Of a DNA stretch of 64,000 nucleotides, positions 1-64,000 are shown piece by piece (position 1 is the stretch's first letter; each line of letters starts with the position of its first letter). This DNA comes from Nitrospiraceae bacterium (GTDB lineage: Bacteria > Nitrospirota > Nitrospiria > Nitrospirales > Nitrospiraceae): assembly GCA_019637075.1 (NCBI GenBank), contig JAHBWI010000001.1, positions 434,001 to 498,000 of the forward strand, read 5' to 3'. Under the pieces are notes generated by a model. The model had not been told where the DNA came from. It worked only from the letters and a program-made list of their open reading frames with translations, and ran no database searches. The translations under genes were made by a program, and so were the position numbers.

Positions 1-374
1 TCATTCGCTTCGTCGAAGAGGCGGTCGATTCCCGCTTGATTATCCCCGCCCTGAATCGCGCTCTTCATCGCCAAAGCAATCACGACGTTGACGACATTGG
101 GCATCCCCAGCAACAACACCGCCTGGCGCAGCGACTCGACCTTTTTCGGCAACCCAAACAAGGGAGAGTTGATGGTTTTTAACACCGCCGCCGCCACACT
201 CAGGTCCCGTTCGATAATGCGAGCCACAGCCTCCACGTTGGGATCCGGCTTGGCCCGCTCGCGATTGATCTCAAGCAGCGTCGCCGGTTGAGGCGGCAAC
301 GTCACCCCCTCCAGGATCTCCATGGCAGAATCTTCCGTCAGCTTCCGCAATACCACCGTCTTGTCCTGTTTCAT
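1..374 (-). CDS. HDOD domain protein (partial, C-terminus beyond left edge)
   Basis: The first 124 residues are present and the gene runs off the left edge with no stop. Residues ~23-110 carry the HDOD signature: a PPQP turn, a long helix with NVEAVARIIERD, then LSVAAAVLKTINSPLFG and an LRQAVLLLGM helix. HDOD proteins are HD-related but usually lack the metal ligands, and they act in signalling or cell-cycle control, often joined to EAL or other output domains. The output part is not visible here, so the specific role is unknown. The ATG at 374 is preceded by AAGGACAG as a reasonable ribosome site. Only the 5' end is in view, so neither total length nor domain fusion can be judged. Confidence 0.85.
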   Translation of the reverse strand, partial: MKQDKTVVLRKLTEDSAMEILEGVTLPPQPATLLEINRERAKPDPNVEAVARIIERDLSVAAAVLKTINSPLFGLPKKVESLRQAVLLLGMPNVVNVVIALAMKSAIQGGDNQAGIDRLFDEAN

Positions 375-548
375 CGCCTGTCCTTGTCAACGATGCAATA
401 TCGTTATTTATCGGTTCAGAAATGAATGTCCGTGGTCCAATTCCCCTGGCCACATTATTTCGCCATAGACACTCCCTTTTTGACAAAACTAAATTGATTT
501 TTTGCAGGCACGGCTCAGCACAGGCACAGCACGCCGGCGAACGCTTCA

Positions 549-716
549 CGGAGTCGCTCTTCGTTCTGACCATTCCGCGCGAATCTTTCGGACCTGCTCC
601 AGCGACTCAAACACCTACCCAGTGAGCGCTTCGGTACGATGGAGCCGATTGAACCGTTCGATGAAGGCATTCCGATCCGGTTTCCCTGGTTGGATAGGCC
701 GGAGTTCGATCCCGCG
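549..716 (-). pseudogene. IS3-family transposase (OrfB) remnant
   Basis: Read on the minus strand with the stops at 717-719, one inside and 546-548 ignored, this stretch gives RGIELRPIQPGKPDRNAFIE, then RFNRLHRTEALTG, a TAG stop, VFESLEQVR. That is the C-terminal part of the rve integrase core of IS3-family OrfB, including the glutamate of the DDE triad in NAFIERFN. It is bounded by stops and lacks the rest of the transposase and any terminal inverted repeats I can see. It is a decayed fragment of about 56 codons in the 526-base gap between the HDOD gene and the symporter. The remainder of that gap (375-548 and 717-900) shows no convincing gene. Confidence 0.8.
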
Positions 717-900
717 TTACGCACCCAGCCTCTAGGCTGGTACAACCGGGGCAGGTCAGCACCACGTGCACTGTATCCATTTCGCCCGCGCTGAATCAGA
801 TCTGGTACTATCCCCCAGCCTGTGTCTGGTGACCTGAGCATGACCTCAACGGCACGGATGGCGCGTGACCTGAACCACACAACAGCCGGAGTACCAGTTC

Positions 901-2145
901 GTGGACGACAAGACCCTGGAGAACACGACCACCGCAACGTCGCCTGCAGGCCTCCTGGCAGCATGGCACAACCTCCCGCTGTATGGACGCATTGTGATCG
1001 GCCTGGTCTTCGGCGTCCTGGCAGGGCTGATGTTGGGCAGCCAGGCGGCCGTCCTGGCGGTGCCGGGGAAGCTGGTGCTGCGCCTCTTGGGTGCGCTGGC
1101 GCCGCCGCTGATCCTTGCGGCAATCGTGCACACGTTCATGACGACGCGCCTCGGCGGTCCGCTTGCAGCTCGCCTTCCATGGCTGTTGTTCTTGAACACG
1201 TTGGTCGCGATCACCGTGGGACTGACCGTCGCCAACATCATCCGGCCGGGACAGGGTGCGGGGCTTACGCCGTCGCCATTGCCCACCGAGACTGCGCATG
1301 CGGGGAATCCGCTGGTCGTCTTTTTCGACAATGTGCCCAAGAGCTTGCTGGGACCGCTGGGTGACGATGGGAAAGTCATCGGGGTCATCTTCGTCGCCGT
1401 GGCATTCGGGATGGCGTTACGCGATGAACGCCACCGTCCTCTCGGCACGGTCGAGCACCTTGTCGAACTCGTTCTGGAGTCCCTAATCAAGATTTTGCAT
1501 TGGATCATCGCCGTGGTCCCGCTGGCCGTCTTCGGCATCGTGGCCAGCATCGTGGGCACGGAAGGCTTCGCGCAGTTCCAGGCGCTGGGCGTCTTTGTGC
1601 TGAGCGTGCTGCTCGCGCTCGCGATCCAGGCGGCCTATTACCTCGTGCGCATCCGCTTCGGGTCTTGGGTCTCCCCGGCATTGTTGATACGCGGAGGACG
1701 GGACGCGCTGGTCATGGCCTTCTCCACCGCCAGTTCAACGGCCACGATGCCGGTGACGTACATCGCACTGAAGGAACGCGTGGGCCTGCGTGAGCAATCC
1801 GCCAGAATGGGAGCGCTCGTCGGCGCGAATTTCAACAACGACGGCACCGCGCTCTACGAGGCCATGGCGGCGTTATTTATCGCCCAAATGATCGGAATGG
1901 ATCTCAGCCTGTCTCAGCAAGTGATGGTGGTACTGACCAGCGTCATTGCCTCGGTCGGCGCCGCTGGAATTCCAGAAGCAGGCCTCGTCACGATGACCAT
2001 GGTCTTCACAGCCGTCGGGCTACCCGTGCAGTACATCCCGGTCCTGCTGACCGTCGATTGGTTTCTCGACCGCTGCCGGACGGCCATCAACGTCATGGGT
2101 GATATGAATGTCAGCTGTCTGTTGGATGGGAAGCAGAAGGAATGA
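901..2145 (+). CDS. Dicarboxylate/amino acid:cation symporter (DAACS/SLC1 family)
   Basis: A 414-residue polytopic inner-membrane protein of the Na+(H+)-coupled glutamate/dicarboxylate transporter family (GltP/DctA type). Family landmarks are in order: the serine-rich hairpin AFSTASSTATMPV at ~277-289, the TM7 motif GANFNNDGTALYE (NMDGT-like) at ~312-324, the second hairpin ASVGAAGIPEAG at ~354-365, and the TM8 substrate-binding stretch DWFLDRCRTAINVMGD at ~389-404. Length matches the family. The GTG start has a CCGGAG site about 7 bases upstream. The substrate (glutamate, aspartate, succinate or another) cannot be told from these motifs alone. It stands alone and is convergent with the next gene. 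Confidence 0.9.
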   Translation: MDDKTLENTTTATSPAGLLAAWHNLPLYGRIVIGLVFGVLAGLMLGSQAAVLAVPGKLVLRLLGALAPPLILAAIVHTFMTTRLGGPLAARLPWLLFLNTLVAITVGLTVANIIRPGQGAGLTPSPLPTETAHAGNPLVVFFDNVPKSLLGPLGDDGKVIGVIFVAVAFGMALRDERHRPLGTVEHLVELVLESLIKILHWIIAVVPLAVFGIVASIVGTEGFAQFQALGVFVLSVLLALAIQAAYYLVRIRFGSWVSPALLIRGGRDALVMAFSTASSTATMPVTYIALKERVGLREQSARMGALVGANFNNDGTALYEAMAALFIAQMIGMDLSLSQQVMVVLTSVIASVGAAGIPEAGLVTMTMVFTAVGLPVQYIPVLLTVDWFLDRCRTAINVMGDMNVSCLLDGKQKE

Positions 2146-2254
2146 CCCTCGGAATCGTGCGTCTCGCCCGCTCCGGTGAGCCTCGGCCCAGGCAAGAAGC
2201 GGTTCCAGGAATCATTTCAGCTGCTCCACACCAAATATGTCTGTCGTCTCTCCC

Positions 2255-3001
2255 CTACTGGTTCTGTGTAGGACTGGCTGTAGCAGAATGATCACCGGAC
2301 TTGCGTAGTTCTCCAAGAGTCTGAGCAGACTGCTTTTCTGCGGCACTATCGGGCTGAAATCTCCAATCGCGGAAAGAAAACTCATCGGGCAGTGAAGAAG
2401 CTTTAGTGCCCTTCCAGGTTCCATAACATCTGAACGACCGCTCACCTCCGCTTTCGCTCATTGTGATGTCGTACTTGAGCGCATCGACAGATGTTCGTAC
2501 TACCGTTCCCTGAAAAGACTTACGCTCATATGTTGTCGCAAAATTTGTTTCTGTGTAAGGGATTTGCTCGATACCCCCAGGAAATGCGCTCATGAGTGGG
2601 CCCAGAGCTGGAGCCAGCCCGTATCCAATCATCATAAATGGGTTTTTCGCCGGCGACGACAACTCCTCTTCCGTCAAACCGAAGTATGCTGACACGATTG
2701 GGGAATGCACCTGGAGCAACTTCTTCACTGTAGATGGTTGATGCAGCTCGACCAGAAGGTCCCAATTTTCAAATACAGCAAAGCGGACAAATCCCGCTTT
2801 ATGCGTGTCGGGGTTGGTGAAATGCATGGTCACTTCCCCAAATTGACTCCATGCTGGGAAGGCAGGCTTGGTTGTGTCGCCGGCCCCACTGACAGTGATT
2901 CGTAGTGTGAGTGTCCAGAGGACTATCCCTACCAGAGCACACACAAGCCGAATCGTTCCTACGATCTTGGGCGACAATTTCAGTGGTCTGTCCTCCTGCA
3001 A
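2255..3001 (-). CDS. Hypothetical membrane-anchored exported protein
   Basis: 248 residues, no family recognised. Residues ~12-36 form a hydrophobic segment (IVGTIRLVCALVGIVLW) that could be a signal anchor. The rest is soluble and would face the periplasm. The C-terminal ~30 residues are polar and low in structure. The start is uncertain: 3001 is a TTG, and an AGGAGG lies just inside, followed by in-frame CTG (2983) and TTG (2977). The true protein may therefore begin eight residues later as MSPKIVGT. The gene is AT-richer than its neighbours, which may mark a recent arrival. It is convergent with the symporter and lies 36 bases downstream of the next gene on the same strand. Confidence 0.55.
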   Translation of the reverse strand: MQEDRPLKLSPKIVGTIRLVCALVGIVLWTLTLRITVSGAGDTTKPAFPAWSQFGEVTMHFTNPDTHKAGFVRFAVFENWDLLVELHQPSTVKKLLQVHSPIVSAYFGLTEEELSSPAKNPFMMIGYGLAPALGPLMSAFPGGIEQIPYTETNFATTYERKSFQGTVVRTSVDALKYDITMSESGGERSFRCYGTWKGTKASSLPDEFSFRDWRFQPDSAAEKQSAQTLGELRKSGDHSATASPTQNQ

Positions 3002-3037
3002 CTCGATCAGACGTCAGCTGGTTCGTCGGCGCGACAC

Positions 3038-3529
3038 CTAGAGTCGAGGGAGCATCACTTTCACCAACCCCATGAGCGTGTCGCGGTTCGGACTGCCCTC
3101 CACGGTGAAGATCGTCGTGCCCGTGCGACCGATGAAGACCCCGCCTTTGAGTGTGCCGGTGTAGTCTCGATACTTGGCCTCATCGACCAGGCCCTTGATC
3201 TCTTCCGCCGGTTTGCCACCGCCATAGGCGTTCATCGTCTCGACCATATAGGCCACTTTGGCCTTGGTCATGTCGCCGAGGGGCGCGACGCGAAGCATCA
3301 CGTTGCGGCCGGCACCGGCGTTCCAGACACAATTGTCACCGTCCCGGCCATCGGGACCGGATGCACCCTGATCGATGGTCACCGATGCATTCAAGGCCTT
3401 GGAGACCTCCTGCACCGTCAGCAGGTCACAGGCCGACTTGGTGGGGCCGGCCCCGGCGCCTACGCTCCACCATCCTGCCTCGATACAGAGCAGGCTTATT
3501 AACGCGATGATGAGGACTCTGGCGTTCAT
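3038..3529 (-). CDS. Secreted hypothetical protein (DUF3558-like appearance)
   Basis: 163 residues with a clear Sec signal peptide (MNARVLIIALISLLCIEAGW, cleavage near the alanine-glycine stretch at ~25). The mature part starts with a CDLLTVQEVSKAL motif and has a second cysteine in DNCVWNA, a pattern seen in DUF3558-type secreted proteins where the two cysteines probably pair. It ends with a glycine-rich strand/turn region. The start at 3529 is chosen because a perfect AGGAGGGTG site lies 5-12 bases upstream; the reading frame stays open eight codons further but without a ribosome site. No enzymatic motif is visible. Family assignment is tentative. Confidence 0.6.
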   Translation of the reverse strand: MNARVLIIALISLLCIEAGWWSVGAGAGPTKSACDLLTVQEVSKALNASVTIDQGASGPDGRDGDNCVWNAGAGRNVMLRVAPLGDMTKAKVAYMVETMNAYGGGKPAEEIKGLVDEAKYRDYTGTLKGGVFIGRTGTTIFTVEGSPNRDTLMGLVKVMLPRL

Positions 3530-3631
3530 CACACCCTCCTGATCATTCCGCACACAACCACGTAGCCCATAGGGGAACAGGCGATGGAGAGCAGGAAACG
3601 TCGCTGGTACCCTTTCCTGCCTCTCCCCTGC

Positions 3632-3895
3632 TTAACGCCTGGCCGCTTTCCGCACCAATTGCTTTTGTCCGCGCGGCAGGTGAAACTCGCGCAGGAGCCG
3701 ACGGTAGAATTCCACCCCTTCCAGCCGTGCGATGTCGGCCGGCATCGCGACCTCAGTCAATGATTGCCCCTTCATCGGCGTGATCTGAATATGCACCGCT
3801 TTGCCCTTGCGATCTTTTGCCGGAGTGAGAATTCCTCCGCCCACGATGGTGCCCTTTTTATCCGTCAACACATGAATGGTCCGCTTGGCTTTCAT
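3632..3895 (-). CDS. Small hypothetical protein
   Basis: 87 residues, basic, with no signal peptide or membrane segment and no recognised family. The N-terminal half reads like beta strands (TIHVLTDKKGTIVGGG, then VHIQITPMKG). The C-terminal half is helical and very basic (RRLLREF to KAARR). A strong AAGGAGATC site precedes the ATG. It lies 21 bases downstream of the 100-residue gene at 3917-4219 and is probably cotranscribed from the promoter at ~4249. No function is proposed. Confidence 0.6.
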   Translation of the reverse strand: MKAKRTIHVLTDKKGTIVGGGILTPAKDRKGKAVHIQITPMKGQSLTEVAMPADIARLEGVEFYRRLLREFHLPRGQKQLVRKAARR

Positions 3896-3916
3896 TGGCG
3901 ATCTCCTTCGGAACGA

Positions 3917-4219
3917 CTAGACGTTGCCCCCGCCTTGAAGGGTGAAATGGGCGAGTTCTTCGCCGATGTTGGTCACGGTCACCGAATAGACGATGGGGTT
4001 CGGCGAACCGGGATGCAAGCGGAGGGGCTTCTTCTCTTTGGTATGCTCGGTGACCATGAGCCGGACCGGGTTGATCCCAACCCCATCGGCCATGATCCAC
4101 TGAGCCCCGAAATCCTGCCCACCCCATTCCACCTCATTGACCAGGCCCCCGAGGGCAAGATGAACGCGGATGGATTGACCGGGCGCCAGCCAAAAATCTC
4201 CGACTTGATTGAATGCCAT
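3917..4219 (-). CDS. Hypothetical beta-rich protein
   Basis: 100 residues, cytoplasmic by appearance (no signal peptide). The sequence alternates strand-like segments (DFWLAPGQSIRVHLALGGL, then VNEVEWGGQDF, QWIMADGV, IVYSVTVTNIG), giving the look of a small beta-sandwich. GAGGGAGGTCC forms a strong ribosome site before the ATG. It is the first gene of a two-gene unit with the basic 87-residue protein. No family is recognised and no function is proposed. Confidence 0.6.
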   Translation of the reverse strand: MAFNQVGDFWLAPGQSIRVHLALGGLVNEVEWGGQDFGAQWIMADGVGINPVRLMVTEHTKEKKPLRLHPGSPNPIVYSVTVTNIGEELAHFTLQGGGNV

Positions 4220-4248
4220 GAAGGACCTCCCTCTAGAAGTTCGGGCGC

Positions 4249-4254
4249 ATTATA
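4249..4254 (-). promoter_or_regulatory. Probable -10 element for the 4219/3895 gene pair
   Basis: On the minus strand a perfect TATAAT lies 30 bases upstream of the ATG at 4219. The -35 region 17 bases further up is only TTTCCC. Transcription would start near 4242, giving a short leader that contains the GAGGGAGG site. Confidence 0.5.
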
Positions 4255-4384
4255 GCGAACGAGTCTGTGCGGGGAAATCCTGATTCCTGCCGGGCTGCGG
4301 TCCCTCGCTTGGCAGGAGACCGCCTGTGCTTGCGGACGGCCGAAAATCCAGCCGCGACCGGCCCCGTTGTTGGGCGCAGTCGGG

Positions 4385-4390
4385 TACAAT
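4385..4390 (+). promoter_or_regulatory. -10-like element abutting the DCC gene start
   Basis: TACAAT ends seven bases before the ATG at 4398. If it is a working -10 element, the mRNA would begin at or within a base or two of that start codon (leaderless). No good -35 hexamer is present at the right distance, so this is only suggestive. Confidence 0.35.
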
Positions 4391-4397
4391 GACGCCC

Positions 4398-4829
4398 ATG
4401 AGACTACCGATCGATCCCACAACTCATGAATGGGCCGTGCTCGAGCGGGTTATCGTATTCGACGGGATCTGCAACTGGTGCAATGCCTGGGTAAACTTCA
4501 CTATGGCCCGCGACTACGGCCGCTTTCGCTTCGCCACCCTGCAATCCGACAAGGGGCGCCAGTTGTTGAAGACGCTGGGATTGTCTGAGCAAGACTTCGA
4601 GACGTTTCTCTTGTTGGAGCGGGGCCAGGTGTTCGTCAAATCCACCGCGGCCTTGAGGATCGCCAGGCAACTCTCCGGCTGCTGGCCGTTGCTCTCCCTC
4701 TTCATCATAGTGCCTCGCTCGCTGCGCGACGTCCTGTACGACCTCGTAGCCCGCCACCGCTATCGCCTCATGGGTAAGGCTCAATCTTGTCGTGTCCCCA
4801 CCGCCGAAGAACAACACCGCTTCGTTTGA
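4398..4829 (+). CDS. Thiol-disulfide oxidoreductase DCC family protein (DUF393)
   Basis: 143 residues from the chosen ATG. The signature VFDGICNWCNAW at ~19-30 gives the DxxCxxC motif for which the DCC family is named. It is followed by the family's F(R)FATLQSDKGRQLL stretch and a hydrophobic segment around GCWPLLSLFIIVP. Members are thioredoxin-fold-like proteins presumed to handle thiol/disulfide chemistry, with no settled substrate. Two in-frame starts compete: ATG 4389 lies inside a TACAAT element, ATG 4398 just after it. I chose 4398 because transcription from that element would exclude the first. No Shine-Dalgarno sequence is present for either. Confidence 0.8.
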   Translation: MRLPIDPTTHEWAVLERVIVFDGICNWCNAWVNFTMARDYGRFRFATLQSDKGRQLLKTLGLSEQDFETFLLLERGQVFVKSTAALRIARQLSGCWPLLSLFIIVPRSLRDVLYDLVARHRYRLMGKAQSCRVPTAEEQHRFV

Positions 4830-4987
4830 CCAATTCGAGATATCGCCCCCGTGACCGGAACGGCTGCCGCCAGGCGATCGTTCGCCCATGCAATCAGCTT
4901 CCGACATTGTCAAGGTCCGCGAAGTAGCCTGGTCCTCCGGCTCCCACTATAATGAGGGCACGGCTGGTCCTGAGAGGGGAGCGGAGC

Positions 4988-5506
4988 ATGGATATCGTCT
5001 CGCATGGTCTCTGGGGAGCCTTGGCGTTTGGACGCCGGAACCGCACGAGCTTCTGCCTCGCCTTTGCCATAGGCCTGGCGCCGGACTTGTTCTCGTTCGG
5101 CATCCTGTGGGTCGCGGCCACAATGGGCATCTCGCCGAAGCCCGATTTCAGCCAGGGCACGCCGCCGGAATCCACCATCCCGCCCTATGTGCACCATCTT
5201 TACGATGTGACCCATAGCTTTGTGGTATTCCTCGCCGTCTTCGCCCTGCTCCGGATTCTCCTGAAGCGGCCGTTGTGGGAACTCGGGGCCTGGGGTCTGC
5301 ACGTGCTGGTCGACATCCCGACTCATTCATATGCCTTCTTCCCGACGCCCTTTCTTTGGCCGCTTTCGAACTGGAAATTCGACGGCTGGCAATGGAACCA
5401 GTCAGCCGTTCTCATCCCGAACTTCACGCTGCTGCTCCTACTCTACGGCTGGTTCCTCTCGCAACAGGCCCGTCCAGTCCCCAAGCCCGAGCGAGTGAGG
5501 GAATAG
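4988..5506 (+). CDS. Membrane-bound metal-dependent hydrolase-like protein (YdjM/DUF457-like)
   Basis: 172 residues. It opens with MDIVSHGLWGALAFG, the histidine-bearing start typical of the YdjM/DUF457 membrane hydrolase group, followed by an APDLFSFG segment (conserved Asp) and further histidines (YVHHLYDVTHS, then DIPTHS) that could bind metal. Four or five hydrophobic helices alternate with these motifs. The start is placed at 4988 because GGAG lies six bases upstream; the frame is open 12 codons further without a site. TATAAT at 4948-4953 may be its -10 element. Substrate unknown. Confidence 0.7.
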   Translation: MDIVSHGLWGALAFGRRNRTSFCLAFAIGLAPDLFSFGILWVAATMGISPKPDFSQGTPPESTIPPYVHHLYDVTHSFVVFLAVFALLRILLKRPLWELGAWGLHVLVDIPTHSYAFFPTPFLWPLSNWKFDGWQWNQSAVLIPNFTLLLLLYGWFLSQQARPVPKPERVRE

Positions 5507-5790
5507 TCGCGCGCGATTCTCCGCTCCGAGGCCTGCTCGTTGACACCATTCGCAGTTCTGCGTACGCTACAGCTCCACAGGGGGTTCGCAAAGCGCCCGG
5601 TGATACGGGAACTTGCCGCAGAGAGCGAGGCCGACACCATAATTGCCGGCGGGAAACGATCGTGGCACCGTTCCACATCACCCACGGATGAGTATCACGG
5701 TGACGTCATGAGCCACGCCGAGTCTTGGAACTGCACTGTGCCAGCCGCACCGGATACAGTGGGCCATCACCATCTGAAACAGTCGGCTGC

Positions 5791-6576
5791 ATGTCTATGA
5801 GCACCCCCGTCCTGCTTCTCCTGCTGAGTCTGCTGAGCGCGACCCTTCTCTGTCTCGGCTATCTGATCTACAAAGTCCGCCGCCTGGCGCGGCTCGTCCT
5901 GCGCGAGGTGCAGGAGGATCTGCCTCGCTTCGTGAAAGGCGAGATCGAAAATTGTTACCAACAGGCTGAAGCGCTGGCCGCAGTCTTAACCGAGCTTCGG
6001 CTTCGGGCCAGTCTGCCGCCGACTCGCAATTGGGCCGCCTCGCCGGACCTCCTGCGCGAGCTCATGCGTCATGTTTCCCGTCACCGACCGCAGACCATTG
6101 TGGAATGCGGGAGCGGCGTCTCCACCATCGTCCTCGCCCGTTGCCTCGAGATCGTAGGCACAGGCCATGTCTACAGTCTCGAGCATCTTCCCGATCAAGC
6201 GGACAAAACCAGGGAAGAACTTAAGCGGCAGGGCCTCGGGGCCTGGGCGACGGTGCTGACCGCTCCGCTCTGTCTCCATCGCATCGCGGACGAGGAATTT
6301 CACTGGTATGGGATGGATGGATTGCCGGTCCCCACTTTCGACATGTTGGTGATCGACGGTCCTCCCGCGACCACTGGTCCGCTGGCGCGCTATCCTGCCG
6401 GGCCGTTGTTGTTCTGCCGGCTCGCGCCACAAGCGGCTGTCTTTCTCGATGACAGCAACCGGGACCAAGAACAAGCGATCCTGAGCCGCTGGAGGAAGGA
6501 GTTTCCCCGCCTTCACCAAGACAGTCGTCCCTGCGAGAAGGGCTGCGCCGTCCTGTGGAGCAAGGGGGACGCATAG
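5791..6576 (+). CDS. Membrane-anchored class I SAM-dependent methyltransferase
   Basis: 261 residues. An N-terminal transmembrane helix (~4-25, LLLLLLSLLSATLLCLGYLI) is followed by a basic/helical linker and then a Rossmann methyltransferase fold. The SAM motif I is TIVECGSGVSTIVLARCLE at ~105-123, with an acidic strand end in VYSLEH and the motif IV-like FDMLVIDGPPATT at ~190-202. The C-terminal FLDDSNRDQE fits this FkbM/class I-like group. Its substrate is unknown. The start could be 5791 or 5797 (MS-MSTPV); no good ribosome site is visible for either. It stands alone; the 5507-5790 spacer holds no gene I can support. Confidence 0.75.
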   Translation: MSMSTPVLLLLLSLLSATLLCLGYLIYKVRRLARLVLREVQEDLPRFVKGEIENCYQQAEALAAVLTELRLRASLPPTRNWAASPDLLRELMRHVSRHRPQTIVECGSGVSTIVLARCLEIVGTGHVYSLEHLPDQADKTREELKRQGLGAWATVLTAPLCLHRIADEEFHWYGMDGLPVPTFDMLVIDGPPATTGPLARYPAGPLLFCRLAPQAAVFLDDSNRDQEQAILSRWRKEFPRLHQDSRPCEKGCAVLWSKGDA

Positions 6577-6749
6577 CGCGCCGGCTCCTCGCTCCTTGGC
6601 AGCCTGAGCCATTCTCCGAATCACGCCCTCAGACTCTGACTCTGTTCCCCGCGTTGGTGCAGGTCCGGAGTGATGGACCAAGCCAATAGCACCGGTGACA
6701 ATGCGCGGGTTTGTTCGCCTGTCCTCCGACGACCCATCGGACTCCGTCC

Positions 6750-6890
6750 ATGGCAGCCGGCCACACGTATACCGTCACCGAGCTGTTGGACGTGAACGAG
6801 AGCCAAGATGTCGATGACCCTGCGGAAAGCCGGAGCTACATCGTGAGGGATCGCGAGTCCGGCCAGGCCATCATCAGCATGGGGAACTAG
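6750..6890 (+). CDS. Possible 46-residue protein
   Basis: A short open frame starting at ATG 6750 and ending TAG at 6890. The translation (start MAAGHTYTVTELLDVNESQD, end GQAIISMGN) has a protein-like balance with strand-turn-strand character and no cysteine or membrane segment. No clear ribosome site is seen. It occupies the middle of the 6577-6983 gap, which otherwise shows nothing. Reported as possible only. Confidence 0.35.
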   Translation: MAAGHTYTVTELLDVNESQDVDDPAESRSYIVRDRESGQAIISMGN

Positions 6891-6983
6891 CAAAACAGGC
6901 CGTCACCGCTCCCATGCGGATGCGGCGTGAGGATCGCTCGTGACGGACCGCCGCTTACGCAGCAATGGAGAGAGGACTGTTGC

Positions 6984-7604
6984 ATGCCGCACGTGTTGAT
7001 CATTCATGAAGTCGAAGCCTACCCGGCATGGAAAGTCATATTCGACCAGGCGGCCGACGTTCGAAGACGCGCCGGCGAAATCAGGTACCAACTCCTGCGT
7101 CATGACCACGACGCCAATACGATCGTGCATTTCTCTGAGTGGTCTTCGTTGGAGAATGCCCGCCGCTTCTTCGAGTCGCCGGAGTTGGTGGAAATCAGGC
7201 GGCAGGCCGGCGTCAAAGCCCCGGACTTTCTCTATCTCCAGGAGATCGAGCGAGGAGTCTTGTACCCGCACGACCGGACGGGAAGGAGGCGCGAGGTGCT
7301 CGAACTCAGACCGACCTGTGAGCAGTGCAACCGACCGTTACCGCCTGATTCGACGGACGCGCGCATCTGCTCGTACGAATGCACGTTTTGCGCTGCCTGC
7401 GTGGAATCGATCCGACACAACGTCTGCCCGAACTGTGGCGGCGGGTTCGTACCCCGACCCGTCAGGCCATCGACCAATTGGAAGGGCAATAACTGTCTCG
7501 CCCATGATCCAGCCGGCACCGCCGTCACACATCGCCCAGTCGATCCCCGCACTCACGACCTCTTCGCCGCCCGCCTGAAGGCTATTCCACCGGAAAAGCG
7601 GTAA
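6984..7604 (+). CDS. Antibiotic-biosynthesis-monooxygenase-like domain fused to DUF1272
   Basis: 206 residues. Residues 1-85 (MPHVLIIHEVEAYPAW to FLYLQE) look like a ferredoxin-like dimeric alpha/beta barrel domain of the ABM type, with the EWSSLENARRFFES helix common in that fold. From ~98 the sequence becomes a DUF1272 domain: LELRPTCEQCNRPLP, then CSYECTFCAACV and CPNCGGGF, giving eight cysteines in CxxC-type pairs, very likely zinc-binding. DUF1272 proteins are usually free-standing at about 80 residues, so the fusion is unusual. The start at 6984 follows a GAGAGGAC site; an upstream in-frame ATG at 6927 lacks one. Function unknown. Confidence 0.75.
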   Translation: MPHVLIIHEVEAYPAWKVIFDQAADVRRRAGEIRYQLLRHDHDANTIVHFSEWSSLENARRFFESPELVEIRRQAGVKAPDFLYLQEIERGVLYPHDRTGRRREVLELRPTCEQCNRPLPPDSTDARICSYECTFCAACVESIRHNVCPNCGGGFVPRPVRPSTNWKGNNCLAHDPAGTAVTHRPVDPRTHDLFAARLKAIPPEKR

Positions 7605-7666
7605 CGCCTCGACCCGGATCGGACCCCTTGGTGCTTGGTGGAGCCGGCCATGGAACGAGAAGACGG

Positions 7667-8284
7667 TTACGCCCTCCCCGCGACTGCCGGCTTGCGGGGA
7701 TCGATCTTCACGCCGGTCATCGTCCCTTCCACACTCGCAACATAGGCCCGGGCAACGGCTTCAGCCGGCATGCCCTGCGCCGGATCCATCTTGAGCCTGA
7801 TCAAGGTAGCCGTCACCCAGGGCGGACTCACGACGTTGACACGGAGCCCCCGGGGCAGTTCCAGCGCCGCCGCACGCACGAAACCTTCCAGTCCGGCATT
7901 CACCATGCTGATGGAGGCACTGCCCTTCATCGGCTCTTGGCCAAGGACGCCGCTGGTCAGGGTAAAGGACCCGCCATCGTTGATGAACTGCCGCCCGATC
8001 CGTACCAGATTGACCTGCCCCATCAGTTTATTGCCGAGCCCCACTTGAAAATCCGCATCCTTCAGATCGTCCAAACTCCCGAACTTCGCGACCCCCGCCG
8101 TGCTCACGACCGCATCAAAGACGCCGACACTGCGAAACATTTGGGTGATCGAGTCTGCCGACGCCAAATCCACTCGCAAGGCGCCGGCCTTATGCCCTAC
8201 CGCGACTACCTCATGCTTGGCCGACAAGGCCGCCGCCACCGCTGATCCGATCGTGCCCGTTGCCCCGACAAGTATCACTCGCAT
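7667..8284 (-). CDS. Short-chain dehydrogenase/reductase family protein lacking the Tyr-Lys pair
   Basis: 205 residues. The nucleotide-binding glycine motif is intact at the N-terminus (VILVGATGTIGSAVAAAL), followed by DLAS and STAGVA (NAG-like) motifs and the conserved TSGVLG strand around residue 110. At the catalytic position the expected YxxxK reads ISMVN, so both Tyr and Lys are missing. The surrounding NAGLEGFVRAAALELP is otherwise typical. Similar short, non-canonical SDRs of about 200 residues are known in proteobacteria, so this is a subfamily trait more likely than decay. Reaction unknown. Confidence 0.8.
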   Translation of the reverse strand: MRVILVGATGTIGSAVAAALSAKHEVVAVGHKAGALRVDLASADSITQMFRSVGVFDAVVSTAGVAKFGSLDDLKDADFQVGLGNKLMGQVNLVRIGRQFINDGGSFTLTSGVLGQEPMKGSASISMVNAGLEGFVRAAALELPRGLRVNVVSPPWVTATLIRLKMDPAQGMPAEAVARAYVASVEGTMTGVKIDPRKPAVAGRA

Positions 8285-8406
8285 GCCTGTCCTCCTCCGC
8301 TGTTCATGGCCGAATAGATTTCGTCATTCACGTGTTGCGCAGAGTATTCGGGGAGCAACGCCTGATGCAAGCAGCAACACGCTGAGGGAATGATCCAGGA
8401 ACAGCA

Positions 8407-8844
8407 TCATTCTCTACTGCGCCAGCGCCCTGCTAACGTTGTGACGCTCGAGACGCTCGCGCTGGTGTCGAGGCCGCATGGGTTGATCGTTGACATCTCC
8501 ACCCAAGGCGCGTCCGACACATCGTCGGCCGGGCTGACCGTTCCCGCCACCCACTCACAGAGAACGGCAATCAGCACGTAACGGAATCGCAGCGATCCCC
8601 GCTCATCGTGGTTCAGCACGTCGAGTGCGGTCAAGACGTCGAGCGGGCGAACCTGGAGGCCCGTCTCCTCTTCGACTTCCCGTACCGCCGCGGCATGGAT
8701 CGTTTCACCCCGTTTGATCTTGCCGTCGGGAAATCCCCACTTGCCGGTATCCGGTGGATTGGATCGTCTGACCGACAGCACCTGTCCGTTCCGGACCACC
8801 ACCCCGATGACGGCCGGCTTGGGAACTACAGTCGCGTCAGTCAT
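8407..8844 (-). CDS. NUDIX hydrolase
   Basis: 145 residues. The Nudix box is complete at ~41-63: G-KIKRG-E-TIHAAAV-RE-V-EE-ETG-L, with all catalytic Glu residues. The N-terminal strand VIGVVVRNGQVLSVRRS and the following GKWGFPDGKI fit the ADP-ribose/(deoxy)nucleoside-triphosphate group, but substrate choice cannot be read from this. The start at 8844 is set by GAGGGGAG just upstream; an in-frame ATG six codons earlier has no site. It is a single gene. The 8845-9239 gap that follows holds no gene I can support. Confidence 0.88.
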   Translation of the reverse strand: MTDATVVPKPAVIGVVVRNGQVLSVRRSNPPDTGKWGFPDGKIKRGETIHAAAVREVEEETGLQVRPLDVLTALDVLNHDERGSLRFRYVLIAVLCEWVAGTVSPADDVSDAPWVEMSTINPCGLDTSASVSSVTTLAGRWRSRE

Positions 8845-9239
8845 GCGCGCTCCCCTCTTCAAAAAGCCGATGCTGCCACAAGATCACGTCCATGCTCCAC
8901 TGGGAAACACCGACATCGGTGAAGCAGCCTGTCGATGCCACGGCAAGCGACAGAATGGATTCATTCCGCCGTCACTTCTGAAACAGCCGAGTAAGTCTGT
9001 ATCCTTTTCTCTTGCGTCTTGTATCCACTTGGATATTGCCCGTATTTGATGGGGCCGTGCGTCGACTCCTCATCCGCCTGCAACTGTTCGTGTTCATTAC
9101 CGGTCGTTCGACGGTGCATTTCTTGCGAGCGTGTCGTCGGTGGTAGCGGCGTCGCATCCTGTTCTGCGCCTGTGTCGCAGCGTTGGAACAGGTTAAGCGA
9201 CGAGTGACGGCAATCACCCAAGCGGAGGAGGAATCGGAC

Positions 9240-11150
9240 ATGGCACTGACATTTCGTGAGTTGCGCGAAGCGGTTGAACATGAATCCTTGCCCTGGCAAC
9301 CGCTGGCGAACCGGTCCGACGCCGACATAGTGGCCCCGAAAAGTCTCGGCGGCGACACGAAGGGATTGCAGAAGGCGGAAGCCGTTCCGAGCATCGACTT
9401 CAAAGAGACGCTCGGTATCGGCACCAATCCGCATCTGGCGATTCGTCGGCTCGAACGTGGGTTCGTCAGGCGGGAGGCACTCGAGGATCGGTTCAGAAAA
9501 AGTGAACTACTGAGGCTCGGGTACGGCGATCTCGTGGAATCGCTGGAACGTGGGGCACCGCCCGCAGGCGGCGCGGCCGCATCGGTCGATTGGCGCAATC
9601 GCTGGGGAACCAACTTCATTACGACGGTGCGCGACCAAAATCCCTGTAACGCTTGTTGGGCCTTTGCCGGTGTCGCCTTGGTCGAGTCGATGGTTCGCAT
9701 CGAGGACTCGCTCTGGACGAGGCTCTCGGAAGGCGATGTCCATCGCGGCATCGGCGCACAATGCGGTGACTATGGCAACATCGGCAACGTGTCCAATTTC
9801 TTCGCGAACAGCGGATTTGCTGACCCCGGTTGTTTTCCTTGGGCGACCACCACGCCGCCCTACACCCCGACTCCCGATCGCAACGGCAGAACAGTTCGAG
9901 GGCCAGCCTTTCAATGGGTCGGGACGGTGCAGGAAGCCAAGGATTGGATCGATACGGTCGGACCGTTGATCACCTGGCTGGAGGTTTACAACGACTTCTT
10001 CGGTTATGGCTCGGGCGTCTACCGCCGCAGCACCGCGCCGTCGAATACTCTGGCCGGAACGCATTTCATGTTGGTCATCGGCTATAGCGACGCGCTCCAG
10101 GCCTGGTTGTGCAAGAACTCCTGGGGAACCGATTGGGGTATGAGCGGATTCTGCTGGGTGGCCTATGGAGATTCTGGAATCGATCGCTATGCCAAGGCTG
10201 GGGTGCGGAACGTCAACCCCGACCCCTGGACCAAGCGCCGGCTCCACAACGGCAACTTGTACGAAAGCGGCAACGGCGCCATGAACCGAAACCTCGAGGT
10301 GATGGGCGCAGGCAAGGGACGAGTTCAGCACCGTTGGCGTGAGGGTGGCCCACCTTGGACCTGGGGCGTGGGGAAAAGCTTCGGCACCGACGCGGCGGTC
10401 TGCCCCACCTTCACCGGAACGACGTTCAACCGAAACATGGAGTTGGTGTATTTGACGACGGCCAGTCGGCTCCATCACTGGTGGGGCCCAGGCGGAGGCA
10501 CGGGGCCGTGGAACGACGGCGGAGTCTTCGGTCCGACGGACTGCCGTGGCATTCCCGGTTTTATCCAGGGAGACTACGGGGCACCAGGGAACTTCGAGGT
10601 GGTGGTCCTGGTCGGCGGTGGGCAACTCCAGCACGTGTGGCGTGATGGAGCAGGCTGGCACAACGGCGTGAAGTTCGGAACCGGCCTCGCCTACTCCGGA
10701 GCCACCTTGGTGCAAGGCACCTATGGGACGCCGCATGGCAACTTGGAGTGCGTCGCAGTCCGTTCTAACGGGACCATGCAACACTTTTGGCGCCACGAGC
10801 CGACTTTGACCTGGAACACCGGCATTGTCTTCGGCGCAGGGGTAGCCACCTCGCCGGTGATGATCCAGGGCCAATACGGCATGCTTAATGAGTCCGGCCC
10901 ACATGGGAACTTCGAGTTGTGCGTCGCGGTCGGCGGACAGGTGCAGCATTGGTGGCGATGGAACGGTGGGGATGCCCAGTGGCGCCACAGTGCGACGTTC
11001 GGGCATGATGTGGCGGCAGTCGCAGGGATGTGCGAGGGACAGTGGGGCATGAATTTGGAAGTCATCGTGCTGCGTCGCGACGGCCAACTCCAGCATTACT
11101 GGCGCGATGGTGCCGGATGGCATGAAGGCCCGGTGATCGGTCCTGCATGA
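9240..11150 (+). CDS. Papain-like (C1A) cysteine protease with C-terminal beta-propeller repeats
   Basis: 636 residues. Residues ~1-110 resemble a propeptide-like region. The C1A catalytic domain follows: SVDWR entry, NPCNACWAFAG with the nucleophilic Cys (~140), GTHFMLVIGY with the His, and CKNSWGTDWG with the Asn. The last ~300 residues hold about six degenerate repeats of 45-50 residues built on GNLEV-V...G-LQH-WRDG..W..G..FG, like PLL/tachylectin-type beta-propeller lectin blades. No signal peptide is visible, which is odd for an enzyme with a sugar-binding-like tail. GGAGGAGGAA precedes ATG 9240. Its stop overlaps the start of the inhibitor-like gene (ATGA). Confidence 0.85.
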   Translation: MALTFRELREAVEHESLPWQPLANRSDADIVAPKSLGGDTKGLQKAEAVPSIDFKETLGIGTNPHLAIRRLERGFVRREALEDRFRKSELLRLGYGDLVESLERGAPPAGGAAASVDWRNRWGTNFITTVRDQNPCNACWAFAGVALVESMVRIEDSLWTRLSEGDVHRGIGAQCGDYGNIGNVSNFFANSGFADPGCFPWATTTPPYTPTPDRNGRTVRGPAFQWVGTVQEAKDWIDTVGPLITWLEVYNDFFGYGSGVYRRSTAPSNTLAGTHFMLVIGYSDALQAWLCKNSWGTDWGMSGFCWVAYGDSGIDRYAKAGVRNVNPDPWTKRRLHNGNLYESGNGAMNRNLEVMGAGKGRVQHRWREGGPPWTWGVGKSFGTDAAVCPTFTGTTFNRNMELVYLTTASRLHHWWGPGGGTGPWNDGGVFGPTDCRGIPGFIQGDYGAPGNFEVVVLVGGGQLQHVWRDGAGWHNGVKFGTGLAYSGATLVQGTYGTPHGNLECVAVRSNGTMQHFWRHEPTLTWNTGIVFGAGVATSPVMIQGQYGMLNESGPHGNFELCVAVGGQVQHWWRWNGGDAQWRHSATFGHDVAAVAGMCEGQWGMNLEVIVLRRDGQLQHYWRDGAGWHEGPVIGPA

Positions 11151-11491
11151 GCACGGATCAAGCGATACAGGAAGACTTTCGTCCTGGGCTTCCGGATCGG
11201 CTCAACGTTCGAGTCGGGACGGAAGCCCGCTTCCCTCTGCCTTCACGCGCAGGGGCGGGATACCAATGGCAGGTGAACTATGTCGCGGGAGAGCCCGACG
11301 CTGCAACCCTCGCGATCGAAACAGGCCCCGCCCCAGAGCAAGGTGCCGTCCCTCAGAATCTGCCGGTGCCCATGCAACTGGTCGTGACCGGGCTGCGCGA
11401 AGGGACCGCCCGGTGGAGGATCAGGCTCGTCCGTCCATGGATGCCCGAAAGTCCGCTGGTGGATCAGGAACTGCAGGTGCTTGTGAAGTAG
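11147..11491 (+). CDS. Chagasin-like (I42 family) cysteine protease inhibitor
   Basis: 114 residues, starting inside the stop codon of the protease gene (ATGA overlap), so translation is almost certainly coupled. Chagasin-family inhibitors block papain-like enzymes with three loops. Here the first is recognisable as RAGAGYQWQV (normally NPTTGY-W) at ~41-50, and the third as the hallmark RPW in LVRPWMPES near residue 97. The middle GxGG loop is not evident. No signal peptide is present, matching the protease. Size fits the family (~110). The two loops plus the position right behind a C1A protease make the assignment fairly strong; inhibition of this particular partner is inference. Confidence 0.75.
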   Translation: MSTDQAIQEDFRPGLPDRLNVRVGTEARFPLPSRAGAGYQWQVNYVAGEPDAATLAIETGPAPEQGAVPQNLPVPMQLVVTGLREGTARWRIRLVRPWMPESPLVDQELQVLVK

Positions 11492-12082
11492 AGTGGAATC
11501 AAATGGCTCGTTGCCGGGTCGTGCCTAACGCGCTTCACCCAACGCGGCACCGACCCTTCCTCCCGCATGCTCGTGTGATGGGCATTCAAGATCACCTCGC
11601 ACATCGAAATATGTAGACGCGAAGGGGTAAACCTCCAACGTGGAATGAATCCGGTCTTGGCGGATGCCATTCCGTGATTCTCATGTCGATGCGATCAAAT
11701 GCACCCTAGAGAGATCGTCTCGAGGACGGCGGCACTCGTCAACGCCACCACGGGATTTTGCCCCCTTCCTTTCTGTACGGCCTGCTGTTTGGAAAGGCCG
11801 GCACCTGCGGCATCCGGTAGACTTCGCGAATCTCTGAAGCACCGTTCGGCACCGAGGACCCGACAAGCCTCGGAGCAAGGCGATGATCGACCAGCCAAGA
11901 TCTCACTATGCATCGCAGGCGTACGACCACTCCCTCTTGAACCATCTTGCGACTCCGCGCGGACGCGTCCGGAGCGTTTCTTGCGCCGGCCATGCTCCCC
12001 CATAGACGAACCGTTCCTGGAAGCGTAGGATACCGCTCGATTCCGCTACATAGATCCTGCCGAGGACCGAAAGGAGACGCTC
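11492..12082. other. Intergenic region with no recognised feature
   Basis: About 590 bases between the inhibitor gene and the DUF3617 gene. I see no convincing reading frame, RNA or transposon remnant here on either strand. The ribosome site of the following gene (GAAAGGAGAC) lies at its right end. Confidence 0.5.
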
Positions 12083-12634
12083 ATGATGAATCGTGGACGC
12101 ATGCTGGCCGCTGCTGTGGTCGTAACGGTTGTCGGCACCCTACCGGTGGCCATGGCGCCATGGGCACCCGATTCCGCAATGGCCGACTCCTTCAATCTGA
12201 AGCCGGGAGCATGGGAGATCACGACGCTCGTCGAGCGGTCCGGGCCGCCGGTAGCGCCGGACATCCTCTCGAAGCTACCGCCGGAGCAGCGGGCAAGGAT
12301 GGAGCAGGCTGCCAAGGCGCGGGCGGGCAACTCGAAGACTCTCGTGTCGAAGGAATGCATTACGAAAGAAGAGCTGGATCAAGACCGGCTCTTCGCCGGT
12401 GCCGACGACGGAGACGGGGCTCCCTGTCCCACGAAGGTGATCACCAGGTCCTCGAACAAACTGGAGATCGAGCGATCCTGCCCTGCGCCCGCGGAATCCG
12501 TCTCACATCTCCTGCTGCAAGCTCCCTCGCCGGACAGCCTCATCGGGAGGTTCGACACTACCAGGCGCGGACAAAAGGTCCACTCGGAGATGAAGGGCCG
12601 CTGGCTCGGCGCCAGTTGCGCCGGCATTGAATGA
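12083..12634 (+). CDS. DUF3617 domain protein, exported
   Basis: 183 residues with a signal peptide (MMNRGRMLAAAVVVTVVGTL, cleavage probably after SAMA-DS at ~35). The mature chain begins LKPGAWEITT, the conserved opening of DUF3617, and continues through a PPEQRARMEQ helix, a KECITKEELDQ stretch and a C-terminal RFDTTRRGQKVHSEMKGRWLG strand region. Four cysteines (ECI, APCP, RSCP, ASCAG) could form disulfides. DUF3617 proteins are periplasmic and of unknown role. The start has GAAAGGAG eight bases upstream; 12083 and 12086 are both possible. Confidence 0.8.
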   Translation: MMNRGRMLAAAVVVTVVGTLPVAMAPWAPDSAMADSFNLKPGAWEITTLVERSGPPVAPDILSKLPPEQRARMEQAAKARAGNSKTLVSKECITKEELDQDRLFAGADDGDGAPCPTKVITRSSNKLEIERSCPAPAESVSHLLLQAPSPDSLIGRFDTTRRGQKVHSEMKGRWLGASCAGIE

Positions 12635-12652
12635 GGATGCGTACCAGCCGTC

Positions 12653-13861
12653 CTATTCGATCACGCTGAACTCGTAGCGGGAACCGGTCAGCGCCGTCAG
12701 CAACTCCGACGCGTGGTCGCGACCGCGCGTTTCCATGGTCACATCCAGCGCCGCTTCGTTCAATCCGACGCCATAGTGCGCCCGGTTGTAGGACGTCTCC
12801 ACGATGTTGGCGCGAGCCTTGGCGATCACCGAGGTCAACCCCTCGAGCGAGCCGGGATAATCCGGCAGCCGCACACGCAGCCGCAGGCGCCTACCGTCCC
12901 GCACCATGCCTCGCTCGATGATTCGGGCCAGCAGGTTCACATCCAGGTTTCCGCCGGACACAAGCACCGCAATGTTTTTCCCGCGATGGCCCGTCTTGGC
13001 TTGCTGCAATGCCGCCAGCGCGACCGCGCCGGCTCCCTCCGCGACGGTCTTTTCCCCCTCGAGCAACGTGAGGATCGCCGCCGCGATTTCGTCTTCGTCC
13101 ACCGTGACGATCTGGTCGACATACCGTTGGACCAGCGGCAAGGTGCGGGACCCGGCTTGGCGCACGGCGATGCCATCCGCCAAGGTCGGACCGGCCGGCA
13201 GCTCAACCGGATGACCGTTGCGAAGCGCGGCGCTCATCGAAGGTAACCTGGCGGTTTGCACCCCCACGATCTCCACCGCCGACCGCTGTTCCTTGACGGC
13301 GCAGCCGACACCGCCGATCAAACCGCCTCCCCCGACCGGGACCACGATCACGTCCAGGGACTGGTTCTGTCTGAGGAGTTCCAGGCCGAGCGTACCCTGG
13401 CCCGCGATCACCTCGTCGTCATCGAAGGGATGGATGAAGGTAGCGTGCCTCTCACGGCTTCGTTCCATCGCCGCCCGGCAAGCCTCATCGTAGTTGTCGC
13501 CGTGAAGCACCACGTCGGCGCCATGCGCGCGCGTGGCGGACCACTTCACCAGCGGCGTAGACCGTGGCATCCAAATCTGAACCGGAATGCCCCGCTGAGC
13601 CGCATGGTAGGCCACGCCCTGCGCATGGTTGCCCGCCGAAGCCGCGATCACCCCTCGCTGCCGTTCCTCGTCCGTCATTAATAGGATGCGGTTGAGAGCG
13701 CCCCGCTCCTTGAAGGACCCGGTCATTTGCAGGTTTTCTAGCTTGAGGAAAATGTTGTTGCCGGTGAGTCTGGACAGGGTCCGGGAATGCACCAACGGAG
13801 ATTCGTAGAGCGAAGGTCCGATGCGTGTGGCCGCGGCCTCGATCGACTGCCAAGTCACCAT
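12653..13861 (-). CDS. ilvA: Threonine ammonia-lyase (threonine dehydratase) with ACT domain
   Basis: 402 residues. It converts threonine to 2-oxobutanoate, the entry step to isoleucine, or serves catabolically. The PLP-binding lysine is in TGSFKERGA (~52), followed by SAGNHAQGVAYHA and the phosphate-binding glycine loop VPVGGGGLIGG (~175). The C-terminal ~80 residues (RLRVRLPDYPGSLEGLTSVI) form a single ACT domain, so this is the shorter type with one regulatory domain. The start at 13861 follows a GGGGA site; the longer upstream frame is spurious. It is preceded by an unusually long leader that contains a short reading frame and a terminator-like hairpin, suggesting amino-acid-responsive control. 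Confidence 0.9.
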   Translation of the reverse strand: MVTWQSIEAAATRIGPSLYESPLVHSRTLSRLTGNNIFLKLENLQMTGSFKERGALNRILLMTDEERQRGVIAASAGNHAQGVAYHAAQRGIPVQIWMPRSTPLVKWSATRAHGADVVLHGDNYDEACRAAMERSRERHATFIHPFDDDEVIAGQGTLGLELLRQNQSLDVIVVPVGGGGLIGGVGCAVKEQRSAVEIVGVQTARLPSMSAALRNGHPVELPAGPTLADGIAVRQAGSRTLPLVQRYVDQIVTVDEDEIAAAILTLLEGEKTVAEGAGAVALAALQQAKTGHRGKNIAVLVSGGNLDVNLLARIIERGMVRDGRRLRLRVRLPDYPGSLEGLTSVIAKARANIVETSYNRAHYGVGLNEAALDVTMETRGRDHASELLTALTGSRYEFSVIE

Positions 13862-13890
13862 GCCCAGGTCCCCTTTCATACTACGGACAA

Positions 13891-13926
13891 CAAAAAGCCC
13901 CTGACGAAATCTTTTCCGCCAGGGGC
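13891..13926 (-). terminator. Terminator-like hairpin in the ilvA leader (candidate attenuator)
   Basis: On the minus strand, GCCCCTGGCG and CGTCAGGGGC pair around a GAAAAGATTT loop, followed at once by TTTTTG. This is a textbook intrinsic terminator in the direction of transcription. It lies 30 bases before the ilvA start instead of after a gene, which is what an attenuator looks like. Confidence 0.75.
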
Positions 13927-13965
13927 CTCTGCTGAGTGGATACGACGTGCGCTCTGCAGACAGGC

Positions 13966-14028
13966 TCAGGCGGAGCCGGCGATCATCATCGCCGCCGCCA
14001 TGCTGATGCCGATGCCCTGCAGTTGCAT
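13966..14028 (-). CDS. Candidate leader peptide upstream of ilvA
   Basis: A 20-codon frame (MQLQGIGISMAAAMMIAGSA) ending TGA 40 bases before the terminator hairpin. It can be extended upstream to GTG 14037, adding M-L-N. The product is rich in Ile (three), Leu and Met; isoleucine is the end product of the ilvA pathway. A GAG-rich stretch before the GTG is a weak ribosome site. The position between a promoter and a terminator, with relevant codons, is the classic attenuation layout. Translation is not proven. Confidence 0.5.
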   Translation of the reverse strand: MQLQGIGISMAAAMMIAGSA

Positions 14029-14075
14029 ATTCAACACGATGATCTCGAGTCCTGATTCGCTGTTCGAGCAAGGAG

Positions 14076-14103
14076 CTTATACCAGAGTCGTCAAACGGAT
14101 CAA
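14076..14103 (-). promoter_or_regulatory. Predicted promoter for the ilvA leader
   Basis: On the minus strand TTGATC (14103-14098) and TATAAG (14081-14076) are separated by 16 bases. Transcription would begin near 14069, giving a leader of about 205 bases before the ilvA start that contains both the short reading frame and the hairpin. Confidence 0.65.
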
Positions 14104-14112
14104 GCACTCCCC

Positions 14113-14754
14113 TTACTTTGAGAGCACGACGTGCGTGGCGTGAGGGCTCGTCACATGCTCCGTGCATTCGTAGCCCAGCCGAACCACGTCCAAGTCGGCG
14201 AAGACTGATTCGCCGGTCCCCAGCAACACCGGCGCGATGGCGAGGTGCAGTTGATCTACCAGGCCGGCCTTCAGATAGGCTCGCAGGGTAGCCACACCGC
14301 CTCCCAGCCGCACGTCCTTTCCTTGCGCTGCCTCTTTCGCCAGGGTGAGCGCCTGCTCGTTGCCACCCGTGACGAAATGGAAGGTTGTCCCGCCCTCCAT
14401 GGTCACAGAGGCTCTGGGATGGTTCGTGAGGACGAACACGGGGCAGTGATAGGGAGGATTGTCGCCCCACCAGCCCTTCCATTGCTCGTCCGGCCACGGC
14501 CCCCTGATCGGCCCGAACATGTTGCGGCCCAGGATCCAAGCGCCGATATTGTCGAAGCCTCGCGCGACAAAGCCGTCATCGATGCCCGTCGCCCCGCCGT
14601 CTCCGCCAAACAGGCGTTGAAAGGTACGCGTGGCGAAAGCCCATCGATGGAGCGTGATCCCACCGACCCCGAGCGGATGCTGGGGCCCTTGGTTCGGCCC
14701 AGCCCCGTACCCGTCTATAGAAACGGCGAAGCAATGAACCCGTAATTTGGACAT
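14113..14754 (-). CDS. Dihydrofolate reductase family protein (RibD C-terminal-like)
   Basis: 213 residues. The opening MSKLRVHCFAVSIDGYGAG is the strand-turn found in RibD_C/DHFR-like reductases. ILGRNMFGPIRGPW (~87-100) matches the family's (M/L)GRxTF motif, and the C-terminal half has a KDVRLGGGVATLRAYLKAGLVDQL stretch typical of these enzymes (NADPH site glycines), followed by IAPVLLGTGES. Length fits. Substrate is unknown; this subgroup is not the folate enzyme FolA. No strong ribosome site is seen at 14754. The ilvA promoter overlaps its 3' flank. Confidence 0.8.
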   Translation of the reverse strand: MSKLRVHCFAVSIDGYGAGPNQGPQHPLGVGGITLHRWAFATRTFQRLFGGDGGATGIDDGFVARGFDNIGAWILGRNMFGPIRGPWPDEQWKGWWGDNPPYHCPVFVLTNHPRASVTMEGGTTFHFVTGGNEQALTLAKEAAQGKDVRLGGGVATLRAYLKAGLVDQLHLAIAPVLLGTGESVFADLDVVRLGYECTEHVTSPHATHVVLSK

Positions 14755-14815
14755 GGATCTCACATAAGCTCGTTCATCGCAGCGGCAGGACGACCAGCCG
14801 GAAACGGCGCGGTAC

Positions 14816-15262
14816 TCACTCTGGAATTTCCGCCTCCACCAATTTTGCCAGGAGCGCCAACGATTCCTGCCAGCCCAAGTAACAGGCTTCCGTGGGGATG
14901 ACTTCCGGAATCCCCTCTTGGACGACATTCATCTCGGTGCCGCAGGACACCTGTTTCAACGTGATCGTCGCCTGCATCTCACCGGGCAGGTTGGGGTCGT
15001 CGAACCTATCCGTGTAGCGGATGCGCTCGTTCGGCACCAGTTCCAGATACGTCCCTCCGAATGAGTGGCTCTTCTTGGTCGTGAAATTCGTGAACGACAT
15101 TTTGAAGGTCCCACCGACCTTCGGTTCCATGTGATGCACCTTCCCGGTAAATCCGTTCGGTGGCAGCCATTTCGCCATCGCGTCCGGATCGAGGAAGGCA
15201 CGGTAGATTCGCTCCGGGGTCGCGCGGAGTATGCGATGCAATCGCACTGTATGTGTCGGCAT
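14816..15262 (-). CDS. SRPBCC / AHSA1-like domain protein
   Basis: 148 residues. Starts VRLHRILRATPERIYRAFLDPDAMAKWLPP, the hallmark N-terminus of AHSA1-like START-fold proteins, continues with GGTFKMSF and GTYLELVPNERIRYTDRF strands, and ends with a GWQESLALLAKLVE helix. Members bind small hydrophobic ligands or act as co-chaperone-like domains; no specific role can be given. GAAGGAG lies at the right distance before the ATG. It sits 61 bases upstream of the DHFR-like gene on the same strand, so the two may be cotranscribed; such pairs of DHFR-like and AHSA1-like genes are common. Confidence 0.85.
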   Translation of the reverse strand: MPTHTVRLHRILRATPERIYRAFLDPDAMAKWLPPNGFTGKVHHMEPKVGGTFKMSFTNFTTKKSHSFGGTYLELVPNERIRYTDRFDDPNLPGEMQATITLKQVSCGTEMNVVQEGIPEVIPTEACYLGWQESLALLAKLVEAEIPE

Positions 15263-15425
15263 ATCCCTGCTCCTTCTTTCAGGTCTGAAAGGCTCATACT
15301 AGACAGGATCCGCAGCGGATGCCAGTCGATTTTCCTGCATGAGGCGGAGAAGGCCGTTCACTGATTCTGACCGTCACTGCGGCCGGCCCCTGTCTCACTT
15401 CGCGACACCGTGAGACGACTCGATC

Positions 15426-15455
15426 GTGGACGAGCCTCGGGAGAACAAGTAGAAT
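15426..15455 (+). promoter_or_regulatory. Possible promoter upstream of pyk
   Basis: GTGGAC (15426-15431) and TAGAAT (15450-15455) with an 18-base spacer, about 90 bases before the pyk start. The -35 match is fair and the -10 match good. It is a prediction only. Confidence 0.35.
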
Positions 15456-15544
15456 GGCCTCGTTTTTTCCTTTCTCGCGAGTGAGCGCGGTCGTCGAATC
15501 ACACCTCGGCATTCACGAGATCGTCCAGGCTCCCGGAGGCCGCC

Positions 15545-16984
15545 ATGCAAAAAACCCGCATCATCTGCACCATCGGTCCCGCAACGGAATCCTACGAGAT
15601 GTTGCAGAAACTGTACGAGGCCGGCATGAATATCGCCCGCCTGAACATGTCCCACGGCGACCACGACTCCCACGCCAAGGTCATTCATCACATCAAGACG
15701 CTCAATAAGAAACTCAAGTTCCCCATTGCCATTCTTCTGGACACCCAAGGCCCCGCGATCCGCACGGGTGACCTCTCCAACGAACTCGACCTTCGGCAGG
15801 GAGCTGTCGTCACCGTCACGACGCGCGGCACGACGGACGTCGAAGAAAGCTCCATTCACATCGACTATGCCGACTTGCTGGAACAGGTCAATGTGGGGGA
15901 CAAGATCACGGTGGACAACGGGTTGATCAACTTCGAAGTGCTGGAGAAGACCGAACGCCACATGCGCTGCCGCGTGGTGGACGGCGGACGCCTGAAGAGC
16001 AAGCGCCACGTCAATCTGCCGGGCATTCGCGTCAACTTGCCCGCGATCACACAGAAAGACACGAAGGACATTCTCTTCGGCCTGGAACGAGACGTGGACT
16101 TCATCGCCCTGTCGTTCGTGCGCGAGGCGGAAGACGTCCGCCGACTCAAATCGCTGATGGGCGATCGTGTCGGGCGGGTCAAGGCGATTGCCAAGATCGA
16201 GGATCAGGAAGGCGTTCGTAACCTGGACGAAATCATTCAGGAAGCGGACGGGGTCATGGTGGCGCGCGGAGACTTGGGCGTGGAGATCAACCTCGAAGAC
16301 CTGCCGAACGTCCAGCGCACGATCGTCCGAAAATGCGCCGAGCGCGGGAAACGCGTCATCGTCGCCACGCACTTGCTCGAATCGATGATCAACAGTCCCC
16401 ACCCCACCCGAGCCGAGGTCACCGACGTCGCCAACGCCATTTACGAGGAAGTGGACGCCGTCATGCTGTCCGGCGAGACCACGGTCGGCAAGTATCCGAT
16501 CAAGTGCGTCGAATACCTGTGCAAGATCGCGCTGAAATCGGAAGCCATCCCCGGCCTACAGTTTGCCAAGGGCCTACGCGACCTCGGCAACAAGCAGCAG
16601 CTCGCGGCAGCGGCCGTTCAACTGGCCGAGGGAATCAAAGCGAAAGGCATCGTCGTGATCACCAGACGGGGCCTGATGGCCGATTTCGTGTCCAATTGCC
16701 GGTCTTCTTCGACCGACGTCTATGCCTTCACGAACATGAGCCAGCCGCGCAGGACGATGATGCTCAATCGCGGCGTGTTTCCCTTCAAGATCGACTTCAG
16801 CGCCGATCCGGAGAAGACGCTGCAGACAGCCTTTCGCATTTTGAAAGATCGGGAGCAGTTCCTGGTCGGCGACAAGGTCGTCATCATCTCCGACGTCTTG
16901 GCGCAACAGCGCGTGGACTCCATCCAGATCCGTGAAATTCCCTCCGAGGAACCGGCGCTCGAAGTCCAGTATCGGCCGAGCTAG
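15545..16984 (+). CDS. pyk: Pyruvate kinase
   Basis: 479 residues. Catalyses phosphoenolpyruvate + ADP to pyruvate + ATP, the last glycolytic step. Conserved blocks are present: TRIICTIGPATES at the N-terminus, NIARLNMSHGDHD, ILLDTQGPAIRTG (~60-72), the active-site AIAKIEDQEGVRN region (~215), VMVARGDLGVEI (~240) and AVMLSGETTVGKYP (~310). The C-terminal domain (~350-470) is complete. A GGAGG site lies seven bases before the ATG. It is a single transcription unit by layout; the divergent AHSA1-like gene starts 282 bases upstream. Confidence 0.96.
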   Translation: MQKTRIICTIGPATESYEMLQKLYEAGMNIARLNMSHGDHDSHAKVIHHIKTLNKKLKFPIAILLDTQGPAIRTGDLSNELDLRQGAVVTVTTRGTTDVEESSIHIDYADLLEQVNVGDKITVDNGLINFEVLEKTERHMRCRVVDGGRLKSKRHVNLPGIRVNLPAITQKDTKDILFGLERDVDFIALSFVREAEDVRRLKSLMGDRVGRVKAIAKIEDQEGVRNLDEIIQEADGVMVARGDLGVEINLEDLPNVQRTIVRKCAERGKRVIVATHLLESMINSPHPTRAEVTDVANAIYEEVDAVMLSGETTVGKYPIKCVEYLCKIALKSEAIPGLQFAKGLRDLGNKQQLAAAAVQLAEGIKAKGIVVITRRGLMADFVSNCRSSSTDVYAFTNMSQPRRTMMLNRGVFPFKIDFSADPEKTLQTAFRILKDREQFLVGDKVVIISDVLAQQRVDSIQIREIPSEEPALEVQYRPS

Positions 16985-17116
16985 GCCGGCAGCGGATCTC
17001 GACGGCCCGACCGCTCCCCTGCCGGAACGCAGCACCGCCCTGACAGGATCAGTCGACGGAGAAAGAAGATTCGATTGGGAGGCGCGGACGCAGCCGGCCA
17101 CAGCGGCTTGAGTCGT

Positions 17117-18748
17117 TCAGAAGTTGCCGGCTTGAATCACGTCTTCGAGATTGTTGATGTCGAGCCAGTGGCCGGCCGTATAGAGCACACGGATGGGCTG
17201 GTCGCGCTTCAACAAGAGCTGCAGCAGTTGGGGAATCGAAGCCTTGCGGTTGGCAGGGTCCGCGAGCAGTTCGGCGACGGTGTCGGTGACGATGCCGAGC
17301 GCTTTCGGGGAGACCTTCAAGAACCCCATCCAAACACCATGGATGGATGACGGCGGCACATCGCCGAGCTGCTTCAAGTAGATCTTGGCATTGAAGGCGC
17401 GCCTGGTGTTCGGGAGCGAACATTCCGCAAACCCGCCGAGCCTGGCGTAGCGGCTCTCTTCCTGCCAATTGCTGTCCACGAACACCACCAGGTCATCGGT
17501 CTCCTGACAGAGGCCTTGAGGAATGTACCTATTGAAGAGCACATCGCCGTAGCACACGATCGTGCTTTGCGGTGAGCCTTTGCGGGCCCGGAGCGCCTTC
17601 AGCAACGAATCCAATTCGCCGGTCTGCGCGAAGTCGTCGTTGTCGACATAGCTGAGGTTGGGGAGGTTCACCGCCTCCTTCTTATAGCCGCGCACGACCG
17701 TGATGTCCTTGATCCCCACGGCGTTGTAGGCATCGACGATCCGCGTGAGGATCGGCACGCCCTGGATCTTCACCATGGTCTTCGGCTGTTGCTCGGTCAG
17801 TTCGCCGAGTTCGGAACCGCGGGAGGCAGCCAGTACGATGGCCGTCGTCCCTTCGGCGCCGCGTGGCAGGTACCGCTCCTCCGCTTCCTGCAACTCGCCG
17901 GCGTTCTGCAACCGAAAGATCTCGGAGACCGGCGCCACTTTATCCTCGATCGACAGCAGGTGCTGCTGCTCCTTCAGCGTGCGAGCCGTCTTTTGCATGG
18001 CGGCGACGGACGAGCGCAGCAAATGGTTGGCCCAAATTACGATGGAAAATCCTTGCTGCCTGAACACTTCGGTGGGTGTGGCGTAATATTTGGTCGGGAC
18101 GATCACGACCGGACAGCGATTCCCCCACTCCTGCTTGAAGGCCAAGATCTCGTCCGGGACGGACAGCGCACTGTGGATCAAGATACCGTCGGCTCCGGCC
18201 GCATGATAGGCCTCCGCACGCCGCAAGGCTTCCGCCAGCCCCCAGCCGCAAATGAAGGCCTCGACGCGGGCGATGATCGAGAAATCGGGATCGGTCTGCG
18301 CGTCTTTCCCCGCCTTGATCTTGCCGCAGAACTCCTGCATGTCCGCCAGCGGTTGCGCCCCGCCTTTGATGAAACTGTTGGTCTTGGGAAACAGCTTGTC
18401 CTCGATGCACACCGCCGCAATGTTGCGTTGCTCGAGCTTGCGGACGAGGCGCTGCATATTGTTGAAGTTGCCGTAGCCCGTATCGCCGTCGAGGAGGATC
18501 GGAATCCGGACCGCGTCGGACATGAACTCGAGGGTTTCCAACACCTGTGTCCAGCTGGCCTCATTGTTGTCGCGCACGCCGAACTGGGCCGAGATCGACA
18601 GACCGCTCCCCCAAATGCCCTTGAAGCCGGCCTCCTCGACGATCTTCGCGCTCAGCCCATTGTGGGCTTCACAGATGAACTCGAGCTGGTCGGAGGTGAG
18701 CAACTTCCGGAACTGCTTGGCGGTGCTGATCGGCGGCGTCGAACTCAT
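17117..18748 (-). CDS. Phosphoenolpyruvate mutase fused to a nucleotidyltransferase
   Basis: 543 residues in two parts. Residues ~1-290 are PEP mutase (isocitrate-lyase superfamily), which forms the C-P bond of phosphonopyruvate: [14 protein letters not shown] and the diagnostic [10 protein letters not shown] are both present. From ~310 a nucleotidyltransferase domain begins ([16 protein letters not shown], then [25 protein letters not shown] and CYGDVLF). Such fusions occur in phosphonate-tailoring pathways, where the second domain loads CMP onto aminoethylphosphonate (PntC-like). No phosphonopyruvate decarboxylase or transaminase lies nearby, so the pathway must be completed elsewhere. The start at 18748 has AAAGGGAA upstream; the longer frame to 18940 is not needed. 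Confidence 0.88.
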
Positions 18749-18996
18749 GAATTCCCTTTCGTCTCTCACACCTTCGGGACCGGGACAGTCGGACCTGCGT
18801 GACTCCGGCTGTGATTTGCACTGGAGAATACCCTTTTTCAGATCAGAAATCACTCCCAGGCGGGGTGAGGAGCCTGTAGCGGTCGGCAGGCGCGCAGGCT
18901 GAGACCAGGAACCGAGCCGCGCCTCAAATAGGAATTTCATGGGTCAGCGGAGATTTTCCCTTACAATGGGACCCATTGGTGAAAGGAGCTCCATCT

Positions 18997-19509
18997 ATGT
19001 CGATGCCGGACGCGATGTCGAACGACGCGGTGCAAACCGCCTGGACTCAGCTGGCCGAACAGGTTCGAACCGGAGTGCTCCTGACGCTCCGCAACGGCCG
19101 TCCCTTCGGGTCGCATGTGCCCTATCTCATCGGCACCGACTGGTCGCGGGTCTACCTGCACTTGAGCCGGCTTGCCTTCCATACCCAACACCTGCTGGCC
19201 GATGGCCGCGTGAGCCTCTTCATCGCCGAGCCGGACGGTCCGGGGAAAAACCCGCTTGCCCTTCAACGGATGAACCTGCAAGGCAAGGCAGCCGTTCTCG
19301 CGCCAACGGACTCGTCCTACGAGGCGGTACGACAGCGCTACCAGGAGAAGTTTCCGCAATCCAAAATGATGTTTGGGTTCGGGGACTTTTCGCTGTGGGA
19401 GTTGAAGATGCAGGATGCCCACCTCGTATTGGGCTTCGGCCAAGCCTATACGGCCCAGGCCTCCGCCCCCGCCACCTGGAAACATCAGGCGCCGGATAAG
19501 AAACCATAA
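18997..19509 (+). CDS. Pyridoxamine 5'-phosphate oxidase-like (HugZ-type) flavin-binding protein
   Basis: 170 residues. The chain AEQVRTGVLLTLRNGRPFGSHVPYLI is the typical opening of split-barrel PNPOx-like proteins. LHLSRLAFHTQHLLADGRVSLFIAE (~55-80) matches the flavin/heme-pocket segment of the HugZ group, and LQGKAAVL follows. The family includes heme oxygenases and general FMN-binding reductases; which applies here is open. The start at 18997 lies behind a GAAAGGAGC site. TACAAT at 18962-18967 may be the -10 element. The gene is divergent from the PEP mutase fusion. Confidence 0.78.
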   Translation: MSMPDAMSNDAVQTAWTQLAEQVRTGVLLTLRNGRPFGSHVPYLIGTDWSRVYLHLSRLAFHTQHLLADGRVSLFIAEPDGPGKNPLALQRMNLQGKAAVLAPTDSSYEAVRQRYQEKFPQSKMMFGFGDFSLWELKMQDAHLVLGFGQAYTAQASAPATWKHQAPDKKP

Positions 19510-19695
19510 GCGAGCAAGTTCTCACGCCGGTTGTTTCCCACGCCATCTTTCCTTCATCGATCACGATTCGTCGGGCCCTTTCGCTGCGTTCCCCCCGGAA
19601 GTAGGTACGCCCTCCCAAACGGCCGATGGTGCGCCGACCGCGCCTCACTATAGCCTGCACAAGTTCGCAGCACCCCCATCGGAAGGTTTCACGAC

Positions 19696-20136
19696 ATGAA
19701 GTTATTCGTCCCCGTGACCCTCGGCTATATGCTGTTGCTCGTGATCCTCGCCGTCGGTACCCCCGGCCTCGGTCTCTCCGGATTTCTCCTCGATCTGATC
19801 CCAGCCGATCGGCGCGACCAGGCCCACTTGCCCGCTTACGGCCTGTTGGCGTATCTCATCATGTGGGGCCTACGCCGCTCCGATTGGTCCCTCTCCGCAT
19901 CGATCGCGACTGGTCTCGGCGTCACGTGCCTATTCGGCCTCTATACCGAACTGCTCCAAAGCCATGTCCCAGGTCGCGAAGCTTCGCTGGCCGACCTGCT
20001 TTCCGACGCCACCGGTGCCGTGGTGGCAAGCAGCCTGTTGCTCATTCAAGCATGGGCCATGCAACCCTCGTCGCAGCCGGTCCCGGCGCGGCGGTCCGGC
20101 CCGGCCCGTTCACGGAAAGGATTGTGGTCCCGATGA
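19696..20136 (+). CDS. VanZ-like family membrane protein
   Basis: 146 residues with four hydrophobic helices. The diagnostic stretch is YTELLQSHVPGREASLADLLSDATGAVVAS at ~90-120, equal to the E-Q-x-PGR-x-D-x2-N/D-x2-G pattern of VanZ-like proteins, here with D in place of N. The family's name comes from a teicoplanin-resistance gene but most members have no known role. The stop overlaps the start of the PilZ gene (ATGA), so the two are coupled. Confidence 0.8.
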   Translation: MKLFVPVTLGYMLLLVILAVGTPGLGLSGFLLDLIPADRRDQAHLPAYGLLAYLIMWGLRRSDWSLSASIATGLGVTCLFGLYTELLQSHVPGREASLADLLSDATGAVVASSLLLIQAWAMQPSSQPVPARRSGPARSRKGLWSR

Positions 20137-20474
20137 ACCAAACGTTTCGAGAACGCCGCGCCCGCAGAATTCCCCTGCAGTGCCCCGTGTACTATTCCAA
20201 CGGTCAGTTTCAAACCATCGGCGTCGCCGAGGACTTCAACAGCTCCGGCGGACGCATTCGCGGGAAAGAACTCGTCACGGTGGACATGGAGTTGGTCGTG
20301 ATCATCATCCAGCCGACTCCGGAGATCCCGATACTGATCCGACGGGCTTCGGTGCGATGGGTCAGGGGATCTGACTTTGGGATCTCGCTTTCTTCGGTAC
20401 CTCCCCAAGCGGAGGACGAACTGAAGTCCATGGCAAGGGTCATGCTACCGGGTCTGTGGTCCTGCCTGAACTGA
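20133..20474 (+). CDS. PilZ domain protein
   Basis: 113 residues. It begins [21 protein letters not shown], with the RxxxR of the c-di-GMP-binding motif in its usual N-terminal place, and carries the second half [10 protein letters not shown] in the expected (D/N)xSxxG form at ~34-43. [12 protein letters not shown] strand near the end completes the barrel. It should be a small single-domain c-di-GMP receptor. The ATG overlaps the VanZ-like stop codon and GGATTGTGG upstream is only a weak ribosome site, so coupling to the upstream gene is likely. Confidence 0.85.
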
Positions 20475-20553
20475 CCATGCCCTCTTGCACCACCTCCCCA
20501 AGAAGCCTACAATCAGGTCGGCGGATTTGCTTCGTGAAGGGACGTGGTGCTCC

Positions 20554-21831
20554 ATGTTCTGGGAAACACGACATCCCGCGGACGACCCTATCAAGGCTTG
20601 CCCCCTCTGCGGCAAACGCCCATCCTCCGAACAGCGCCTGGTTCCGAGTCCCACGAAATTCTCCTGCCGCTCCTGCCGGACGACCGAGCCGATTTCGATT
20701 TGCGATGAGTGCCTGAGGACCTGGGCCGATTCGCTGAAGAAATCCCCCACCGCCCCTCCTCCTGCTTCTACGCTCCCGACGGAACTGCCCAAGCCCCCTG
20801 CCATCAAGGCGATCCTCGATGAATACGTCGTCGGACAAGACCGGGCCAAGCGCGTGCTGTCCGTCGCTGTGTACAACCACTACAAACGCATTCTGCACCG
20901 AGACCGCCTGACGAATGTCGAGTTGCAGAAGGGCAACATTCTGATGATCGGGTCCACGGGGACCGGCAAGACGCTTCTTTCCCAGACTCTCGCCAAAATT
21001 CTCAAGGTGCCCTTCGCAGTCGCGGATGCCACGACGCTGACTCAGGCCGGTTATGTCGGCGAGGATGTGGAAAACGTGGTCCTCAAGCTCTTGCAGAACT
21101 GCGACTACGACGTGCCGCTCTGCCAGACCGGCATCATCTACATCGACGAAATCGACAAGATCACGAGCAAGGCGTCGAATCCATCCCTTTCTCGGGATGT
21201 CTCCGGCGAGGGCGTGCAACAGGCGTTGTTGAAATTGGTTGAGGGAACGATCTGCAACGTGCCGCCCAAGGGTGGGCGCAAACATCCGGAGCAAGACTAC
21301 ATTCGCGTCGATACCACGAACATTCTTTTTATCTGCGGAGGCGCGTTCGTCGGGCTGGATCGCATCATCGAATCCCGCACCTCGGAGCGGCGCATGGGCT
21401 TCAGCGCCGAGGCGCCACAAGTTGTCACCGATGGGCATTCCGACCTGCTCGGGTTGGTCAAGGCTGAGGACCTGCTGAAGTTCGGGCTCATTCCTGAGTT
21501 CGTCGGCCGTTTCCCCGTGTTGACCACGCTGACCGATCTGGACGTGCCGGCATTGATCCGCATCCTGACGGAGCCGCGGCATGCGCTGGTCAAACAGTAC
21601 CAAGCCCTCTTCGAACTCGACGGCGTGGACCTCCGGTTCACCGAAGGTGCCGTTAAGAGCGTCGCACGCCGCGCGGCCTTGATGAAGACCGGCGCCAGAG
21701 CGCTCCGTACCATTCTGGAAGATGTGATGTTGGATGTGATGTATGAGGTCCCGGCCCGAGAAGATGTGAAGACCGTGCTGATTACGGAGGACGTGATCGC
21801 CGGACTCGATCACCCCACCATCCTCGTTTGA
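20554..21831 (+). CDS. ClpX-like AAA+ unfoldase with an unusual zinc-finger N-terminus
   Basis: 425 residues. The AAA+ core is that of Clp[22 protein letters not shown], Walker A GSTGTGKT, pore loop AGYVGED, Walker [35 protein letters not shown] (RKH loop) and [10 protein letters not shown]. The ClpP-contacting loop reads RRMGFSA, so ClpP binding is plausible. The N-terminal domain departs from normal: CPLC, then CRSC, then CDEC, six cysteines in three pairs, where standard ClpX has two pairs about 18 residues apart. This may alter adaptor or substrate choice. GAAGGGACG precedes ATG 20554. No clpP neighbour is present, so this is probably a paralogue of the main ClpX. Confidence 0.9.
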
Positions 21832-21883
21832 CGACTTCCCCTCGGCAGTCTCCTGCCTTTTCCCGTACTATCACCACAAACGA

Positions 21884-21911
21884 GAAGGACTGCCCCGCAG
21901 GACAGTCCTTC
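21884..21911. terminator. Hairpin between convergent genes
   Basis: GAAGGACTG and CAGTCCTTC pair perfectly over 9 bases around a 10-base loop, in the gap between the ClpX-like gene and the oppositely oriented membrane-protein block. On the minus strand it is followed by a weak T-rich TCTCGTTTG. It may act as a terminator in either direction. Confidence 0.5.
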
Positions 21912-21951
21912 CAGTCATGCCGTCAACGGTCGGCTTCGGGGACACTCACAC

Positions 21952-22116
21952 TTACGCGGCGTGCCGTACGCGGTCGTGATCGACGGCGGTATTGGACGCA
22001 TGGGACACCGAACCGTGACTGCCGTGCAGCCGTTCGGAATCGGCTTCAGTCCCCATCGCCCAGGCCAACAGCCACACCAACGTGACGATCGTGCCCAATC
22101 CGATGATCTCGACCAT
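21952..22116 (-). CDS. Small single-pass membrane protein (54 residues)
   Basis: Begins MVEIIGLGTIVTLVWLLAWA, one transmembrane helix at ~3-21. It continues with an acidic then histidine-rich tail (EADSERLHGSHG, SHAS, DHDRVRHAA) that has five histidines and could bind metal. A strong CAGGAGGTG site fixes the start at 22116. It is the last gene of the minus-strand block of paired large and small membrane proteins, 50 bases after the 59-residue gene. No family recognised. Confidence 0.65.
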   Translation of the reverse strand: MVEIIGLGTIVTLVWLLAWAMGTEADSERLHGSHGSVSHASNTAVDHDRVRHAA

Positions 22117-22166
22117 GCTGCACCTCCTGCCGGCTCGTGCCTTCCGCAGTCGCCTCACCCTCGAGT

Positions 22167-22346
22167 CTATGCCGCCGCTCTGCTCCGGCTGCGGCCCTCC
22201 GCAGCTGGGAGCGCTTCCTGTCGATCATCTTCCTTATGTCGGGTCGCCGACTCGCTCTGCTTGGAATAGATGATCGCCATGGTGGCGAAGAACAGCATGA
22301 CCAACGTCCCGACTCCGAGGACGATGCCCCAATATCCCCAGGACAT
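22167..22346 (-). CDS. Small single-pass membrane protein S1 (59 residues)
   Basis: Sequence starts MSWGYWGIVLGVGTLVMLFF, with one transmembrane helix at ~6-27 and a charged C-terminal tail (KEDDRQE). It resembles the 51-residue protein at 23519-23674 (M-T/S-W--W-I--G-G-L-M--FFA), so the two are paralogues. CAGGAGGTGATTC before the ATG is a strong ribosome site. It follows the large membrane protein at 22431-23366, repeating the large-small order seen one module upstream. Function unknown; size and shape recall small subunits of membrane complexes. Confidence 0.7.
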   Translation of the reverse strand: MSWGYWGIVLGVGTLVMLFFATMAIIYSKQSESATRHKEDDRQEALPAAEGRSRSRAAA

Positions 22347-22430
22347 GAATCACCTCCTGGTTGGACCGGCCGACGCCTTGACCTCGGCCGACTGACGGTC
22401 TCATCTCCGCACACCAGCCTATGCTAGCCG

Positions 22431-23366
22431 CTATCCCGTCATGCGATACAGACGCTGAAGGGTTTCCACCTTTTCGATTGCCAGGGCTTCCTCTTCCCGC
22501 CTGCGGGCCGCCATTGCCATTCCACCCCAAAACACAGCGACCAGGCCGGCAAAGGCTGCCGCCACATATCTGCCCGGAATGTCCTGCCACAGGCGCGGCT
22601 CGACCTCGGCCACCAACTCTCCTGCCCCGCCGCCTCCCATCGCGCCGTAGGCATCATTCGCCCGTACGGCCGCCATGGCCGCCGTCGCCAACTGATACTG
22701 GTTGAGACCACTAGCTTCCCCATAGGCTTCCTCCGCCAGCGCGACGCGGAGGAGCGCATGCCCGATCCGTTCCTGGTTGCTGCTCATTTGTTGATCTTCA
22801 TCCAGCGCGGCCTGAACGATACTCTGCCCAAGGTAGGCTTGGTGGGTGTCTTCAAACGCCCGATGCATGCGATCGCCGTTCAGTTCCGCCGTACGGATGA
22901 GGTCACGATTGAAGTTCGAGACATGCTGATCCGCGGAGAGGATTCCCGCACGAATGCCTTGTCTCGTCCCATTGATGATCGAATGCCCCATAACCCACTG
23001 CATGCGCGCCGCATGGTCCGCCTCCATCGTGGCGGCACCGATCTCGACGACTCCGAGCGGGCTGAATGTCAGATCTTCCAGCCGCTGCTGCGCATTCTGC
23101 GCGCGTTTCAACTCCGCGAACGAACTCGCCAGGGTACGGGCGGTCTGACGCCCCAGCAACTCTTCATCGAGCATCGCCTGTCCGATGGCCGGCTGCAGCC
23201 ATTGAATCCCGGCTTCGATACCGACCGGCGTCGGCGACGCGATCGCGATCGACTCGGTCTGCTGCCAGAAACCGTTGGTCGCCATGACCACGGCATAACC
23301 TCCCACCAGGGTGGCCACGAGGCCGATGGCTGCCATCACGTCTATGAGATCATGCTTGCGTCCCAT
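22431..23366 (-). CDS. Large two-TM membrane protein L1 (tandem paralogue)
   Basis: 311 residues. An N-terminal helix (~9-31, LIDVMAAIGLVATLVGGYAV) and a C-terminal helix (~268-290, YVAAAFAGLVAVFWGGMAMA) flank a ~235-residue, mostly helical domain that would lie outside the inner membrane. The short basic C-tail ends IEKVETLQRLYR. It is a clear paralogue of L2 at 23693-24646: both begin MGRK, share Q-LQP-(I/L)GQA, WVMG/YVMG and R-G(I/V)R(A/S)G(I/L)LS segments and the V-ETL-RL-R end. AAAGGAGGGCATC precedes both starts. No known family recognised. It probably works with the adjacent single-TM protein S1. Confidence 0.75.
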   Translation of the reverse strand: MGRKHDLIDVMAAIGLVATLVGGYAVVMATNGFWQQTESIAIASPTPVGIEAGIQWLQPAIGQAMLDEELLGRQTARTLASSFAELKRAQNAQQRLEDLTFSPLGVVEIGAATMEADHAARMQWVMGHSIINGTRQGIRAGILSADQHVSNFNRDLIRTAELNGDRMHRAFEDTHQAYLGQSIVQAALDEDQQMSSNQERIGHALLRVALAEEAYGEASGLNQYQLATAAMAAVRANDAYGAMGGGGAGELVAEVEPRLWQDIPGRYVAAAFAGLVAVFWGGMAMAARRREEEALAIEKVETLQRLYRMTG

Positions 23367-23518
23367 GATGCCCTCCTTTGGGAATCGAGGCGTCCTGCCC
23401 GCGACTTCCACCCGGCGGCGTCTTGCCCGGTGTTTCAGCTCCGTCGGCAATACGGCACCCGCGTGACGGCGCCCACCGTTGATCAGAGCCACATCCGACG
23501 CTCGTGCCGGCCCCGTCC

Positions 23519-23674
23519 TCATCCACGCGAAGCGGTCGGATGCGGCCCCGGCTCCTTCCCGACGTTATGTCCCAGATCCCGGCGCGCCGACGCATACAGC
23601 AACTCCATCGCGAAAAACATCACCATGAGCAGCGCGCCGAGCCCAATCGCAATCGCCCAATTTTCCCAGGTCAT
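23519..23674 (-). CDS. Small single-pass membrane protein S2 (51 residues)
   Basis: Sequence starts MTWENWAIAIGLGALLMVMF, with one transmembrane helix at ~6-28 followed by a polar tail (ARRDLGHNVGKEPG). It is a paralogue of S1, and its start lies only 19 bases after the stop of L2, so the two are probably cotranslated or at least cotranscribed. GGAGGGGAGGCC is the ribosome site. No family recognised. Confidence 0.7.
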   Translation of the reverse strand: MTWENWAIAIGLGALLMVMFFAMELLYASARRDLGHNVGKEPGPHPTASRG

Positions 23675-23692
23675 GACCGGCCTCCCCTCCAC

Positions 23693-24646
23693 TTAGGTCG
23701 TGGATCGATGCAGGCGTAACAACGTTTCCACTTTCCACATCGGCATGGCGTCGTCTTCGGCCCGCCGCCGCACGAGCGAGAGCGCGCCCACGAACAACGC
23801 AATCAAACCCAGGCAGGCCGCCATCAGATACCCGTAGTGAATGTCCGGCGTGATGCGAGTGTGGGCCACAGCGGGTCTGCCTTCGATCGCCTCCGCGTCG
23901 AACATCGCCAGGCGATCCAGGCGCTCCTGCAACGCATTGCTGCGAATGGCCGCCACCGTGGCGCTCGCCAATTGCGCCTGGTCGGCCGCCGTCGCCTCCT
24001 CATACGCAGCCTCGGCAGCGGCTTGCCTGATGACGGCGAGCGCGATCCGCTCCTGCGCCGCCGCGTCGAGCCTGGTCTCTTCCTGTGCCGACTCCACGAT
24101 CATGCGCCCCAACATCGGCTGCCGGCCCGCCTCGAACTGTTCATCCATGCGGCGGCCCAGCGCCTCGGTCCTGCGAATCACCTCCGCATTGAACGCGCTT
24201 CCGTAATACATGGGCGAGAGGAGACCGCTGCGGACTCCACGACGGGTTTCATTCACGAGATTTCTGCCCATCACGTATTGGACTCGCACTTGGTGATCCG
24301 CCGCCTGCCCCATCGCGGTCAGCTCGGCGAGCGCCAGCGGACTCAGCAGCGTGGTGCTGATCCGTTGATAGTCCTCGATGGCAAGATCCAATTCTTCGGA
24401 GGCAGCCGACACTGTCGCCGCCGCATCGCGGTCGCGGATGAATCCGTCGACGATGGCCTGACCGAGAACTGGTTGGAGATACTGGATGCCGACGCTGAGG
24501 TCGGCAGCGGTGGCGGAGACCGAGACAGGAACCGGGGGTCGTTGCCAAAAACCGTCGGCCGCCGTGACGAGTAGATACCCTCCGAACAACGTGGCGGCCA
24601 ATCCGACGGCCGCTAGAACGTCGACGACCTCGTACTTTCTGCCCAT
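23693..24646 (-). CDS. Large two-TM membrane protein L2 (tandem paralogue)
   Basis: 317 residues with the same plan as L1: MGRKYEVVDVLAAVGLAATL helix at the N-terminus, a ~240-residue alanine- and glutamate-rich helical region (for example AAAEAAYEEATAADQAQLA), a second helix at ~276-297 (YLMAACLGLIALFVGALSLV), and a basic tail ending KVETLLRLHR. The soluble domain has no cysteine and no catalytic motif I can name. The same AAAGGAGGGCATC leader lies before its ATG as before L1, which supports duplication of the whole L-S unit. It may be a membrane-tethered scaffold or sensor, but that is inference. Confidence 0.75.
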   Translation of the reverse strand: MGRKYEVVDVLAAVGLAATLFGGYLLVTAADGFWQRPPVPVSVSATAADLSVGIQYLQPVLGQAIVDGFIRDRDAAATVSAASEELDLAIEDYQRISTTLLSPLALAELTAMGQAADHQVRVQYVMGRNLVNETRRGVRSGLLSPMYYGSAFNAEVIRRTEALGRRMDEQFEAGRQPMLGRMIVESAQEETRLDAAAQERIALAVIRQAAAEAAYEEATAADQAQLASATVAAIRSNALQERLDRLAMFDAEAIEGRPAVAHTRITPDIHYGYLMAACLGLIALFVGALSLVRRRAEDDAMPMWKVETLLRLHRSTT

Positions 24647-24746
24647 GATGCCCTCCTTTCGGATTCGGGCACGTCGGCACGCGGTTCTGGCACCACGCAG
24701 CGGCCTGCCGGAATCACCTCACCCTGTCGATACGCTAGGTCGGCAA

Positions 24747-25040
24747 TCACGCGTCATTCCTCCTCATGTGAGTGTGATGGGGTTGGTCATGAGCCGTCCG
24801 CGCATGGCGCGCCATCGTCGGAACAGTGCGCGGAACGGCGCAACCGGGTGCGGCCCTGATGGTCAAATGCACTCGGCCGCAGTCCGGACATTCCTGAATG
24901 AGAATCCGCGCGCGGTGCGATGGAGCAGCGAAGGAATCAACCGTGATGTCGTGGTGATGGTGAAGGAAACCGGGAGTCGCTGGAGCCTGGGCACACCCAT
25001 CGTGGTCGCACCGTCGGTCATGTTCGCCACGGAGGACCAT
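24747..25040 (-). CDS. Possible small cysteine/histidine-rich protein
   Basis: 97 residues. Contains CDHDGC, an HHHHDIT cluster, and ECPDCGRVHLTI, giving a CxxC knuckle and many histidines that would suit zinc binding. AGGTGG lies six bases before the ATG. The C-terminal third (RTAHDQPHHTHM) is low in structure. It sits between DUF350 and L2 on the same strand as the block. Coding evidence is moderate; a plus-strand frame overlaps it but looks worse. No function is proposed. Confidence 0.4.
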   Translation of the reverse strand: MVLRGEHDRRCDHDGCAQAPATPGFLHHHHDITVDSFAAPSHRARILIQECPDCGRVHLTIRAAPGCAVPRTVPTMARHARTAHDQPHHTHMRRNDA

Positions 25041-25180
25041 GTGACCACCTGCTAGAGGGTGGTGCTGAAGAATGAGGGTAGTCTACGCCTGCCGGAAAAG
25101 GTGGTCAATACCGCGTGAAGCCGCGTGCGCCGCCGCTTCTGGAGGAGGGGTACCTCCGAGGACTCTGTTCGCCACGCTCG

Positions 25181-25591
25181 TCACGGAGTCAGGCAGGCGC
25201 CGGTGAGGATCCCGCACCCGATCGAGAGCAAGCCGAGCAAGACGCCCTGCGCGGTCACGCCATCTTCGATCCCTTTCGAAAGATCCGGGATGAACAGCCG
25301 CACCAGCGCATACACGGCAGCCTGCACCAGCCCCGCAATGAGTCCCCACAGGGTCAGTTCCAGCACGTTCGACGTGTGCGCGCTCACCGTCGCGAGCGCC
25401 AGGATAAATCCCAACAGCGCCCCGCCCAAGCTGCAGGCCGCGGCAACATTGCCGGCCCGGATCAGTGCAATCTCCCGATAGGGAGTCCAGTGCGTATAGG
25501 CCCAGGCGAACGCCGACAATAGTAGGAACGAGGCGACAAGGTGGAGCAAAAAATTCGGCACGGTCGCCAAGGTCTCGCTGAGTATGCTCAT
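25181..25591 (-). CDS. DUF350 family membrane protein (YjfL-like)
   Basis: 136 residues with four transmembrane helices arranged as two repeats, the known DUF350 plan: FLLHLVASFLLLSAFAWAY, AACSLGGALLGFILAL, LELTLWGLIAGLVQAAVYAL and GVLLGLLSIGCGILTGAC. Its start overlaps the stop of the YgiC-like gene (ATGA), so the two are coupled. In E. coli the homologue YjfL is encoded with YjfM and the YgiC-like YjfC, which matches this arrangement. Role unknown, thought to concern the envelope. Confidence 0.85.
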   Translation of the reverse strand: MSILSETLATVPNFLLHLVASFLLLSAFAWAYTHWTPYREIALIRAGNVAAACSLGGALLGFILALATVSAHTSNVLELTLWGLIAGLVQAAVYALVRLFIPDLSKGIEDGVTAQGVLLGLLSIGCGILTGACLTP

Positions 25592-26736
25592 GACCTTCTT
25601 TTCTCCTTCGGCATGAAGTAATGCGGTGTGAAGCGGCTGCGGTTGTGTGTGACCCGGTCTCGATCCTCACGGATGCCGATGCCGGCCGGCTCGTCTCCGA
25701 TCACCCAGGACCCGATGACCGGATGCCATCCGTCAAAGTGCGAAAGCGGTTGATAGGCCTGATACACGAAGCCTTCGGCGCCGTAGGCTCCTTCGGTTTC
25801 CGTCCGTCCGCTCGGCTCGACGATCGTCACGTTCGCACCCTCGCGCGACCAGAGCGGCTTGCGCACATACGAGCCGGTGAGCCGATCCGACTCGAGGTAT
25901 GCCGGCAGCAGGTTGGGATGGTCCGGAAAGTATTCCCACAGGCACGCCAGGATCCCCTTGTTGCTGAGCAGCATCTTCCACGCCGGTTCAATCAGGTAGA
26001 GCGAAGCCTCGAGCAGGTGCGGCGCAAATGGTTCGTTGATCATCCACTCCCAGGGATAGAGTTTGAACAACGCTTCGATGCGATGGTCCGATTCATCGAC
26101 GAATTCCCGCAGTCGCGGATCCCAGCCGATGCGATCAATCGCCACCGGTACCGTGCGGAATCCTGCCTGTTGCGCGACGTCTGTGAGATACGCCAGGGTT
26201 TGGGTATCCTCCTCGCTTTCCGACAGCCCCGTCAGGTGGAGCTCATCCGTCGACAGAGCGCTTCGCACCGTCTTCCAACGCTCGATCAGCCGCTCGTGGA
26301 GGCTATTGAATTGATCCGCGCCCGGCCGCGCCGCTTCCAACCAATGCCATTGCGCCACGGCCGCCTCCAGCAGCGCCGTCGGTGTATCGGCGTTGTACTC
26401 GAGCAACTTCGGCGGGCCGGTCCCGTCGTAAACCAGGTCCATCCGCCCGTAGAGATACGGTTCATCCTCCTCCCACGACTCGATGATTTCCTGATGCCAG
26501 ACCGTCGGAATCCGCAACTGATCCAAGCGCCGGCCTGTGATGATGCGGCCTGCCGCCTCGCAGCAGCGTTCGTGCAACTCCGCCGTCGCCGATTCGAGTT
26601 CGTCCACCTCGCGAGGCATCAACTCATAGCAGGCATCTTCCGTCCAGTACCCGCCGTCAAGGCCATGAAAGGTGAACCCGATCTCCTCCAGTTCTTTCTC
26701 CCACTGGGGGCGCGGCGTCGAAGGTTGCCGTTGCAT
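25588..26736 (-). CDS. Glutathionylspermidine synthase-like ATP-grasp protein (YgiC/YjfC type)
   Basis: 382 residues, the usual length for YgiC. The domain spans nearly all of it: the WTEDACYEL opening, LVYDGTGPPKLLEYNADTPT (~105-124), ALFKLYPWEWM, then KGILACLWEYFPDHPNLLPAY, and the ATP-grasp part with YVRKPLWSREGANV (~305-318) and a GSWVIGDEPAGIGIRED end. YgiC-like proteins lack the amidase half of true glutathionylspermidine synthase, and their substrate is not established; a peptide or amine ligase activity is expected. The TGATG junction with the YgiB-like gene and ATGA with DUF350 show a tight three-gene unit. Confidence 0.88.
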   Translation of the reverse strand: MQRQPSTPRPQWEKELEEIGFTFHGLDGGYWTEDACYELMPREVDELESATAELHERCCEAAGRIITGRRLDQLRIPTVWHQEIIESWEEDEPYLYGRMDLVYDGTGPPKLLEYNADTPTALLEAAVAQWHWLEAARPGADQFNSLHERLIERWKTVRSALSTDELHLTGLSESEEDTQTLAYLTDVAQQAGFRTVPVAIDRIGWDPRLREFVDESDHRIEALFKLYPWEWMINEPFAPHLLEASLYLIEPAWKMLLSNKGILACLWEYFPDHPNLLPAYLESDRLTGSYVRKPLWSREGANVTIVEPSGRTETEGAYGAEGFVYQAYQPLSHFDGWHPVIGSWVIGDEPAGIGIREDRDRVTHNRSRFTPHYFMPKEKRRS

Positions 26737-27107
26737 CAGCTATGCGCTCCGGAAAAGTGTCGTGAGGACTGGCCGAATCCGCCCCGGACGATTCCGGATG
26801 CTCGGCTGTTGCGCGGGACGTTCCGCAGCTCTTCGCCGGTGCGCCTGGCCCGGCCGTCGGGATCGATCGTGTACCCGCCTTGGGGGCCGTGGTAGCGGAT
26901 TGAAGCATGGGAAGAGCCCGACGGAGCCGGCTCGCAGTCGGGGGCATTCCATTCCCGCAGACATTCTTCCCGACTCTGGTACAGGGGCCGATTGTCGGCA
27001 GCGTTGTCGCATCCCTGGGCGAACAAGACAGTGGTACCCAAGAGCACCAATCGCACATGGCGGGATCGTTTTCTGTTGGGCGATGCGTCGCTGTCCGGTG
27101 GCGTCAT
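26736..27107 (-). CDS. YgiB-like (DUF1190) protein
   Basis: About 123 residues from the start chosen here (MTPPDSD). A hydrophobic stretch LVLLGTTVLFAQGC ends in a cysteine and could be a lipoprotein signal, though the AQGC box is not ideal. The mature part has PLYQSREECLREWNAPDCEP, the two-cysteine motif of DUF1190/YgiB, followed by a glycine/arginine-rich tail ending GGFGQSSRHFSG as in that family. The start is uncertain; the frame opens to 27227 and no upstream start has a good ribosome site. It heads the YgiB-YgiC-DUF350 unit. Confidence 0.7.
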   Translation of the reverse strand: MTPPDSDASPNRKRSRHVRLVLLGTTVLFAQGCDNAADNRPLYQSREECLREWNAPDCEPAPSGSSHASIRYHGPQGGYTIDPDGRARRTGEELRNVPRNSRASGIVRGGFGQSSRHFSGAHS

Positions 27108-27260
27108 ACCTGGGGCCGGTCTGATCGGCGCCATCTTAGCAGGTACGAGGATGCACGCAAAGCATCGAGAAGAGACCGACCTAGCCGGCCGGCCTAGCGA
27201 CTGCACGCGGGCAACGAATGTTCGCAAATTTCAGAGAGGCGGCCGAATAAAGTCGGAGCG

Positions 27261-27704
27261 TCAGTGTACCGGTCGGTTTGGCAGGGGTCCAGCAGGCATG
27301 GGATTCGTCACAAGGTGCATACGGACGTACTCGAAGAAGTCGGGGAACTGCGGCTGATCCAGCGCGAGCGCGATGACTTTTTCTCCTCGCCCCCTCAACA
27401 TAATCCATTCCGCTGCGTGGCGGGCCAACAGTTCCGGCGCAAACCCCGCCCATGCGAACAGTCGTTGGGTATTGAGGGTGACCAAAACCGTTACGGAGTC
27501 GGACGCCGCCCCGAACGCGAAGACGTACTGGTAGGCCAGCCGAAAGACGAGCTGCGGGCCGTCCGGTGCGACCACTCCACCGGAAGTGCAACGGGGACAT
27601 CGTACATGAATGAGTCCCTTCCGTTCGTCGAAGCCATCCGGAAACCGGATGTTGTCCGGAACAACTACGGCGCCGCAGTTGGGTGTGGGACAGATCCGCG
27701 TCAT
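27261..27704 (-). CDS. Hypothetical protein with N-terminal zinc ribbon
   Basis: 147 residues. Begins MTRICPTPNCGAVVVPDN and has a second pair VRCPRCTSGG near residue 37, a four-cysteine zinc ribbon. The rest (~45-147) includes RLAYQYVFAFG, FAPELLARHAAEW and FPDFFEYVRMHL segments with a helix-strand alternation and no recognised family. The start at 27704 has GTGGAG upstream; the frame extends eight codons further. It faces lnt across a 149-base divergent gap carrying a perfect inverted repeat. Confidence 0.6.
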   Translation of the reverse strand: MTRICPTPNCGAVVVPDNIRFPDGFDERKGLIHVRCPRCTSGGVVAPDGPQLVFRLAYQYVFAFGAASDSVTVLVTLNTQRLFAWAGFAPELLARHAAEWIMLRGRGEKVIALALDQPQFPDFFEYVRMHLVTNPMPAGPLPNRPVH

Positions 27705-27753
27705 GACTCCACTCACGCGACCAGGCATATAGACCTATTAGAGAGGCCGTTCA

Positions 27754-27773
27754 ACCTAGGTGCCACCCTAGGT
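27754..27773. repeat. Perfect inverted repeat in a divergent promoter region
   Basis: ACCTAGG and CCTAGGT are separated by six bases (TGCCAC). It lies between the divergent zinc-ribbon gene and lnt, about 50 bases upstream of the former and 80 of the latter. The short spacing suits a dimeric regulator's operator better than a terminator; no T-run follows. Confidence 0.4.
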
Positions 27774-27853
27774 CGAACACCTGGGGTAGCGGGAGGTTCC
27801 CTGTAGGCCACGGAAGCCGCGGTTGAAACAACTCAACGGTTTCGTTAAGTTAC

Positions 27854-29500
27854 GTGGTGATGACTCTCTCCAGGGGCCGCCTCATTCTGCTTGCCTGCCT
27901 CAGCGGCATTCTGTACCCCTTGTCCTTTCCAGCATTTGATCTTGGATTCTTGGCCTGGATTGCCCTCGTCCCTATGCATATCGCGATCGAGATGAGCGAG
28001 CCGCGCCGGGCCTTCCGAGCCGGCTGGTTGTGCGGGACCCTGGCCTTTACCGGTTCCATGTTCTGGGTCATTACGGCCATGAATGTGTACGGCAAAGTGC
28101 CGTTCGGAATCGCCATCCTCGTGATGCTCCTGCTCACGGTCTATCTGGGCCTCTACATCGCTCTGTATGCCGGTATCCTGGCATCGATCAGGAACGCCTG
28201 GCCAGGCTTCGGCCTGTTACCGGCTCCGTTTCTGTGGGTCGCGCTGGAACTCATCCGCACGTATTTTTTATCCGGCTTGCCCTGGTCCCTCTTCGGCTAT
28301 TCGCAGTATCAATGGCTGCCGATCATCCAGATGGCGGACCACTTCGGGGTGTACGGCGTCTCGTTCCTGCTCGTACTCGTCAACACGGCGATAGCCGAAG
28401 GGCTGCTCTGGTCCGTCAAGGCATACCGGGGCTTTCAGATCCGATCCTATCCCTGGCCTTCCGCGGTGGCGGCGGGGTCTGCCTTCACGGTCGCGCTCAT
28501 CTATGGCACGACCCTGCTCTCTTCGGCGGAACAGGGGCCGACTCGCACCATCTCCGTCGGCGTCGTACAACCGAACGTCGATCAAGCCCAGAAATGGGAC
28601 GTTGCCTTCCGCCAGGAAACCATGAATCGGTACCAGCGCCTCACGCAGGGGCTCGGCGAGGACCTCGACTTGGTGGTGTGGCCCGAAGCGGCGACGCCGT
28701 TCGTCTTCGACATGGAGCCGCAATACCGCCTGCTCGTCACGGACATCGCGCAACGGGCTGGAGCGCCGTTGCTCTTCGGAAGCCCGGCCCTTCGCCGTTA
28801 CCCGGACGGCCGTCCCTATTTGATGAACAGCGCCTACCTGCTCAGCACCGACGGGCAGATCCTGGGACGGTACGACAAGCAACATCTCGTCCCGTTCGGC
28901 GAATACATTCCGCTGCACAACTCGGTGCTCTTCTTCCTGGATAAGCTGGTAGAAGGTATCGGCGACTTCGAACCGGGCCCGGGCCCGACGCTGCTCATGT
29001 TCAAACCGCGCGAGAAATTACCTCCGATGGCGGCCGCAGCGACTGCGCCGGATTTCCATCTCCGATTCGGTGTCGTCATATGCTACGAGGTCATCTTTCC
29101 AGACCTCGTCCGCCGATTCTCCGCCAACGGCGCCGATTTCATGGTGACGGTAACCAACGACGCGTGGTTCGGTCCTTCCTCGGCCCCCTATCAGCATTTC
29201 GGCATGGTGGTCTTTCGCGCCGTGGAAAACCACGTGGCCTTTGCACGCGCCGCCAACACCGGCATCTCCGGTTTCATCGACGCCTACGGTCGCGTCACGG
29301 AAGCCTCGCCGATATTCACCCAAGGCGCATGGAAAGGGACCCTGACCGTCGGCCACCAGCAGACGTTTTACGCGCGATATGGTGATCTCTTTGCGTATGG
29401 CTGTGCTATAATCGCGGCGCTTTTGTGCCTCAAAGGGTTCTTCTTCCAGGGCTCCGAACCCGAGCCGGCCGGTGAGACGCCGGCCGGTCGCCCAGCTTGA
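27854..29500 (+). CDS. lnt: Apolipoprotein N-acyltransferase
   Basis: 548 residues. Adds the third acyl chain to lipoproteins at the outer face of the inner membrane. The N-terminal ~220 residues hold about seven hydrophobic helices. The nitrilase-like domain (~235-500) carries the catalytic triad: Glu in [10 protein letters not shown], Lys in [16 protein letters not shown] and Cys in [12 protein letters not shown]. The last helix is near the C-terminus. The start is ambiguous: GTG 27854, GTG 27857 and ATG 27860 are consecutive in frame and no ribosome site is obvious. lnt is followed 18 bases later by prfB, and two genes further by the lolCE and lolD genes, a logical lipoprotein-maturation and export grouping. 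Confidence 0.93.
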
Positions 29501-29518
29501 CCCAGAAAGGACCGTGCC

Positions 29519-30665
29519 ATGTTGTTGGATGAAATTCGGACCCGTGTGCGAGCCGTCGGGGAATTGGTGGCGGAGTTACGGGGGCATCTTTGACCTCGAT
29601 CGCATGACGACCGAACTGACGGAGCTCGACGAGAAGACCTCCCGTCCGGATTTCTGGAAAGACCCGCAGAGCGCCGCCAAACTCAATCGCCGCAAAGCCG
29701 TGCTCGAACGGGGACTGGCCCGTTGGCAGGAAACCGAGCGTCGCCACGGCGACATCGGCGCGATGCTCGAACTGGCCGCCGAGTCCGGCGATGATGAACT
29801 GGGGCAGGAACTCGCCACTGAACTGACTCGCCTCGAACAGGGCGTCGAACAGCAACGCATCGAGCTGTTGTTGTCCGGTGAGCGTGACGGCAGCAACGCC
29901 ATTTTCTCGATCCACCCCGGAGCCGGCGGCACCGAATCCCAAGATTGGGCCCAGATGCTCTTGCGCATGTATGTGCGTTGGGCGGAGCGCAAGGGCTTCA
30001 AGGTCGAGACGCTGGATTTTCTCCCCGGCGAAGAGGCCGGTATCAAGAGCGCGACATTGTCCGTATCCGGCCCCTACGCCTACGGGTACCTGAAGGCGGA
30101 AGCCGGCGTGCATCGATTGGTCCGCATCTCCCCATTCGACGCCAACAAGCGGCGCCATACGTCGTTTGCCTCGGTCTTCGTCTACCCCGAGTTGGATGAT
30201 GACGTCGAAGTCGTAATCGACGACAAGGACCTGCGTATCGATACGTTTCGAGCCGGCGGCGCCGGTGGGCAGAACGTGAACAAGGTCGAGACAGCCATCC
30301 GCATCACGCACCTTCCGACCAACATCGTCGTGCAGTGCCAAAACGAGCGGTCGCAATTGCAGAACCGGATGGGCGCGATGAAGATCCTCAAGGCGCGGCT
30401 GTTCGAGCTCGAACAGCAGAAGAAAGAAGCCGAGTTCAATGCGATCGTCGGCGAAAAGAAAGATATCGCCTGGGGCAGCCAGATCCGGTCGTACGTGTTC
30501 CAGCCCTATCAATTGGTGAAGGATCACCGCACGGGGCACGAGGTCGGCCAGGTCGCGGCAGTGATGGACGGAGATATCGACGGATTCATCGAAGCCTATT
30601 TGAAGCGCAAACTCGCGGGCGGCAAGGCACCGGAACCGACCGCGCTGAAGGATGAGGAACTCTAG
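29519..30665 (+). CDS. prfB: Peptide chain release factor 2, with programmed +1 frameshift
   Basis: The frame opened by ATG 29519 ends after 24 codons at an in-frame TGA (29591-29593), and the rest reads on in the +1 frame from GAC 29592, giving 381 residues. Class I release factor domains follow, with the RF2 tripeptide SPF in [13 protein letters not shown] and the catalytic GGQ in [18 protein letters not shown]2 recognises UGA and UAA stop codons. The frameshift is the classical autoregulation: low RF2 lets ribosomes slip past the TGA. CAGAAAGG lies before the ATG. The gene sits between lnt and lysS, a common prfB-lysS pairing. Confidence 0.95.
29580..29594 (+). promoter_or_regulatory. RF2 programmed-frameshift site
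   Basis: GGGGG (29580-29584), then CAT, CTT TGA C. This is the conserved internal Shine-Dalgarno-like run three bases before the slippery CTT, followed by the TGA stop and a C, as in E. coli prfB. Confidence 0.93.
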
Positions 30666-30667
30666 CC

Positions 30668-30771
30668 GACGTCGCTCGTGAAGCGTGCAATGTATCTCGT
30701 ACCCAAGACGGGCGAGCAATCATCGGGGCTCACTTCCCGCGCTTCACGAGAGACAAGAGACGAAAGACGAC
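30668..30771. repeat. Intergenic repeat, two inverted copies before lysS
   Basis: Two copies of the CGCTTCACGA-core repeat in opposite orientation: CTCGTGAAGCG (30675-30685) and CGCTTCACGAG (30740-30750). They fill nearly the whole prfB-lysS gap and reach to within five bases of the lysS start, where no normal ribosome site exists. The arms could fold the spacer into a hairpin. Confidence 0.6.
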
Positions 30772-30775
30772 ACCA

Positions 30776-32257
30776 ATGGATGAACAGAACGATCAACGCC
30801 AACAGCGGATCAAGAAATTAGACCACCTGCGCCAGCTTGGCGTGGCGCCGTACGGGACTCGCTTCGAGGTCAAGGACCGCGCGGGCCAGTTGATCCGCGC
30901 TCACGGCGAAAAGGCCAAAGACGTACTCGAGCAGGAACAGATCGGTTGCACGATCGCAGGCCGCATCGTAGGCTTGCGACGATTCGGCAAGGCCGCCTTC
31001 GCCGTGCTGCAAGACGGATCGGACCGGCTGCAGGTGTATCTCAAGAAAGATACGCTGGGCGATCAGGCCCACCAGATCGCGGAGGGGCTCGACCTCGGCG
31101 ATTGGATCGGCGTGACCGGCGTCCTCTTCCGCACCAAGACCAACGAGTTCACGGTCGAGGCCAAGACACTGACGTTCCTGAGCAAGGCGCTCCGCCCGTT
31201 GCCGGAAAAGTGGCATGGTCTCACCGACGTGGAGACGCGGTATCGGCAACGCTATGTCGACCTGATCGCAAATCCGCAGGTGCACGAGATTTTCGCCACG
31301 CGCAGCCGGATCATCACGGGCATCCGCGCCTTTCTCATCGAGCGAGGCTTCCTCGAAGTGGAAACCCCGATGATGCATCCGATCCCGGGCGGCGCCGCGG
31401 CCAAGCCTTTCGTCACACACCACAATGCCTTGGCTGCCGACTTGTACCTCCGCATCGCGCCGGAGCTGTACCTCAAGCGCTTGATCGTCGGCGGCTTTCC
31501 GCGGGTGTTCGAGATCAATCGGAACTTCCGGAACGAAGGCATTTCGACGATCCACAATCCGGAATTCACGATGCTGGAATTCTACGTCTCCTATGCGGAC
31601 TACCACGACCTAATCGTGTTGACGGAAGAACTCGTCAGCCGCCTGGCGAAGGAAATCTTGGGAAAAACGACCATCGAGTACCAGGGAGCCGAGATCAACC
31701 TGGCCGCGCCTTGGCGGCGCTGGTCCTACCACCAAGCGATTCTCGAAGTGAACGGGCTGCCGGCCAGCGTCCTCACCAACCGGGATGAAGCCCTGGCAGC
31801 GGCCAAACGCCTAGGAGTGGAAGTGTCTCCGAAAGAGTCGCTCGTGAACATTTTGAATGAGATCTTCGAAGAAACAGTCGAGCCGAAGCTGCAGCAGCCG
31901 ACGTTCGTCACCGACTACCCGATCGAGATTTCTCCGCTGGCTCGCCGCAAAGACAGCAACCCGGCACTGACCGACCGGTTCGAACTCTATATCGCAGGAC
32001 GCGAGATCGCCAACGCTTTTTCCGAGTTGAACGATCCCCTCGATCAGCGCGAGCGGTTCGAAGCCCAGGCCAAGCAGCGCGAGGCGGGCGACGAAGAAGC
32101 CCACCTGGTGGACGAGGATTTCCTCCGGGCCCTCGAGTATGGGATGCCGCCGACGGCGGGCGAAGGTATCGGCATCGATCGCTTGGTAATGTTGTTCACC
32201 AATCAGGCCTCGATCCGCGATGTGGTCCTCTTCCCGCAACTTCGGCCGGAAAAATAA
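30776..32257 (+). CDS. lysS: Lysyl-tRNA synthetase (class II)
   Basis: 493 residues. The OB-fold anticodon-binding domain is at ~55-150 (GRIVGLRRFGKAAFAVLQDG). The class II catalytic core follows, with motif 1 around EIFATRSRIITGIRAFL, motif 2 around FRNEGISTIHNPEFTMLEFY, and motif 3 GIGIDRLVMLFT near the C-terminus. FVTDYPIEISPLAR is the lysine-specific signature region. It charges tRNA-Lys. The ribosome-binding region is occupied by an intergenic repeat and no good Shine-Dalgarno sequence is visible. lolCE begins two bases after its stop. Confidence 0.96.
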   Translation: MDEQNDQRQQRIKKLDHLRQLGVAPYGTRFEVKDRAGQLIRAHGEKAKDVLEQEQIGCTIAGRIVGLRRFGKAAFAVLQDGSDRLQVYLKKDTLGDQAHQIAEGLDLGDWIGVTGVLFRTKTNEFTVEAKTLTFLSKALRPLPEKWHGLTDVETRYRQRYVDLIANPQVHEIFATRSRIITGIRAFLIERGFLEVETPMMHPIPGGAAAKPFVTHHNALAADLYLRIAPELYLKRLIVGGFPRVFEINRNFRNEGISTIHNPEFTMLEFYVSYADYHDLIVLTEELVSRLAKEILGKTTIEYQGAEINLAAPWRRWSYHQAILEVNGLPASVLTNRDEALAAAKRLGVEVSPKESLVNILNEIFEETVEPKLQQPTFVTDYPIEISPLARRKDSNPALTDRFELYIAGREIANAFSELNDPLDQRERFEAQAKQREAGDEEAHLVDEDFLRALEYGMPPTAGEGIGIDRLVMLFTNQASIRDVVLFPQLRPEK

Positions 32258-32259
32258 GG

Positions 32260-33537
32260 ATGGCCTTACCGTACGAAATCTTCATCGGCCTCCGGTACCT
32301 GCGCGCGAAACGCCGCAACCGCACGATCTCCTTCAATACGGTCGTCTCCATCACCGGTATCACGCTCGGCGTCGCCGCCTTGATCGGCACCGTCGGCATC
32401 ATGACCGGCTTCAAGGAAGACATCCAGGCCAAGATTCTCGGCACGACCGCCCATATTATGGTGAACGACCGGACCAAGGAGTCCATGGGGGACTATGACG
32501 AACAGGTCACCAAGGTCCAGGCGGTCCCGGAGGTCGTCGCGGCCACGCCCTTCATCTTCCGCCAGGTGCTGCTGACGTCACAGTCCGGGGTCCAGGGCAT
32601 CATTCTGCGCGGCATCGATCCGGCCCGCGAGGGCAAGGTCACCGAATTGGCCAAGAATATGGTGGCCGGAAGTCTCGACGACCTGGGACACTCGGTCAAG
32701 GTCACGATCCCCGAGAAAGAACGGGAACCGAATGGACCGGATTCGGCCATGCGCCCCGGCATCATCCTGGGCAAGGAACTGGCCATGCGGCTGTCCGTGT
32801 TTCCGGGCGACCAGTTGAACGTCGTCTCCCCGGTCGGGCCCGTCACCGGGGCAAGCATGACGCCGAAGATCCGCCAGTTTGTCGTGGCAGGGATCTTTCA
32901 ATCCGGCATGTACGAATATGACTCGTCGCTGGCCTACATCGAGTTGGGCGAAGCGCAAAAATTCTTCAACATGGGCGCCGCCGTGACCGGCATCGAGGTG
33001 AAGGTGGCCGACGTGTTCCGCGCAGCGGATGTCGCCCGCAGTATCGAACATACGCTGGGGTTCAACTACTGGGCGCGCGATTGGATGCAGATGAACCGAA
33101 ACCTGTTCTCGGCGTTGAAGCTCGAGAAAACGATGATGTTTCTCCTGCTCGTCTTGATCACCATCGTCGCCTCGTTCAACATCGTGAGCACCCTGACGAT
33201 GATCGTGACGGAGAAACAACGGGAAATCGCCATCCTCAAGGCGATGGGAGCGACGCGCAAGGGCATCATGCGCATCTTCATGCTCAACGGCCTCATCATC
33301 GGCTGCTCCGGAGCCGCCATCGGCGTCCCGTTGGGCTACGCGTTCCTTTGGCTCATCCAGACCTTTTGGCACTTCGACCCGACGGTCTACTACATCTCGC
33401 GCATTCCGGTGCATGTCCTGAGCGAGGACGTGTTCCTGGTCGCCGGTTCGGCCATCGTGATCAGTTTCGCCGCCACGCTCTACCCGTCGCTGCAGGCCGC
33501 CAAGCTCGATCCCGCCGCCGCGCTGAGGTACGAATAG
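32260..33537 (+). CDS. Lipoprotein-releasing ABC transporter permease (LolC/LolE family)
   Basis: 425 residues. N-terminal transmembrane helix at ~25-50 (VVSITGITLGVAALIGTVG), a large MacB-like periplasmic domain (~50-270), then three helices of the FtsX-like core (~287-310 with VLITIVASFNIVSTLTMIV, ~335-360, ~385-410). The coupling-type motif EKQREIAILKAMGAT is intact. With the LolD ATPase downstream it extracts mature lipoproteins from the inner membrane. Only one permease gene is present here, so the complex may be a homodimer (LolF-like) or a second gene lies elsewhere. Confidence 0.9.
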   Translation: MALPYEIFIGLRYLRAKRRNRTISFNTVVSITGITLGVAALIGTVGIMTGFKEDIQAKILGTTAHIMVNDRTKESMGDYDEQVTKVQAVPEVVAATPFIFRQVLLTSQSGVQGIILRGIDPAREGKVTELAKNMVAGSLDDLGHSVKVTIPEKEREPNGPDSAMRPGIILGKELAMRLSVFPGDQLNVVSPVGPVTGASMTPKIRQFVVAGIFQSGMYEYDSSLAYIELGEAQKFFNMGAAVTGIEVKVADVFRAADVARSIEHTLGFNYWARDWMQMNRNLFSALKLEKTMMFLLLVLITIVASFNIVSTLTMIVTEKQREIAILKAMGATRKGIMRIFMLNGLIIGCSGAAIGVPLGYAFLWLIQTFWHFDPTVYYISRIPVHVLSEDVFLVAGSAIVISFAATLYPSLQAAKLDPAAALRYE

Positions 33538-33591
33538 ACGGCGGAACGTACGATTTGCTGATGTGGTGGTCTGGCAATTGATTTTTCTAAA

Positions 33592-33686
33592 AACTATTCG
33601 CTCAACACATCATCAGATCGACAATTTGATGCTCGCTGAGAAGATCCTTCATTCACCCAATCACGAGATCAGTAGATCGACAGATT
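33592..33686 (+). repeat. Intergenic AGATCGACA-type repeat between lolCE and lolD
   Basis: The 150-base spacer between the permease and ATPase genes contains CATCAGATCGACAATTTGATG and, 60 bases on, GATCAGTAGATCGACAGATTC, two related units sharing AGATCGACA. It is AT-richer than the flanks. No gene or terminator is evident, so lolCE and lolD may still share a transcript. Confidence 0.4.
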
Positions 33687-33687
33687 C

Positions 33688-34350
33688 ATGATCCAGGTCG
33701 TCAATCTCTATAAATCCTTCCCCATGGGCGGTCAGGAGTTGGTGGTGCTCAACCACATCAACCTTGAGATCAAACGCGGCGAATTCATCGCGATCGTGGG
33801 GGCGTCCGGAGCGGGAAAGAGCACGTTGCTGCATATCCTGGGAACCCTCGACCGGCCCACGAAGGGCACAGTCTCATTCGACGGGCAGGATCTGTTTCAG
33901 CTCGGCGAGCAGCAGCAGGCGGAGTTCCGCAACAAACGCGTCGGATTCGTGTTTCAATTCCACCATCTGCTGCCGGAGTTCACCGCGCTGGAAAACGCCT
34001 GCCTCCCCGCGATGATCCAGCAGCGCGATCCCGCTCAGACGGAGGCCGAAGCGACTCAGCTTCTCCGCGAAGTCGGCCTCGGCGATCGGCTGTATCACAA
34101 GCCGGGGGAATTGTCCGGCGGCGAGCAACAGCGTGTCTCCGTGGCCCGCGCCCTGATGCAGCAGCCTGACCTCGTCTTAGCCGACGAACCGACCGGCAAC
34201 CTCGATACCCACACCGGCGATGCCCTCTTCGGATTGCTCCGGCAGTTGAACCGATCCCGCAACACCACCTTCGTGATCGTCACACACAACGACAAACTTT
34301 CGGCGCAGGCGGATCGGATCATTCACATGCAGGACGGCATGATCGTCTAG
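33688..34350 (+). CDS. lolD: Lipoprotein-releasing ABC transporter ATP-binding protein LolD
   Basis: 220 residues. Complete ABC ATPase: Walker A GASGAGKST (~38), Q-loop FQFHHLLPEFTALEN, signature LSGGEQQR (~140), Walker B LVLADEPTGNLD and H-loop VTHN. The LLPEFTALEN sequence after the Q-loop is the LolD-type feature that separates it from related MacB/FtsE ATPases. It powers lipoprotein release with the permease encoded 150 bases upstream. No strong ribosome site; the spacer carries a dispersed repeat. Confidence 0.93.
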   Translation: MIQVVNLYKSFPMGGQELVVLNHINLEIKRGEFIAIVGASGAGKSTLLHILGTLDRPTKGTVSFDGQDLFQLGEQQQAEFRNKRVGFVFQFHHLLPEFTALENACLPAMIQQRDPAQTEAEATQLLREVGLGDRLYHKPGELSGGEQQRVSVARALMQQPDLVLADEPTGNLDTHTGDALFGLLRQLNRSRNTTFVIVTHNDKLSAQADRIIHMQDGMIV

Positions 34351-34461
34351 CGGTAGTGACCGTACATGGGTGACCTGCGACGCAAGCGACCAGGAGACGT
34401 TTCCCCCGAATACATGCTCACCCGCACCTCGCGATCGGAGACTGAATAGATGCGCAATTTC

Positions 34462-34490
34462 TTGACGGGTTTGGCTGGTTTGCGTAGACT
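34462..34490 (+). promoter_or_regulatory. Predicted promoter for the TraF-like outer-membrane gene
   Basis: TTGACG (34462-34467) and TAGACT (34485-34490) with a 17-base spacer. Transcription would start near 34497, 31 bases before ATG 34528. This position makes the longer reading frame that starts at 34450 unlikely. Confidence 0.6.
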
Positions 34491-34527
34491 GACCGAGCAT
34501 TGCTCGACTACGGAAAACCTCACACCT

Positions 34528-35667
34528 ATGCTCAATAGGACCTCAGTTCGCATCCTCTCGTTGCTGGTCTTGTTTCTTAGTCCGCTCGCTGCGGAAGCGG
34601 TGGAATTCGTTCCGGTCGGAGCCCGCCAGATCGGCATGGGCGGCGCCGGTGTCGCCACGACGACCGACTCCCTGGCCACCTACTGGAACCCGGCCGGGAT
34701 GGCGATGAGTAAGAAGTTCGACATTCGGATTCAAGGCGGAGGCCAGATCGTCGACCGGGGCGACGTGTTCGATACGGTGAAGGAAATCAATCACCTGAAC
34801 TTGAACGACACCTCCGCGGGCAACATCGCCAAACTCCAGCAACTGGTCGACCGTATCAATAGACCGAATACCAATCTGCAGGCAGCGGCCTCGGGCGGGT
34901 TTTACGTCAAAGGCAACTTCGGCGAACACGCGCTGGGCTTTAATGTCTCCGACGTGGCGACGGCCGGCGGCTTCGTGCGCAGCCCGGTGGGTTTTACGAA
35001 CAGCGGCACCAGCCTCACGGTCAACGGCCAGTTGGCCATGAATGGGCTTGAGGCGCGCCAGGCGGCCTTGTCATACGCCTATGCATTCGCCGACCGGATG
35101 TTTTCGATCGGTGTCACCGGCAAGATCATTCAGGGCGCCGCCTATACCGGTGCGACCAATATCCGGGGGGCCAGCGACGATGTGAAGGTCTTCGAGGACA
35201 TCGGGCGGGCCAAGCTCTCGACCGCAGTCGGCATCGACGTCGGCGCCATGTTTCGGCCGTCATCCTGGTTGCGCGCCGGCATCGTAGCCAAGGACATCAA
35301 CGCTCCGACCTTCGACGCGCTGAACGGGGATAAATTCAAGCTCCTTCCACAGGTGCGAACCGGTGTCGCCATCAACCCCTATAACTCGCTGACGTTGACC
35401 TCCGATATCGACATCACCAAGAACAGCACCCTGACGCCCGGGCTCCACAGTCAAATCCTGAGCCTCGGGGCCGAACAGACGATCCTTTCTGAGCTCCTCT
35501 CATTCCGGCTGGGCGCTTTCAAGAACATGCAGGATGCAAAGACCCCATTTATTCCTACGTTTGGCTTCGGATTACGTATACTTGCCTTGCGCATCGATAT
35601 CGGCGGCGGGTATGATTTCAGAGACCAGGCGGCTCTGGCTTCCGGGTCGATCGCGATGACGTTCTAG
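34528..35667 (+). CDS. Conjugal-transfer TraF-like / FadL-like outer-membrane beta-barrel protein
   Basis: 379 residues. Signal peptide MLNRTSVRILSLLVLFLSPLAAEA, then VEFVPVGARQIGMGGAGVATTTDSLATYWNPAG, the hallmark N-terminus of the TraF_2/OMPP1-like family (glycine-rich with YWNPAG). The rest alternates short amphipathic strands (for example GFGLRILALRIDIGGGYDF) and ends in ASGSIAMTF with a terminal Phe, as expected of an outer-membrane barrel. The TraF name is historical and no conjugation genes are nearby; a transport or structural role in the outer membrane is more likely. Start chosen after the promoter at 34462. Confidence 0.75.
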   Translation: MLNRTSVRILSLLVLFLSPLAAEAVEFVPVGARQIGMGGAGVATTTDSLATYWNPAGMAMSKKFDIRIQGGGQIVDRGDVFDTVKEINHLNLNDTSAGNIAKLQQLVDRINRPNTNLQAAASGGFYVKGNFGEHALGFNVSDVATAGGFVRSPVGFTNSGTSLTVNGQLAMNGLEARQAALSYAYAFADRMFSIGVTGKIIQGAAYTGATNIRGASDDVKVFEDIGRAKLSTAVGIDVGAMFRPSSWLRAGIVAKDINAPTFDALNGDKFKLLPQVRTGVAINPYNSLTLTSDIDITKNSTLTPGLHSQILSLGAEQTILSELLSFRLGAFKNMQDAKTPFIPTFGFGLRILALRIDIGGGYDFRDQAALASGSIAMTF

Positions 35668-35715
35668 TCCATCTCAACGTTTTTGACTCATTCTGATACA
35701 CTTACAACAGAGCCT

Positions 35716-36321
35716 ATGAAATCCAGAACTCAACAGACCTGGCGATCCCTGTTTGCACTCCTGTTCATCACCCTTCTCGCCGGTTGCGGCGGCCTCCAAG
35801 AAATGTGGGAAGGTCCGGCGGCCAGGGGTTTCTACCCGAAAACGATGGCGATTCTCCCGATCTCCGGGGCCTATGACAGTGCCCGGGAGGACGTGGAAGA
35901 AGTGGTGGCCAAGGTACTCGTGAAGAGCCGCCGTGTGGAAAAGGTCGTGCCTCCGGACCAGGTCACGGACACCTTCCAAACCACGAAGGACGCCTTCGAC
36001 GCCCTAGTGACCTACTTCTCCCGCATGGAGACGACCGGCCAGTCCGATAAGTCCTCGGCCGTGAAGATCGGCCAAGCGCTCGGCGCGGATTCCCTGTTAG
36101 TGGTGAAGGTGAACGCCTGGGAATATACCCGAGAGGAAGGCGACAACATCGCCCGTGTGGGCTTAAGTATGCGCTTGGTAGACGCCGTGAACGGCGCCAT
36201 CGTGTGGAAGGCGCGGCACCAAGTGCAGGAAAGCTATCTGTTCATCCGCCCCGACATGCGGGACCTGGCCACGAAGTTGGCCACCGACATGATCAAGTAC
36301 ATGCCGCCGCAGAAGCGGTAA
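35716..36321 (+). CDS. GNA1162-like (DUF799) lipoprotein
   Basis: 201 residues. Lipoprotein signal SLFALLFITLLAGC, with Cys about residue 25. The mature part GFYPKTMAILPISG and DQVTDTFQTTKDAFDAL, then ALGADSLLVVKVNAWEY and SMRLVDAVNGAIVWKARHQVQ, matches the DUF799/GNA1162 family of putative outer-membrane lipoproteins related in fold to TolB-N-like domains. A TGATACACT extended -10-like element ends 13 bases before the ATG, which would give a very short leader without a ribosome site. It converges on the GAF gene with 8 bases between stops. Confidence 0.78.
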   Translation: MKSRTQQTWRSLFALLFITLLAGCGGLQEMWEGPAARGFYPKTMAILPISGAYDSAREDVEEVVAKVLVKSRRVEKVVPPDQVTDTFQTTKDAFDALVTYFSRMETTGQSDKSSAVKIGQALGADSLLVVKVNAWEYTREEGDNIARVGLSMRLVDAVNGAIVWKARHQVQESYLFIRPDMRDLATKLATDMIKYMPPQKR

Positions 36322-36329
36322 GCCTCCTC

Positions 36330-37391
36330 CTACTTTTTCAATCGCAGATTCTCGATCGCCAGGCCGAATTGGTTCGACAGGCTGGAGAGCTCCAGCAAGT
36401 CCCAATTGCTGAAGGGCTTGCCGCTGCGCTTGTTGACGACCTCGACCACGCCGACCATCTCCTGTCCCGCTCGCACCGGCACCGACACCAAGGTTCGAAC
36501 CGGCACGGTTCTCTGCCACCCTGAGGCGGCGGGCAGCCGGCTGTCTTGGGTTCCGTCCTTGACGAGGATCGCCTGCCCGCTTTTCACGACCCCGGCGGCC
36601 GTCGGTGACTCCAACCCCTTGATCGACTCGGCCCGCTCTCCCGCCACCGCGCGCAATTGCAGGGCGGTATTTTCCCCGGCAAGAAACAAGGCGCCGACCT
36701 CGGCTTCCAAAAGCCGCACGGCGGCATCCACCGCCCGCCTCAGCTTGTCGTCTTCAGTGAGAGCCGAATTCAGGACATCGCTCACCTGCTCGAGGTGCTG
36801 AATCCTGAGAATCTTCGCGGCATATTTCCTGGTCAACCTGGCGTGGTCCAAGGCGACCGCCAACCAAGGCTGGACCATGGCGAGCGTGTCCAGAATCCTC
36901 CGCCGGTCCGCCGATGCAGTCTCGCCCGTATGGATCAGGATGAGTCCCTCGAGTCGACCTACGCGGTGAAGCGAAAAGGCTCGCAGCTCGCCGCTCGACG
37001 CCTGCCCGTCCCGCTGTGCCTTTTCCAGCACCTCCTGCCACTCCTTGGCCAGAGGCGCATCCCCGCTCCCGGCTTCCGCCAAGCAGGTCATTTCCTTGGT
37101 TTGCTCGTCCCGAACGTAGATCGCGATCGCGCTCACGTTCGTCAGTTGCCAAAACTGCTGCACGAACATCGCGGCGACCCCGATCGGCGAACGCCCTTCT
37201 TCTTCAGAACTGCTGACGGTTTCCAGCAAGCGCTGCTGAAGAGTGAAAATCCATTGCTCGGGAGCAGGGACGGAGGAACGAGTGGAACGGGTCTTACGAC
37301 CAGCGGAGGAAGCGGCGGATCGTTTCGGAGCGGTCTTCTTGCGTGGTGCCTTGGTCGAGGGTCGTCGGGTCTTCCGGCGAGGAGCTGCCAT
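36330..37391 (-). CDS. GAF domain protein with basic N-terminus
   Basis: 353 residues. The first ~45 are almost entirely Arg/Lys/Ser/Pro/Ala (start MAAPRRKTRRPSTKAPRKKT), histone-tail-like and possibly DNA- or RNA-binding. Residues ~50-190 resemble a degenerate GAF-like sensor (FVQQFWQLTNVSAIAIYVRD), followed by a short helical linker (LTRKYAAKILRIQHLEQV) and a clear GAF domain at ~205-350 ending NQFGLAIENLR. No kinase or cyclase output follows. It starts 24 bases after trpA and should share the trp transcript. Ligand unknown. Confidence 0.8.
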   Translation of the reverse strand: MAAPRRKTRRPSTKAPRKKTAPKRSAASSAGRKTRSTRSSVPAPEQWIFTLQQRLLETVSSSEEEGRSPIGVAAMFVQQFWQLTNVSAIAIYVRDEQTKEMTCLAEAGSGDAPLAKEWQEVLEKAQRDGQASSGELRAFSLHRVGRLEGLILIHTGETASADRRRILDTLAMVQPWLAVALDHARLTRKYAAKILRIQHLEQVSDVLNSALTEDDKLRRAVDAAVRLLEAEVGALFLAGENTALQLRAVAGERAESIKGLESPTAAGVVKSGQAILVKDGTQDSRLPAASGWQRTVPVRTLVSVPVRAGQEMVGVVEVVNKRSGKPFSNWDLLELSSLSNQFGLAIENLRLKK

Positions 37392-37415
37392 GTCACCTTC
37401 CTCTCGTTGAGTCCA

Positions 37416-38231
37416 TCATGCCTGTGCCGGTTGCATGGCCGCCTTGAGCGAACGCACGAAGGCGCCGACCTGTGGCACCAACCGGCTATCCTGTCCATGT
37501 TCGGCCACACGCCGCACGATCGCACTGCCGACGATGACGCCGTCCGCGATCTTGCCCACCCGGGCGGCATCCTCGGGAGTGGCCACACCGAATCCCACGG
37601 CCACCGGGGTCTTGGTCACTTTCTTGATTTTCGCGACGTTCGCCGCCACATCCGGCACATCGTCCAGTTTCCCGCCGGTAATGCCGGTGATCGATACGTA
37701 GTACACGAAGCCGCCCGACTGCTTCGCCACATAATCTCGGCGGGAGGCCGTGCTGGTCGGGGCTAAGAGAAATATCAAATGCACTCCCGCCTCGTCGGCC
37801 GGCTTGCGCAGCGGTCCCGCCTCGTCCGGGGGCATATCCGGGACGATCAGCCCGTCCACACCTGCCTCGGCAGCCTTTCGGCAAAAATCCGCCTCGCCGA
37901 ACGCGTGGATATTGTTGTAGTAGGCCATCAGGACGATCGGAATCTGGGTTTGAGCGCGCAGGGATTTCACTGATTGAAGAATCTTCCGCAGCGTCGTCCC
38001 GCTGCGCAGCGCACGCTCCGCCGCCTTCTGAATGACCGGCCCGTCTGCAATCGGATCGGAAAAGGGCACGCCCAGCTCGATCACGTCGGCGCCGGCACGC
38101 TCCAATTCAAGCACCAGCTGTTCCGTCTCCTGGAGCGAAGGATCGCCCGCCATGATGTAGGCAATCAAGGCCTTCTCGCGTTTGTCCTGCAATCGGCTGA
38201 AAGTCTGATCTAAGCGATTCATGGTTTGCAT
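37416..38231 (-). CDS. trpA: Tryptophan synthase alpha chain
   Basis: 271 residues. Cleaves indole-3-glycerol phosphate to indole and glyceraldehyde 3-phosphate in the alpha2beta2 complex. Active-site Glu lies in ADVIELGVPFSDPIADGP (~48) and Asp in VDGLIVPDMPPDEAG (~125-139 region). VYYVSITGITGG and PVAVGFGVATPEDA complete the barrel's phosphate-binding side. Starts at ATG 38231 or 38222; a dispersed repeat abuts the first start and no good ribosome site is seen. It follows trpB after a 106-base spacer and is followed by the GAF gene. Confidence 0.95.
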   Translation of the reverse strand: MQTMNRLDQTFSRLQDKREKALIAYIMAGDPSLQETEQLVLELERAGADVIELGVPFSDPIADGPVIQKAAERALRSGTTLRKILQSVKSLRAQTQIPIVLMAYYNNIHAFGEADFCRKAAEAGVDGLIVPDMPPDEAGPLRKPADEAGVHLIFLLAPTSTASRRDYVAKQSGGFVYYVSITGITGGKLDDVPDVAANVAKIKKVTKTPVAVGFGVATPEDAARVGKIADGVIVGSAIVRRVAEHGQDSRLVPQVGAFVRSLKAAMQPAQA

Positions 38232-38282
38232 CTTACGAGACGTCGTTCGTCTTTCGTGAAGCGCATCTCGTCTCTCGCTGGC
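38231..38282. repeat. Intergenic repeat between trpB and trpA
   Basis: A copy of the CGCTTCACGA-core repeat reads on the minus strand as GAGATGCGCTTCACGAAAGACG and ends at the trpA start codon. It closely resembles the copy just before lysS. Confidence 0.6.
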
Positions 38283-38337
38283 ACATCTCCCCGACGGCTC
38301 TTCTTGCGAGACACGAACATGCTTCTCGAAGAACGTC

Positions 38338-39528
38338 TTATAGAGTGACTCCCTTGATCCTAGCTACCTGTTGCACATCCTTGTCGCCGCGGCCCGAGAG
38401 ATTGGCCACGATGATCTGGCTTTTCTTCATCCTGGGCGCCACTTTCACGACTTCGGCGATGGCATGGGCGCTTTCCAAGGCCGGCACGATGCCTTCTTCT
38501 CTGGCCAACAGATCGAACGCCGCCAAGGCCTCGTCGTCGGTAGCCGAAGTATATTGCGCGCGGTTCAGATCTTTTAAGTGGGCATGCTCCGGTCCGACCG
38601 CCGCATAGTCCAAACCGGCGGACACCGAATGCGTGAGGTTCACCTGGCCGTTCTCGTCCTGCAGTAGATAGGTCATCGTACCTTGCAAAACCCCCGGACG
38701 ACCGCCCGCAAAGCGCGCGGCATGTTTGCCGCTTTCCACTCCGAGTCCGGCTGCTTCAACCCCCACGAGCTGCACCTTCTTGTCCGGCACGAACGCATAG
38801 AACAGCCCCATCGCGTTGCTGCCGCCTCCGACGCAGGCGATGAGTCGATCCGGCAACCGCCCCTCCAGCTTGAGGATCTGCTTGCGCGCCTCGCGGCCGA
38901 TCACCGATTGGAAGTCGCGGATCATCATCGGATAGGGATGCGCCCCGAGCACCGAGCCGAGCACATAGTGGGTGTTCCGTACGTTCGTCGTCCAATCGCG
39001 CATCGCTTCGCTGATCGCATCCTTCAGAGTCCGGCTGCCCGCGTCGACACCGGTGACGGTCGCGCCGAGCAATCGCATGCGAAAGACATTGAGCGCCTGC
39101 CGTTCCATGTCTTCCGTGCCCATGTAGATTTCGCAGCGGAGACCGAACATGGCCGCTACGGTCGCGGTGGCGACGCCGTGTTGGCCGGCGCCTGTTTCGG
39201 CGATCAGCCGCGGCTTGTTCATGCGCTTTGCCAGCAGGGCCTGCCCGATGGCGTTGTTGATCTTGTGCGCGCCGGTATGACAGAGGTCTTCGCGCTTGAG
39301 ATAGATTTTCGCCCCGCCGAGTCTTTTGGTCAGCCGTTGGGCGAAGTAGAGCGGCGTCGGACGACCGACGTATTCCTTCAGGTAATGTTTGAACTCGACC
39401 TGGAACCGCTTGTCGCGACGAGCTTTCTCATAGACGGCGTCCAACTCCAGGAGCGCCGGCATGAGCGTTTCCGGGACATAGCGCCCGCCGTATTGTCCAA
39501 ACCGTCCGTGTCGATCCGGTAATGCCAT
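38338..39528 (-). CDS. trpB: Tryptophan synthase beta chain
   Basis: 396 residues from the chosen start. Condenses indole with serine using PLP. The N-terminus [19 protein letters not shown] is standard TrpB1. The PLP lysine is in [20 protein letters not shown] (~85-95) and the phosphate-binding loop is [10 protein letters not shown] (~230). The length fits TrpB1, not the longer TrpB2. ATG 39528 is chosen because GAGAGGG precedes it; the frame runs 20 codons further into the trpF end without a site. It follows trpF by 49 bases. Confidence 0.95.
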
Positions 39529-39577
39529 GGCAACCCTCTCGTGGTCCCGAGCGTGGTGAAGTATAGACGCTGCGGGA

Positions 39578-40207
39578 CTAGGTGACAAGTCGCGCCGCGG
39601 CGAGAAACGCCCGCACTTTCCCGTGGTCTTTCCGTCCCGGCGAAGCCTCGACGCCGCTGCTCACGTCCACGCCGTAGGGGCGCACCTGCCTGATCGCCTG
39701 CGCGACGTTTTCGGGTGTAAGCCCGCCGGCCAACAACACGGGCGCGGCAGCGGCGGCCTCCGCCGCCAGACTCCAATCCGTCACCTGGCCGGTGCCGCCG
39801 TAGGCATCGGGAGAAAACGCGTCCACCACGAAACCCCGAACCTGCGCGCGGCCCTTGAACTCGGCCAATGCCAGGAACGATCGCCGATCTTTCAACCGAA
39901 TGGCCTTGAGGGCCGGACGACCGAGCAGTTCACAGTAGGTCGCCGGCTCATCGCCGTGCAACTGCGCCAACGCCAGGCCGCAGTCGTCCATCACATCCCG
40001 CACGACCTTGGCGTCCTCGTTGACGAAGACCCCGACCGGAATGACGAACGGCGGCAGCCCCCGGATAATCGCCTTGACCGTCGCCGCCTCTGCACAGCGG
40101 GGACTCTTCTTATGGAAGACGAAACCCAGCGCATCGGCGCCGGACTCGACCGCCACCGCCGCGTCCTGCTCGTTCGTGATCCCGCAAATCTTGACCTTGA
40201 TCGACAT
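39578..40207 (-). CDS. trpF: Phosphoribosylanthranilate isomerase
   Basis: 209 residues. Isomerises N-(5-phosphoribosyl)anthranilate to the carboxyphenylamino-deoxyribulose phosphate. The catalytic Cys sits in the N-terminal [12 protein letters not shown], and the conserved Asp in VVDAFSPD (~128). LQLHG-type strand appears as [13 protein letters not shown], and [10 protein letters not shown] and [13 protein letters not shown] complete the barrel. Lies only four bases after the small lipoprotein gene and 49 before trpB. Confidence 0.95.
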
Positions 40208-40211
40208 GACC

Positions 40212-40526
40212 TCAGCACTTCGCCTTGCTGGCCTGCTGGCCGTAGAAGCCCCGGTACGACCACTCGCAGGCCTTTCCGCCGGAATTGAAGGTCAGGCCGA
40301 TCGTCTCGTAGCGGCCGTCGATCTGCTGCACCGACCACTCGCAGACCTCACCGCCGTCCTTGAAGGTGTGGCACTTGTTGGGAATGCCCAACTCGCGGAT
40401 CCGTTCGTCTTTGGTCGATCCGATCCACTTGTCCCACTTCGGAACGAACTCGTGCACGTCGGTGCTGGCGCAGCCGCTCAAAGACAAAACCCCCAGCGCT
40501 ACAGCCGAACAGAGCAGACGGTTCAT
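40212..40526 (-). CDS. Small lipoprotein encoded inside the trp operon
   Basis: 104 residues. MNRLLCSAVALGVLSLSGC is a full lipoprotein signal with an LSGC lipobox. The mature chain has VPKWDKWIGSTKDERIRELG, KCHTFKDGGEVCEWS and FNSGGKACEWSYRGFYG, with two CEWS motifs that look like an internal repeat and conserved cysteine pairing. Its ATG overlaps the trpC stop (ATGA), and a GGAGGAGG site lies upstream, so it is translated efficiently. It is not a tryptophan gene by any sign. No family recognised. Confidence 0.75.
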   Translation of the reverse strand: MNRLLCSAVALGVLSLSGCASTDVHEFVPKWDKWIGSTKDERIRELGIPNKCHTFKDGGEVCEWSVQQIDGRYETIGLTFNSGGKACEWSYRGFYGQQASKAKC

Positions 40527-41347
40527 GCCTCCTCCTTCTTGGTGTCCTCGCCCAGCAGTTCCTGAATCTTCTTCCCGATATCGTCGGCGCGGATCAACGA
40601 CTCCCCGATCAGCATGGCGTGCGCGCCGCATTCGATCAGCCGTAGCACGTCGGCGCGCTTATGGATGCCGCTTTCGCTCACGATCAATTTGTCGGCGGGG
40701 ATCCGCTTGGCGAGCCGCTGCGTTACGCCCAGGTCGGTTGAAAAGGTTTTGAGATCGCGATTGTTGATGCCGATCAACCGTACGTCCGGCAACCACTCGA
40801 GCACAACGTCCAACTCACGCTCATGGTGCGTTTCGACCAACACGTCGAGGGCCAATTCCTTCGCCAGCGCGGCAAAGTCGATCAGTTGACGCTTCTCCAA
40901 GGCCGCGACGATGAGGAGAATAGCATCGGCTCCATGCGCGCGGGCCTCGTAGAATTGGATGTCCGAGACCATGAACTCCTTGTTCAGCGCCGGCAGCCCC
41001 ACCTGCTGCTTGACGGCCGCAAGGTATTCCAAGCTGCCCTTGAAGAAATCCTTATCGGTCAGGACCGAGACCGCAGCGGCGCCGTGTTCCCGATACGCCG
41101 AGGCGATCTTCACCGGCTCGAACCGCTCCTCGAACTCCGGGCGCAGGAGTCCCAGGCTCGGGGAAGCCTTCTTCACCTCCGCGATGATGGCCGGGCGATC
41201 CGGCCGCCGCGTGGCATCCAGCGTCACGGCAAACCCCATCACCGGGGCGGCGTCTCGGATCTTCGCCTTGAGCTCCGACAGATAGCCGCGGCTGTTCTTG
41301 TGGCGAATTTCGGCTTTCTTATGTTCGATGATACGGTCGAGAATCAC
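40523..41347 (-). CDS. trpC: Indole-3-glycerol phosphate synthase
   Basis: 274 residues from a GTG start at 41347, two bases after the trpD stop. Closes the indole ring to give indole-3-glycerol phosphate. Landmarks: ILDRIIEHKKAEI opening, PAIIAEVKKASPS with the catalytic Lys (~53), ASAYREHGAAAVSVLTD, LLIVAALEK, GINNRDLKTFSTDL and IVSESGIHKR. The GTG is preferred because the longer upstream frame runs through trpD. Its stop overlaps the small lipoprotein start. Confidence 0.95.
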   Translation of the reverse strand: MILDRIIEHKKAEIRHKNSRGYLSELKAKIRDAAPVMGFAVTLDATRRPDRPAIIAEVKKASPSLGLLRPEFEERFEPVKIASAYREHGAAAVSVLTDKDFFKGSLEYLAAVKQQVGLPALNKEFMVSDIQFYEARAHGADAILLIVAALEKRQLIDFAALAKELALDVLVETHHERELDVVLEWLPDVRLIGINNRDLKTFSTDLGVTQRLAKRIPADKLIVSESGIHKRADVLRLIECGAHAMLIGESLIRADDIGKKIQELLGEDTKKEEA

Positions 41348-41349
41348 GG

Positions 41350-42363
41350 CTAGGCCTTCTTGGTAAATGCGATGAGCCTGTCGAGTTTTTCCATGGCGGC
41401 GCCGGCGTCGATCGCCCGTTGCGCAACGGCAAATCCCTCCTGCAGCGTCGCGGCCTTGCCGCCGGCCACGATGGCAGGTGCGGCATTGAGACACACGATG
41501 TCGCGTTGCGGCCCCTTGCGTCCCTGCAAGATGTCCCTGGCGATACCTGCGTTGTCCTCCGCCGTTCCGCCCAGCAACGCCTTCGGAGCGACTCTGGTCA
41601 ACCCAAATTCCTTGGGCTCGACGAAGTAGCTCGAGACCACCCCAGCCTTGCCTTCGGAGATCCGAGTACGGTCGGTCAGCGTGATTTCATCCAGCCCATC
41701 CATACCGTGGACGATGAAGCAACGTTGGGAGCCCAGATGCACGAGTACTTTCGCGAGCAGCTCGGTCAGCCCCGGGTCGAACACGCCGACGACCTGAAGC
41801 CCCGCGCCGGCCGGATTGGTCAGCGGGCCGAGAATGTTCAGCAGGGTGCGAATCCCCAACTCCTGACGAGGCGCCGCGCAATGTTTCATCGCGCTGTGGT
41901 AGAGCGGCGCAAACAGGAAGCCGATCCCGACCTCATTGACGCAGTCGGCCACTCGATCCGCCGGCAAGTCGATCCTGACTCCCAGTGCCGCCAGTACGTC
42001 GGCGCTGCCGGACTTGGACGAGACGGACCGGTTGCCGTGCTTCGCGACCGTGAGGCCCGCCCCAGCGACCACGAAGGCGGCCGTCGTGGAAATGTTGAAG
42101 GTATTTGCTCGGTCGCCGCCGGTGCCGCACGTATCGACCACCTTGCGGTCGGCGACCCGGATCTTCAAGGCACGGGCCCGCATTGCCCGCACGGACCCGG
42201 CAATCTCCTCGACCGTCTCCCCCTTCATCCGCAATCCCATGAGATAGCCGGCGATTTGAGCGGAGGTGGCGCTGCCATCCATGATTTCGCCCATGACCTC
42301 TTCGGCCTCTTTTTCGGAGAGGGCGATTCGATCGGCAAGCTTACTGATGGCGTCTTTGATCAT
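41350..42363 (-). CDS. trpD: Anthranilate phosphoribosyltransferase
   Basis: 337 residues. Transfers phosphoribose from PRPP to anthranilate. Conserved GTGGDRANTFNISTTAA (~80-96), KHGNRSVSSKSGSADVLAALG (~108-128) and FLFAPLYHSAMKH (~150) are all present, as is the GMDGLDEITL segment. Full length. Overlaps nothing but leaves only two bases before trpC, so the two are coupled. A 94-base spacer separates it from trpG upstream. Confidence 0.95.
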   Translation of the reverse strand: MIKDAISKLADRIALSEKEAEEVMGEIMDGSATSAQIAGYLMGLRMKGETVEEIAGSVRAMRARALKIRVADRKVVDTCGTGGDRANTFNISTTAAFVVAGAGLTVAKHGNRSVSSKSGSADVLAALGVRIDLPADRVADCVNEVGIGFLFAPLYHSAMKHCAAPRQELGIRTLLNILGPLTNPAGAGLQVVGVFDPGLTELLAKVLVHLGSQRCFIVHGMDGLDEITLTDRTRISEGKAGVVSSYFVEPKEFGLTRVAPKALLGGTAEDNAGIARDILQGRKGPQRDIVCLNAAPAIVAGGKAATLQEGFAVAQRAIDAGAAMEKLDRLIAFTKKA

Positions 42364-42369
42364 TCCGGG

Positions 42370-42450
42370 ATAGGAGTTCAGCGATCAACCCGCAGCCTTC
42401 AGCCGACAATTCTCAGGGTTTGCTGATGGCTGGCGGCTCACTGCCGACCG
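42370..42450. repeat. Low-complexity GCTGA-rich spacer between trpG and trpD
   Basis: On the minus strand this reads as linked short units such as AGCGGTCGGCAGTGAGCCGCC, CAGCCATCAGC and GGCTGAAGGCTGCGGGTTGA, a partly repetitive GCTGA/CAGC pattern different from the CGCTTCACGA repeat. No reading frame or terminator is seen. Confidence 0.4.
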
Positions 42451-42457
42451 CTGGTTG

Positions 42458-43021
42458 CTAGAGCTTCAAGAAATTTCTGAGCAGATCTTTGCCCGCCGTG
42501 GTCAGGATCGATTCCGGATGGAACTGCACGCCCTCAATGCCGAGGGTCTTATGCCGCATCCCCATGATCTCGCCCGCATCCGTTTCGGCGCTGATCTCAA
42601 AACAATCCGGAAGATTCTTCCGATTCACGATCAACGAATGGTAGCGGGTCGCTTCGAAGGGATTCGGCAGGTTACGGAATATCGTCTTCCCGTCGTGACG
42701 GATCATGGACGTCTTCCCGTGCATGAGGCGCTCCGCGCGGATGACCTCTCCGCCGAAGGCCACCGCCAACGATTGATGCCCCAGGCACACCCCCAGCAGC
42801 GGCAACTTGCCCCCGAACATGCGGATCGTCTCGACCGACACCCCCGCTTCCTTCGGCGTACAGGGTCCGGGGGAGATCACGATGCGGCTGGGCTTGAGAT
42901 CGACGATCTCTTGGAGCGTGATCTTGTTGTTGCGGTAGACCTGCACGTCCTCACCCAACTCGCCGAAATACTGGACGAGGTTGTAGGTAAAGGAGTCGTA
43001 GTTGTCGATCATGAGCAGCAT
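42458..43021 (-). CDS. trpG: Anthranilate synthase glutamine amidotransferase subunit
   Basis: 187 residues. Class I glutamine amidotransferase that delivers ammonia to TrpE. Catalytic Cys in [17 protein letters not shown] (~78), His and Glu in [10 protein letters not shown] (~170). The opening [23 protein letters not shown] is typical. It may also serve folate synthesis as PabA; no separate pabA is in view. It follows trpE after an 85-base spacer that carries a dispersed repeat. Confidence 0.94.
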
Positions 43022-43040
43022 GTCAGTGGCTCGCAGTGGT

Positions 43041-43070
43041 CATTCGTCGTTCGTGAAGCGTATCTCGCGA
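43041..43070. repeat. Intergenic repeat between trpE and trpG
   Basis: On the minus strand GCGAGATACGCTTCACGAAC and then GACGAATG. It carries the CGCTTCACGA core in the same orientation relative to the downstream gene (trpG) as the copies before trpA and lysS. Confidence 0.6.
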
Positions 43071-43106
43071 GAAACAGTGAGCAAGGCTTTCTTCACGCCT
43101 CAAATC

Positions 43107-44609
43107 CTATTCCAGCCCCTGCTCCGCCTGTTCGATCGCCTTCATCATCGCGCGGGCCTTGTTGCAGGTTTCCTCGTATTCATGTTCGGGGTTCGAGTCC
43201 GCCACGATGCCGGCGCCGGCCTGGATATAGGCTTGCCGGCCCTTGATCACGACTGTGCGGATGTTGATGCACATGTCCATGTTTCCGGAAAAACTGAAGT
43301 AACCGACCGCGCCGGCATAGGGCCCGCGCCTGGTCGGTTCCAGTTCTTCGATGATTTGCATCGCGCGGATCTTCGGCGCGCCGGACACGGTGCCGGCGGG
43401 AAAACAGGCACGCAACACATCGTAGGACGTCTTACCTTCGTCGAGGTCGCCTGTGACCTGTGACACGATGTGCATCACGTGGGAATACCGCTCGACTTGC
43501 ATCAGTGAATCGACCGTAACGGTGCCGCGCTTCGCCACTCGCCCCACGTCGTTGCGCCCCAAGTCCACCAGCATGACGTGTTCGGCCCGTTCTTTCTCGT
43601 CGGCCAACAGGCGGCGCCCGAGTTGCTCGTCTTCCTCCGGCGTTTGCCCCCGTCGTCTCGTCCCGGCGATCGGACGGAGCGACACCTTGCCGTCCTCGCA
43701 GCGCACCAAAGTCTCGGGCGACGACCCGACCAATTCAACCCCGGCGATTCGCAAGTAATACATGTAGGGCGAAGGATTGATGACCCGCAACGCGCGATAG
43801 AGCTGAAACGGCGTCGTGTGGATCTGCGTCTCCCAGCGCTGCGAGAGCACGGCCTGAACGATGTCTCCCGCGCGGATGTACTCCTTGGTCCGCACGACCA
43901 TCTTCTCGAAATCGGCCTTGCTCATGTTGGAGGTGAAGGTGATCGGCTTGCGCCGCTGCTTCGGACGCAGGCGCTTGGCCGGACGCTTCAACCGCGCGAT
44001 CATCTTTTCGATCCGGGCGGTGGCGTGGCGGTAGGCCTCGCGGACGTCGCGCTCCTTGTTCGATTCCAGATAGGCGTTCGCAACGACTTTGATTTTCTGC
44101 GAAACGTTGTCGAAGATCAGCAGAGTGTCGGTCAGCAGGAACGCGAAGTCCGGGAAGCCGACGCTTTCCTTGCGGCGCGCCGACAGCTCTTCGAACGTCC
44201 GCACCATGTCGTAGCCGAAAAAACCGACGGCGCCGCCGACGAAACGCGGCAGCCCCGGGACGGTCACCGGCCGATACTCTTCCATCAACTCTTGCAGCCG
44301 CGCCAACGGATTGCCGCGGCTTTGAATACGGATCGTCTTCTTTCCGCGCGTCAGAACCAGGTCACCCTTCTGCTCGTGGATGACGGCGGCGGACCCGCTG
44401 CCCAAGAACGAATAGCGCGCCCAATTCTCCCCACCCGCCACGCTTTCCAGCAAATAGGCCGTGGGGCCATGATCGATCTTGGCGAACGCCGACACCGGCG
44501 TCTCATAGTCCGCCAAAATCTCCCGATACAACGGAATCAAGTTCCCTTCCGCCGCCAGGGCCCGGAATTGATCCAGGCTCAATGAATAGGGTTGCTTGTT
44601 ACCGGCCAT
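43107..44609 (-). CDS. trpE: Anthranilate synthase component I
   Basis: 500 residues. Converts chorismate plus ammonia to anthranilate. The C-terminal chorismate-binding domain has VGSSPETLVRCEDG, PIAGTRRRG, HVMLVDLGRNDVGRV, GAPKIRAMQIIEELE and GPYAGAVGYFSFSGNMD. The N-terminal domain has FLLESVAGGENWARYSFLG, including the LLES motif expected for tryptophan feedback binding. Length is standard. It begins 12 bases after the LysM lipoprotein gene, so both are on one transcript. Confidence 0.95.
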   Translation of the reverse strand: MAGNKQPYSLSLDQFRALAAEGNLIPLYREILADYETPVSAFAKIDHGPTAYLLESVAGGENWARYSFLGSGSAAVIHEQKGDLVLTRGKKTIRIQSRGNPLARLQELMEEYRPVTVPGLPRFVGGAVGFFGYDMVRTFEELSARRKESVGFPDFAFLLTDTLLIFDNVSQKIKVVANAYLESNKERDVREAYRHATARIEKMIARLKRPAKRLRPKQRRKPITFTSNMSKADFEKMVVRTKEYIRAGDIVQAVLSQRWETQIHTTPFQLYRALRVINPSPYMYYLRIAGVELVGSSPETLVRCEDGKVSLRPIAGTRRRGQTPEEDEQLGRRLLADEKERAEHVMLVDLGRNDVGRVAKRGTVTVDSLMQVERYSHVMHIVSQVTGDLDEGKTSYDVLRACFPAGTVSGAPKIRAMQIIEELEPTRRGPYAGAVGYFSFSGNMDMCINIRTVVIKGRQAYIQAGAGIVADSNPEHEYEETCNKARAMMKAIEQAEQGLE

Positions 44610-44621
44610 CTCGTTCAGTCG

Positions 44622-45329
44622 TCAGGGTTGGCTCACGATCAGTTTCTGCCCCACCTCGATCTGGTCCTTCGAGAGATTGTTCCACTTCCGCAACTTGTCG
44701 AGGGACACGTGATATTTCAATCCGATCCGGTAGAGCGTCTCGCCGGCTTTGACCGTATGGGTCATACCGACCGCCGGCGCGGCTTCAGCCCCCGCCGTTT
44801 CCATTTCACCGAGCGCCGACTTGGTCTTGTCCTTCACGTCGGACTTGAAATCCAGGATATCCGACGACAGGTCGTTCTTCATTTCCGCTTTCATATCCGC
44901 AAACGGCTCGGTGGGAGGTGAGAGCGACTCCGATTTGGCGGGCTTCTCAGCCTTCTTCGGTTTCGGCACCGTCGTCAAGCGCCGCATGTCTTCCTGTGCC
45001 CGCTTCTCCAGCAATGCGGCTTCCTTCATGGCCTGCGCTTCATCCTGAATCTGGGCCGCCTGCTGCCGCACGGCTTCTACCTGCGCGCCGAGTTCCCGAT
45101 TACGCGCTTCGTACTCGGCCAGTTCGCGCTTCGCGCGCTTGACCTCGCTGTCGAGCTCCGCGCTGCGTTTTTCTTCCTGGGCGAGCAGCCGCTGAAAGTT
45201 CAGGCTCCGCGCCTTCTCGGCTTCATACTTTTCGGACATGACGCAACCGGAGAGGAACAACAACCCCGCCGCCATCACGCCGCATTTCATCATGGTGGTG
45301 CCGATGACTCGTCCATGCTTGTCGTACAT
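44622..45329 (-). CDS. LysM lipoprotein with coiled coil, first gene of the trp transcript
   Basis: 235 residues. Lipoprotein signal MKCGVMAAGLLFLSGC, with the modified Cys near residue 29. A long charged coiled coil follows (~35-110, repeats of EEKRSAELDSEVKRAKREL). Then comes a Lys/Pro-rich linker, and a C-terminal LysM domain at ~187-232 (THTVKAGETLYRIGLKYHVS to VGQKLIVS) that should bind peptidoglycan. GGGAGGAG lies before ATG 45329. It sits directly behind the promoter and 12 bases before trpE, an unexpected leader gene for tryptophan synthesis. Likely function is envelope attachment or cell-wall scaffolding. Confidence 0.85.
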   Translation of the reverse strand: MYDKHGRVIGTTMMKCGVMAAGLLFLSGCVMSEKYEAEKARSLNFQRLLAQEEKRSAELDSEVKRAKRELAEYEARNRELGAQVEAVRQQAAQIQDEAQAMKEAALLEKRAQEDMRRLTTVPKPKKAEKPAKSESLSPPTEPFADMKAEMKNDLSSDILDFKSDVKDKTKSALGEMETAGAEAAPAVGMTHTVKAGETLYRIGLKYHVSLDKLRKWNNLSKDQIEVGQKLIVSQP

Positions 45330-45435
45330 TGCGCCACTCCTCCCTTGCCGAGTCACATCACATGACTCTTGCCGTTCACACGAACCGTGAGTTTGTCCGC
45401 GTCCCTGCTGGCCTGCGGCGCTCATAAAGGGACTT

Positions 45436-45464
45436 AGAATACGGGCCAAATCAGCGAAAGTCAA
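45436..45464 (-). promoter_or_regulatory. Predicted promoter of the LysM-trp operon
   Basis: On the minus strand TTGACT (45464-45459) and TATTCT (45441-45436) are separated by 17 bases. Transcription would start near 45429, leaving a 100-base leader with no Trp-codon-rich reading frame and no terminator-like hairpin, so trp attenuation is not evident here. Confidence 0.7.
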
Positions 45465-45565
45465 AGTGAAACGGGCGCTGCGGTGGTTTGACCCTCTTGC
45501 CGACCCTGTGTTACGGTTCGACCGAGAACGACGCTCATTCTATCCAAAGGCACCCCCGAAAGACC

Positions 45566-46518
45566 ATGCCTCCACTGTCGCAACCGGCCGCCGGACGGAC
45601 GGTCCAAATCGACGGCGTGACGCTCCATCTGGCTCGGCCGATGACCTCAGCCCAAGATTGGATCGGCAATCGCGAGATTCTCAAGCAACTGCTGGCCTGC
45701 TGGCTGGTGATCGATCCGCGCGATTTGCCGCTCTCGCCCAGAATTACGGGGCAACCGGGCATCGGCAAGACGACGCTCGCAATGGCCGGGGCCCGCGAGC
45801 GCAAGCAGGACCTCTATATTTTTCAATGCACCGCCGATACGAGGCCGGAGGATCTGCTGGTCACGCCCGTGCTGGCTGAATCCGGCACAATTACCTACCA
45901 CGCCTCGCCGCTGGTGACCGCCGTGCTCACGGGGAGCATCTGCGTCCTGGACGAAGGCAACCGCATGAACGAGAAGAGCTGGGCCTCCCTGGCCTCGCTG
46001 TTGGACCACCGGCGCTGTGTGGAATCCATCGTCGCCAGCATCCTCATCCATGCCCATGAAGACTTCCGTTGCTGCGTCACCATGAACGAAGATGCCTCCA
46101 CCTATGAGGTGCCGGACTACATCCTGTCCCGCCTCCAGCCGACCCTGGGCATGGGCTTCCCGACGAGAGAAGACGAGCTGGCGATCCTGAAATACCACCT
46201 GCCCTTCGCGCCGACGGACATGTTGGCCCTGACGGTGGAGTTTCTCCAGGAGGCTCACCGGCTAAGCCTCGACTATTCCGTACGAGACGGCATCCATTTG
46301 CTCCAATACGCGTTGAAGCGCCGCGCGCAGGACCCGACTCATCCGTTGGCCGCCGACGAGGCCTGGCGCGAGGCGCTCATCAAAGTGTTGGGCGAAGAGG
46401 CGCTGGATCTTCCGACGCAATCGCGCCGCCGTAAACGCGCGCTCGGCGATCAGGCCCTGCCGCAAGGGATGGGCGATTTCTTTTTTGAAACCGACGATCC
46501 TCTACACCCCGACCGCTG

Positions 46519-46519
<1 letters not shown>
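45566..46519 (+). CDS. MoxR-like AAA+ ATPase
   Basis: 317 residues from ATG 45566. Walker [11 protein letters not shown] (~57), Walker [23 protein letters not shown] (~118-139), and a sensor-1 region [22 protein letters not shown] typical of AAA_5/MoxR ATPases, which usually work as chaperones with a von Willebrand factor A partner. Here the coupled downstream gene (TGATG junction) is not recognisably VWA. The ATG follows a CCCGAAAGACC stretch with no clear ribosome site; the frame stays open to 45488. It is divergent from the trp operon. Confidence 0.82.
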
Positions 46520-51720
<5,201 letters not shown>

Positions 51721-51890
51721 AGACGTATCGAGATCAGGCCCGGTTATAACTGGATTGGGAGTGGATTGTGCGTCCTTGGATCACCAGGTGGATGTCAGAC
51801 CCGGTGACAGGCTGCCAGTGAAAGAAGATGAGTTGATACGGTCCTCTCGGGCCACTATCATCCATCGCGTTATACAATTATCACACGGAC

Positions 51891-51911
51891 GGTAACGCAT
51901 CAAGCGTTACC
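51891..51911. terminator. Perfect short hairpin in the 51721-52005 spacer
   Basis: GGTAACGC and GCGTTACC pair around ATCAA. No T-run follows on either strand. A second hairpin GTTCCC-GCTC-GGGAAC lies near 51964-51979. The spacer separates two minus-strand genes, and the pair may end the rlpA transcript or bind a regulator. No gene is seen here. Confidence 0.35.
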
Positions 51912-52005
51912 GCGATTCCAACAAAATCGACTTCCAGCCAATTTTCCAATAACTTATCTTCCGTTCCCGCTCGGGAACCCCTAACAAAAACCCGTAGTCA
52001 TCGCA

Positions 52006-52686
52006 TCATGTGTCGTCCCTGACGATGAAGGGATCGATATCCAAGGCCCGCCTGAGGTGGGCTGCCGCCTGCTCAGCCTGGCTTTCGTCAGTGAAAGATC
52101 CGGCATAGACACGGTATCGCCGTCCAGCCGGAAGATCGACCCCGATGATGCGAGAGCCGGGATAGGCACCCTTCAGCCGTTCAACCAACGCCTGGGCATT
52201 GGCGGGGTCCGCAAACGAGCCGACCTGGACCCGCAAGACGCCCAATTCCGCCCCCCGTCCCTGGTAGTCGATCACTTTCAATTCGATCTCCTCGGTCCCC
52301 CGCCCGACCATCCCCAAAGCTTGGGCTCCGGCCAGCGAGAGGTCGAGGATACGGCCGCGAGCGAACGGGCCCCGGTCGTTGATCCGCACCGTGACTTGCC
52401 GCCCCGTGCTGAGTGACCTGACCAGCGCCACGGAGCCCAGGGGCAATGTCCGATGGGCCGCCGTCAGTTTGTGCATGTCGTAGACTTCCCCGTTGGCGGT
52501 CCGGTTGCCATGAAATCCGGGACCATACCAGGACGCGCTGCCGCGCTCGATGAACCCAAGCGGATAACCGGGAGGATAGATGGGGCGGCTCTGGCCCCAG
52601 CCGGCACACCCTCCGAGAAGACTGGTGAGAAAAAGAACGAGCAGGAGAGGAAGAAGACGCTGCGTCAGTGTCTTCTCCCCCTCCAT
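52006..52686 (-). CDS. rlpA: RlpA-like septal lytic transglycosylase, lipoprotein
   Basis: 226 residues. Lipoprotein signal LLPLLLVLFLTSLLGGC, with Cys near residue 26. The double-psi beta-barrel (~48-135) has GSASWYGPGFHGNRTANGEVYDM, LTAAHRTLPLGSVALV and VRINDRGPFARGRILDLS, including the catalytic-region residues of RlpA, which cleaves naked glycan strands at the septum. A C-terminal SPOR domain (LRVQVGSFADPANAQALVERL) binds such glycans. The start at 52686 is tentative; the ribosome site is weak and the gene begins 11 bases after the ACT gene, so coupling is likely. Confidence 0.9.
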   Translation of the reverse strand: MEGEKTLTQRLLPLLLVLFLTSLLGGCAGWGQSRPIYPPGYPLGFIERGSASWYGPGFHGNRTANGEVYDMHKLTAAHRTLPLGSVALVRSLSTGRQVTVRINDRGPFARGRILDLSLAGAQALGMVGRGTEEIELKVIDYQGRGAELGVLRVQVGSFADPANAQALVERLKGAYPGSRIIGVDLPAGRRYRVYAGSFTDESQAEQAAAHLRRALDIDPFIVRDDT

Positions 52687-52697
52687 CGTGAGGTCGG

Positions 52698-53108
52698 TTA
52701 GAATTCGTCGAGGGATTGGGTCCGCAGGACCCCAAGAGCCTTCGTGGTATTCGAGACCGTCAGCACCACGATGGCGCGTTTTCCTTCGCGGGACGGGGTG
52801 CAATAGCCGCACTTGATGTTGATGCGGGCCCTCGTCAGCGAATCCGCCACTTGCTTCAGCGCCCCCGGCTTGTTCTCCAAACTAAGGATCAGCGCCGTTT
52901 CTTCCCGAAACTTAATCTTGGCTTTCCTGAGCGCGATGCGGGCTGCGTCAACATCCGCCACGATCAGCCGCAACTTTCCCTGCCCGGTCACTTCCGGCGC
53001 GGAAAAGGCCTTGATGTTGACTCCGGCGGCCCCGAGAACGGCCGCGACTTGGGCTAGCACTCCCGGCTTACTCTGCCCGCTGACGGCAAACTGCGTGGTT
53101 GTCGGCAT
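52698..53108 (-). CDS. Tandem ACT domain protein
   Basis: 136 residues consisting of two ACT domains: residues ~1-65 (FAVSGQSKPGVLAQVAAVLGAAGVNIKAFS) and ~70-136 (ALILSLENKPGALKQVADSLTRARINIKCGYC). No catalytic domain is attached. Stand-alone double ACT proteins bind amino acids or act as regulatory subunits. It lies 26 bases after the cupin gene stop and 11 before rlpA. GAGGAG lies before the ATG. Confidence 0.85.
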   Translation of the reverse strand: MPTTTQFAVSGQSKPGVLAQVAAVLGAAGVNIKAFSAPEVTGQGKLRLIVADVDAARIALRKAKIKFREETALILSLENKPGALKQVADSLTRARINIKCGYCTPSREGKRAIVVLTVSNTTKALGVLRTQSLDEF

Positions 53109-53134
53109 CGGCTCCTCTCCTCTGATGGTTCAGA

Positions 53135-53437
53135 TCAACGATGACCTTCGCGTTTGTACCCGTAGAGCCATCTGGCGGTAGTGCCCCCGATATTCCTCAC
53201 GGTATGGGGGATGCGGGCTGGGATGACAATTTCCTCTCCCACGGCCGGCCGCACCAGGCGCCCGCCGAATTCCAGTTCGAGGCGCCCTTCGAGAACCAAG
53301 ACCAGCTCATCGGTCGCGTGGGCGTAATCCTCCCACACTTGCCCGGGCGGATCAACCCAAACATCACAACTGAAGCCTCTTGCACGCCACCGCTCGGCAA
53401 TCTCCTCGCGGGCAACCATGGATGATTCACCGCTCAT
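53135..53437 (-). CDS. Cupin domain protein
   Basis: 100 residues. Single cupin barrel: DELVLVLEGRLELEFGGRLVRPAVGEEIVIPARIPHTVRNIGG. The first cupin motif lacks the usual two histidines (TDELVLVLEG), and the second has one histidine (PHTVRN), so metal binding may be weak or absent. Two starts are possible, 53437 (MSGESS) and 53419 (MVAREE), neither with a strong ribosome site. It precedes the ACT and rlpA genes on the same strand. Confidence 0.8.
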   Translation of the reverse strand: MSGESSMVAREEIAERWRARGFSCDVWVDPPGQVWEDYAHATDELVLVLEGRLELEFGGRLVRPAVGEEIVIPARIPHTVRNIGGTTARWLYGYKREGHR

Positions 53438-53527
53438 CCCAATATCCCGATCAAACTGCCGAGGGGATGCAGCTGCAGGCACCGCATCCCCTCGTCCTAG
53501 ATCATCAGGACAGCGACTGCGGCGTCA

Positions 53528-56500
53528 CTACGAGCAGCCGCTGGTTTCGCCGCAGGTCATGCACTTCAAGCATGTGCCGTTACGCACAAGCGTGAACTGT
53601 TTGCAATTCTGACAGGGATCGCCTTCGTAGCCCTTCTCCCTCGCCTCCTGCCGCACCGAGGTCACGGTCAAGGTCTCCCGCTTCAGTTCCAGCTTATGGG
53701 CGACACTGCCGTTCCCGTGGCCATGGCCGTTGCCATGCCCATGGTCGTGCAGACCGTTGCGGCGCGGCAGATGCTCGGTGAGGATCGACGACTTGGCCAA
53801 GGCCGTCATGTCCACTTCCTCGGCCACGCATTCCGGGTCTTGATCGTCCTTTTTCATCGAGTCCATCCGCAAGTCTTCTTCCTGCACCTGCGCGAGATCC
53901 TTCCGCTCGAGGTAGGTGATCGCCAACTCGCGGAAGATGTAGTCGATGATGGACGTCGCCATCTTGATGCGATCGTTCAGCTTGACCGGCCCGTTCGGCT
54001 CGAACCGGGTAAAGACGAAGGCCTCGACGAATTCCTCCAGCGGCACACCGTGCTGCAAGCCGAGTGAAATGGCGATCGCGAAGTTGTTCATCAGGCTGCG
54101 GAACGCGGCGCCTTCCTTATGCATGTCGAGGAAGATCTCACCGACCGTCCCGTCTTCGTACTCGCCGGTCCTGATGTAGAGCTTGTGACCGCCGATGATG
54201 GCCTTTTGGGTATAGCCGCTGCGACGCGCCGGAAGCGGCCGCCGTTTGGCCAAGTACCGAACCAAGACGCGTTCTGCCTGTTTTTCTGCTACCTGCGCGA
54301 CGCTGGGCGCCGCTTCCACCGCTTTGCCCGAATCGGATGACGCGTTCAACGGCTGGCTCAGCTTCGACCCGTCGCGGTAGAGTGCCACCGCCTTCACCAT
54401 GCTCTTCCAGGCGAACATATAGGCCGCCTTCACGTCCTCGAGCGTCGCGTCGGCCGGCATGTTGATCGTCTTGCTGATCGCCCCGCTGATGAACGGCTGC
54501 GCCGCCGCCATCATCCGAATGTGGGCGTCGACCGCGATATACCGCTGGCCTAGACGCCCGCAACGATTGGCGCAATCGAAGATCGGCAGATGCTCCGTCT
54601 TCAGATGCGGCGCCCCCTCCACGGTCATGGTGCCGCAGCAATAGTCGTTCGCGGCGACCACATCCTCCTGGGTGAAGCCGAGGTGTTTGAGCATGTTGAA
54701 CGTCGGATCGGCGATCTGCGCTTCGGTGATGCCGAGTTTCTCCCGACAAAATTCCTCGCCGAGCGTGAATTTGTTGAAGGCGAAATGGATCTCGAACGCC
54801 GCCCCGAGTTGCCCCTCCAGCCGTTCGAGCGCCGCCTCGTCGAAGCCCTTCTGACGCAACGTGTCGTGATTGATGAACGGCGCGCCCTTGAGCGTCTGCC
54901 GCCCCACACAGTAGCCGACGATATCCTCGATCTGGACGTCGTTGTAGCCGAGCGCCGCCAAGGCCGGCGGAAGACTCTGGTTGATGATCTTGAAATACCC
55001 GCCCCCCGCCAACTTCTTAAACTTCACCAGCGCGAAGTCCGGTTCGATGCCGGTGGTATCGCAATCCATGACGAGCCCGATCGTGCCGGTCGGGGCGATA
55101 ACGGTGACTTGCGCGTTCCGATAGCCGTAGGCGGCTCCCAATTCCAACGCGCGGTCCCAGGCGCGTCGCGCCGCCAAGAGGATTTCCGGCTGGCAATGTT
55201 CCGGCTGAATTGCCATCGGCCTGATGGTCAAGCCTTCGTACTCGTGTTCCGCTGCGCCGTAAGCCGCGCGCCGGTGGTTCCTGATCACGCGCAGCATGGA
55301 TTCGCGGTTCTTCGCATAGCCGGGGAACGGGCCGATTTCGGCCGCCATTTCCGCCGACGTCGCGTATGATTCACCGGTCATGATCGCGGTGATCGCGCCG
55401 CAAAGAGCCAGCGCCTTCGGCGAATCGTAGGGAATGCTCTGCCGCATCAGGATCGTACCCAAGTTCGCATAGCCGAGGCCGAGCGTCCTGAACTCGTAGC
55501 TCTTCTGCGCGATGGAACGGCTGGGGAACGACGCCATCAAGACGCTGATCTCCAGCGCGACCGTCCAGAGCCGCACCGCATGCCGGAAAGATTCGAGGTC
55601 GAATTCGCCCTCGGCATTGAAGAACTTCGACAGGTTCAACGAGGCCAGATTGCAGGCCGTGTCGTCTAGGAACATATACTCCGAGCAGGGGTTCGACGCG
55701 TTGATCCGTCCATCCTCCGGACAGGTGTGCCACTCGTTGATCGTCGTGTCGTACTGCGTCCCGGGATCGGCGCAGATCCAAGCCGCCCAGGCGATTTTGT
55801 CCCACAGGTCGCGGGCCTTGACCGTCTTGATCGCCTTGCCGTCGGTCCGCCGGCGCAGTTCCCAATCGCCGTCCCGCTCCAAGACTTCGAAGAAGCCGTT
55901 CGGAATCCGGACGCTGTTGTTGGAATTTTGCCCCGACACGGTCTGATACGCCTTGCCGTCCCAATTCGTGTCGTATTCATGGAAGACGAAATGGGTGTAG
56001 CCCTGCTTGGCGTAGTCGAACATGCGCAGGAGGTAGGCCTCGGGGACCATGTCCCGACGGGCCGCCGCTACCGCCTCCCGCAAGGGCTGGTTCTTCTTCA
56101 TGTCCAGTTCGACCTGGCTCTGGCCGTCGTTCCCCTTGAGGGTGCAGGCCTTGAGCACGCCGTTCAAACGCTGCGCGCACACCTTCGAGCCGGTCACCAT
56201 CGCGGCGACCTTCTGCTCTTCGATCACCTTCCAATCGATGAACTCTTCGATGTCGGGGTGGTCGAGGTCGAGGCAGACCATCTTGGCCGCCCGCCGCGTC
56301 GTCCCGCCGGACTTGATCGCGCCGGCCGCTCGGTCGCCGATCTTAAGGAAGGACATGAGCCCGGAGGACCGTCCGCCGCCCGACAATGGCTCTCCGTCTC
56401 CGCGCAACCGCGAGAAGTTCGTGCCGGTCCCGGAGCCGTACTTGAATAGCCGCGCTTCGCGCACCCACAGGTCCATAATGCCGTTCTCATTCACCAGATC

Positions 56501-57070
56501 GTCCTCGATCGATTGAATGAAACAGGCATGCGGCTGGGGATGCTCGAAAGCGTTGGCGGCCTTCACCACGTCACCGACCTTCGGGTCAAAATAGAAGTGG
56601 CCCTGCGCCGGCCCCGTCAAGCCATACGCGTAGTGCAACCCGGTGTTGAACCACTGCGGCGAGTTGGGGGCGGCCATCTGATAGGCCAGCATGTAGCACA
56701 TCTCATCATGGAACGCGGTGGCGTCTTCCGGGGTCTTGAAGTAGCCGTGATTCTTGCCCCAGAACGTCCAACAACCGGCCAGCCGCTCGAAGACCTGCCG
56801 GGCATCCCGCTCACCGGTCGTGACAGGCTTCCCTGCGGCATCGACCATCGGCTTTCCTGCCGCATCCAACTGCGGCACCCCGGCCTTGCGGAAATACTTC
56901 TGGGCCAGGATGTCGATGGCCAGCTGCGTCCAGGATTCCGGAACATCTATATTCTCGAGTTTGAACACGGTCGATCCGTCTGGATTCCGGATCTCCGAGG
57001 AGCGCTTGACGAATGCAAGACCCTCATAGGGGCTCTGCCCACGCCTGGTGAATCGCCGTTCAATCCTCAC
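53528..57070 (-). CDS. nrdJ: Adenosylcobalamin-dependent (class II) ribonucleoside-diphosphate reductase
   Basis: 1180 residues. Reduces ribonucleotides using a cobalamin-generated thiyl radical, so it works with or without oxygen. Conserved blocks: [59 protein letters not shown] (radical-site Cys and Glu), [22 protein letters not shown]. The C-terminal extension ends in a zinc-type PCQNC ... [13 protein letters not shown] tail. The GTG start at 57070 is supported by a strong AAGGAGG five bases upstream; the frame remains open to 57148. The promoter overlaps an NrdR-like palindrome. No cobalamin riboswitch is seen. Confidence 0.96.
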
Positions 57071-57200
57071 TGGTCCCTCCTTAGCGATTAGGTGCCGAGC
57101 GATTGGTACTGGTTGAGTGTGAAGCTGCTGTGAAGAGCTGAAACGCAACCGGAAAGGGGTCTCATCCTTGACGTGACCGCTGAACCAACCCCCTGCAAGC

Positions 57201-57216
57201 GCACTATATATAGCTA
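57201..57216. promoter_or_regulatory. NrdR-box-like palindrome at the nrdJ promoter
   Basis: The 16-base sequence GCACTATATATAGCTA matches the known NrdR box (ACACWATATATWGTGT) at 12 of 16 positions by eye. It covers the -10 region of the nrdJ promoter, which fits repression. A weaker related site (ACAAAATGTTGTGGTT, 57234-57249) lies 33 bases upstream. Confidence 0.6.
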
Positions 57217-57233
57217 TTCAAAAAACCTGTCAA
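57205..57233 (-). promoter_or_regulatory. Predicted strong promoter for nrdJ
   Basis: On the minus strand TTGACA (57233-57228) and TATATA (57210-57205) with a 17-base spacer, one of the best sigma-70-like promoters in the window. Transcription would begin near 57198, giving a 128-base leader to the GTG. Perfect 7-base arms GTCAAAC/GTTTGAC (57229-57253) surround the -35 region. Confidence 0.75.
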
Positions 57234-57397
57234 ACAAAATGTTGTGGTTTGACTGTGAAATGAGGGGATAAGCTGGTGATAGTCAGGAAGGCAGAATTGA
57301 CGCCGGTTTCAGACGATTTTTGGCGAGTTATCCACAAGTTGACCGGGGCCAAAAGGAGGGAAAGTCTCTGGTAGAGCCATTTTTCTTCTCACTACGG

Positions 57398-57805
57398 TCA
57401 AAAGGCCAGTCGACCGACCTTCAGAGTCACCTCATCGACACCTCGGATCGGGAGAAAATGCTCGGCCACACCAAGCACCAACACCCGTTCATCCAGCACA
57501 TGTGTCTCGAAAAGGCTGAAGAGTCCCCAATTTCGTCTCGTGCTGTTGGGGCGCACGACGCTGTCGACCAATTGGATGCCTCGCGCGCGAAAAATTCCCT
57601 TGATGAGGTTTTGCTCGGCGCGCGACGCCCCTTGATCCATCTTTTCGATTTCTGCCGCCAACCGCACCTCGACGAACCGGACATATCCGTCCATCGTCGG
57701 ATTCGTCGCGGCAAGGGCCACCGCGGCCGCCAGTCCTGCCGCAAGAAGTGCCAGGCGGATCAGGCCTCCACGGCTCTGCGTGACGCCGGCCCGAGATGCC
57801 GACAT
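57398..57805 (-). CDS. Hypothetical membrane-anchored protein (DUF4359-like)
   Basis: About 135 residues from ATG 57805. One transmembrane helix near the N-terminus (GGLIRLALLAAGLAAAVALAA), then TNPTMDGYVRFVEVRLAAEIE and NWGLFSLFETHVLD, which resemble DUF4359 (NPS..Y..F, then N-GLFS). The frame is open to 57838, but the shorter start avoids the plus-strand promoter at 57819. Function unknown. It lies 328 bases upstream of nrdJ on the same strand with a promoter in between, so it is probably separate. Confidence 0.6.
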   Translation of the reverse strand: MSASRAGVTQSRGGLIRLALLAAGLAAAVALAATNPTMDGYVRFVEVRLAAEIEKMDQGASRAEQNLIKGIFRARGIQLVDSVVRPNSTRRNWGLFSLFETHVLDERVLVLGVAEHFLPIRGVDEVTLKVGRLAF

Positions 57806-57818
57806 CCGCGACGTCGGT

Positions 57819-57847
57819 TTGACAATTGGACTTGGCATGTTTAGCTT
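57819..57847 (+). promoter_or_regulatory. Predicted promoter for the 96-residue membrane protein
   Basis: TTGACA (57819-57824) and TAGCTT (57842-57847) with a 17-base spacer, 65 bases before the ATG at 57912. It lies in the gap between divergent genes. Confidence 0.55.
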
Positions 57848-57911
57848 ACGCCCAATTTCGGCGGGCCTTTCGCCCGTCCTTATTGCCTACGACTGCCATG
57901 AGGAGGGCACT

Positions 57912-58202
57912 ATGTTCGTGTGGAACAAACGTCTCGTCGCGGGATTACTCGGGGCCTTCGTCCTGTTGCTCGGAGTCTTTCTCCTCCAAGGCTCGCCCGA
58001 TTCCAGCAGCGGGTTGAAAATCCACACCACCCGCTGGATGGCGCTCAACTATGCAGGCCTGATCGTCTGGGTGTTCATCTGGATGTTCGATCAGGCCCGG
58101 GTCCGCGGCAAGAACGTGTTGCTGTGGCTCGTCCCGTTTGTGTTCGCCCCCCTGCCCACCCTGATGCTGTTCGTCCTCTTTCTGCAGCGAAAACTGAAAT
58201 AG
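57912..58202 (+). CDS. Small two-TM membrane protein
   Basis: 96 residues, three hydrophobic stretches of which two or three are probably membrane helices: RLVAGLLGAFVLLLGVFLL at ~7-25, WMALNYAGLIVWVFIWMF at ~42-59 and VLLWLVPFVFAPLPTLMLFVL at ~69-89. No family or motif recognised. A strong GAGGAGGGCAC site precedes the ATG. It is convergent with the AmpG-like gene, with nine bases between. Confidence 0.65.
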   Translation: MFVWNKRLVAGLLGAFVLLLGVFLLQGSPDSSSGLKIHTTRWMALNYAGLIVWVFIWMFDQARVRGKNVLLWLVPFVFAPLPTLMLFVLFLQRKLK

Positions 58203-58211
58203 CGAGTTGTC

Positions 58212-59477
58212 TTAGCAGGACACACTCGCCTCGTATGCCTCTTCAGTGAGCACGGCATGGGCTTCGACTGGGCGGCGCAGATGCCAGAGCATCCAGAGCC
58301 CCGGAACCGCAGCCAAAAACGTCACGAAGAAGAACGGCCCCCATCCCATGAGACCCACGAGTTTCGCCGCGGGCCAGCCGAGAAAGACACGCCCGAGTGC
58401 TTCCACCGAGGACAGCAGCGCAAATTGGGTAGCGGTATATCGGTGATCGCACAGGGACATCACCAACGCCACAAAAGCCGCCGTCCCCATTCCACCCGTC
58501 AAGTTCTCGAACCCCACCGCAAAGGCCATCACCGCATAACTTTTCCCCACCCAGGCGAGCCACATAAACGACAGGTTGGAAACCGCCTGCAGCAGGCCGA
58601 ATACGAAGAGGCTGCGAAAGAGTCCCATGCGAGGCATGAGGCTCCCTCCGATGAATGCGCCGAGAATGGTTGCGCCGATGCCCATCGCACGGATCAACCC
58701 GATATCCTCGGACGTAAACTCCATGCCGCGGAGCAGGAACGACGTCGTCAAGGCGCCGGCGAAGGCGTCCCCTAATTTATACAGCACGATGAGCCCCAGC
58801 AGCGCGCCGGCCATAGGGCGGGTGAGAAACTCCTGCAACGGCCCCCAGACCGCCTCCTGCATCGACTTCGGCCCTTCATGGACCTGCTCCGGCTCGGGCG
58901 CCATGAGAATCGTGATCAATCCCAGCAGCATCAGCCCGGCCATGCAGAGATAGGACGCGGGCCAGCCCATCCTGGAAGCCAGGATCAACGCGAGAGAGCC
59001 TGACGCAATCATCGCGAGACGGTAGCCCATGACCCAGGTAGCGGCGCCGAGCCCCCGCTCATCCGGTTTCAATAGGTCGGTGCGGTAGGCGTCGAAGACG
59101 ATGTCTTGCGAAGCGGAAAGGAAGGCGACGCCCAAGGCCAATCCCGCGAAGACTTGAGCCCCGGCCAAGGGGCCGAGCAGCGCCATCGCAGCGAGGGCCA
59201 AGGCCAGCCCGAACTGCGTCAAGATCATCCAGCCGCGCCGCCGACCAAGCCAGGGCGGCACCAGCCGGTCCATGACCGGAGCCCACATGAATTTCAATGT
59301 ATAAGGAAGGCCGACGTAGGCAAACAGTCCGATCGTGCTCAGGTCCAGTCCTGCCTCGGTGAGCCAGGCCTGAAGCGTTCCCCCGGTCAGGGCCAAGGGA
59401 AGACCGGAAGCAAAGCCCAACGGCAACATGAAGCCGAGTCGAGGACTCCAGAGGCTGCGAAGTGTGGCTGCGCTCAT
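58212..59477 (-). CDS. Major facilitator superfamily transporter, AmpG-like
   Basis: 421 residues with 12 predicted membrane helices. The N-terminus LGFMLPLGFASGLPLALTGGTLQAWLTEAGLDLSTIGLF is typical of AmpG-type muropeptide permeases, as are LKFMWAPVMDRLVPP (loop 2-3) and GRRRGWMILTQ. AmpG imports anhydro-muropeptides for cell-wall recycling, which fits the nearby RlpA, but the AmpG-like group also includes other carriers, so the substrate is not settled. No strong start signal is seen at 59477. Confidence 0.82.
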   Translation of the reverse strand: MSAATLRSLWSPRLGFMLPLGFASGLPLALTGGTLQAWLTEAGLDLSTIGLFAYVGLPYTLKFMWAPVMDRLVPPWLGRRRGWMILTQFGLALALAAMALLGPLAGAQVFAGLALGVAFLSASQDIVFDAYRTDLLKPDERGLGAATWVMGYRLAMIASGSLALILASRMGWPASYLCMAGLMLLGLITILMAPEPEQVHEGPKSMQEAVWGPLQEFLTRPMAGALLGLIVLYKLGDAFAGALTTSFLLRGMEFTSEDIGLIRAMGIGATILGAFIGGSLMPRMGLFRSLFVFGLLQAVSNLSFMWLAWVGKSYAVMAFAVGFENLTGGMGTAAFVALVMSLCDHRYTATQFALLSSVEALGRVFLGWPAAKLVGLMGWGPFFFVTFLAAVPGLWMLWHLRRPVEAHAVLTEEAYEASVSC

Positions 59478-59718
59478 CGGATCAACAAGGTCTCACGATC
59501 ATAGACGGCAGCATATCACCAACCCACTGGTCATGCGCGGAGAATCGTGAAAGCATGCCCTTCGAGACTCTCACGAACGGCGCGCGGACGATCGCAGAGA
59601 AGTCGCGTCTGCACGGCTGTCTGATTGCGGCTTCGGAGCTTGGAATGCCGGGAGCACTCCAGGAGGGTGCAGGGAAAGAACGACTTGAATGGAAAACAAC
59701 CCGGGAACGGAAACGGAC

Positions 59719-60126
59719 TCAGCACTCCTGCCCGTTGAAACGGCAGGGCTTGTAGCGGGCAATGTCGAACTCGATGTTTTCCTGGTAGACGCGTTCGTTG
59801 CCGTTCACGCCGTCCTGCTCCGGATCGTTCCACATCGTGTGGTCCCACCAATAAAACAGCGGATACTGCTCCGTGTAGTACACCGGATTGCCATAGTTGC
59901 TGCGAGAATACTCTTGAACCATCCTCGCGGTGATGTAGTCCACCTTGCCGTCTCCCTTGAGGGAGAACAACATGATGAACATGCGGGCCTCGTGATCGTA
60001 GAGTTCGTCGATGCGCGTGCTGACGTCCGGCTCGAGGGGCAAACTTTCTTTGGACCAGCCGGCACCGGTCGGGAGCAGCAAAAGCAGTCCAAGAATGAGG
60101 CTGGCGGCGAAGGGACCTTTCGTCAT
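59719..60126 (-). CDS. Hypothetical secreted protein with EF-hand-like segment
   Basis: 135 residues. Signal peptide MTKGPFAASLILGLLLLLPT, cleaved near GAGWS. The mature part has RIDELYDHEARMFIMLFSLKGDGKVDYITARMV, where LKGDGKVDYITAR resembles the calcium loop of an EF-hand (D-x-D/G-x-x-D), and a tyrosine/tryptophan-rich middle (YTEQYPLFYWWDHTMWNDPEQDG). One Cys pair near the end (KPCRFNGQEC). Start 60126 follows CGGAGCG; an in-frame ATG 15 codons upstream is less likely. No family recognised. Confidence 0.65.
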   Translation of the reverse strand: MTKGPFAASLILGLLLLLPTGAGWSKESLPLEPDVSTRIDELYDHEARMFIMLFSLKGDGKVDYITARMVQEYSRSNYGNPVYYTEQYPLFYWWDHTMWNDPEQDGVNGNERVYQENIEFDIARYKPCRFNGQEC

Positions 60127-60232
60127 CGCTCCGAGTTCCTTGTGATGTCCGTCTCGGGCATGTTTTGTCATCGTACCATTCGCTTTTGCGCCTCTTCAAG
60201 AAGTGGAAGCAGATTTCCCTCTGCACCTTGCC

Positions 60233-60262
60233 TTGCCGTGCGAATCCTTGGCCTCTTATAAT
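60233..60262 (+). promoter_or_regulatory. Predicted promoter abutting the mtaB start
   Basis: TTGCCG (60233-60238) and a perfect TATAAT (60257-60262) with an 18-base spacer. The -10 element ends only eight bases before the ATG at 60271, so the transcript would start at or next to the start codon. Confidence 0.6.
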
Positions 60263-60270
60263 CGCGACCT

Positions 60271-61622
60271 ATGTCCGATCAGACTCCTCGCGCCTCGCTA
60301 CATACCCTCGGCTGCCGCCTCAGTCAGTCGGAGACGTCCATGATGGGCGATCTCCTGCGCAAGAAGGGCTATCGGCTCGTCGAGTTCGGCGAGGACACCG
60401 ATCTGCTCGTGCTCAACACCTGCTCCGTCACCGAGAGCGCCGAAAAGGATTGCCGCTACGCAGTCAGGAAAACGCTCCGCCATTCGCCGCAAGCCTTCGT
60501 TGCCGTCACCGGCTGTTATGCCCAGACCGGCGCAGCCCTGCTCCAATCGATCCCAGGGATCGACCTGATCGTCGGAACCGAATTCAAGATGAAGCTCCCG
60601 GAGTATCTGCCGCCGCCAAAGCACCTGCAGAAGAGGACCGCGCCGGAGCTCCAGCACAGCCGAACCATCGACCGGGAGGATTTCATCCTACCCGGCACCG
60701 CCTACTCCGACTCGACCCGGGCGCTGCTGAAGATTCAGGATGGCTGCGACTTCATGTGCAGTTTCTGCCTGATTCCGTTTGCCAGGGGCCGCGAACGCAG
60801 CCGGGTCTTGATCGACGTCCTTCGTGAAGCCAAGGAATTGACCGACGCAGGCTATCGAGAGCTGGTGTTGACCGGAGTGAATATTGGGCGGTACCGGCAG
60901 GAAGGGGCATCGCTCGTCGATCTGCTCCGCCAGCTCGAGGCAATTTCGGGCGTCGCGCGAATCCGGATTTCTTCGATTGAACCGACCACCGTCACCGAAG
61001 ACCTTCTCGAGCATATGGCTCACTCTTCGAAAGTCTGCCGCTATCTCCACATCCCCCTGCAAAGCGGCGATGACCGGATCCTGGAGGCCATGAACCGGCG
61101 ATACAATCTCCGCGAGTACGAGGCCCTGATGGACCGGGCCCTGGCATTCATGCCCGATGCAGGCTTCGGAACTGATCTGTTGGTCGGCTTCCCCGGCGAG
61201 GACGAAGAATCATTCGAGCGCACAAGAGAGGCGGCAACCCGACTCCCCTTCTCCTACTTCCACGTGTTCAGCTATTCGGAAAGGCCCGGAACTGCCGCAG
61301 CCAGGCTGGAATCGTCATTGTCCCCCGGAACGGTGCAGAAAAGGCGTCAGATCCTGACCGAGCTTTCCCGAGAAAAAGCCCTCAGCTTCTCCCAACGCCA
61401 TATCGGGCAGACCTTACCTGTCCTCTTCGAAAAGGGAGAGCGACAGGGGTTGCGCACCGGAACAAGTGGGAATTTTTTGCGCGTTGGGCTGGCCAGCAAA
61501 CTGGACCCGGCCGGCACGATACAGGATGTCACGATCACCGGTATAATGGACGGCCTCGCCGTCGGAGAACTCTCCCCAACGGCGAAGCACGATATAAAGG
61601 CACCCCTTGCGATGGTTGCACG

Positions 61623-61626
<4 letters not shown>
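60271..61626 (+). CDS. mtaB: tRNA t6A37 methylthiotransferase
   Basis: 451 residues. Radical-SAM enzyme that adds a methylthio group to threonylcarbamoyladenosine at tRNA position 37. The N-terminal MTTase domain has LHTLGCRLSQSET, NTCSVTESAEKDC and TGCYAQT for the second iron-sulfur cluster. The radical-SAM motif is DGCDFMCSFC (~160), and a TRAM domain lies near the C-terminus. Naming as MtaB instead of RimO or MiaB rests on the GCRLSQSE(T) start and overall pattern. No ribosome site is present; a promoter ends eight bases before the ATG. It overlaps miaB by four bases. Confidence 0.9.
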
Positions 61627-62981
<1,355 letters not shown>

Positions 62982-63080
62982 ATCCCTACGGCAAATACCT
63001 GGTCTTTCATATCTCCTGTTTCATCTCTCGCAGAGAGATGGATTCTTGATGACGGTGCAGACAGCCCGTCGGCCTGATTT

Positions 63081-63110
63081 GAATCGCTTCACGCTTCACG
63101 AGATACATCT
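63081..63110. repeat. Intergenic repeat downstream of miaB
   Basis: CGCTTCACGCTTCACGAGAT on the plus strand, containing the same CGCTTCACGA core as the copies near lysS, trpA and trpG. Lies in the 534-base spacer 62982-63515, which holds no gene I can support. Confidence 0.55.
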
Positions 63111-63160
63111 TCTCCCCCACCACCTGTGCCACCCTGTGCTTGCCGGTACAACCTCGGACA

Positions 63161-63196
63161 CCCCTGCCCAGTCTTGGACAGGGGGATGCCAATTTT
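63161..63196 (+). terminator. Possible terminator after miaB
   Basis: CCCCTGCCCA and TTGGACAGGGG form an imperfect stem (one mismatch), with AATTTTT beginning about seven bases after it. It is 180 bases downstream of the miaB stop, so the assignment is weak. Confidence 0.3.
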
Positions 63197-63515
63197 TCGA
63201 CGTCCCGTCGTCAGACTGACACACTTCGCTATGGTTCTATTCAAGTGGATGGTTCGAATGTCCTCACAGCGGCCGTTGGGATCAGACTCCCTCACGATGC
63301 CATTTCGATCCCCGTAAAACCAACAAGTTAGGACAGCTACTCTCCCTGCAGCCGGATCACCGGAATCCCCGTATTCCAGGCTGACTTAACGCAGCCGGAT
63401 CTCTCCCCAAGACAACCGATAAGTACCTGGAAAGAGGGCATAGCCCTTGCTTGACCACTGACATCACTGACTATTCACAAGGCCCTCAACCACCAACCAG
63501 CCCCAGAGGATTCCC

Positions 63516-63647
63516 ATGAAGAAGGACACCGCCCGGATCCAAACCGAAGAGGCCCCTCGCGGCCTGAGCCTGGAAACGATTATCGCCGTAGGTGTGTTTG
63601 GGTGGATGGCCTTAGGCATGGTGATGATGGGCCTGGGGATTTGGTAA
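63516..63647 (+). CDS. Small single-pass membrane protein (43 residues)
   Basis: The N-terminal half is polar (MKKDTARIQTEEAPRGLSLE). The C-terminal half, from about residue 20, is one transmembrane helix (TIIAVGVFGWMALGMVMMGL) ending GIW. AGAGGA lies seven bases before the ATG. It resembles in style the small proteins at 21.9-23.7 kb but shares no clear sequence with them. No family recognised. Confidence 0.55.
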   Translation: MKKDTARIQTEEAPRGLSLETIIAVGVFGWMALGMVMMGLGIW

Positions 63648-63724
63648 CAAACCTCGCGCCGTATTCGCTCCAGTTAAGATCCGTGTCGCCGGCCCGCGTG
63701 GCCCATCCGAAGAGGAGTACCCCG

Positions 63725-64000
63725 ATGCAGCTCCAGCCGAAGCCTTCATTCCACCGAACCACCCTGCGTACAAGCCTGTTGAGCCTCGCACTCATGGCTT
63801 CGGTCGTCTCCGGCTGCGCCTCTTCGTCCTCGACGATGCCGTCTCCCGAAGTCCGACAAACTCAAGGTTCAGTGCGCTTGGAAGAAGTCGCCGATTGGTC
63901 TTTCGAAGCCGCACACCCCTTCTCGATCGATACGCCCTCGTTGAGCCAGATCCTCCGGGGCGTGATGATCGCGGAGGCGCAATCCGATCTATCGAATATG
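63725..64000 (+). CDS. Lipoprotein (partial, runs past right edge)
   Basis: 92 residues in view. Signal RTSLLSLALMASVVSGC is a lipoprotein signal with SGC as the lipobox. The mature chain starts with a serine-rich linker (ASSSSTMPSP) and continues VRLEEVADWSFEAAHPFSID and SLSQILRGVMIAEAQSDL. No family recognised in this fragment. GAGGAGTACCCC before the ATG is a fair ribosome site. The remaining 3' part lies outside the window. Confidence 0.7.
   Translation, partial: MQLQPKPSFHRTTLRTSLLSLALMASVVSGCASSSSTMPSPEVRQTQGSVRLEEVADWSFEAAHPFSIDTPSLSQILRGVMIAEAQSDLSNM

Follow-up and report, generated by a model that had tools for sequence, protein, structure and literature searches.

An unclassified membrane-protein module of Nitrospirales with C-terminal Ala-Ala tails and a linked second ClpX: a candidate for regulated proteolysis

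What could be the function of two pairs of membrane proteins, each consisting of a large and a small partner, that are encoded in tandem and resemble no known family? The question is raised by a 64,000-nucleotide stretch (hereafter, the window) of a Nitrospira genome of 4.06 Mb, in which a first-pass annotation, made from the sequence alone, described the two pairs along with a third small membrane protein as a duplicated module. All five minus-strand frames, two large (L), two small (S) and the third small protein (T), were found as described; they point one way and each has a Shine-Dalgarno site (AGGAGG- or GGAGG-type for S and T), and the leader said to precede both L genes is indeed identical in the two places. 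The functional unit, which had been taken to end with T, appears to extend beyond it, to a convergent ClpX-like gene. The features are, in the order of transcription of the module:

24647..24659, minus strand: Shine-Dalgarno leader of LA, AAAGGAGGGCATC
23693..24646, minus strand: LA (L2 of the first-pass annotation), 317 aa; first transmembrane helix (TM1), predicted periplasmic all-helical domain, TM2 and a short, predicted cytoplasmic tail, ...LHRSTT; no Ala-Ala; N. defluvii type
23519..23674, minus strand: SA (formerly S2), 51 aa; single-TM protein, ends ...TASRG (tail lost); homologue of the 40-aa S in the N. defluvii clade
23367..23379, minus strand: identical leader of LB, AAAGGAGGGCATC
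22431..23366, minus strand: LB (formerly L1), 311 aa; ends ...LYRMTG; sister to LA plus the L of the defluvii clade (100/99)
22167..22346, minus strand: SB (formerly S1), 59 aa; single-TM protein, ends ...RSRAAA, with the conserved tail at codons 22170-22178
21952..22116, minus strand: T (the third small membrane protein), 54 aa; starts MVEIIG..., ends ...VRHAA, with the Ala-Ala codons at 21955-21960
21883..21912, minus strand: terminator-like hairpin 3' of T; placed correctly but weak by count (1 found, against a shuffle mean of 1.9)
20554..21831, plus strand: second ClpX (6-Cys ClpX), convergent with T; ~425 aa from a conserved [MV]FW start

The two L proteins are related, as had been noted (41% identity; mutual match at E = 1.4e-64), and the description of the module as duplicated holds inasmuch as there are two homologous pairs, but the duplication is not recent. 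In the L tree, LA joins the L proteins of the N. defluvii clade (100/99) and LB falls outside this group (100/99), which rules out a recent tandem duplication of L-S. In the N. defluvii-type clade, an S-T-ClpX block is located ~80-110 kb away from L and the 40-aa S (S40), and at one locus (L187) a decayed L relic lies in front of S-T-ClpX. Given the L tree, this arrangement and the relic, the window, judging from sequence, holds an ancestral-type unit (LB-SB-T plus the 6-Cys ClpX) beside an old tailless paralogue pair (LA-SA). The upstream DUF350, GSP_synth and DUF1190-like genes (25181-27227) were considered as members of the module and rejected, given that their linkage to L is not conserved in most relatives. 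Three related loci (L088, L090 and L109) do have GSP_synth, ~3 kb upstream.

Searches of L, S and T against Pfam, NCBIfam, PHROG, PADLOC and PDB gave no family match at the curated cut-off or E < 1e-3; DoxX_2, Herpes_UL46 and a PHROG head protease came up only as sub-threshold chance matches. The earlier impression that no known family is involved thus stands after profile and PDB sequence searches, and by sequence criteria L, S and T are three unclassified protein families. A strict pattern scan of GTDB retrieved 51 loci, the titles of which all read Nitrospira, Nitrospiraceae or Nitrospirae/Nitrospirota, with Ca. N. defluvii and N. moscoviensis among the named relatives. A profile search detected L in 61 of the 296 genomes of the phylum, all 61 in the order Nitrospirales. 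Outside Nitrospiraceae, S had no match among 98 genomes of the class, although single diverged S copies adjoin L in another family (L050). In the samples searched, the three families appear to be confined to Nitrospirales.

Within Nitrospiraceae, the families travel together. Among 147 genomes, L was detected in 93, S in 76 and T in 54; S is present in 71 of the 93 genomes with L vs 5 of the 54 without it (p = 4e-16), and S or T in 80 of the 93 (80/13/6/48; p = 5e-20), where the p-values overstate independence because the sampled genomes are kin. Whether an S gene always follows L had been raised as a check, and it does not: S accompanies L as a rule, but certain lineages, N. moscoviensis (L076) among them, have no detectable S. 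The order L-S-T recurs across many Nitrospiraceae in many different surroundings, which points to operon linkage, and dN is well below dS in most close S/T pairs (for example, 0.08 vs 1.18 in the 40-aa S group), with a small or reversed difference in a few, such as L078/L094. Given the recurrent gene order and the mostly low dN, the short frames are coding rather than chance, and the S frames, the conservation of which had been made a condition of the first proposal, do recur in relatives in the same order. T, which had been treated as a mere additional small protein, belongs to the module as much as S does.

An AlphaFold model of L (LA) of medium confidence (pLDDT 75.8, pTM 0.47) consists of TM1 (residues 7-31), long helices (50-98, 103-140 and 151-252), TM2 (271-298) and a short C-terminal helix (303-316). 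The model, with two TM helices around an all-helical domain, and the positive-inside charges agree with the previous proposal in placing the soluble part of L in the periplasm. Basic residues follow TM2 of L and the sole TM helix of S and of T, and through the positive-inside rule this charge bias argues for cytoplasmic C-termini of all three proteins. Foldseek produced no match of L to a solved structure at E <= 1e-3. Its weak list includes chemoreceptor helical domains. In its predicted layout (TM, long periplasmic helices, TM), L is similar to chemoreceptor-like and four-helix sensor domains, but it differs from them in lacking a match at E <= 1e-3 and, in profile and Foldseek searches, any recognisable sensor, HAMP, MCP signalling or kinase domain. 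Membership of L in a chemoreceptor or sensor-kinase family was rejected on the absence of the required domains and of a sequence match to any sensor family. Given the co-occurrence of L with S and the two-TM helical layout of L with its predicted periplasmic domain, a membrane complex, as originally proposed, is a reasonable reading of L and S, and L, S and T probably associate physically in the membrane.

The strongest clues to function are a C-terminal Ala-Ala tail and the linked second ClpX. Across the relatives of L, S and T, a conserved end, [R/K]-x-Ala-Ala-COOH, follows a variable, predicted cytoplasmic linker: T tails read ...RQAA, RHAA or RRAA, S tails ...KHAA, RQAA or RRAA, and L tails ...YRTAA, YRMAA or YRKTA. 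The proteins ending in AA comprise 20 of 21 T, 25 of 41 S (nearly all of these from outside the N. defluvii clade) and 29 of 73 L, vs 1-3% in the background, that is, 7 of 943 other genes in the same loci and 19 of 672 genes from 800 kb sampled from three genomes; [RKH]xAA ends were found in 0 of 943 and 5 of 672, respectively, and none of the 26 small background ORFs with a Shine-Dalgarno site and a TM ends in AA. In the alignment of 19 T sequences, Ala-Ala is among just six invariant columns, and the linker before the tail varies in both the S and T alignments. Because the T homologues were first gathered with a profile of 30 N-terminal positions only, their tail was not selected for by the search. 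All four Ala codons occur at both tail positions, so that selection acts on the protein, and a DNA-level feature is ruled out.

The tail is also found beyond the module. S and T paralogues that stand alone at other genomic sites end in AA, although the profile that retrieved some of them covered the tail, which introduces a mild bias. Another small TM family (...HRNAA or HRKAA) has the same ending, and so has a 59-aa TM protein encoded before L in L140 (...FKKAA). In the window, SB (...RAAA) and T (...RHAA) have the tail, and LA, SA and LB do not. In a search for the tmRNA tag of the host genome, for comparison with the tails, the sole good match lay near a contig end and ARAGORN made no call. 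The first-pass annotation mentions neither the shared tail nor the linked second ClpX.

The window ClpX scores 562 bits against TIGR00382 (cut-off 370.75) and has a complete AAA+ core, with Walker A/B, the GYVG pore-1 loop, RKH and sensor-2. Its ClpP-binding loop is MGF, and that of nearly all its paralogues is [ML]GF, with IGF in one. The zinc domain has a 12-residue insert with an additional CxxC, giving six invariant Cys, so that this is a variant rather than a canonical ClpX, which has the standard 4-Cys N-domain; the canonical copy (61% identical) is encoded elsewhere (G000:C6:64697), following the only full-length clpP of the genome. One full-length ClpP per genome, beside canonical clpX, is the pattern in nearly all genomes checked, and a ClpP paralogue that could partner the 6-Cys ClpX was ruled out in the window's genome. 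A role in anti-phage defence was rejected, the ClpX giving only weak AAA matches to IetA/TRIP13 models. In the phylum sample, the 6-Cys class, as defined by its sequence, was found in Nitrospirales only. Residue positions were taken from the E. coli ClpX sequence, on which the residues that PMC7652416 names have the expected numbers. The Ala-Ala-COO- group, the key element of the ssrA tag, is read by ClpX residues Y153, V154, T199, V202, R228 and H230 (PMC7652416). All six recognition residues are kept in 19 of 19 aligned 6-Cys ClpX sequences, the window copy having T199S, a change that costs only about fourfold in KM (PMC7652416). The ClpX N-domain binds adaptors and some substrates but is dispensable for the ssrA tag itself (PMC5415555).

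Additional ClpX copies besides the canonical clpP-clpX pair are known from Myxococcus xanthus ClpX1-3 (PMC11423568). There, however, ClpX2 has R changed to K in RKH, ClpX3 has neither this motif nor the N-domain, and the additional copies stand as isolated genes (PMC11423568), whereas the Nitrospirales 6-Cys ClpX has RKH intact, has gained a CxxC in the zinc domain and is linked to putative substrates. The resemblance to ClpXP and ssrA-like degrons lies in the Ala-Ala end, which in many lineages all subunits share, and in the neighbouring ClpX with every contact residue (T199S in the window). Unlike ssrA, the tails of L, S and T, a putative degron, are encoded in the genome on small, unclassified membrane proteins and follow a basic residue, reading [R/K]xAA in place of LAA. 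That a ClpX-type enzyme degrades these proteins via their tails is, in our estimate, an even call.

The gene linkage is close. The 6-Cys ClpX is encoded in 37 of 147 Nitrospiraceae genomes, and T is present in 35 of these 37 vs 19 of the 110 genomes without this ClpX (35/2/19/91; p = 1e-17, which the kinship of the genomes overstates). When both are on the same contig, they lie within 2.5 kb of each other in 29 of 31 pairs, all 29 of them convergent, and the flanking genes vary from one occurrence of the linkage to another. L, ClpX and a response regulator are encoded together in one direction in another family of the order (L140, L145 and L148). The pairing is not strictly one-to-one: in the N. 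defluvii clade, the tails have been lost on L and the 40-aa S, and genomes that lack the 6-Cys ClpX (L035, L088 and L093) still have tails, which means that this ClpX cannot be the sole reader of the tails. Furthermore, in a neighbouring family the 6-Cys ClpX mostly occurs without detectable L, S or T, which counts against the degron model.

The persistence of tails where the 6-Cys ClpX is absent would also fit a degron that is read by a housekeeping protease, canonical ClpXP or FtsH, with the 6-Cys ClpX serving other substrates. Membrane proteins are usually degraded by FtsH, and Ala-Ala tails can serve this or other proteases too; canonical ClpX, present in nearly every genome checked (the few exceptions being fragmented assemblies), also has all the recognition residues. 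A housekeeping reader would, however, explain neither the convergent linkage of T with the 6-Cys ClpX nor the joint L-ClpX-regulator cluster, and we consider it unlikely. That the 6-Cys ClpX is the preferred reader of the tails can be put forward only tentatively.

The neighbouring genes bring in two-component signalling. A NarL-type regulator lies shortly downstream of L (or L-S) in 10 of the 51 GTDB loci, and other loci read L-S-T-kinase-regulator. A receiver-DUF4388 protein adjoins the 6-Cys ClpX in eight genomes of deep lineages (G002, G003, G011, G018, G031, G037, G043 and G051), and in some deep lineages dCache kinase and NtrC-type genes are nearby as well. Receiver-domain adaptors of ClpXP are known, namely, RssB (PMC7226468) and CpdR (PMC11519897), and the deep-lineage receiver protein, like them, has no recognised DNA-binding output; it differs in its DUF4388 output and in its absence beside ClpX in the window and derived lineages, so that its adaptor role is putative. 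Two-component control of the module is possible, and we raise it with reserve. The same linkage, together with the receptor-like layout predicted for L, in which a long helical domain is flanked by two TM helices, could also suit a different function of the [R/K]xAA end, namely, docking of the subunits of an L-S-T signalling complex to one shared cytoplasmic partner, such as a scaffold or a sensor kinase, with no degron involved. This appears quite unlikely to us: with just two residues and the carboxylate, the motif is minimal and exactly what ClpX pore loops read (PMC7652416), the linked gene is a variant ClpX, and among the neighbours we noticed no constantly present domain of a PDZ-like or another carboxylate-reading type.

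Jointly, the tails and the odd second ClpX suggest a dedicated switch for the on-demand removal of a membrane sensor. In the reading that we prefer, plausible if slightly short of an even chance, L-S-T is a membrane sensor or scaffold whose C-terminal degrons tie ClpX-dependent turnover to two-component signalling. L-S-T would sit in the inner membrane, with the long helical stalk of L in the periplasm, S and T as its one-helix partners and all C-termini exposed to the cytoplasm, where the ancestral [R/K]-x-Ala-Ala-COOH ends would act as a built-in degron of the ssrA type. The subunits would be extracted via the tail by a ClpX-type unfoldase (the dedicated 6-Cys ClpX encoded nearby in many lineages) for degradation by the single ClpP, and this regulated proteolysis would set the abundance of the membrane module. 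The signal may come from the linked two-component proteins, the NarL- or NtrC-type regulators and dCache kinases; in deep lineages, the receiver-DUF4388 protein may act, like RssB or CpdR, as an adaptor controlled by phosphorylation. The altered N-domain of ClpX would take the regulatory input and the unchanged pore would read the Ala-Ala tail, and the old tailless pair LA-SA would plausibly have escaped from ClpX turnover. The most specific version, a dedicated Nitrospirales system of proteolytic signalling in which a ClpX with a remodelled zinc domain, under receiver-DUF4388 or other two-component input, selectively pulls out and destroys Ala-Ala-tailed sensor subunits from which the tailless paralogues escape, is on the unlikely side as a whole. 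That the tails and the ClpX linkage are mechanistically meaningless, leaving a membrane complex of unassigned role as in the first-pass annotation, is compatible with the L-S co-occurrence and with lineages such as N. defluvii that keep L-S tailless and without the 6-Cys ClpX, but is improbable against tail conservation far above background, at the amino acid level, with synonymous codons free to vary.

ClpX-dependent regulated proteolysis and the extra ClpX copies of M. xanthus (PMC11423568) are already known; a search of open-access papers turned up no ClpX paralogue whose gene is linked to those of unclassified membrane proteins with genome-encoded Ala-Ala tails. Nitrospira are key nitrite oxidisers and comammox bacteria that are hard to grow and the regulation of which is poorly understood, and the tail idea is testable in E. 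coli with short reporters, without Nitrospira culture. If our preferred reading is correct, these bacteria would possess lineage-wide families of membrane proteins with constitutive ssrA-like degrons and a ClpX paralogue that is co-inherited with its likely substrates, and the tailed and tailless paralogues in a single window would be a natural system for exploring how ClpX variants gain dedicated substrates.

Immediately upstream of LA, the 317-residue copy in the window of the large two-TM protein L, the following reading frames are found:

25181-27227, minus strand: DUF350 membrane protein, glutathionylspermidine-synthase-like protein (GSP_synth) and DUF1190-like lipoprotein, encoded consecutively
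24747-25040, minus strand: 97-residue Cys/His-rich reading frame between the DUF350 gene and LA

In three related loci of other genomes (L088, L090 and L109), L likewise has a GSP_synth gene upstream, at a distance of about 3 kb. The 97-residue frame showed a weak, below cut-off match to a zinc-ribbon (E = 4e-4), and a search for clear homologs in relatives found none.

Downstream of L and the small single-TM proteins S and T, one lineage encodes conserved periplasmic proteins of ~116, ~118 and ~168 residues (L047 262-612, L056 318-824 and L044 8126-10491; coordinates are within each locus), for which we detected no Pfam match and recognized no family. An additional small single-TM family within L loci, MYPVIALIVLTLFTW... 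(L188 2472-2621, L085 2989-3135), also ends in Ala-Ala (...HRNAA or HRKAA), and a conserved 41-residue single-TM protein, MSDVHLKDVKDDITHEPAWVYLYG..., is encoded downstream of the L-regulator pair in L086 (11909-12037), L087, L099, L101, L103 and L107. In L142 (6543-6788) and L143 (5657-5788), L has lost the periplasmic domain and either retains only its two membrane ends or is truncated; the downstream NarL response regulator is still present.

Paralogs of S and T also stand alone:

S: L180 4324-4506, L181 4462-4638, L182 3958-4137, L183 4327-4506, L184 4382-4561
T: L172 4310-4480, L173 4625-4792, L174 4127-4297, L175 4132-4299, L178 3810-3980

The stand-alone S proteins (58-60 residues, ending in ...RRAA) are repeatedly adjoined, in one clade, by a conserved 119-residue protein (MGPTKxIVKxHALYEALGGKLIKDGF). 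The stand-alone T paralogs, all with the Ala-Ala end, are dispersed over Nitrospira genomes, with neighbor genes that vary among the five loci.
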